A stretch of DNA of 32,587 bases from a filamentous cyanobacterium CCP2 (lineage in GTDB: Bacteria; Cyanobacteriota; Cyanobacteriia; Elainellales; Elainellaceae), in contig PVWD01000038.1 of assembly GCA_003003615.1 (NCBI GenBank), forward strand, positions 1-32,587, in the 5' to 3' direction. The notes below the pieces were generated by a model. It was not told the origin of the DNA. It did not search any database and saw nothing but the letters and a program-made list of their open reading frames with translations. The translations under genes and the position numbers were made by a program. Shown one piece after another: positions 1 through 32,587 of the stretch (the stretch's first letter is position 1; each line of letters starts with the position of its first letter).

Positions 1-322
1 AGTTAAAGGAGCCACAGCAACGGCAATTTTTCTGCCCTTCTTGATCCTGGCAGTCCCCATTGTTGATATGTCAGCCGTAATTGTTGCCCGACTTAGCAAA
101 GGACATTCCCCGTTTTTAGCAGACAAACGCCATTTGCATCATCGTCTACTGCGAGCAGGACTCTCCCATCGGTCAACTGTACTTGTGATCTATTCGATCG
201 CCCTGTGGGTTGGAAGTCTTGCCATTACCTTTGTCGGAATGCCCAATAGCCTAGTGATATTGGGGGGTGCTACGAGTTTATTAGGGTATGTGACATGGAG
301 AGCCTGGCAGTCGGCTCGTTAA
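1..322 (+). CDS. Polyprenyl-phosphate GlcNAc-1-P transferase family (WecA/TagO/MraY-like), C-terminal part
   Basis: Partial gene whose 5' part lies left of the window; reading is open from base 2 to the TAA at 320-322. The visible 106 residues contain a membrane segment (AIFLPFLILAVPIVDMSAV), then the cytoplasmic motif DKRHLHHRLLRAGLSHR, then two more hydrophobic helices. This His-rich loop is characteristic of WecA/TagO enzymes, which move a sugar-1-phosphate from a UDP-sugar to a polyprenyl phosphate and so start surface polysaccharide synthesis at the inner membrane. The glycosyltransferase gene 140 bases downstream fits an exopolysaccharide locus. The exact sugar cannot be told. No codon with a good ribosome site is seen in the window, so the gene surely starts outside it. 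Confidence 0.85.
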   Translation, partial: VKGATATAIFLPFLILAVPIVDMSAVIVARLSKGHSPFLADKRHLHHRLLRAGLSHRSTVLVIYSIALWVGSLAITFVGMPNSLVILGGATSLLGYVTWRAWQSAR

Positions 323-465
323 GTTCCGTGTTTTTACCGGATTGCCCCTCCATTTCATGGAATTGCCATAAAACGGTACATCTACCAACCTTGACGACTC
401 TCTTCGCTGATTTGAAAGCAAAGAGATCACGTCCCTAACGTCAGATAAAAAGGTTGGAGAGGATT

Positions 466-1827
466 GTGAAATCACCAAAACGCTTACCAAAGTCAGATGA
501 ACTTAGTCGTGATGTTTCCAGAAGTAAAGACTTTCCAGTTCAAAGTCCGACCATTCAAATTCCATCATCGCTCCTCAAATTGTCCGTTGTTACGCAATTT
601 TTCCCCCCTGATTTTGCAGCAACCGGACAACTCATTGAAGAGTTAGTCTATCAATTAGGACGACAAGGCGTAGATATCAAAGTCTTTACAGGGCAACCTG
701 GTTATGCCTTTCAGACTTCTACAGCACCGCTATACGAACAAAAAGGTTTAGTTCAAGTTAAGCGATCGCGGTCAACCCAGTTTTGGGCAAAACGCATTCG
801 CGGAAAAGCGGTGAGTGGTGTCTTATTCATGTTACGAACAGCACTCCACTTAATTAAAAATTGCCGTCGCCGCAATTTGCTATTGGTGACTACTGCTCCT
901 CCCTTTTTGCCAATATTAGGATATCTTGCCAGCCTCTTTTTAGGCTTCCCATATGTCTGTCTTTTGTATGACCTGTACCCTGATATTGCAGTTGAACTGG
1001 GAATTGTTTCTGAAGAGCATTGGATCGCTCGATTCTGGCGAACTGTGAATCGGATGGTATGGCGCAAGGCCAAAGCCTTGATTGTTTTGAGTCCTGAAAT
1101 GCGGCAGCGTGTGATTGAACACTGTCCTGATATTGCCGATCGGGTGTTTGTGATTCACAGTTGGGCTGATCCTGAACAAATCAAACCTATTCCCAAGGAG
1201 GAAAACTGGTTCGCCCACCAGCACGACTTAGACAATAAATTCACGGTGCTGTATTCGGGTAACATGGGGCGTTGTCATGATATGGATACCATTCTGGAGG
1301 CGGCAATTCAACTGCGAAATGAGCCGATTCAGTTTGTATTCATTGGCAATGGAGCAAAGCGGGATAGCTTGTTGCAGGAAGCCAAACGGCTAGGATTGGA
1401 CAACATCCGATTTTTACCTTACCAGGATAAGGATGTGCTGCCCTATTCGCTGACGGCTTGTGACTTGTCCATTGTGAGCGTCATTCCAGGTATGGAAAGC
1501 TTGGTGGCTCCAAGTAAGCTGTATTCGGCTCTGGCCAGTGGACGACCGATCGCAGTGGTTTGCCCTAAGCAGTGTTATCTACGTCCTCTCATTAATGAGG
1601 CAAATTGTGGTCAAACCTTCAGGAATGGTGACAGCAATGGTTTGGCAGAGTTCATTCGTCAACTTAGCCAAGATCGGCAAAGAACACAACGATTGGGAGA
1701 ATCTGGGCGACACTATATGGAAACCCATTTCACTCCAGAAATCATTGCTAAGCAATACTACGATGTATTGCATTGGGCACTGGAACCAGAACGATCGGTT
1801 GTACCGAATATTGTTCCAGTTCGGTAA
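466..1827 (+). CDS. GT4-family glycosyltransferase, WcaI/WbuB-like
   Basis: Predicted cytoplasmic glycosyltransferase of about 453 residues with a GT-B fold. After a polar N-terminal extension of roughly 35 residues the Rossmann start LSVVTQFFPPDFAATGQL appears, typical of the WcaI/WbuB branch of GT4. The C-terminal donor-binding half shows YSGNMGRCHDMDTILEA and a Glu-rich nucleotide-sugar motif ending in APSKLYSALASGRPIAVV. I chose GTG at 466 because GGAG (456-459) sits six bases upstream; an in-frame TTG at 454 would add four residues but would contain the ribosome site. It follows the WecA-like gene and probably adds a sugar to the same lipid-linked glycan. A strong terminator follows (1877-1903). 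Donor and acceptor are unknown. Confidence 0.88.
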   Translation: MKSPKRLPKSDELSRDVSRSKDFPVQSPTIQIPSSLLKLSVVTQFFPPDFAATGQLIEELVYQLGRQGVDIKVFTGQPGYAFQTSTAPLYEQKGLVQVKRSRSTQFWAKRIRGKAVSGVLFMLRTALHLIKNCRRRNLLLVTTAPPFLPILGYLASLFLGFPYVCLLYDLYPDIAVELGIVSEEHWIARFWRTVNRMVWRKAKALIVLSPEMRQRVIEHCPDIADRVFVIHSWADPEQIKPIPKEENWFAHQHDLDNKFTVLYSGNMGRCHDMDTILEAAIQLRNEPIQFVFIGNGAKRDSLLQEAKRLGLDNIRFLPYQDKDVLPYSLTACDLSIVSVIPGMESLVAPSKLYSALASGRPIAVVCPKQCYLRPLINEANCGQTFRNGDSNGLAEFIRQLSQDRQRTQRLGESGRHYMETHFTPEIIAKQYYDVLHWALEPERSVVPNIVPVR

Positions 1828-1876
1828 GCCAAATCATCTCCTAGCTATCTAAAAATCTGAATGTGATTAGAACAAG

Positions 1877-1903
1877 GGCACAGCATTGCTGTGTCTTTTT
1901 TTT
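1877..1903 (+). terminator. Rho-independent terminator after the glycosyltransferase
   Basis: GGCACAGC (1877-1884) pairs with GCTGTGTC (1888-1895), one pair being G-T, around a three-base loop. A run of eight T follows at 1896-1903. It lies 50 bases past the stop codon, so it should end the polysaccharide transcript before the PTPA-CTERM gene. Confidence 0.85.
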
Positions 1904-2096
1904 GCTTAATTCTGGATAGAGTCTGTCATTGTTCATTCGTCAACTGTTTTGGAATATTTCCTTTACTGTGCCCGTTAACTTTAATAGCTTGCAATTCGCC
2001 TTTCCCCATAACCCCAGCGAAAGGTGCGATCGCATTCATTTCTCTAACTGATTCTTCAAACGAAAGCTCGATCGGATGAATTAGGGTTTTATTCAT

Positions 2097-2119
2097 CTAC
2101 CAAGGTGCAACTGCCAGGT
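2097..2119 (+). promoter_or_regulatory. Conserved upstream element, copy 1
   Basis: A 23-base block beginning CTACCAAGGTGCAACTGCC and ending AGGT occurs here and, identically, at 3439-3461. In both places it lies about 75-85 bases ahead of a PTPA-CTERM start codon and is preceded by a similar AGGGTTT tract. Sequence around it has diverged, so the block is probably kept by function (promoter, operator or leader) or marks the edge of a duplication. Which of these applies cannot be decided by eye. Confidence 0.5.
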
Positions 2120-2173
2120 GATAGAGGTTTGCTCGAAAACCTTCAGCTTACAGACCACGTACAAACTCTATAT

Positions 2174-2189
2174 TTACACCAAGGTAGAT
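2174..2189 (+). promoter_or_regulatory. Shared leader block with ribosome site, copy 1
   Basis: TTACACCAAGGTAGAT occurs at 2174-2189 and again at 3522-3537, just ahead of both PTPA-CTERM genes. AAGG inside it serves as the Shine-Dalgarno, nine bases ahead of the ATG at 2194. The preceding CAAACT tract is also shared, so the whole 5' leader looks paralogous. Confidence 0.55.
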
Positions 2190-2193
2190 TCAA

Positions 2194-2856
2194 ATGATGA
2201 ACTTCAAATCGATCGGTTTAGGTGCTGCGGCCCTGGCAACGGCTGTCAGTGTGGGGACAATGGCTCCCTCAGCAGAAGCAGCAACCATCAAGCGGGGAGA
2301 TACGCTGACCTTCAATGGTGACGTGAGAGTTACTCAAGTTGGAAGTGATTTTGCCTTTGACTTTGCGCCGTTTGCCAATGTTGCGGGAGTTGGGGCCAGT
2401 AGTGATACCCCTCCGTTTGTGGCTCCTAGTACTGCCAACATTGCCAGTTTTTCTGCGCCTGTTAGCGTATTGGGGTTGCCTACTGCCCCTCTTACTCCGT
2501 TTCTTAGCAATATTCAGTTGACTGATGGCACTTTAGCCAGCTTTAACCTGGAATCGCTAAATTTCTCGTCATTTATCTCTGGCAGCAGCCGGTTCTTTGA
2601 TTTTGACCTAGCTGGAAAATTCGTTACTGCTCTCGGTCAAGAAATTCCGGCTTTTGGTGGCTTCACTGCCCAAGCAAATCATGCTGTACTGCTGAGGGGT
2701 GATGCCGTTGGCACAACCTACTCTGGAGATCTCAGAGCCGTTCCCACTCCTGCGCTTTTACCTGGTCTGGTGGGCATGGGGGTTGCAGCACTTCGCAAGA
2801 AGCGTAAAGGTGAAGGGTTTGAGGCGACTCCTGAGACGGTGAAAGCGAATGCTTAA
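2194..2856 (+). CDS. Secreted PTPA-CTERM (PEP-CTERM-like) sorting-domain protein, copy 1
   Basis: Predicted exported protein of 220 residues. The N-terminus is a classic signal peptide: basic MNFK, a small/hydrophobic stretch of about 20 residues, and likely cleavage after APSAEA. The middle (about 30-180) is rich in Phe, Ser, Thr and Gly and matches no family I know. The C-terminus has the tripartite sorting signal VPTPALLPGLVGMGVAALRK: a PTPA motif in place of VPEP, a short transmembrane helix, then a KKRK cluster. A 14-residue tail (GEGFEATPETVKANA) extends beyond the basic cluster. The signal should be recognised by the cyanoexosortase encoded at 5165-6082. ATG 2194 is spaced nine bases from AAGG; a second ATG follows immediately. 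The gene is paralogous to 3544-4137, with closest identity in signal peptide and C-terminal tail. Its role at the cell surface is unknown. Confidence 0.88.
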   Translation: MMNFKSIGLGAAALATAVSVGTMAPSAEAATIKRGDTLTFNGDVRVTQVGSDFAFDFAPFANVAGVGASSDTPPFVAPSTANIASFSAPVSVLGLPTAPLTPFLSNIQLTDGTLASFNLESLNFSSFISGSSRFFDFDLAGKFVTALGQEIPAFGGFTAQANHAVLLRGDAVGTTYSGDLRAVPTPALLPGLVGMGVAALRKKRKGEGFEATPETVKANA

Positions 2857-3438
2857 TGTCTACCCTTGTGCCTCGGTGTAATTGCTTTGATAGGCGTTGC
2901 AGGGTTGGGTTAAGAATAAGAACCATTTATGGCAGTAGGGGTTTGGCATTGCTAAACTCCTACCTCTGGAAATATGGCAGACTCGATCGCCCTAATTTTT
3001 CCATCCGTTGCCATACCATCATGCAGACCATGACTGGGTTTGGGTTCTTCCCACGCTTAGGAATACAAATTGAATAACCTGAAATTCTTGTAGGGTGGGC
3101 ATCTTGCCCGCCCAGTCAAAGAAGCAGAACGATAGACAGGTTATTTAATCCATGTTCCTTAGCCCAACCCTTTCCCATAGCAGAAAGTGTTAAGTTTAAT
3201 AACTTTCGGCGGATGAGTTTGCAGAATGATCGATCTAAGTAAAATCACCCGATCGCATTTTATTCTCCAATATTGTCAGGGTGTATAACGACGTACAGAA
3301 TTAATGAAATTCTGGTTAACTTGCGGGTTTGACGTTGCTGCTTTTCAGTAGAGTTACCTAAGATATGAGCATGAAGACAAACAAGACGAATGGCTCTGTG
3401 GTTAAGTCTTCGATCGAGTGTATCAGGGTTTCGATGCT
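2857..3438. other. Intergenic region between the two PTPA-CTERM genes
   Basis: No credible gene. It contains one copy of a dispersed GC-rich hairpin repeat (3093-3113) and otherwise AT-rich unique sequence. Short frames in it lack ribosome sites and domain features. Confidence 0.5.
3093..3113. repeat. Dispersed REP-like hairpin, copy 1
   Basis: GGGTGGGCA pairs with TGCCCGCCC (one T-G pair) around loop TCT. The same 21 bases recur exactly at 18993-19013 and, with a degenerate right arm, at 31620-31640. All three copies are intergenic, as expected for a REP-like mobile palindrome or shared mRNA-end hairpin. Confidence 0.7.
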
Positions 3439-3461
3439 CTACCAAGGTGCAACTGCCAGGT
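3439..3461 (+). promoter_or_regulatory. Conserved upstream element, copy 2
   Basis: Identical to the 23 bases at 2097-2119 and located 82 bases ahead of the second PTPA-CTERM start. See copy 1 for interpretation. Confidence 0.5.
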
Positions 3462-3521
3462 TATCAAAATCGATCGGTTTTGATGGCTTGTTGGTTTTGA
3501 ACAATTTGCAAACTTTACGCA

Positions 3522-3537
3522 TTACACCAAGGTAGAT
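3522..3537 (+). promoter_or_regulatory. Shared leader block with ribosome site, copy 2
   Basis: TTACACCAAGGTAGAT, identical to 2174-2189. Its AAGG (3529-3532) is 11 bases from the ATG at 3544. Confidence 0.55.
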
Positions 3538-3543
3538 CTCTCT

Positions 3544-4137
3544 ATGAACTTCAAGTCAATTGGTTTTGCTCTGGCTGCAACCTCAGTTGTAGCAGCAGGT
3601 ATTGTTTCAGCTCCTTCATCTGCTCAAGCCGCAACACTCAATCCTAATAATCGCTTAAGCTTTATTGGTGCAGGGAACTTTATAAACCCGGCTGCTGGAT
3701 TTACTTTTACTCCTAAGAGTGTTGTAGTCACTGAGCAAACAGGCTTCTTCTCAAGCTTGAGTACAACCCCTTCAGCAGGATTTCCTTTCGAGGGAAATCC
3801 AGTTGGGACGATCGCGAATATTGCATCTGTGCCCTTTGCTGGGACTTTGGACTTCCTCTCTTTCCCAGGAGCTGATCCAAAGTTTGACTTTACACTCACA
3901 TCTTTCACACCTGTTAGCGGCAACCTCTATGAGTTTGCTGGTTTCTTTGGCGATAGTGAATACATTCGTTATGGTGAATTCACTGTACAGGGAGGAAACA
4001 GCTTCTCGGCTGCTGTAGCCGTTCCGACTCCTGCACTACTGCCCGGTTTAATCGGTATGGGGGTTGCAGCACTTCGCAAGAAGCGGAAGGGTGAAGGGTT
4101 TGAGGCAACTCCTGAAGCGACTGAAGCAAATGCCTAA
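3544..4137 (+). CDS. Secreted PTPA-CTERM (PEP-CTERM-like) sorting-domain protein, copy 2
   Basis: Predicted exported protein of 197 residues, paralogous to the product of 2194-2856. It begins MNFKSIGFALAATSVVAAG, a signal peptide with likely cleavage after SSAQA. The middle is Phe/Gly/Ser-rich with no domain I recognise. The end repeats the sorting signal almost exactly: VPTPALLPGLIGMGVAALRK, then basic residues, then GEGFEATPE and a short acidic tail. Export by Sec and processing or anchoring by the neighbouring exosortase is inferred from family knowledge. The two paralogues agree best in signal peptide, C-terminal signal and 5' leader, while the centres have diverged, so they may expose different surfaces under similar control. 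A 12-base-pair inverted repeat follows the gene. Confidence 0.88.
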   Translation: MNFKSIGFALAATSVVAAGIVSAPSSAQAATLNPNNRLSFIGAGNFINPAAGFTFTPKSVVVTEQTGFFSSLSTTPSAGFPFEGNPVGTIANIASVPFAGTLDFLSFPGADPKFDFTLTSFTPVSGNLYEFAGFFGDSEYIRYGEFTVQGGNSFSAAVAVPTPALLPGLIGMGVAALRKKRKGEGFEATPEATEANA

Positions 4138-4546
4138 TGCTTGCTGTGTTCTTCCTGTACGATGAAACAAAAAATCGGTTGGGTTGAGAGATGGAGTATC
4201 TATACAAGATCCTAAATGAATTAGATTTGTTGGGTGCGATATGTTCTCAACCTGGCTCGTCAGTGAGCGTTAATGGATAAATTTAGCCGTTTAGCAGGTG
4301 GCAGGTAATTGCTCATTTGATATTAATCAAGCAATTACCTGTTATCTAATTTCTATCCTTAATTCGTCGCGATCGTCCCGTTTTATAACGCTTTGATGTA
4401 GAGTCTATCTTTTCAAAATATCTAATCCGGAGAAGAGCTTTAACTAACTGAAGAAAGTAAGGAAATTGTCCAATTGCTTTTCAAATCAGATACTTATTTC
4501 ATTCTTGCAGTTGTTCACTTATTCTTCCCACTAGCGGTTTTTCATT
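4138..4546. other. Intergenic region before the exosortase operon
   Basis: No gene is visible. The notable structure is the perfect inverted repeat at 4302-4341. The promoter of the downstream HpsJ-like/exosortase unit should lie in the AT-rich part between about 4370 and 4500, but I see no convincing -35/-10 pair. Confidence 0.45.
4302..4341. terminator. 12-bp perfect inverted repeat, possible terminator
   Basis: CAGGTAATTGCT (4302-4313) is the exact reverse complement of AGCAATTACCTG (4330-4341), with a 16-base AT-rich loop. There is no T-run after either arm, so it may be an mRNA-stabilising hairpin or a protein-binding site rather than an intrinsic terminator. It lies 165 bases past the second PTPA-CTERM stop codon. 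Confidence 0.4.
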
Positions 4547-5158
4547 ATGGCATCTATTTCATCTTCTACTCCCGTTCCTAGCTCTGGTTCCTATGGTGCA
4601 AGAGGCATTTGCCAAATTGTTGGCTATGTCTGCTTGTTTGGCTTCATCATTGATATGTTGATTCTGCTGTTGCCTCCCCAGTTGGGCAGTAGTGAATGGC
4701 GGCTAGGATTTGTGCAGCAATTTGCCGATCGCAGTATCATTCTACTTTTCGGTTCTGCCTTAATTTTGTTTGGCAGCTTAGATAAGCGACGTTGGCTGAA
4801 GCAATTTTCCAGCCTTTGCCTACTCGCAGGGGTTCTGTTTTTCCTCCTATGCATGCTGGCCGTTGCCGATAGTATTTCCCTCCAACGCCAAGCCATTACC
4901 ACCATCAACGCTCAAGAAACTCAGCTACAAACTCAAATTCGGGATGCTCAAACGAATCCTCGCGCCGTTGGCGAAAATGTGACAACCGAAGATTTGACCA
5001 GAGCCTCCCAGCTTTTGACTCAGCAGGCTGATACCTTAAAGCAAAATGCTAAAACCAGTGTATTGAAAACGGCTGCTTCCAGTGTAGGTAATTTACTGGT
5101 GGTAGGCTTTGGGATGGCAGGAATTGGGCGGTATGGGTTGTCGTTACGCAGAAGGTAA
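4547..5158 (+). CDS. HpsJ-like membrane protein, exosortase-associated
   Basis: Integral membrane protein of 203 residues. Hydrophobic helices lie at about 20-42, 62-78 and 86-108. A hydrophilic, Gln-rich, probably coiled-coil loop follows (about 112-170, with QETQLQTQIRDAQ and LTQQADTLKQNAK), then a final helix near 178-196. This layout resembles the HpsJ family, named for hormogonium polysaccharide genes, members of which sit beside cyanobacterial exosortases. The stop codon is six bases ahead of the exosortase ATG, so the two are almost certainly co-transcribed and may act together at the inner membrane. A direct role in sorting or in polysaccharide secretion is inference. The family call rests on topology and position more than on a diagnostic motif. 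Confidence 0.65.
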   Translation: MASISSSTPVPSSGSYGARGICQIVGYVCLFGFIIDMLILLLPPQLGSSEWRLGFVQQFADRSIILLFGSALILFGSLDKRRWLKQFSSLCLLAGVLFFLLCMLAVADSISLQRQAITTINAQETQLQTQIRDAQTNPRAVGENVTTEDLTRASQLLTQQADTLKQNAKTSVLKTAASSVGNLLVVGFGMAGIGRYGLSLRRR

Positions 5159-5164
5159 ATTGTC

Positions 5165-6082
5165 ATGACGCAGCAGAAGGCAAAGAAGACTCGTCTTTCG
5201 ATCGATCGCCTACTGCACACCAGCCTGGCAACGCCTCACACCCGAATTGTGACGTGCGGTCTGTTGGTTGGGATCGTTTTCTCTCCCCTTTGGCTCTACG
5301 ACGTTGTTGTTGGCACATTTCATGGGTCTGCTAGCCTCATCTTGGTGGCGGCCTCAGTTTTGGGAGGGTATCAGCTCTGGACGCAGCGATCCCAACTTGC
5401 CAAACGAAATGCCTCAGAGGAAGATCAACTGCTGGGGCATATTATCATCGTCAGCGGTGTGGGGTTAGCTCCATTCTGCTTCTTCTCGGAGTGGTCGCAG
5501 AAACTGGTTTGGATACTCATTTTGGCAGGAATTGCCCTTAGCTCTTGGGGAATTTCCTTCTTCAAACGCTATCCCATGCCTGCCTTCCTCATCGGTATTG
5601 GGTTCTTCCCCCAGCCCACTGCCGTAGGTAAAGCCGTGTGGGATGCATTCACTCCACCAGAAATGTTGGAACGGTTTATGGCATGGAGCGGTGGATTAGG
5701 ACTACAGGCGATCGGCCATTCCGCTACCATTCGTGAAACCATCATTTCTTTGCCCGGTGGTTCAGTGCGGGTAGATTGGGGCTGTAGTGGGTTTGATATG
5801 GCTTCCATCATTGCAGTAGCGAGTTTAGTTTTAGGTTTATTCTTGAAACAAAGCTTACCTAAAGTATCGTTAATGGTTGTCATTGGCATTATTTTGGCGT
5901 TGCTTTCTAACGTTCCTCGCATTATGCTGATGGCAATGGCAGAGGCTTACTGGGGTAGAGAATCCTTTGAGTTTTGGCACGGATTTTGGGGTGGACAAAT
6001 TTTCTCCTCCATTCTGTTCACCATTTACTATTACGTAGTGATGGCGATCGTCAAAGGGCGATCGGTGAAAGCTAAAGCTTGA
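5165..6082 (+). CDS. Cyanoexosortase (exosortase/archaeosortase family)
   Basis: Polytopic membrane protein of 305 residues with about eight hydrophobic helices. The three residues expected for an exosortase active site are visible: Cys207 in DWGCSGFDM, Arg252 in SNVPRIMLM and His272 in FWHGFWGG. Exosortases act like sortases on proteins ending in PEP-CTERM-type signals, cleaving near the motif and probably passing the product on to the cell surface. Two candidate substrates with the PTPA version of the signal are encoded 1-3 kb upstream. The cyanobacterial subtypes (A, B, C) cannot be separated safely by eye; the HpsJ-like partner and PTPA substrates would suit a subtype other than the classical PEP one. 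Start ATG 5165 is tightly coupled to the upstream gene. Confidence 0.9.
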   Translation: MTQQKAKKTRLSIDRLLHTSLATPHTRIVTCGLLVGIVFSPLWLYDVVVGTFHGSASLILVAASVLGGYQLWTQRSQLAKRNASEEDQLLGHIIIVSGVGLAPFCFFSEWSQKLVWILILAGIALSSWGISFFKRYPMPAFLIGIGFFPQPTAVGKAVWDAFTPPEMLERFMAWSGGLGLQAIGHSATIRETIISLPGGSVRVDWGCSGFDMASIIAVASLVLGLFLKQSLPKVSLMVVIGIILALLSNVPRIMLMAMAEAYWGRESFEFWHGFWGGQIFSSILFTIYYYVVMAIVKGRSVKAKA

Positions 6083-6290
6083 ACTTTATGGCTACGGTTA
6101 TAGAACACGGTAAGAAGTCGTGAACTTGTCGCGCAACTCCTGAGGCAGGTCTGCACCATTCAATGAATTTTGAGGATGAAGCAAGTAAAAAGGGATTGGT
6201 GTTCGCTAAATTGCAACACTTTCCGGGCCGCCCCAATCTGCTGCCGATAATGAAGTCAGAGTGGTAAAACTATCATCTGGCTAATCCTCC

Positions 6291-7585
6291 ATGCAGCAAG
6301 GAACTTTCTTTTTTCCCAGCCAAATTGTTCCGCCTGAATACTTTGTGGGACGATCGAACGAAATTGCCACTGCCTTTGATCAAATTTCTGGAAATGGAGC
6401 TAGCCGAGGGCATCTAGCCATTTGGGGCGGCACAGGAATGGGAAAATCCTCATTTTTGGAGCTTTTGACCGCACCGCAAGTGTGGCAGTGGCATAACCAA
6501 GACCACACCAACGCGGTGATTGTTAAATTGAGCTGCTGGACGTTGGCTCCATTTACGCCTGCTGCTTTTTGGCGAGAGGTATTGTCGCTGTTCCAAGATG
6601 AGCTGGCAGCAGAAAATCCGCTTTATGGGGAGTTAAAAACGCTTCTGGCGGAAGAGCCTGTGACGGTCAACCATTTGCGGCAAGCCTTGAAGCAGCTAGG
6701 ACAGCAAGGCAAATTCCTCTTACTGCTGGCGGGGGATTATGATGTGGCACTCCGCCCCAATGCCAGCTACAGCGACGAGGACATGGAAACCTTTCTGAAC
6801 GATTGCCGTAATTTGGCGTCTCACCATCGGGAAAAGAAATTTTTTTCAATGGGGGTGACAACGCTGCGCCCCGGCCAGAAATTACCCCCGATCGATCGCC
6901 CTGGTTCAACCACTATCTCTACCTCAGCCTGGGCCCATTAACCGATGTGGAAGTGGATGCGCTTCTCAGCGGGATGCCCATGACTCCTGCCCTCAAAGAA
7001 GTAATTCGCCAAATTGCGGGTGGCAACCCTACCCTACTGCAAAATGCGGGCTACGTTCTCTACAGCCGCTTGCGGGTTGGCAAAGTTCCTACTGCCGAAG
7101 AGTTTTTCGCTGATTTTCTCGATCGCACCCAGCAATACTTCCGCAAAACCTGGGCCGTGATTGATGAAGTAGAACGCACCTTGCTGATGCTGATTGCCCT
7201 ATCGGGGCTGAAAGGACGATTGCGAAACCGACATTACGATTTGGGAGATGTCGATCGGATTTTTAGTCAAAAAGAGCGAGAATTGATTGATCTGAGCCGA
7301 TGGGGGGTGGTTGTGCGGAAAATGCATCAAAGTAAAGTAACCTATTCCTTTGCGTCATCGGTGATGGAATGGTGGGTGATTAAGGAAATTGAAGAACTGG
7401 CAGGTGATACTCAAAAGACCCTGGAAGACCGCCAGAAGGTATTTCTTAATTTGATGAGCAAGAAACAAGCCACCCAAGTAACAAACGCGATTCTCTATTT
7501 GTGGGATCATAGAGAAGAGATTCCGGCAATTGCGGAATGGTTGGGTAAGTTAGCAGGAGCATTTTCAAAGGGGTTTGTCGCGTAG
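6291..7585 (+). pseudogene. STAND-like P-loop ATPase split by a frameshift
   Basis: Two frames (6291-6941 and 6947-7585) together match the C-terminal half of the 943-residue protein encoded next door, which is intact across the break. The N-terminal piece carries VGRSNEIATAF and a Walker A GGTGMGKS (residues 46-53). Its Walker B region reads LLLLAGDYD where the paralogue has LVLLIDDYE, so an acidic residue is lost. Homology moves to the other frame at the five-C run 6885-6889: one more C would give PDRSPWFNHYLYLSLGPL in line with the paralogue's PDRSPWFNHYLFLPLRAL. The restored protein would have about 431 residues: ATPase plus a C-terminal winged-helix-like part with AGGNPTLLQ. Sequencing error, true inactivation or slippage are all possible. 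No clear ribosome site precedes ATG 6291. Confidence 0.7.
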
Positions 7586-7624
7586 AGTCCCAACCAGTCA
7601 GGGTGCAATAGAAGGAAAACCAGT

Positions 7625-10456
7625 ATGACCGCTTCAACGGCTTGGAAAGGCAACCCTTATGTCATTGGTACGCCCATTGATGACACACAGATGTTTTTTG
7701 GGCGCGAAACCCTATTACAGTTTATTGATGACAACCTGCGGCAAGGGGCGCGTGTGGTTCTGCTCTATGGGCAGCGACGGATTGGCAAATCGTCAGTGTT
7801 GGCGCAAATCCCTAAGTTTATAGAACAAGATCAGTTCTATTTTGTTTCCTTTGATTTACAGAATCAGGGCAGACGAATGCTGGGAGAAGTGCTGTATTCC
7901 CTGGCCCATGCGATCGTAGAGCAGTTAGAAGATGATAATGATTTGCTGCTGAATGCGGTGTCGCTGCCTTCGGAAGCAGAATTGTTACGCGATCCGGATC
8001 AGTTTTCATATCAGTTTTTACCAGAAATCTTTCAGCAGATTGGCAATAAACATTTGGTCTTGTTGCTCGATGAATTTGATGTACTAAGCAATTACAGTTC
8101 TGAATCGGCGATCGAACACTTTTTTCCCTATCTAAAATCGATTATTTCGATTCATCAAAAGCTGTTTATTATTGCGGCGATCGGACGAAGACCGGAAGAT
8201 CTTCAGAATCTCATTAGCCTCTTCAAAGGGGCTCCTGCTCAGGAGGTGTGGCTGCTTGATGAACACAGTGCCCGATCGCTCATTACCAAGCCCTCTGAGG
8301 GTCTGCTGCACTTTGAGCCAGAAGCAATCCAGGCAATTCTTGACCTGACTTCAGGGCATCCTTACTTTACCCAGGTGGTTTGCTTTAGCATTTTTGGGCA
8401 GGCTCGATCGCAAGAGCAATGGACGGTGACACGGGCAGATGTGGAACAGGTTGTGGACAAGGCGATCGAAAGTAGCCGTCCGGGGTTAACCTGGTTTCGC
8501 GACAGTTTGCCGATCGCAGAACGGGTGATTTTTTCTGCCGTCGCCGAAGCGCAGCAAACGACTAAGATGCATCCGGGACATCCGCTTCAGTCTCCCCTTA
8601 CGCTCTTGAAAGAGTACGGCATTGTGCAAACGGCAACGCTGGCCCGGGCTGGAAATCGTCTAGTGGAGTGGGGGTTTCTGAATGCCCTAAACCCGATCGC
8701 CCCAGGAAATTCTAAATTTCCTGTATACAAAGTCAAAGTGGAATTGGTGCGGCGTTGGTTGGTGGAAGCCTACCCTCTGCATAAGGAAGCCTGGGAGCTA
8801 GAAAAACTGATCCCTGAAGCCCAACGTCTCTATGAAACAGCTTCGGAGCAGTATCAGGCAGGAAATCTGCAAGCGGCTCTCCACGACTATGAGCAAGTGC
8901 TGGACATGAACCCAAACTACTTTACGGCCGTATTTGAAGCGGCAGATGCCTATTTAGAATGTGGGCAGTTTGCTAAGGCTGTGAAGTTTTACCAGCGTGC
9001 CTTTAAGCTAGATGCACTGCGCGTACAGGATGGGCTGGTGCAATCACTGTTAGATTATGGGCGAGATTTGATCCAGCAAGGCATGATCGACCATGCTAGA
9101 GCGCAATTCACTGAAGTATTAGACATTGAGCCAGAAAACCCGATCGCCCGTAAGCAATTAGAGCAAGTCGAAGCCCAAATTGGTCAACGCTATTTAGCAG
9201 CCCCCAATCCGTTTACCGTCGGGCAATTAATTCCGCCCAGTCGCTTTATTGGCAGAAGTGCGGAACTGGCAACCGCGTTTGATCATCTTTCCAGCTATGG
9301 ACACCTGAACGTTTGGGGCGGCCCTGGCATTGGTAAAACCTCTTTTTTGCAACAGCTTGCCTCGCCACGGGTATGGCAACAGCATGGCTTTAACCCAACT
9401 CAGTTAGTGATTGTTCTCGTTAGTTGCCTCAGCGTTACGCCGCCCTTTACTCCTGCTAACTTTTGGTTTGAAGTATTGAGCTTGCTACACGATGAATTGG
9501 ATGATTTGCCTGATGTCCAGGCAGAAATGAATGTCCTGCTGGAACAACAAACGGTGACTATCAGAGGCATCCGGCAGATTTTGCGGCGACTGGGCAAGTA
9601 CGATAAATGCTTGGTGCTGTTAATTGATGACTATGAGGAGGCAATGTTGCCCAATCCGCAATATGCCGAAGCAGAAATTGATTTGTTTTTAACTGAACAG
9701 CGCAGCCTGGCCTACTCTTCCACTCAACGGCAGCAAATTTCAATGGTGGTGTCTACTTCCCATCCCTTAGGCGAACTCAGCTTCCCCACTAAGCCCGATC
9801 GATCGCCCTGGTTCAATCACTATTTGTTTCTACCCCTTCGCGCACTCACCCGCACTGAGGCAGAGGACTTGCTCAGCCCCATTTCAATGCCTTCAGTTCT
9901 CCAAGACATCGTTTGGACTGCGGCAGGCGGCAACCCCACCCTCCTCCAACTGGCAGGCTCCCTGCTCTATACAGAATTGCGGAGTGGACGGTTGCTGGAG
10001 CCAACTGAGTTTGTCCAGGCATTTTTAAATCAGGCGGAACCCTTCTTCCAATCTACCTGGACGCAGCTCAACGACATGGAACAAGCCTTGCTCATTGTGA
10101 TTGCGCTGAGGCATGTGGTGAGTCGGCTGCAAGGACAGGCAGAAATTGAGCTGAATCAAATCGATCGAATGTTGCGTCAGCGAGAGCGAGATTTGCTGCA
10201 TTTGGTATCCTGGGGCATTCTGGTTAAGTTAACCCAACAGGGAGAAATGGGTTACGCCTTTAGTTCATCGGTGATGGAGTGGTGGATTCTCAAACGGCTG
10301 CAAGAAGGCACGGCTGAACGGTCTCCTTTTCGATCGCTTAGCTCATTCAACTTAGTTGATTATCAAGAAGAAACGTATATCTCAGATATGTTACAACTCG
10401 TATGGCAAGGTGCAGACTTAAATCTATCTATTTTTGAATGGATTCAGCATTCCTAG
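7625..10456 (+). CDS. Tandem STAND-like ATPase with central TPR repeats
   Basis: Large cytoplasmic protein of 943 residues built as NTPase-TPR-NTPase. Module 1: FFGRETLLQ, Walker A GQRRIGKS (49-56) and Walker B LVLLLDEFD (144-152), then helical/winged-helix sequence to about 390. Residues 399-517 form roughly three TPR units, for example AGNLQAALHDYEQVLDMNPN. Module 2: FIGRSAELATAF, Walker A GGPGIGKT (565-572) and LVLLIDDYE (663-671), ending with a winged-helix-like region. Such ORC/AAA-like STAND proteins act as nucleotide-driven switches that assemble on a signal; the TPRs would bind a partner. No nuclease, protease, TIR or membrane effector domain is visible, so a defence role is only a possibility. 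Module 2 is paralogous to the broken gene 40 bases upstream. ATG 7625 has an AAGGA nearby. It converges with mtgA, 18 bases between stop codons. Confidence 0.85.
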   Translation: MTASTAWKGNPYVIGTPIDDTQMFFGRETLLQFIDDNLRQGARVVLLYGQRRIGKSSVLAQIPKFIEQDQFYFVSFDLQNQGRRMLGEVLYSLAHAIVEQLEDDNDLLLNAVSLPSEAELLRDPDQFSYQFLPEIFQQIGNKHLVLLLDEFDVLSNYSSESAIEHFFPYLKSIISIHQKLFIIAAIGRRPEDLQNLISLFKGAPAQEVWLLDEHSARSLITKPSEGLLHFEPEAIQAILDLTSGHPYFTQVVCFSIFGQARSQEQWTVTRADVEQVVDKAIESSRPGLTWFRDSLPIAERVIFSAVAEAQQTTKMHPGHPLQSPLTLLKEYGIVQTATLARAGNRLVEWGFLNALNPIAPGNSKFPVYKVKVELVRRWLVEAYPLHKEAWELEKLIPEAQRLYETASEQYQAGNLQAALHDYEQVLDMNPNYFTAVFEAADAYLECGQFAKAVKFYQRAFKLDALRVQDGLVQSLLDYGRDLIQQGMIDHARAQFTEVLDIEPENPIARKQLEQVEAQIGQRYLAAPNPFTVGQLIPPSRFIGRSAELATAFDHLSSYGHLNVWGGPGIGKTSFLQQLASPRVWQQHGFNPTQLVIVLVSCLSVTPPFTPANFWFEVLSLLHDELDDLPDVQAEMNVLLEQQTVTIRGIRQILRRLGKYDKCLVLLIDDYEEAMLPNPQYAEAEIDLFLTEQRSLAYSSTQRQQISMVVSTSHPLGELSFPTKPDRSPWFNHYLFLPLRALTRTEAEDLLSPISMPSVLQDIVWTAAGGNPTLLQLAGSLLYTELRSGRLLEPTEFVQAFLNQAEPFFQSTWTQLNDMEQALLIVIALRHVVSRLQGQAEIELNQIDRMLRQRERDLLHLVSWGILVKLTQQGEMGYAFSSSVMEWWILKRLQEGTAERSPFRSLSSFNLVDYQEETYISDMLQLVWQGADLNLSIFEWIQHS

Positions 10457-10474
10457 AATGTTTAGTTAAACGTT

Positions 10475-11197
10475 CTAATTCTCTGATTGAAGCTCATCTA
10501 AATACACCGTTCCCAACTGATTCATCTGTTGCAAAATCCATCCCTGTCGTCGCCACACCTGAGCAGACGGTGCATCGACAAAGTAAATCTCTGGGCCAGG
10601 TAAAACGGCAGCGAGTAAAGCGGCTTCCTCGGCAGTGAGGTCTGCGGCTGAGTGATCGAAAAACTGCTGGCTGGCTGCCTCCACCCCAAACACCCGATCG
10701 CCAAACTGAGCAATATTGAGATACACCTCTAGAATCCGCTGCTTTGACCACAGCACCTCAATTAGCACGGTAAACCAAGCTTCTAACCCCTTTCGCACAA
10801 AGGTTTGCCCTGACCATAAGTACAAATTCTTTGCCACCTGCTGACTAATCGTACTCGCTCCCCGCAATTCGCCCCCCTGCTGGTAGTCTTCGATCGCCCG
10901 CTCCAACTCTGTCAAGTCAAACCCCCGATGCACTGGAAATCGCTGGTCTTCCGCTGCGATCGCCGCCAGTGTCATGTTCGACGAAATATTGTCATAACTC
11001 ACCCACTGATAGCGGTAAGGACGTGACTGTGCAACTAGGGTTTGCAGCATGAAGCTTGTCGTTGGTGGGGCTATCCATCGCCAGGGCAGTACCAATAAAA
11101 CCGATAGCAGGATTGCCAGGAGCATCAGTTGGATGATCGTTTTGACCAACCAACAGAGTAAATTCCTGGAATAAGAACGACGTTTACGCCTGGGCAC
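10475..11197 (-). CDS. mtgA: Monofunctional peptidoglycan glycosyltransferase (GT51)
   Basis: Membrane-anchored enzyme of 240 residues that polymerises lipid II into glycan strands without a transpeptidase domain. A basic start (MPRRKRR) and one transmembrane helix (about 17-40) are followed by the GT51 motifs in order: [12 protein letters not shown] with catalytic Glu83, [16 protein letters not shown] (112-127), [13 protein letters not shown] (135-147) and [15 protein letters not shown] (152-166). The size is normal for MtgA, and the lack of any penicillin-binding region separates it from class A PBPs. The start is GTG at 11195-11197. Its end faces the end of the tandem ATPase gene. No partner gene is nearby; it probably has its own promoter in the gap before the cystine-lyase gene. 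Confidence 0.93.
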
Positions 11198-11282
11198 GAG
11201 AATTGCTTTTGCTGAGGGACTAAATGCTGAGGACGGAGGGACTGAAAGGACTGGGAAAAATTAGAATCCAAGATGGACGCGC

Positions 11283-12470
11283 CTATGCCAATCTTCCGAT
11301 CGCCTCAATGAGTTGGTCAATTTCTGACTCTAGGGTGAAATAGTGAACGCAGGCTCGAATGCAGGAAGGGTCAAGGATGGTACGTAACAGAAAGCCCTGA
11401 GATTCTAGAGCCTGAACGATCGCAGCATGATTGCCGCTGGCGTGCTGGAAAGAGATCAGCCCTGCTTCAGGGGGAGCCGTGCGGAGGCAGGTGAGGGCAG
11501 GAATTTTGGCCAGGTTTTCCCAAAGATATCGGCTCAATTCTTGGATGCGCTCATAGCGTTGTTCTGCACTGCCCCAGAGGTGATGCGTTGCGATCGCGGC
11601 TCGCAGCCCCCCATACAACGTATAGTCTGATGTGGCAATTTCAAACCGGCGGCCGTCTGGATGATAGCCCGTTGGGTATCCAGCCTGATCGCGAGTCACC
11701 CCCCGCCATCCCACATAGGTTGGGTTTAAGTCTTCTAACAACTCCGATCGCACATAGAGTCCTCCCAAGCCAGCAGGGCCACACCACCATTTGTGACCCG
11801 TAAACGCATAAAAATCGACATCTAATTCCACTAGATTTAATGGCAACACGCCCACCGATTGAGCCGCATCCACCAATAACCGTACCGGGTTCACCCCAGC
11901 ATGGGCATGGCAGCAGTGGGCAATGTCTTTGAGAGGAAGCACTTGTCCTGTGTTCCAGAGAATATGGCTGAGGGCAACCAGGCGCGTGGTGGGGCGGAGG
12001 TGCTGCTGAATCACCGATACCGGATCACCGCCATTCAAAGTTGCCAACAAGGGGCAGGTGGTGACTTCAATGCCAAAGCGTCGCTGAAGTTCCAGAGCCG
12101 TTGCAATGACGCTCTGATGCTCACAGTCTGAAAGCAGTAAATGATCGCCTTGTCGCCAGTCGATTCCCCACATAGCAATATTGCAGCCGATTGAAACATT
12201 CTCCGTGAGGACGATCGTTTCTAAAGGAACATTTAGCTCCGTTGCCATCGCCTCCCGCAGCCGCCTTTCTTCCTGACTAATCCAACGGTTTACCCCACTG
12301 GAAAAGGGCCCTGATCTCTGCACATATTCATGCGATCGGGAAATGGCGGCAATCGCACCTTGAGGCATTGGCCCCTGCCCGCCGTAGTTAAAGTATGCTT
12401 TGTCCGTCAGGGCTGGAAACTGCTGACGATATTGATCCAACTGCAACAAGGTAAGAGGGGGGCGGCTCAT
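11283..12470 (-). CDS. L-cysteine/cystine C-S lyase, C-DES-like (aminotransferase class V)
   Basis: PLP enzyme of 395 residues close in pattern to the cyanobacterial C-DES lyase, which splits cystine or cysteine to release sulfane sulfur, pyruvate and ammonia. Visible features are AYFNYGGQGPMPQ near the start, SDCEHQS with the ring-stacking His118, LVDAAQSVG with Asp201 and Gln204, and the Schiff-base Lys227 in FTGHKWWCGPAGLGGLYV. The active-site Cys loop of true NifS/SufS desulfurases is not evident. It may feed Fe-S assembly or cysteine turnover; the substrate is inferred from family resemblance. I chose ATG 12470 because AGG lies nine bases upstream; a GTG two codons earlier (12476) is the alternative. 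The region upstream is shared with the divergent nuclease gene. Confidence 0.85.
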   Translation of the reverse strand: MSRPPLTLLQLDQYRQQFPALTDKAYFNYGGQGPMPQGAIAAISRSHEYVQRSGPFSSGVNRWISQEERRLREAMATELNVPLETIVLTENVSIGCNIAMWGIDWRQGDHLLLSDCEHQSVIATALELQRRFGIEVTTCPLLATLNGGDPVSVIQQHLRPTTRLVALSHILWNTGQVLPLKDIAHCCHAHAGVNPVRLLVDAAQSVGVLPLNLVELDVDFYAFTGHKWWCGPAGLGGLYVRSELLEDLNPTYVGWRGVTRDQAGYPTGYHPDGRRFEIATSDYTLYGGLRAAIATHHLWGSAEQRYERIQELSRYLWENLAKIPALTCLRTAPPEAGLISFQHASGNHAAIVQALESQGFLLRTILDPSCIRACVHYFTLESEIDQLIEAIGRLA

Positions 12471-12617
12471 AATCACTAACCTGACAACTAAAACCTGTAA
12501 AACCTGAGCGTAAAATGGCGCGCCTTGATTTTAGCCCATTGTGGCTGGTGGCTCCTTCTCCAAAAGGTTTTAAGCGAGAGAAGATCCGGAAGAAAGCAGG
12601 GCAAAAGCAAAAATTAC

Positions 12618-12646
12618 TTGGAACAAAATGAATTCCTCAGTACAAT
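12618..12646 (+). promoter_or_regulatory. Putative sigma-70-type promoter for the nuclease gene
   Basis: TTGGAA (12618-12623) and TACAAT (12641-12646) are separated by 17 bases, close to consensus on all counts. Transcription would start near 12653, immediately before the 14-base repeats, leaving a leader of about 285 bases before the nuclease start. Confidence 0.5.
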
Positions 12647-12660
12647 AAGGAGACAAATGT

Positions 12661-12702
12661 ACAGATTGCAGTGTGCATATTGCAATGTACATATTGTAAT
12701 GG
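12661..12702. repeat. Three tandem 14-base repeats, candidate operator
   Basis: The units are ACAGATTGCAGTGT (12661-12674), GCATATTGCAATGT (12675-12688) and ACATATTGTAATGG (12689-12702), consensus RCATATTGYAATGT. They start about eight bases past the predicted transcription start. Since 14 is not a multiple of three, they are unlikely to be protein repeats. Binding of a regulator as a multimer, or a leader RNA role, is inferred. Confidence 0.55.
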
Positions 12703-12938
12703 TGTACCCATTTCATCCGGGGTATTGTCCTCGGAATCAGGTATGAACCGTCGAAAGAGCAGTCTGACCGTTTTTAGACGATCGTCAGCTTGGCAGTTAC
12801 AACGGCACCCCTGTACACCTGCTGCTTATTCAAAGCAGGACAGTATTTGGTGCTGCCGCTCGTTTGTCTCTGCGCTGCTCTCCTGCCTGCATTTTGTCCG
12901 CTGCTGTTTTACCCCGACTTTGCCCATGACGGAGGCTC

Positions 12939-14555
12939 TTGTCTGTTAGCCCTCACCGACCGAACGCACCGGAGGCTGAGGGAACCCATCCAGCCTCGTT
13001 GATTCTGGTGCCTAGCAATCCTCACTCGGTTTCGGTGTCGTCTGCTCCTAGCCCTTCGGAAGGACAAGATCCGGCAGACCTTTGGATCACAGACGATTTG
13101 CTGTTTAACTATCAACGCTGTCGGCGGCGATCGTACCTGGATGCCTATGGCGACAAGCAGCACTGTGCCTCACCCAGTGATTATTTGGTGAAACTGCGGC
13201 AAGATAGCCTCGCCCATCAAATGAAAGTTTTTTCCGAATCGCCAGCCCACCGACCCGAATATCCCCGTGCAGACTGGGTGGCTGGAGCAAGGGCAACCCA
13301 AGAACTGATGGAGCAAGGGGTCGATCGGATTGTGAAAGGGGTGCTGCACGTTCAGCTAGAAAACGGCATCCATTTAGTGAGTTGCCCTGATTTGCTGATT
13401 AAACAGCCTGGGTATTCCCTGTTTGGCGATTGGCTTTACACGCCGATGGACATTCGCTTAGGGAAACGGCCCAAGATTGATTATCAGGTGGCGGCGGCCT
13501 TCCATGCCTATGTGTTGGCAGATGTGCAGGGGGCTTGGTCGGAAACCAGTTGGCTGATACTGCGTCAGCGAGGGGCCTATGCCGTGAATTTGGTGGATAT
13601 GCTGCCAAGAATGCAGGACATTCTGCAAGACTGCATTGATACCCTGCGGCAAGATGAAGCTCCGGAGGTGTTCATTGCCCATAATCGTTGTGATTTATGC
13701 CAATGGCTCGGTCATTGTTATGGCATTGCTCAGGCAGAACAGCACCTATCCTTGCTGCCCGGTGTCACCCCCAGCCGCTACACTTACCTGAAGGAATTAG
13801 GACTGCTGACCCTGGAAGACCTGGCCAACGCTAATCCTAAACTGTTGGAGTCTTTGCCGGGTTTTGGTTGGCAAGTGACCCACCGCCTGATCCGCCAGGC
13901 CCAAGCAACGCTCCATAACCAAGCCCTACCGGATATCATTTTTTCTGATCAGCTATTTTCCGATCGCTCCTTAGAGCCACTCCTGTCCACGGAAGAGCTA
14001 CCCACTGCCCCGGTCGAGCTTTACTTTGACATTGAAGCAGCTCCAGAGCAGAACCTGGTTTATTTGCATGGGGTGTTGGTGGTCGATCGCCAGGCAAATA
14101 CCGAAACCTTTCATCCCCTTCTGGCCGAAACTCAGGCGGAGGAACAAATGATTTGGGAACAGCTCTTAGAACTCCTGTGGCAGTATCCCACTGCTCCAAT
14201 TTTTCATTTCTGCCCCTATGAGGTGCAAACGGTGAAGCGGTTAGCCGAGCAGTACAATACCTCGCTGCATCTGGTGGAACCGTTGCTCGATCGCTTTGTG
14301 GATGTGCATGAGCGTGTGACTCGCGTGGCCATTCTGCCGGTTGAAAGCTATGCTCTGAAGCCGATCGCCCGTTGGGTGGGGTTTGACTGGCGCAATCCGG
14401 AGGCGAATGGGGCACAATCCATCTGCTGGTATGCTCAGTGGGTGGGCACAGGCGATCGATCGCACCTGGAAGCAATTTTGCACTACAACGAAGACGATTG
14501 CCGAGCCACATACTGGGTAAAGAATTGGCTCACGAAGTTTTGTCAGGGGGCTTGA
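12939..14555 (+). CDS. TM0106-family RecB-like nuclease with Fe-S cluster, helix-hairpin-helix and RNase H-like exonuclease domains
   Basis: Predicted DNA/RNA-processing nuclease of up to 538 residues. The N-terminal half looks like a RecB/Cas4-type PD-(D/E)XK domain: LLFNYQRCRRRSYLD, then PMDIRLGKRPKIDYQ (Asp171, Lys176). Cys61, Cys251, Cys254 and Cys260 match the split four-cysteine site of AddB/Cas4 [4Fe-4S] nucleases. A helix-hairpin-helix follows (LKELGLLTLEDLAN ... LPGFGWQVTHRL). The C-terminal third is a DEDD/RNase H-like exonuclease with YFDIEAAP (Asp364, Glu366), HFCPYEVQT and HYNEDDCRATY. The role is unproven for the family; repair or RNA processing is likely. The TTG start at 12939 has GGAGG only three bases away; later in-frame TTG/GTG codons (12999, 13008, 13035) are possible, and conservation begins only near residue 48. 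Confidence 0.85.
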   Translation: MSVSPHRPNAPEAEGTHPASLILVPSNPHSVSVSSAPSPSEGQDPADLWITDDLLFNYQRCRRRSYLDAYGDKQHCASPSDYLVKLRQDSLAHQMKVFSESPAHRPEYPRADWVAGARATQELMEQGVDRIVKGVLHVQLENGIHLVSCPDLLIKQPGYSLFGDWLYTPMDIRLGKRPKIDYQVAAAFHAYVLADVQGAWSETSWLILRQRGAYAVNLVDMLPRMQDILQDCIDTLRQDEAPEVFIAHNRCDLCQWLGHCYGIAQAEQHLSLLPGVTPSRYTYLKELGLLTLEDLANANPKLLESLPGFGWQVTHRLIRQAQATLHNQALPDIIFSDQLFSDRSLEPLLSTEELPTAPVELYFDIEAAPEQNLVYLHGVLVVDRQANTETFHPLLAETQAEEQMIWEQLLELLWQYPTAPIFHFCPYEVQTVKRLAEQYNTSLHLVEPLLDRFVDVHERVTRVAILPVESYALKPIARWVGFDWRNPEANGAQSICWYAQWVGTGDRSHLEAILHYNEDDCRATYWVKNWLTKFCQGA

Positions 14556-14579
14556 TTTGTTCATTTTGGAGGTATATCA

Positions 14580-15431
14580 GTGTCGCAATTAAGGCTTTCG
14601 TCTCGTCCGTCCCCATCTGAAAAACGCTATCTTAAACCTTCGGTCTTCTGGAGCATTCGGCAAGGCTTTCCGCGGTGGCTTTCGCTCCTGATTGTCGCCA
14701 TTTCCCTGGCAATTCCTCTGGTGGCCTGGGCAATCATTAGCTACGGCGAATGGGTTCCGCCAATATTCCTACCAACTCCCACTGCGGTGATTGATGCTGG
14801 AGTGCGGATGTTTACTCAGGAGAACCTGGTGAGAGACGTGCTGGCAAGCTGTGGGCGAGTGGCAGGCGGATTTCTGCTCGCGGCGATCGTCGGTGTGCCA
14901 ATGGGCATTGCAATGGGGACGTTCTACAGCATGGAAAGCCTGTTTGCGCCGATCGTGGGGACGGTGCGCTATATGCCTGTCGTGGCGTTTGTGCCGCTGA
15001 TTGTGATTTGGGTGGGCTTGGGTGAAGAGTCGAAGATGCTGATCATCTTTTTGGGAGTGGTGCTGTATAACGCCATTATGGTGGCTGATGCAGTGAAGTT
15101 TATTCCCAATGAAATGATCAACGTGGCATATACGATGGGGGCCAATCGGCGGGATGTGCTGCTGAAAGTAATTTTGCCTGCTGCCTTCCCCAGCGTGCTG
15201 GATACGCTGCGAGTCAACATTTCAGGAGCCTGGAATTATCTGGTGATTGCGGAACTCGTGGCAGCCCAGAGCGGTTTGGGCTTCAAAATTATTCAATCTC
15301 AACGGTTTCTTCAGACGGATAAAGTGCTGTTTTGCATTGCGCTGATTGGCATGATCGGCTTGCTGATTGACTACAGCCTGAAATGGATTTCGCGGTGGCT
15401 CACTCCTTGGGCAGACCAAGCGCGGCATTAA
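14580..15431 (+). CDS. ABC transporter permease, SsuC/TauC/NrtB type
   Basis: Inner-membrane permease of 283 residues. Hydrophobic segments occur near 33-57, 92-115, 120-150, 155-165, 210-230 and 248-270, after a polar N-terminus. The coupling loop that contacts the ATPase reads NVAYTMGANRRDVLLKVILP, as in permeases for sulfonates, taurine, nitrate or bicarbonate. GTG 14580 has GGAGG eight bases upstream and lies 24 bases after the nuclease stop codon, so the two may share a transcript. No ATP-binding or solute-binding gene is adjacent, so it must work with subunits encoded elsewhere or be a remnant of an operon. The substrate cannot be told. Confidence 0.88.
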   Translation: MSQLRLSSRPSPSEKRYLKPSVFWSIRQGFPRWLSLLIVAISLAIPLVAWAIISYGEWVPPIFLPTPTAVIDAGVRMFTQENLVRDVLASCGRVAGGFLLAAIVGVPMGIAMGTFYSMESLFAPIVGTVRYMPVVAFVPLIVIWVGLGEESKMLIIFLGVVLYNAIMVADAVKFIPNEMINVAYTMGANRRDVLLKVILPAAFPSVLDTLRVNISGAWNYLVIAELVAAQSGLGFKIIQSQRFLQTDKVLFCIALIGMIGLLIDYSLKWISRWLTPWADQARH

Positions 15432-15827
15432 CCGTGTAAATACCCACGAAATAATAAAACTTTTAAGAAACCAGCCTGCTCCTTTGTTTGCTTTTACAGT
15501 GGAGGGCAAAGCGGTGTGGCTATGGCAGCGGAACGCGAGATGAGGGCGATCGTCTCACTGGCAGGCATCTTGTCTGCGCTACGAATTACCCGATTAAATT
15601 TTTAACTTCCGTAGACGGACTTTCGTTTTTATCCCTGAATTGATTCGAGGGCAGATTCCAGAAAAGGTGCAGGATGTGAGTATTGCGATCAAAAAGCAAG
15701 CTCCAGCGGCTTAAATTCTTAAGAGATTTAAAAACATTTGCTAATTCATACTCGTTATGAGTACGATTAAAGCAGTTCATTCTTGAGATGAGCTTTAGTC
15801 ACCTCAATCGAAGGAAACATTGACGGC
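15432..15827. other. Intergenic region before the catalase gene
   Basis: No intact gene. A 36-codon open stretch without a start (about 15600-15714, ending PEKVQDVSIAIKKQAPAA) might be a gene remnant but cannot be assigned. The catalase ribosome site (GAAGGA) is near 15810; no clear promoter or regulator box was recognised. Confidence 0.4.
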
Positions 15828-17324
15828 ATGAGTGAAGACAAAAAGTTAACCACAGCAACCGGCTGTCCGATTTTTGATAACCAAAACTCAATCACGGCAG
15901 GCGATCGTGGGCCGCTGCTGATGCAGGATGTACAGCTTTTGGAGCAGATGCAGCAGTTTAACCGCGAACGCATTCCTGAACGAGTGGTTCATGCCAAAGG
16001 ATCTGGAGCGTATGGCACCTTTACCGTCACTCGCGCCATTCCAGAATATACGAGAGCCAAATTTCTCTCGGAAGTTGGAAAGCAGACGGAAGTGTTTTTG
16101 CGCTTCTCAACGGTTGCTGGGGAAAGGGGTGCAGCCGATGCCGAGCGAGATGTACGCGGCTTTGCAGTCAAGTTTTATACAGAAGAAGGCAACTGGGATC
16201 TCGTCGGCAACAATACACCCGTCTTTTTTATCCGTGATCCCCACAAGTTTGCTAATTTCATTCATACCCAAAAGCGTCATCCTCAAACCAATCTGCGGGA
16301 TGCCAATATGCAATGGGATTTCTGGTCACTGAACCCAGAGTCGCTCCATCAGATCACCATTTTGTTTAGCGATCGGGGTTTGCCTGCCAGCTATCGGCAC
16401 ATGAACGGCTACGGAAGCCACACCCTGTCCTTTGTCAATGCAAACGGGGAGCGGTTCTGGTGCAAGTTTCACTTTAAGACTCGGCAGGGGATTCAGTGCA
16501 TGACGGGTGAAGAGTCTGCCAACTTGATTGGGATCGATCGTGAATCCCATCAGCGAGATTTGTTTCAGGCGATCGAGCGGGGTGAGTATCCCAGTTGGAC
16601 GGTAAAAGTGCAGGTGATGACCGAGGAACAGGCAAAAACCTTCCAGTGGAACCCGTTTGACCTGACGAAGGTGTGGCCCCACAATGAGTATCCGCTGATG
16701 GAAATTGGCATCCTGGAGCTAAACCGTAACCCGGTGAACTATTTTGCGGAAGTGGAGCAGGCTGCCTTTAGCCCTGGGGTGTTTCCTCCTGGCATTGGCC
16801 CCAGCCCAGACAAGGTGCTGCAAGCGCGGCTGATGTCTTATCCGGATGCTCAGCGTTATCGCATTGGCACCAACTATCAGCAATTGCCCGTTAACCAGCC
16901 TCGTTGTCCGGTGATGCACTATCAGCGAGATGGAGCCATGTCTACTGGGTATGGCGGCAGCAGCCCCAATTACTACCCCAACAGTGACAGCACGGCTCCT
17001 AAGGAAGCTCCTGAATATCGTGAACCCGGTTTGCCACTGGGCGATGTGGTTGCCGATCGCTATGAATCTCGCGATCAGGATGACTATACGCAGGCTGGAA
17101 ACCTCTGGCGCATTTTCTCGGAAGATGAAAAGAACCGGGCGGCACAAGCGATCGCAGGGGCTATGTCTGGAGTTAGACACGACATTCAGATGCGGCAACT
17201 CTGCCATTTCTTCCGGGCGGATATGGATTATGGTCAGCGGGTTGCGAAGGCGTTGAACATTGAAATTGATCCGGCTTTGCTGCAACAGAATCAGCAAAAC
17301 AATCCCCAGCCTGTGACTGCTTAA
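15828..17324 (+). CDS. katA: Monofunctional haem catalase (small-subunit, clade 3-like)
   Basis: Cytoplasmic enzyme of 498 residues that converts hydrogen peroxide to water and oxygen. Active-site residues are all present: distal His55 in [12 protein letters not shown], Asn128 in [13 protein letters not shown] and the proximal haem ligand Tyr338 in [30 protein letters not shown] is the usual substrate-channel region. Length and the absence of a C-terminal flavodoxin-like domain point to a small-subunit catalase rather than a KatE-type large one. It stands alone with its own terminator at 17427-17466. Many cyanobacteria rely on KatG or Mn catalase instead, so a typical haem catalase is a modest distinguishing trait. 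The symbol is by family convention. Confidence 0.95.
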
Positions 17325-17426
17325 TGTCACATTAAATAGATGGTTTTAGGCAATTAAAATGAATGAAGCTGAGAACGAATCAGCTAAACCTCAGAACTTG
17401 CCTAAATCATTCTTTTGATTGCAATG

Positions 17427-17466
17427 ACGATCGCTCTATCCTTTTTGGAATGGGGCGATCGTTTTT
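17427..17466 (+). terminator. Probable rho-independent terminator after catalase
   Basis: ACGATCGC (17427-17434) pairs perfectly with GCGATCGT (17455-17462) around a 20-base loop, and T residues continue to 17466. It lies about 100 bases past the catalase stop codon and could also end the convergent Uma2-gene transcript. The stem is built from HIP1-like palindromes. Confidence 0.6.
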
Positions 17467-17506
17467 GGTGTGAAGTGGGTTCTGTAAATTGGGATGGTTT
17501 TGAAAA

Positions 17507-18094
17507 TTAAGCTGATTCTGCGAAAACTAGTGCTAAATCCAGTACAAATCCTGGCAGAACGTTTTCTCCAGATAAAGATTTAGGATTTTGCAAAACTTCG
17601 ATCGCTTGATTTGGGCGATAAATTTCGACTTGCCGAGTCTTTGGATTGATTAGCCATCCCAGCAAACATCCGTTATCAATGTACTCCTGCATCTTAGCTT
17701 GCAGCGTCTCAATTTTGTCTGTTTCTGATGCCAACTCCAACACAAAATCAGGACAGAGTGGTGCAAATCCTTTCTGCTGTTCTGGAGTCAGGGCATCCCA
17801 GCGTTCTTGCTTTACCCAGGCTGTGTCAGGAGCACGAGTGGCCCCGTTTGGTAGCCTGAACCCCGTGGAAGAGTCGAAGACTTTACCCAGCTTCATTTGG
17901 CGATTCCAAATTGCAAAGTCGGCTGTCAGTTCAGCGTTCCGGTTTCCTCCTTCACTCCCAGTGGGTGACATGGCAATTAATTCTCCTTCAGCAGTGCGCT
18001 CCAGCCGCGACTCCGGATTAGCTTTGACCAATTCTAGAAATTGCTCATCGGTTACTCGCAACGTTTTAGGAATTTGAAGGGGAATATTGACCAT
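17507..18094 (-). CDS. Uma2-family (DUF820) putative restriction-endonuclease-fold protein
   Basis: Protein of 195 residues of the Uma2 family, which is greatly expanded in cyanobacteria and has a PD-(D/E)XK nuclease fold. The expected order is seen: ERTAEGELIAMSPTG near 32-46, GFRLPNGATRAPDTAWV with Asp90, CPDFVLELASETDKIETL with Glu120, and Lys134 before MQEYIDNGCLLGWLI. The end PKTRQVEIYRP is also typical. The active-site residues look intact. Biological function is unknown for the family; many copies per genome and links with mobile DNA have been noted. The gene stands alone on the minus strand, converging with catalase. ATG 18094 is the obvious start, although its ribosome site is weak. 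Confidence 0.9.
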   Translation of the reverse strand: MVNIPLQIPKTLRVTDEQFLELVKANPESRLERTAEGELIAMSPTGSEGGNRNAELTADFAIWNRQMKLGKVFDSSTGFRLPNGATRAPDTAWVKQERWDALTPEQQKGFAPLCPDFVLELASETDKIETLQAKMQEYIDNGCLLGWLINPKTRQVEIYRPNQAIEVLQNPKSLSGENVLPGFVLDLALVFAESA

Positions 18095-18477
18095 CGCTCA
18101 TTCTGCTCATTTGTGATGACTCATATGATCTGTTGTACCGCAAGAGAATCATTTTGCGCGATCGAGTAACAGTTTGAAAGGAATAGAAAGGTGTTCAGGA
18201 TAATGAATTACATCATCTGAGCGATGGTTGTGCTTGATTAACTGGGTGGTCATCTTTCCCGCTTCACAAGAATTCTAGTTGATTGAATAGGCAGGATTCT
18301 TTTGCCCTTATTTCAATTCGATTTGCTTTCCTTGCATCATCGTTTTACAGGCTGAAAAATGCTGAGGGGAATTCGTGAATGAGTACTCATTGGGCGATCG
18401 ATTTGAGCGATTTATCGTATCAATTTTGACTTGATTTCCTCAATCATTGGTGATAGGCTCAGCAACAGTCATCTTTT
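18095..18477. other. Intergenic region left of the structured leader
   Basis: AT-rich unique sequence between the divergent Uma2 gene and the small conserved gene. It should contain both promoters, but I could not pick out a convincing box. No gene, repeat or RNA was recognised. Confidence 0.4.
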
Positions 18478-18681
18478 TGGTTACACAGCCACAGAGGTGA
18501 TGGACGACCTAGAGGCGAAATTCTCTAGCGGAGGTCAAGCGTGGCCTGGCAAGCAATACGCTCAACCTCCTAACCACAGACTACTGAGGCTAGTCCGGGC
18601 TAGGGTGTATGATAGCACCCGATGCCTTCGACCTGCCCTGTCTGAAATTGAGGGCTAGTCTCTAGGGTTTCTTCAAACCCT
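18478..18681 (+). ncRNA. Candidate structured leader RNA or small RNA
   Basis: A chain of helices can be drawn by eye. TGGTTA (18478-18483) closes on TAACCA (18571-18576). CTAGAG (18509-18514) pairs with CTCTAG (18523-18528). GGAGGT-CA-AGCGT (18530-18542) pairs with ACGCT-CA-ACCTCC (18558-18570). GACTA (18579-18583) pairs with TAGTC (18591-18595). GGGTG (18603-18607) pairs with CACCC (18616-18620). AGGGTTT (18664-18670) pairs with AAACCCT (18675-18681). The last hairpin is just ahead of the AAGGAG of the next gene, so the element could be a cis-regulator (riboswitch-like) or a separate RNA. It matches no RNA class I can name. Confidence 0.45.
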
Positions 18682-18704
18682 GGAACACAAGGAGTTTCAT
18701 TCTC

Positions 18705-18953
18705 ATGTCTGATGAATTTATCAATATCCCGACGGGAAATTATCGCCCCGTCACTGCTTCACGTCGTTCCGTCAAAATCCTGATGATCGGACAACCGGAA
18801 GATGTGGAAATCACGATCGCCCGTTTGCATCAATGTAACTTCTGCCGAGTGGAGGACTGGTCAAAACCCTTACCCTTCTCCCAAATTCAGCAAGCTACCA
18901 CCAAAGAACCCGGAGAAATCATGCGAATCTACGTGCGATCGATGACCCTCTAA
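18705..18953 (+). CDS. Small conserved cyanobacterial protein of unknown function
   Basis: Soluble protein of 82 residues starting MSDEFINIPTGNYRPVTASR. The core VKILMIGQPEDVEITIARLH and FCRVEDWSKPLP looks like a small alpha/beta fold and, from memory, like a conserved cyanobacterial hypothetical family. I know no function and see no signal peptide, membrane helix or metal site. ATG 18705 is well placed: AAGGAG (18689-18694) is ten bases upstream. Translation is good evidence for a real gene because the ribosome site, HIP1-type codon context and sensible composition agree. The structured leader immediately upstream suggests post-transcriptional control. A REP-like hairpin follows. Confidence 0.75.
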   Translation: MSDEFINIPTGNYRPVTASRRSVKILMIGQPEDVEITIARLHQCNFCRVEDWSKPLPFSQIQQATTKEPGEIMRIYVRSMTL

Positions 18954-18992
18954 GTTAAGATGCACAGCAGTGCAGCCCCTATCTCTCTTGTG

Positions 18993-19013
18993 GGGTGGGC
19001 ATCTTGCCCGCCC
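18993..19013. repeat. Dispersed REP-like hairpin, copy 2
   Basis: Identical over 21 bases to 3093-3113. It lies 39 bases after the small gene's stop codon and could act as its mRNA 3' hairpin. Confidence 0.7.
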
Positions 19014-19093
19014 ATTCCTCCAACTTATCCATCAATCATTCAACTAACAATCTTCAAATCATCCTACTCATGTTCTCAAAGGCGATCGGTTTT

Positions 19094-19142
19094 TGGGTAA
19101 TGGGTAATCGGTGATGGGTAATCGGTAATGGGTAATGGGTAA
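19094..19142. repeat. Heptamer tandem repeat (TGGGTAA, seven units)
   Basis: Seven head-to-tail units fit TGGGTAA: five exact and two with TCGG in place of TGGG, one of these also with G in place of A at the sixth base. Short tandem heptamers of this kind are common in filamentous cyanobacterial intergenic DNA. It lies just beyond the 3' end of the integron integrase gene, at the edge of the integron. Confidence 0.8.
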
Positions 19143-19165
19143 TTGGGGAGGAGGGGCGATCGGGT

Positions 19166-20131
19166 TTAGACATCCAGAGGACTGCGAACACCCTTGCCAC
19201 CTCGGTTGAGAACGTGAGTGTAAATCATCGTCGTTTTCACATCCTTGTGTCCCAACAACTCTTGGATTGTTCGGATATCGTATCCATTTTCAAGCAGATG
19301 CGTTGCAAAGCTGTGGCGAAAGGTGTGACAAGTGACTCGTTTCTCTATCCTGGCTCGTTTCACAGCTTCCCTCACCGCCCGTTGGATTCCCGTTTCATGG
19401 AGATGATGCCGTCGGGTCACACCACTGCGCGGGTCTTGAGAAAGACGTTCGGCAGGAAACACATACTGCCAAATCCAACTGCGATCGGCATGGGGATATT
19501 TGCGCTCCAGGGCAAAGGGCAAGTAGACCGAGCCATAACCCCGCTCCAGGTCTTGATGGTGCAACTGTCGCACGGTTTGCAGATGCGCTTGCAGGGGTTC
19601 AACCACACAAGCAGGCAACATCGTGACTCGGCTCTCTTTGCCTTTGGTATCTCGAATCACCAATTGCTGTTGAGCAAAATCCACATCTTTCACCCGCAAT
19701 GCCAATCCCTCACTCAAGCGTAGTCCACTGCCATAAAGTAGCTGTACGACCAGCTTGCATCCACCATACAAGTGATAAATGACTTGATGCACTTCATCGG
19801 GAGCCAAAACGGTGGGCAAGTAGCGCGACGGCTTGGCTCGAATTGCATCAACTCCAACTAACTCTTGCTGCAATACAAAACGGTAGAGAAAAACGATCGC
19901 ACTAAGGGCTTGGTTTTGAGTGGAAGCGGACACCTGTTCAGTGACAGCAAGATGGGTGAGAAACTGCGTTACTTCTGCTGTAGCCATCTCATTCGGATGA
20001 CGTTTATTGTGAAACAAAATGAAGCGGCGAATCCAGTAAATGTAGGTTTGCTCAGTTCGGTAAGAGTAGTGCTTCAGCCGCAGCACATCGCGCACTTGAT
20101 CGAGTAGTTTTCGGGGACGAGAAGGTTGCAT
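19166..20131 (-). CDS. intI: Integron integrase (IntI-type tyrosine recombinase)
   Basis: Site-specific recombinase of 321 residues that inserts and excises cassettes at attI and attC. The N-terminal SAM-like core-binding domain starts [20 protein letters not shown]. The catalytic domain has Arg in [11 protein letters not shown], the HxxR box in [14 protein letters not shown], His in LGHKDVKTT and the nucleophile Tyr in MIYTHV. The insertion [17 protein letters not shown] followed by [15 protein letters not shown] is the extra helix region that separates IntI from XerC/D and is needed for folded attC binding. It reads away from the cassettes, as expected. ATG 20129-20131 has GAGG eight bases upstream. 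A near-match to the cyanobacterial LexA box lies about 40 bases before it. Confidence 0.95.
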
Positions 20132-20357
20132 TGCCTTGTCCTCAGTAAGTGTGTAACAAAAACAACATTATGGTACACATATACTACTGAGGCTAAAATG
20201 GAAAATATACGGAACTTTGCTGCATAACTCCCTCCAGCAGGGCTACTATACAGATAATCTGCTGTTCATTCACTCAAATCAGGAGATTATGCAGCAGAAA
20301 ATCTGCATAACTGCTCGTATTGGGTAATTAGACAGAGTAACTCTGTACAATAAGTTG
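20132..20357. other. attI region of the integron
   Basis: Lies between the integrase start and the first cassette. The crossover is GTTAGAC at 20357-20363, cut after the first G. Nearby are two direct copies of TTAGACAG (20328-20335 and 20358-20365), a palindrome ACAGAG-TAA-CTCTGT (20332-20346), and TTATGCAG/CTGCATAA (20287-20294 and 20303-20310). Direct repeats plus an inverted simple site next to the crossover resemble the integrase-binding layout of known attI sites. The cassette promoter should be here or inside intI, but I could not fix it. Confidence 0.65.
20172..20185. promoter_or_regulatory. LexA-like box in the intI promoter region
   Basis: On the minus strand AGTATATGTGTACC fits the cyanobacterial LexA consensus RGTACNNNDGTWCB with one mismatch. 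A weak promoter (TTAGCC, 18 bases, CATAAT on the minus strand) would place the box in its spacer, where a repressor would act. SOS control of integrases is known in other integrons; here it is inference. Confidence 0.3.
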
Positions 20358-21714
20358 TTAGACAGCAAGATTTGGGAAGGGCAGATCTTAAACGTTATCT
20401 GACAAGTACTGCACACGAGATTACTATTGCCATCTCTTCAGTTCATAAAGCAAATATTAACCTGCTCTCAAAGCTATATTGGTAAGAAATCGCCTTTTTT
20501 CTCTGGAAAAGATGAATATTCTATTTCTGTCGTCTGAGCCAAGTGATGCTAGTCGATTACGTCTAAACCAGGAGTTGCGAGATGTTCGTGAAAAGCTTCA
20601 AATCTCTAAGGAGCGTGATAATTTTCTATTGATTTCTCGTGAATCTGTACGCCCTGGAGACATAACTCAAGCCATTTTTGATATTGAACCACATATTGTT
20701 CACTTCTCTGGACACGGCTTAAGTACAGGAGAATTATGTTTTGAGAATGCTTTAGGCGAAACTCAGCCTGTTAAACCTTCTGCACTTTCTAAGTTGTTTG
20801 AATTAGTGGTTTCACAAGTTCGTTGTGTAGTTTTAAATGCTTGTTATTCAGAGATTCAAGCTAAAGCAATTTCTCAACACATTCCCTACGTTATAGGAAT
20901 GAATCAAGCTATTGGAGATAAAGCTGCTATTACATTTGCTGTCGGCTTCTATAAAGCTTTAGGAGCAGGTCGTTCATTTGAAGATGCCTATAAATTTGCT
21001 TGTGTAGAAATTGAGTTGGAGGGTATTCCCGAACATCTAACTCCAGTAATTTATATGAATCAGGAGAAATCCCCTAACGTAATACAAGCCAACAAATGCA
21101 CTACAATAGAACAATTTGTTGGAAATCAGATAGATCTTGCTGCACAACTTGCTTTTTTCTCTCAAAATATTGGTCTTACTCATCCCAGAAAAGACTATAC
21201 AAAAGCTCAATTTGGGGCTTATTGCCGAACGTGGAAAAAATTACAGGCACTTCGCGTAGCTGGAGATAATTTGTGGGAGCAAGCCAATGAAGATAATATT
21301 ATCAAATTCGTCAACTATCTGAATATTGTTACCCGAATAGTACGTGAAGAGGAGATCTTTTTTGAAGAAAAAGATAGATTAGACCTACTCAATGTATTGG
21401 ACATTTTTAGGAGCTTTCGAGTAGGAAAGGTTAAGTTGATAAAGTTGCGTTCAAAACAAATGGTGGAAGAAATGTCTAGGTATTTTCCTGGTTTGCATAG
21501 GCTTGAGAGAACAGTCATGAGGCAAATAGAAGAAAATTATGAGTATAAGTTACAGTATGAGAACCTTCTAGAGAATGTAAGAGAGTCGTTTAAGCGTAGG
21601 CTGTCAAGCTATTGATTTGTATAGTGATTGCTGTCTAACAATCGCGCTGCACCGGAACGCCGCAATATAGTTGTTTGAGTTGCAAAAGTTATCTGCGTCC
21701 GGTGAGCGCGACCG
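20358..21714 (+). mobile_element. Integron cassette 1 (CHAT-domain gene)
   Basis: Cassette of 1357 bases running from TTAGAC at the attI crossover to the G of its attC crossover. It has one gene (20512-21615) and a 154-base leader that could carry its own promoter, unlike the compact promoterless cassettes of resistance integrons. Confidence 0.85.
20512..21615 (+). CDS. CHAT-domain (caspase-like) protein with unknown C-terminal domain
   Basis: Cytoplasmic protein of 367 residues. The first 190 form a CHAT domain, the bacterial caspase/separase-like peptidase fold: MNILFLSSEPSDASRLRL, then the catalytic His68 in IVHFSGHG and Cys111 in VVLNACYS, followed by VIGMNQAIGDKAAITFAVGF. The dyad is intact, so protease activity is likely. 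Residues from about 205 to 367 are mostly charged helices (REEEIFFEEKDRLDLLNVL, RRLERTVMRQIEENYEYK-like) with no family I recognise; they may sense or bind a partner. CHAT proteases act as death effectors in several anti-phage systems, so a defence role is a fair inference. ATG 20512 matches where the family starts; an in-frame TTG at 20479 is less likely. Composition is AT-rich, unlike the host. Confidence 0.85.
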   Translation: MNILFLSSEPSDASRLRLNQELRDVREKLQISKERDNFLLISRESVRPGDITQAIFDIEPHIVHFSGHGLSTGELCFENALGETQPVKPSALSKLFELVVSQVRCVVLNACYSEIQAKAISQHIPYVIGMNQAIGDKAAITFAVGFYKALGAGRSFEDAYKFACVEIELEGIPEHLTPVIYMNQEKSPNVIQANKCTTIEQFVGNQIDLAAQLAFFSQNIGLTHPRKDYTKAQFGAYCRTWKKLQALRVAGDNLWEQANEDNIIKFVNYLNIVTRIVREEEIFFEEKDRLDLLNVLDIFRSFRVGKVKLIKLRSKQMVEEMSRYFPGLHRLERTVMRQIEENYEYKLQYENLLENVRESFKRRLSSY

Positions 21715-21720
21715 TTATGT
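21633..21720 (+). other. attC site of cassette 1
   Basis: 88-base site with R'' GTCTAAC (21633-21639) and R' GTTATGT (21714-21720). The arms CGCGCTGCACCGGA (21643-21656) and TCCGGTGAGCGCG (21698-21710) pair fully apart from an unpaired G and, just inside, an unpaired A. Such extrahelical bases set the strand used by IntI. Recombination falls after G21714. Confidence 0.93.
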
Positions 21721-23817
21721 AGACACTCTTCAGCGATACAAAATAAACTGTTAGTCAGTCGCAAGTTCAGTAAACGACTTTTTTGTCCTAGTGAATTAAC
21801 TAACTTCATGTACTTTAAGCACATTACTCTAAGGAACGTCGGACCAATTGAAAAAATCGGCTATGACTTTTTATTTAGCAATGATGGTAATCCCAAGCCA
21901 CTTATCTTAGTTGGCACAAACGGCTCTGGTAAGAGTATTTTTCTTTCATACTTGTTGAATGCTCTAATAGCTGCACAGCAAGTTGCTTTTGATGATGCAG
22001 AGGTAGAGGAAGGTAAAGTCTATAAGCTTCGCAGCCCTCAATACATAAGAAATGGATCGACGTATTGTTATGCAAGGGTGAACTTCGGCGTTGGTTTTAG
22101 TTGCTATGAGTGGCAGCTTGCTCGCCCACGAGAAGATTATGTGAAAAACTTCGGTGATCCAGAAATTGACAGTTCATTTGGAGAGATTCCTTTGCATGAA
22201 ACATCAATATTCAATACAAATCTCATTAATAATCCAGTAGAAGTCTCAAAACAATTCAATAGCAACTGTGTATTATACTTTCCAGCAAATCGCTTTGAAC
22301 AACCAGCATGGTTAAATGCTCAAAATCTTAAAGCGACGGCAGAATTCATCGAACGTACAAGAATAAATAGAGTTTCAAACCGCTGGATCATTCAGCAATC
22401 ACCGCTTACTGTATCAAAAAATTGGCTTCTTGACATCGTTTTAGATAGAGCAAGTTACGACCTAAAACTAGCATCGCTCCCTATTAAGGATGAGAATACG
22501 CAACAGACTCATTTACTTACAGTATTTCAGGGGTACATAGGAAGATCTGCCAATATTTGGGATGCCATCACAAAGCTTATTAAACTGATTTTTAGAACTG
22601 ATGAGAATGTTCGTTTTGGAATTGGACCTCGACAGAATCGCGCAGTATCTATTTTAAAGAATGAGACGGAATTCATCCGTAATATTTTTCAGCTCTCGAC
22701 AGGTCAAACTTCAATTCTCAATATTGTCTTATCGATTCTGCGCGACTTTGATATGTCTGGTGCATCCTTTGAGAAATTAGAAGATGTGAGTGGAGTAGTT
22801 ATTATTGACGAGGTTGATGCACATCTGCACGCCGATTTACAGTGCAATCTATTACCAGTAGTTATTAATATGTTCCCAAGAGTTCAGTTTATCCTTACTA
22901 CTCATTCACCACTATTTTTGTTGGGGATGAAAACACAATTTGGCGATACTGGATTTGAAATTTTGTCTCTTCCAGCAGGCGTGAGGATTGGTGTTGAAGA
23001 ATTTGAGGAATTTCAATCTGCTTTCGATTATTATAAGGAGTCAAATATATTTAGAGACAAAATTAAATCTGAGGTAGAACAGTCTCAAAAACCCGTTATT
23101 TTTGTTGAGGGTGATTACGATATCAAATATTTAAACAAAGCTGCTTCGCTTCTTGATAAACAATCAGTACTAGACCAAATCATGTTATGTGATGGTGAGG
23201 GGTATGGAAATTTAGACAACATTTGGAAAACCTGCGGCAACAGTAAATTGGCGATAGTTTTTCCAAAGATTGTTGGATTAATATATGATTGTGATACAAA
23301 AAAGGTAAACTCTGACCATTACATTGCCAAAAAACGTGTCATTCCCACAGTTTCTGACAACCCAATTTCAAAGGGAATTGAAAACTTAATCCCAGCAAGC
23401 AGAATTAATAACCTTCGGGAATCACATCCTCATTTTTTTGATGTAACACCAGAGGTGCAAAAAACTGTTCGTGGAGCACCTGTGATTCAGCCAGAGATTT
23501 GTGAGATCAATAAATCTGAGAAGCGAAATCTTTGTGACTGGTTATGTACAAATGGCACTGTTGAAGACTTTGCTCAGTTTGAATCCGTATTTACTTTAAT
23601 TGAAGAGATTATTGGACTAAGTAATCAACAGGTTGTATCGTTAGAAGATAGCAAACAAACAACACTAAATGATCAATTAGCAAACATCCAAGCTAACAGT
23701 GTTAATAGTGCTCACCAAGGAAATGCAGACTAGCTTACATAACAAACCCACTGCACCGGAACGATTTCAAGCTATTGTTAAGGTACAAAGATTATTTGCG
23801 TCCGGTGAGTGGGAGCG
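21715..23817 (+). mobile_element. Integron cassette 2 (OLD-like ATPase gene)
   Basis: Cassette of 2103 bases from the crossover in the first attC to that in the second. It holds one large gene and a 93-base leader. This is unusually long for an integron cassette. Confidence 0.85.
21808..23733 (+). CDS. OLD-like ATPase with C-terminal TOPRIM nuclease domain
   Basis: Protein of 641 residues. The N-terminal ABC-type ATPase has Walker A GTNGSGKS (36-43), a signature-like LSTGQTSI (296-303), Walker B VVIIDEVDAHLH (330-341) and the switch His366 in LTTHSPLF. The C-terminal part has TOPRIM features: Glu434 in VIFVEGDYD, LCDGEGYGN (460-468), and Asp494 and Asp496 in LIYDCDTK. This is the ATPase-TOPRIM order of the OLD family, which includes the nuclease GajA of the Gabija anti-phage system. 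No GajB-like UvrD helicase gene follows, so it is not a standard Gabija operon; a solitary OLD-like nuclease or one working with the CHAT cassette is possible. ATG 21808 fits the family start; no good ribosome site is visible. AT-rich and free of HIP1 sites. Confidence 0.88.
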   Translation: MYFKHITLRNVGPIEKIGYDFLFSNDGNPKPLILVGTNGSGKSIFLSYLLNALIAAQQVAFDDAEVEEGKVYKLRSPQYIRNGSTYCYARVNFGVGFSCYEWQLARPREDYVKNFGDPEIDSSFGEIPLHETSIFNTNLINNPVEVSKQFNSNCVLYFPANRFEQPAWLNAQNLKATAEFIERTRINRVSNRWIIQQSPLTVSKNWLLDIVLDRASYDLKLASLPIKDENTQQTHLLTVFQGYIGRSANIWDAITKLIKLIFRTDENVRFGIGPRQNRAVSILKNETEFIRNIFQLSTGQTSILNIVLSILRDFDMSGASFEKLEDVSGVVIIDEVDAHLHADLQCNLLPVVINMFPRVQFILTTHSPLFLLGMKTQFGDTGFEILSLPAGVRIGVEEFEEFQSAFDYYKESNIFRDKIKSEVEQSQKPVIFVEGDYDIKYLNKAASLLDKQSVLDQIMLCDGEGYGNLDNIWKTCGNSKLAIVFPKIVGLIYDCDTKKVNSDHYIAKKRVIPTVSDNPISKGIENLIPASRINNLRESHPHFFDVTPEVQKTVRGAPVIQPEICEINKSEKRNLCDWLCTNGTVEDFAQFESVFTLIEEIIGLSNQQVVSLEDSKQTTLNDQLANIQANSVNSAHQGNAD

Positions 23818-23823
23818 TTAGCC
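23737..23823 (+). other. attC site of cassette 2
   Basis: 87-base site with R'' ACATAAC (23737-23743) and R' GTTAGCC (23817-23823). The arms CCCACTGCACCGGA (23747-23760) and TCCGGTGAGTGGG (23801-23813) pair apart from one unpaired G, as in the first attC. The two sites share GCACCGGAACG and TTGCGTCCGGTGAG or near-copies, so they belong to one attC lineage. It starts four bases after the ATPase stop codon. Confidence 0.93.
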
Positions 23824-24065
23824 CCTCATTTTCTGGCGCTGTTTACTGTTGCTGGGTTTGCGAAGTACTCTAAAATTGTGAGGTCAAGGATAGCAAAATC
23901 TGGTTTAGCTGTCTATGGAAACGATATCAGTGCAAATATAGGGTGTAAAAAATTACATCAACCCCAAGATTTGGAGGTGGACAGCAATAAGATTAGTTTC
24001 ATGGCATGGGTTTTTCTCGATGTCATGTTTGGCAATGTAAGCAGGTTGGTCTAGGGAACTGGAGG
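23824..24065. other. AT-rich segment between the second attC and the sensor kinase
   Basis: Short frames here show no domain or ribosome site. The base composition is like the cassettes. If a third cassette exists, this is its leader; it probably carries the kinase promoter, which I could not locate. Confidence 0.4.
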
Positions 24066-27000
24066 ATGGCTGACTATAACAGGGCAGTTACTGAAACCTG
24101 GCTTGCACGGGGAGGAGAGACTGGGGCATGGTTGCGATCGCACCTGAACCATCCCACAGGTCATCCCCATGACGTGCAGACCACATTGGGTAGCGTTGAA
24201 ACCTGGAACCAAAGCCTTAAAACTGCCCTCAATATCCTCCTGAATGCGAATTGTCCCATGTGTATCATCTGGGGCAGCGATCGCATTTTGTTCTACAACG
24301 ATGCGTTTCTCAAGGTGTTAAGGGAATGCAACAGTTTGGTTCCCTACGGGCGATCGGTGAATGAGAGTTGGGAGCAGAATTGGGAGCAGGTGCGATCGGA
24401 TGTAGAGCGAGTGTTTACAACCGGGCAACCTTTGCAACGAGAGCGGGTAGCGTTTCCGGTAAAGCAAAACACTAACACCAGAGATTTACTGTTTAGCTGG
24501 TCGTATAGTGCCCTTTGGGATGAACATGGGCAAATTGGGGGGGTATTTGCAACAGGATTGCAAGCGTCTGCCTATGAATCGGCTCAATCCTCTGCTTCTG
24601 CTATAGTTGCGCGATCGCCATCTGGAGTGACACTGCAACAGACCATTCAAGAATTAACCCACCATATTGAGACCTCGCCTTTAGCAACGGTTTGCTGGGA
24701 TCGAGAATTTCGGGTTACCTTCTGGTCTCAACGGGCAGAGAGCATGTTTGGCTGGACGGCTGAAGAGGTAATGGGCAAAACTCCCCTTGATTGGCATTTT
24801 GTCTTTGAAGCGGATCGAGAGCAGGTCAATCAGACGATTGCTCAACTATTTAGCGGTATCAATACAGTTTGTCATAACCGAAATTATCGCAAGGATGGCT
24901 CGGTAGTATTCTGCGAGTGGTACAACTCGACGCTGGTGGACGACCAGGGAAATTTAGTCTCTATGTTGTCGTTTGCCCTGGATGTCACCGATCGCAAACA
25001 AGCAGAAGCCGCACAACAAGCCAGTGAAACCCGCTTTAGACGATACGAGCGCGTTGTTTCCGCCACTGCCGATGCCATTTCCCTGGTCGATCGCCAGTAT
25101 CGTTATCAGATCGTCAACCAGGCATACCTGGATTGGAACCAAAAGTCTTATACCGATATTGTCGGGCATTCGGTCAGTGAGCTGATGGGTCAGGAGGTGT
25201 TTGAAACAGTCATTCAACCCCATCTCGATCGCTGTCTTGCTGGAGAAACGGTGCAATACAACGAGTGGTTTGAGTTTCCAAGGCTGGGACGGCAGTTTTT
25301 GAGTGTTACCTATTCCCCCTATCGAGAGGCCGATCAAACCATCTCTGGAGTAGTGGTGAGTGTACGCAACATCACTCCCTTAAAACAGGCAGAAGAAGCT
25401 GTGCGGCAGAGCGAACAGCGGTTTCAGGAAATTGCCCAAACCATCAGCCAACTCTTCTTTATCCGTTCAGCAATAACAAGGGACTTTATTTATGTTAGCC
25501 CCGCCTATGAACGCATTTGGGGGCGCAGTTGCGAAAGCTTATATCAAAATCCCGACTCCTGGGTGGAGTCCATTCATCCCGACGATCGCGCTGTGGTAAC
25601 TCAATCACTAACAGAACAATTTGCCGGAAATTCAGTTCAGAGGGAATACCGAATTATCCAACCAGACGGGACAGCCTGCTGGATTTCTGCCCAAATTAGT
25701 CTGGTTCGAGATGAATTCGGTAATCCATTACATTTCATTGGATTTGCAAAAGATGTTAGCGATCGCAAGCGATTAGAACAGGAATTGATCAAAAGCCGAG
25801 ATTTTCGAGAATTACTCTTTAATGAGTCGGGAGATGCTCTATTTTTGGTGGATTCCGACACGTTACTCACAACAGATTGCAATCAACGAGCGGTTGAACT
25901 ATTTGAAGTTGGCAGCAAAGCAGAGTTAATTCACATTGAAGGACACATTCTCCAGAAGCGCCAGTTTACGCCCCAGGAAATGGCTACGATTCAACAAGAA
26001 ATTAACGAAAAGGGCTACTGGAGCCGAGAAGTGGAATATATCACTCGACGGGGACGGGAGTTCTGGGGGGATCTCTCCGTCAAGCAACTGACCTTTGAGG
26101 ATCAGCGGTTTAATCTGGTACGGGTTAATGATATCAGCCAGCGCAAAGCGGCTGAATTTGCCCTACAACAAAGTGAAGCTCGCTATCTAGCAATTCTGGA
26201 AGATCAAACAGAACTAATCACCCGGTTTAAGTTCGATGGCACCCTGCTGTTTGTCAATGATGCCTTTTGTCGCTACTACGGAGTTTCTAGAGACGAAATC
26301 ATTGGACATCGCTATCAACCTCTGATCTATCCGGCAGATCAACCTGCTATCGATCGCTGTCTAGCAGCACTATCGCCGAAAAATCCAGTCAGCAGTGTGG
26401 AGCATCGTGTCTTTGTCAACGGCACAGTGCGGTGGATGCAATGGACGAATCATGCGATCTATGACGCTCAGGGCAATTTGCTGGAACTGCAATCGGTTGG
26501 GCGGGATATAGACGATCGCAAACAGGCAGAACAGCAAGTGCAAGCAGCCCTGGCAGAAAAAGAAGTGTTACTGCAAGAGGTCTATCACCGGGTTAAAAAT
26601 AACCTGCAACTGATCCAGAGTATGCTCCAAATGCAACAAAGACGGCTGAACAATCCGGAGGCAGTCCAGGCATTACAGGATAGCTGGAACCGGATCATGA
26701 CCATTAGCCTGGTGCATGAAATTCTGTATCAATCGGATAACCTGGCGGAAATTAATTTAAGAGACTATATTCCTGCCCTGGTGCAGCATATTGCCACGTC
26801 TTATCACCTCACTGCTCCCGACGTAGTGGTTAAAACTGAAGTGGAATCTATCGTTGCCCCAATGAAGAAAGCAATTTGCTGCGGCTTGATCTTAAATGAA
26901 CTGGTTACAAACGCGCTAAAATACGCTTTTCCAGAGAAAAAATCAGGACAGGTGACGGTGGTCGTGACGGTTGACCGTACTCGATCCCAGAATATGATTA

Positions 27001-27173
27001 CTATAACAGTGCAAGACAATGGGGTCGGGCTGCCCCAATCGCTCGATCTATCTAGCATTAAAACGTTAGGTCTGACATTGGTTCAAGACTTTGTTGACCA
27101 GTTGCGGGGTACGATCGCTATTGAATCTAGTCAGGGGTGCCTGTTTCGCATTACGTTTAATTTAGAACCATGA
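24066..27173 (+). CDS. Multi-PAS sensor histidine kinase (HisKA_2 type)
   Basis: Soluble kinase of 1035 residues. Six PAS-type sensor domains can be followed by their repeated ends such as DVTDRKQAE: about 49-168, 189-312, 324-443, 452-571, 580-699 and 706-822. A HisKA_2 dimerisation region follows with phospho-acceptor His841 in EVYHRVKNNLQLIQ, then an HATPase domain with LILNELVTNALKYAF, DNGVGLP and LGLTLVQDFV. No membrane helix is present, so the signal is internal. HisKA_2 kinases commonly have PAS or light/redox input; no chromophore cysteine was identified. The stop codon overlaps the next gene's start (ATGA), so it almost surely phosphorylates that response-regulator hybrid. I prefer ATG 24066; an in-frame ATG at 24006 would add 20 odd residues. 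Confidence 0.9.
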   Translation: MADYNRAVTETWLARGGETGAWLRSHLNHPTGHPHDVQTTLGSVETWNQSLKTALNILLNANCPMCIIWGSDRILFYNDAFLKVLRECNSLVPYGRSVNESWEQNWEQVRSDVERVFTTGQPLQRERVAFPVKQNTNTRDLLFSWSYSALWDEHGQIGGVFATGLQASAYESAQSSASAIVARSPSGVTLQQTIQELTHHIETSPLATVCWDREFRVTFWSQRAESMFGWTAEEVMGKTPLDWHFVFEADREQVNQTIAQLFSGINTVCHNRNYRKDGSVVFCEWYNSTLVDDQGNLVSMLSFALDVTDRKQAEAAQQASETRFRRYERVVSATADAISLVDRQYRYQIVNQAYLDWNQKSYTDIVGHSVSELMGQEVFETVIQPHLDRCLAGETVQYNEWFEFPRLGRQFLSVTYSPYREADQTISGVVVSVRNITPLKQAEEAVRQSEQRFQEIAQTISQLFFIRSAITRDFIYVSPAYERIWGRSCESLYQNPDSWVESIHPDDRAVVTQSLTEQFAGNSVQREYRIIQPDGTACWISAQISLVRDEFGNPLHFIGFAKDVSDRKRLEQELIKSRDFRELLFNESGDALFLVDSDTLLTTDCNQRAVELFEVGSKAELIHIEGHILQKRQFTPQEMATIQQEINEKGYWSREVEYITRRGREFWGDLSVKQLTFEDQRFNLVRVNDISQRKAAEFALQQSEARYLAILEDQTELITRFKFDGTLLFVNDAFCRYYGVSRDEIIGHRYQPLIYPADQPAIDRCLAALSPKNPVSSVEHRVFVNGTVRWMQWTNHAIYDAQGNLLELQSVGRDIDDRKQAEQQVQAALAEKEVLLQEVYHRVKNNLQLIQSMLQMQQRRLNNPEAVQALQDSWNRIMTISLVHEILYQSDNLAEINLRDYIPALVQHIATSYHLTAPDVVVKTEVESIVAPMKKAICCGLILNELVTNALKYAFPEKKSGQVTVVVTVDRTRSQNMITITVQDNGVGLPQSLDLSSIKTLGLTLVQDFVDQLRGTIAIESSQGCLFRITFNLEP

Positions 27174-28795
27174 ACCCATCGTTAGAAGAAAATACATTAA
27201 AAACTGGGATAGCAAAGATCCTGATTGTAGAAGATGAACGAGCCATTGCCAGAGATCTGAAAGAAAGCCTGGAGCATCTGGGTTACTATGTTCCGGCGAT
27301 CGCCAGTTCCAGTACCGAAGCGGTTGCTCTGGTTGAAACCTGGCAACCCGATCTGATCTTGATGGATATTGTCCTGGAAGATAGCGACTGCGATGGGATC
27401 GAAACGGCTCAGGAGATCCGCGATCTGTTTCGGGTTCCGGTTGTTTATCTCACTGCCCATGCTACGAGTGCCATTCTGGAGCGGGCCAAGGCAACCGATC
27501 CCTTTGGTTATTTACTCAAACCCTTTCGCGAGAAAGACCTGTGGGTGGCGATCGAAACGGCTCTAAAACGTCATCGCTTGGAGCGTGCCCTGCATGAACG
27601 GGAAGAATGGCTCACTCATATTCTGAACGGGATGGGAGACGGGGTGATTGTGTTTAATACCGAAGCTCGGATCAGGTTCATTAACCCGGTAGCAGAAGCT
27701 CTGACCGGATGGACTGAATCAGAGGCGATGGATCAACCCATTCAGAGCGTGTTTCAAGTTATCGACGAAAAAGAGCGATCGCCCCTGCTGTCTACCTTGC
27801 TCCAAACCGTCATACATGGAGAGCCGTTCTACCTTTCCCTGGATACTCTCCTGATCACCAAATCAGGGCAGGAGGTGCCCATTTTCGATAGTGCTGCTCC
27901 TTTGCGAGATCAGCAAGGAGTTGTAACGGGAGGCATTATCGTCTTTCGGGATGCCCATGCATTGCGGCTTGCCAACGAGCGCGATCTGGCAGTGGCTCAT
28001 GCCCAACAACTGGAACTGCAAATGCAGGAGATGGAGAACCTGAGTCGGCTCAAGGATGATTTTTTGAGTACCGTATCTCACGAACTCCGCACCCCGTTGT
28101 CCAATATCAAAATGGCAACTCGAATGTTGACTATCGTACTCGACCAACTTGATCTCTTAGCTCAGTCAACAGGATTAACGGCTACACCTATCTCCAGATA
28201 CATTCATATTCTGCAACAGGAAACTGAACAGGAACTCCGTCTAATTAATGACCTGCTTGATATCCAGAGAATTCAGGCTGAAACCTACTCCCTCGAATTG
28301 TCGTTGATCCAGTTATCAAACTGGATTCCAGAACTAGTGGAACCGTTTCGACCCAGAATTGCAGAGAGTAACCAAACTCTCTATCTTAATATTCCATCTG
28401 ACTTGCCCGATCTATGGTCTGATCCCCACGCCCTTACCCGCATTCTCTCGGAATTGCTCAACAATGCCTGTAAATACACACCGCCTGAAGAACCGATTAC
28501 TGTTACAGCAACGGTTCAGCTTCGTCATGGGGCAGTCCCTTACCCCTGGATGATTCTGGAAGTTTGCAATTCAGGAATCACAATTCCCCTGGAGGAACAG
28601 GAACGAATTTTTGATCCGTTTTATCGAATTCCTCAGAGCGATCGCTGGAAGCGAGGTGGAACCGGGTTAGGGCTGTCACTTGTCAAGAAATTTACCAGTT
28701 TACTAGGGGGACAGATCGAGGTCAGCAGTACATCTAACAGCGTTTGTTTTCGCATCCTTCTACCCATGAAAGAGTTTGAAGCAACCCCAGGTTAG
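27170..28795 (+). CDS. Response regulator-PAS-histidine kinase hybrid
   Basis: Cytoplasmic signalling protein of 541 residues. Receiver domain, about 15-135: acidic pair in LIVEDERAIARDL, phospho-acceptor Asp66 in LILMDIVLEDSDCDG, VVYLTAHATS and Lys117 in GYLLKPFRE. A PAS domain follows at about 142-265 (NGMGDGVIVFNTEARIRF). The HisKA box is FLSTVSHELRTPLSNIK with His304, and the HATPase domain shows ILSELLNNACKYT, IFDPFYRI and GGTGLGLSLVKKF. Receiver-first hybrids usually take phosphate from an upstream kinase and tune their own kinase output. The four-base overlap with the upstream gene makes a phosphorelay between them very likely. No DNA-binding output domain is encoded here, so the final regulator must lie elsewhere. 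Confidence 0.92.
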   Translation: MNPSLEENTLKTGIAKILIVEDERAIARDLKESLEHLGYYVPAIASSSTEAVALVETWQPDLILMDIVLEDSDCDGIETAQEIRDLFRVPVVYLTAHATSAILERAKATDPFGYLLKPFREKDLWVAIETALKRHRLERALHEREEWLTHILNGMGDGVIVFNTEARIRFINPVAEALTGWTESEAMDQPIQSVFQVIDEKERSPLLSTLLQTVIHGEPFYLSLDTLLITKSGQEVPIFDSAAPLRDQQGVVTGGIIVFRDAHALRLANERDLAVAHAQQLELQMQEMENLSRLKDDFLSTVSHELRTPLSNIKMATRMLTIVLDQLDLLAQSTGLTATPISRYIHILQQETEQELRLINDLLDIQRIQAETYSLELSLIQLSNWIPELVEPFRPRIAESNQTLYLNIPSDLPDLWSDPHALTRILSELLNNACKYTPPEEPITVTATVQLRHGAVPYPWMILEVCNSGITIPLEEQERIFDPFYRIPQSDRWKRGGTGLGLSLVKKFTSLLGGQIEVSSTSNSVCFRILLPMKEFEATPG

Positions 28796-29197
28796 TGGTG
28801 CAATTAGATCACTTCATCGTTAGTCCGTAGTTCTTGGTTAGGGGAAGTTTTGGCAGTTTTGGGTAGTGGTTGGAGTCGTCTGTGAAGGTAAATTTCGTAG
28901 CGAGAGGTCGGCTACTGAGAGAATTTGGGATAAAGTGCGATTACGGTTGAGTCTTCGGGGGATCGGGGGTGAGGGTTTCGATCGGGGCTAACCAACCCAA
29001 TGCAGCGGACTCTTGAACACCGCTGGTGCTGAGTGCAAGGTTAATAACCGCCGCTGAACCGAACCGTTAAGCTGCTTCTCTTTATCTATGGGATGGTACT
29101 TGAATACTTCTGGTGGGTGTCAAAAGCGATCGCCAACCACTAACCAGAAACGTATGCCTGTTCAATCGGTGTTGAGGACGTAGAAGATTGTAGAAGA
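28796..29197. other. Intergenic region holding a degenerate attC-like site
   Basis: No gene or clear terminator. The only structure I can support is the attC-like element at 28986-29072. Confidence 0.4.
28986..29072 (+). other. Possible degenerate third attC
   Basis: GGCTAAC (28986-28992) is exactly the R'' box predicted by the left end GTTAGCC after the second attC. GTTAAGC (29066-29072) would be R'. The total of 87 bases equals the second attC. Inside, CAACCCAATGCAGCGGAC resembles AAACCCACTGCACCGGAAC of that site, and CAGCGG pairs with CCGCTG. The outer arm (CCCAAT against AACCGA) does not pair, so the site is decayed or a coincidence. Confidence 0.4.
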
Positions 29198-31528
29198 TTA
29201 CAGTGAACCCACCAGTTTCGGATCATCGATCGGCTGCATGCGTTCCTGCTGATAGTCCTCAAAGGTAAAGGCATCGACCTGAATTGCATCAATTCGATCG
29301 CGTTCGGCTTGCTGAACCAGGAGTTTTTCGGCTTCGGTGATGATGCCCGTTTGGTAGGCGAATTCAATCAGTTGATCGGGTGAACCAGCGGGTAATTGGC
29401 CTGCCTGTTTGGCGGTTTTAATTTTGCGGGCGATCGGTTCGGCTTGATGGACTAATTCCAGGGCATGTTCGATTCGTCCTAGCGCCTGTTCTGGATCGGT
29501 GGGAATGAAAATGCCTGCGGTGAGTCGATCGCGCTGTTGTCCTGGTTTTTGCAGGATTTGGGCAACTTGATGACCAAGGCGATCGGAGGGAGGAGTGCCG
29601 ATGGGATTGAGCCGCCACCAGGATAGGAGGGGATACCGGAACAGGATGCCGAGGAGAGGCACATCCAGATTGCTGAAAATCCCTTCAAAGGCTTGCTGGA
29701 TCTGGGCAAAGGCGTATTGCATCGACCAATGCACCAGGGGCAAATCTTCCGACTGCCGGCCTTCCGCTTCAAACCGTCGCAGCGTCGCCGTTCCCAGGTA
29801 GAGCCAGGAGAGAACATCAGCAAATCGTCCGGTCAGCTTCTCTTTGCGCTTCAGGGAACCCCCGAAGGAGAGGAGTGCCACATCCGTCAACAGGGCAAAG
29901 GTGGCGGAAGCCCAGGCAAGTTTCCGGTAATAGCGAGCCGTTTCTCCTCGCACGGGCGATCGCACCAACCGTCCCCGCGTCAGGCTGAAGATTACCGTCC
30001 GAACGCTGTTTCCCAGCAACGATCCCATATGTCCCCAGAAAGCGCGATCGAAGGCAGTTATATCTTTCTGCTCAAGTGCCTGAATCTCTTGATAGACATA
30101 GGGATGGCAGCGAATCGCTCCCTGTCCGAAGATCATGAGTGTACGAGTGAGAATATTTGCCCCTTCAACAGTGATGGAAATTGGGGTGGCGGTGTAAATA
30201 TTCGCCAGCAGGTTACGCGGGCCCCGACAAATGCCCGAACCGCCCAGAATATCCATCCCGTCATTAATCATCTGGCGGGAAAGCTCGGTGGTGTTGTACT
30301 TGGCGATCGCTGAAACCACGGCAGGCTGTTCACCCCGATCGACTGCTCCACAGGTGTAAAGTCGGGCGGCATCCATTAGGTAAGCAAACCCACCAATCCG
30401 CGCCAAGGGTTCCTCCACACCCTCAAACCGTCCGATCGACAGCCCAAACTGTTGCCGCACCACACTATGGGCACCCGCTACCCGCGTCACCAACTTTGCC
30501 ACCCCCGTACAGGTGGCAGGGAAGCTGACTCCTCGACCCGCCGCCAGGGTTTGCATCAACATCTTCCAACCCTGTCCTGCCTGCTCCACCCCTCCAATAA
30601 TCTGGTCGATCGGCAGAATCACGTCATGCCCTTCCGTTGGCGAATTGTAGAAGGGAACCCCCATCGGATCATGGCGTTTATTAATCACCACTCCGGGCGT
30701 ATTCGTCGGCACCAGAACGCAGGTAATCCCCACATCCTCACCCTTACCCAACAGGTTGGCTGGATCACGCAGCCGGAAAGCCAACCCCAGTAAGGTGGCG
30801 ATCGCCCCCAGGGTAATGTACCGTTTGCGCCAGTTCAGCCGCAGATAAAGCTGATCATCCGTTCCCCGAAACACTTCCCCGTGGGAGATCAGACTGGCGG
30901 CATCCGATCCGGCAGTAGGTTCCGTCAGGGCAAAGCAGGGAATGTCTTCCCCTCGCACCAATCGCGGCAGATAGTATCGCTTCTGTTCAGCCGTCCCGTA
31001 GCGTAATAGCAGTTTCGCAGGTCCCAGGGAATTCGCCACCCCCACCGTCGCCACATGGGTAAACGATCGGGAAGCCAACTTCACCATCACCGCACTATAC
31101 GCCAGATTAGAAAATCCCAGTCCGCCATACTCCTGGGGAATCATCATGCCAAAAAACCGCTCCTGCTTCAGGTAGTCCCACACTTCAGGCGGCAAGTCTT
31201 TCCGCTGATAAATTTCCCAATCCGTCGCCATCTGGCACACCTGCTCCACGGGCCCATCCAAAAACGCCTGAAGTTCCGGTGATATCTCTGGATAGGGTTC
31301 CTGCAAAATGCGATCGAAATCCGGTTTCCCCGTAAAAAACTCCCCCTCCACCCAAACATTTCCCGCCTCGATCGCCGCTCGTTCCGTCTCCGAAATCCGA
31401 GGCAATACGTTCATCGCCTGAATCATCTGCACAATCCAGCGAGTAATCAAATTTCGTCTGATTGGCGGAATCAGAAAAAGACCAATTAGTACGAGGATTG
31501 CGATCGAGATAAAGATAGTTAAATACAT
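29198..31528 (-). CDS. fadE: Acyl-CoA dehydrogenase, FadE type
   Basis: Flavoenzyme of 776 residues for the first step of fatty-acid beta-oxidation, making enoyl-CoA from acyl-CoA. It has one N-terminal membrane helix (about 3-23) as in E. coli FadE, then GKPDFDRILQ and YLKQERFFGMMIPQEYGGLGF (FadE-type), the FAD-binding CFALTEPTAGSDAASL, and the catalytic Glu455 in ITVEGANILTRTLMIFGQG. A long C-terminal extension of the FadE kind follows. Slightly shorter than the roughly 814-residue E. coli protein. The thiolase gene reads in the same direction 228 bases upstream, so the pair may work together though repeats separate them. Most cyanobacteria lack this pathway. ATG 31528 is clear, with GGAGAA upstream on the coding strand. 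Confidence 0.93.
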   Translation of the reverse strand: MYLTIFISIAILVLIGLFLIPPIRRNLITRWIVQMIQAMNVLPRISETERAAIEAGNVWVEGEFFTGKPDFDRILQEPYPEISPELQAFLDGPVEQVCQMATDWEIYQRKDLPPEVWDYLKQERFFGMMIPQEYGGLGFSNLAYSAVMVKLASRSFTHVATVGVANSLGPAKLLLRYGTAEQKRYYLPRLVRGEDIPCFALTEPTAGSDAASLISHGEVFRGTDDQLYLRLNWRKRYITLGAIATLLGLAFRLRDPANLLGKGEDVGITCVLVPTNTPGVVINKRHDPMGVPFYNSPTEGHDVILPIDQIIGGVEQAGQGWKMLMQTLAAGRGVSFPATCTGVAKLVTRVAGAHSVVRQQFGLSIGRFEGVEEPLARIGGFAYLMDAARLYTCGAVDRGEQPAVVSAIAKYNTTELSRQMINDGMDILGGSGICRGPRNLLANIYTATPISITVEGANILTRTLMIFGQGAIRCHPYVYQEIQALEQKDITAFDRAFWGHMGSLLGNSVRTVIFSLTRGRLVRSPVRGETARYYRKLAWASATFALLTDVALLSFGGSLKRKEKLTGRFADVLSWLYLGTATLRRFEAEGRQSEDLPLVHWSMQYAFAQIQQAFEGIFSNLDVPLLGILFRYPLLSWWRLNPIGTPPSDRLGHQVAQILQKPGQQRDRLTAGIFIPTDPEQALGRIEHALELVHQAEPIARKIKTAKQAGQLPAGSPDQLIEFAYQTGIITEAEKLLVQQAERDRIDAIQVDAFTFEDYQQERMQPIDDPKLVGSL

Positions 31529-31554
31529 GATTTTTCTCCTTTGGGAAGACAGTG

Positions 31555-31582
31555 GGGAGTAGGGAGTAGGGAGTAGGGATTA
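31555..31582. repeat. Heptamer tandem repeat (GGGAGTA)
   Basis: Three exact GGGAGTA units (31555-31575) and a fourth, GGGATTA (31576-31582). Same class of short tandem repeat as at 19094-19142 but different unit. It lies just upstream of fadE, between the fad genes. Confidence 0.8.
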
Positions 31583-31619
31583 TAAGGTAGGGACAAATTG
31601 CGATTCGCCCTTACTTGTG

Positions 31620-31640
31620 GGGTGGGCATCTTGCCTGTCC
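31620..31640. repeat. Dispersed REP-like hairpin, copy 3 (degenerate)
   Basis: Left arm and loop are identical to the copies at 3093 and 18993; the right arm reads TGCCTGTCC instead of TGCCCGCCC, weakening the stem. Confidence 0.6.
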
Positions 31641-31756
31641 GGTCGAGGATGGTGAGATGGGGTTGTTTGAGGCGATCGGTAGTGTGGTTCGACGGGTAGG
31701 GGCGATTCGCGAATCGCCCCTACAAGATGTTTCGGTGTGCTCAACACCCCCCACAT

Positions 31757-32587
31757 TCAAACCATCAAATTCTCATACACCCCCGCTGCTCCCATACCAC
31801 CCCCCACACACATCGTCACCATGCCATACCGAATTCCCCGTCGCTGCATTTCGTGGAGTAACGTTGCCGTCAATTTCGACCCCGTACAACCCAGGGGATG
31901 CCCCAACGCGATCGCCCCTCCGTTCACATTCACGATGTCTTCATTCAGCCCCAATTCCCGAATCACGGCTAACGACTGGGCAGCAAAAGCTTCGTTCAGT
32001 TCAATTAAGCCAATCTCCTCCAGGGTTAGGTCTACCTGCTTCAACACTTTAGGAATCGCAGCAACGGGGCCAATTCCCATGATTTCTGGCGGAACGCCCA
32101 TGACGGCAAAGCCCAGGAGTCGCGCCATTGGCTGAAGGTTTAACTCATTCACTAATCGCTCGCTCATCAATACCGTAGCGGCGGCTCCGTCGGAGGTTTG
32201 GGAGGCGTTGCCTGCGGTGACAGTGCCTTTGACATGAAAAACGGGTTTGAGGCGTGAAAGAGCTTCTAAATTCGTGTCGGCACGTGGGCCTTCATCTGTG
32301 TCAAAAATGATCTCTTTTGCTTCTGGTCTACCGTTCACATAATGGGTTTCGCGTACCGTGATCGGAACAATTTCTTCCTTAAAGTGTCCGGATTGGATGG
32401 CGGCTAAGGCTCTTTGATGCGATCGCAGAGCAAAGGCATCCTGATCGGCACGGGGAATCTGAAACTGATTCGCGACGTTCTCCGCTGTTAATCCCATCGT
32501 GATGTAAGTCTCAGGAGCTTCCGTTAGCAATTCTGCATTCGGTAGAAACTGATGTCCTCCCATCGGAATCAAGCTCATCGATTCCAC
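31757..32587 (-). CDS. fadA: Acetyl-CoA acyltransferase (thiolase), C-terminal part
   Basis: Partial gene entering from the right edge; 276 residues are visible. It begins at [11 protein letters not shown], which in thiolases lies shortly after the nucleophilic Cys, so that residue is outside the window. The rest is complete: [15 protein letters not shown], the conserved ELNEAFAAQ, the catalytic His in [15 protein letters not shown] and the second active-site Cys in [12 protein letters not shown]. Thiolases of this type release acetyl-CoA from 3-ketoacyl-CoA, the last step of beta-oxidation; a biosynthetic acetoacetyl-CoA thiolase is less likely given fadE next door. A fused hydratase/dehydrogenase (FadB/FadJ) gene would be expected beyond the window. 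Confidence 0.88.

Follow-up and report, generated by a model that had tools for sequence, protein, structure and literature searches.

A multicopy structured RNA family in the leaders of cyanobacterial small-protein genes and its candidate role in translational control

Organization of the locus and fold of the leader

The window analyzed here is the whole 32,587-nt stretch of contig PVWD01000038.1 from the filamentous cyanobacterium CCP2. On its plus strand, a structured leader RNA (18465-18704), delineated from its fold, the alignment of its copies and covariation, forms the probable 5' UTR of an ORF for an 82-aa protein (18705-18953) from an unnamed multicopy family of cyanobacterial small proteins. 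Upstream of the leader we read by eye a promoter-like element (18431-18459), which consists of TTGATT (18431-18436) and TAGGCT (18454-18459) with a 17-nt spacer and is absent from the output of a stricter consensus promoter scan. The transcript probably starts near 18465, right after this element, and a Shine-Dalgarno sequence AAGGAG (18689-18694) stands at the other end of the leader. Behind the ORF are a hairpin repeat GGGTGGGCATCTTGCCCGCCC and GGGTAAT-type short repeats (18990-19013 and 19095-19150) that are common to several copies of the unit, and a gene for an integron-type integrase (TIGR02249) adjoins the locus on the minus strand (19166-20131).

The initial annotation had described positions 18478-18704 as a highly structured leader, and this description holds: the predicted fold of this segment has an energy of -84.1 kcal/mol, none of 200 dinucleotide shuffles folded as low (shuffled mean -69.8 +/- 4.6, z -3.10), and the helices drawn earlier are present. 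The proposed span does capture the structured RNA but leaves out the 5' arm of its first helix, P0, in which 18469-18475 pairs with 18494-18500, as judged by visual inspection of the 17 aligned copies; P0 lies outside the covariance models, whose match to the window copy spans 18507-18693. The minus strand of the same segment likewise folds well (z -2.67), so that folding energy alone cannot decide between the strands. Three observations decide for the plus strand: covariation, the fixed spacing between the RNA and the start of the ORF and, as a weaker one, the excess of G-U over A-C pairs (102 versus 52, a modest argument since the underlying alignment A4 is model-fitted and thus partly biased).

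The body of the leader is enclosed by helix P1, the closing stem that had been noticed at first inspection, whose 5' strand CCUAGAGGC (18508-18516) pairs with GUCUCUAGG (18658-18666). Within it lie, in order, (i) P2, the long interrupted helix reported earlier (18530-18542 with 18558-18570), (ii) a pairing of UAACC (18571-18575) with GGCUA (18598-18602) around hairpin P3 (18579-18583 with 18591-18595), which has a variable loop, (iii) hairpin P4, GGGUGU-AUGAUA-GCACCC (18603-18620), with a loop that is AUNNUA-like in most relatives, and (iv) hairpin P5 (18624-18634 with 18645-18655). All of these helices and P1 are supported by covariation, and P2, P3 with its surrounding pairing, and P5 were also recovered de novo. 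The minimum free energy (MFE) fold of the window copy contains two further hairpins that compete with P1. One is a local hairpin at 18509-18528 (18509-18515 with 18522-18528); it is missing in the relative L049 and in other subfamilies, which leaves P1 as the family-wide helix. The other is the terminal hairpin CUAGGGUUU-CUUC-AAACCCUGG (18662-18683), the last hairpin that had been pointed out upstream of the Shine-Dalgarno sequence; it shares the 3' strand of P1, and the two structures are predicted to be mutually exclusive. In addition, UUUCUU (18668-18673) would be able to pair with the AAGGAG of the Shine-Dalgarno sequence when the terminal hairpin is absent.

Conservation of the structure and extent of the family

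The covariation among homologous leaders that the initial annotation proposed as a check is strong. In a model-fitted alignment of 39 sequences, 94% of the cells at paired positions are paired and 41 of the 46 base pairs have changed on both sides, while sliding the strands against each other reduces pairing to 36-49%; a larger model-fitted sequence set gave the same picture. Changes on both sides were found for 8 of the 9 pairs of P1 (with 97% of cells paired), 10 of the 11 pairs of P2, all 6 pairs of P4 and all 11 pairs of P5. Because model-fitted alignments lean towards the model, we also made an alignment with MAFFT only, from 25 relatives none of which had been used in building the models. 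On this alignment RNAalifold arrived at P2, the P3 region and P5 without guidance, and 18 of the 30 pairs were compensated. With P1 added, 22 of 41 pairs have changed on both sides and 93.8% of cells are paired; none of 500 shuffles scored as high or reached any of the five measures used, and strand sliding cut the pairing from 94% to 31-50%.

The letters of P1 differ widely among the subfamilies while its pairing is kept: the window's group has CCUAGAGAC/GUCUCUAGG, and others have CUAGAAGC/GCUUCUAG, CCUGGAGGCAG/CUGUCUCUAGG or CCCAAAAAUUU/AGUUUUUGGG. The conserved unpaired stretches are UAGCG, on the 5' side of P2, and the loop of P4. Two tertiary contacts were considered and rejected. A pseudoknot of CAGAC (18577-18581) with GUCUG (18640-18644) occurs in the window's group and is unsupported family-wide, with a mean complementarity of 3.57 among 102 distinct relatives compared with 3.35 +/- 0.085 for permuted partners. 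A kissing interaction between the P2 and P3 loops, looked for by eye, had no consistent complementarity.

The leader is one copy of a previously uncatalogued structured RNA family in cyanobacteria, and the finding is larger in extent than first supposed, a recurrent family rather than a single leader. A search with the leader DNA identified 17 copies at 78-100% identity in the same genome, and a protein search found the same small ORF behind leader copies there. We built a first covariance model, R1, from 14 of the copies in this genome and three from a second genus. Although built on nothing but these close copies, R1 retrieved full-length relatives in additional genera of the taxonomic family to which the window's genome belongs, and also in a second family (genome G240, E 1e-11). 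Each of these relatives directly precedes a small ORF, and the ORFs of G240, which were located through the RNA alone, encode distant members of the same protein family.

A second model, R2, had matches (E <= 0.01) in 100 of 390 genomes of the class, representing 50 of 160 genera. At most six candidates were scored per genome in this survey, so its copy numbers are lower bounds; fuller scoring of eight genomes gave 38 copies in the window's own genome and 27, 24, 13, 9, 7, 4 and 3 in the others. Among 30 mostly low-copy genomes that were rechecked, 29 were confirmed at E <= 1e-4; the match that failed was the one in the single f38 genome. When a further 194 genomes were drawn separately from the phylum, seven of them matched at E <= 1e-5, all in the window's own class. 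We found relatives on plasmids of Tolypothrix, Scytonema, Trichormus and Kovacikia, where the proteins are annotated as 'hypothetical protein' in the Nostocales and the Kovacikia match is unannotated. Scans of the genome contigs of named organisms and of viral contigs detected no relatives, and a phage origin was discarded after a phage search without a match. With a presence in about 100 of 390 sampled genomes, tens of copies in some of them and no entry in Rfam, this RNA would rank among the most abundant unexplained structured RNAs of the phylum.

The view of the initial annotation that the leader matches no known riboswitch or RNA class was borne out. Rfam 15 gave no matches at gathering thresholds for the window and nine distant relatives, and permissive scans returned only chance matches on the RNA itself. 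The nearest known kind is the group of Downstream-peptide RNA (RF01704) and the glnA or glutamine riboswitch (RF01739), which are, like the new RNA, structured 5' UTR elements of cyanobacteria (PMC2864571). The Downstream-peptide RNA also precedes short ORFs, of 17-100 aa and without a known protein family (PMC2864571). Unlike both, the new RNA has a core of about 190 nt with a long closing stem, and it had no match to either covariance model at any threshold tried; unlike those behind the Downstream-peptide RNA, its ORFs, dispersed in many copies, make up a single conserved family that is under purifying selection. Literature searches did not find the RNA, which may nevertheless overlap with the nearly identical multicopy transcribed sRNAs of Nostoc PCC 7120 reported in PMC4734099. 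In a recent survey that covered 26 bacterial genomes, cyanobacteria appear in the reference list alone.

Downstream genes and dispersal of the unit

Altogether we examined 127 RNA matches, of which 114 directly precede members of one family of 65-115-aa proteins, and nearly all ORF starts lie 1-25 nt past the RNA. The remaining 13 matches have no recognised family ORF, and some of them are at contig ends or frameshifted. In line with the initial annotation, the downstream gene encodes a small conserved protein, a member of this family. Among 16 copies from the window's own genome, the median dN/dS is 0.06 in the protein core, compared with 0.43 at the N-terminus, and this low value in the core indicates that the proteins are real and constrained. 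The family has no profile match above cut-off in Pfam, NCBIfam, PHROGs or PADLOC and no relative among solved structures; single-sequence AlphaFold2 gave an unusable model (pLDDT 48).

Three sets of exceptions were observed. In genome G142 one copy of the RNA (L122 1501-1704) lies directly 5' of an N6_N4_Mtase DNA methylase gene in place of the small ORF. In genome G055, with 28 matches, the RNA core stands at a longer spacing before different multicopy small proteins (L193-L202, L152) from two unnamed families, one of them weakly MarR/IclR-like. In family f11 (L159, L161, L169, L153) the RNA is single-copy per genome and has no downstream family ORF; a convergent oxidoreductase-like gene, read from sequence, adjoins it in three genomes, and in L169 a terminator-like hairpin and a T-run follow it.

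Some relatives of the protein occur without the RNA leader (L034, L042, L050, L055 and, on a Scytonema plasmid, L080 3336-4207), and a divergent XRE/HTH-like gene is found upstream of them instead. A group of units with 66-aa ORFs (L124-L143) has a conserved upstream dyad of the GATACGC...GCGTATC type at the -35 region, possibly an operator.

When the copies were aligned with their flanks, they agreed from the promoter-like element, which forms the conserved 5' edge, through the end of the ORF, and were unrelated further upstream. Thus the dispersed unit consists of the promoter, the leader of about 230 nt and the ORF. Two units in genome G029 are 99% identical over 538 bp in unrelated flanks, and in the 66-aa-ORF units, at 93-97% identity, homology ends at the stop codon. 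Such near-identical units in unrelated surroundings imply that the units move or are copied. In the G029 units L010-L013, the final 2-4 residues of the ORF products vary, and the variation sets in at the very point where the units cease to be homologous, as would be expected of a tail supplied by the DNA at the site of insertion. The integron-type integrase may be the vehicle of the units. A second full-length integrase gene, 70% identical to that of the window, lies beside another RNA unit (L014 77-1039), and truncated or internally deleted remnants adjoin further units in two genera (L016, L005, L021, L124, L126, L131); no recombination site was identified at the units.

A candidate translational switch and alternative explanations

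The initial annotation left a choice between a new cis-regulatory RNA and an independent small RNA, and both parts of this proposal gain support. For the window copy, the cis-regulatory option is favored by the regular position of the RNA in front of a conserved small-protein gene, and we consider it reasonably probable (about 0.64) that the leader is a new cis-regulatory element acting as a translational switch for this gene. Computation shows the RNA family, its structure and position, the strand that P1 and the terminal hairpin have in common, and the selection on the protein; regulation, an action at translation and the role of P1 as the moving part are what we infer in addition. In the proposed mechanism, the leader would have a promoter of its own and be transcribed as the 5' UTR of the small-protein gene, and P1 would close its 5' region into a compact multi-helix domain of P2, P3, P4 and P5. 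Alternatively, the 3' strand of P1 would form the terminal hairpin, which adjoins or covers the ribosome-binding site. By stabilizing or disrupting the folded domain, a signal (candidates are a metabolite, a second RNA and the protein encoded downstream) would then shift the balance between P1 and the terminal hairpin and change translation of the small protein.

Judged from predicted structures, the reuse of a P1 strand by a terminal hairpin ahead of the start codon is the layout of a translational switch. Across 82 leaders with P1 open, a mean of 69% of the 3' strand of P1 is predicted to pair within the terminal hairpin, and the ribosome-binding site is predicted to be less than 10% unpaired in 37 leaders, compared with one of 82 when the upstream letters were shuffled. 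Examples of terminal hairpins that bury the site are GGGAUUCCUU/AAGGAAUCCC and GGGUUUUCCU/AGGAAAACCC; for the window's own subfamily, the site is positioned immediately beyond the hairpin. With P1 formed, predicted access to the ribosome-binding site was higher in 12 leaders and lower in 9 (P = 0.08 overall), and a single switching direction was rejected on account of these mixed effects. The direction of the switch may differ among subfamilies.

What the domain would respond to is a separate matter. A small-molecule riboswitch of a new class is a tentative option, less likely than not: a conserved covarying aptamer-like domain in a probable 5' UTR is a feature of this kind of RNA, and the compact multi-helix fold, a closing P1 that overlaps an expression-platform-like hairpin, the conserved unpaired stretches (UAGCG before P2 and the P4 loop) and the occurrence of the same core before different small genes in G055 are all consistent with it. 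A metabolite riboswitch would however not usually occur in dozens of copies ahead of a single protein family that has no known pathway, and no pathway gene was found downstream.

Autogenous control, in which the small protein would turn translation off or on by binding to the leader of its own gene, as in ribosomal-protein leaders, appears somewhat unlikely. It would account for the joint occurrence of the RNA and protein families in 114 of 127 matches, for the presence of a leader on each paralogue of a small and strongly conserved protein, and for a structured leader overlapping the ribosome-binding site, a layout shared with the ribosomal-protein type. Unlike those leaders, the new RNA is found in dozens of dispersed paralogous units per genome, before an unnamed protein family. 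The exceptions in G055, G142 and f11, where the RNA precedes unrelated small proteins, a DNA methylase or no ORF, argue against the encoded protein as the only possible partner; some protein relatives lack the leader, and the unusable AlphaFold2 model offers no support for an RNA-binding fold.

A main role as an independent small RNA, with the ORF secondary, seems improbable for the family as a whole, since most copies have a ribosome-binding site at near-constant spacing to the start codon and the constraint on the ORF is stronger than a by-product would show. The f11 RNA, single-copy and without an ORF, next to a convergent gene in three genomes and with the terminator-like hairpin and T-run in L169, suggests that this option also occurs in nature.

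An equally doubtful proposition is that the fold is the DNA or RNA part of a mobile element, either an attC-like recombination site or a transposon guide or scaffold RNA. The units of about 510-540 bp have unrelated flanks even at 93-99% identity, integron-type integrases or their remnants adjoin several copies in two genera, as they would integron cassettes, and a tyrosine recombinase fragment adjoins a plasmid relative. The folded element, however, is found on the 5' side of the ORF, framed by promoter and start codon, rather than 3' of a cassette, which weakens the idea of a recombination site; unlike attC it is apparently co-transcribed and followed by a ribosome-binding site, and, unlike in integron cassettes, homology between units runs out at the stop codon or close to it, and no site was seen beyond. 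No terminal repeats or target duplications were seen, and the G-U pairs favor a plus-strand RNA. The units do resemble HEARO and OMEGA RNAs in being multicopy, with a structured RNA followed by an ORF in unrelated flanks. They differ from these in that the ORF, of 65-115 aa, is not a nuclease and the ribosome-binding site directly follows the RNA; the Rfam model of HEARO had no match on the window or its relatives, and the 82-aa ORF has no nuclease domain.

It is also conceivable, at long odds, that besides acting as a switch the RNA is the working partner of the small protein, the two forming an RNA-protein unit whose spreading cassette would reach from the promoter to the stop codon; the variable P3 loop would then provide copy-specific specificity, and stand-alone copies would keep the RNA's own function. 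The RNA also offers a way into a multicopy protein family that is just as unexplained, and with the copies, subfamilies and exceptions described above, its regulation, ligand and mobility can be tested directly in laboratory cyanobacteria.

As a separate observation on the surroundings of the family, two RNA units have CRISPR repeat arrays (L020 2913-3167 and L022 2874-3127) at a distance of about 1.2 kb.
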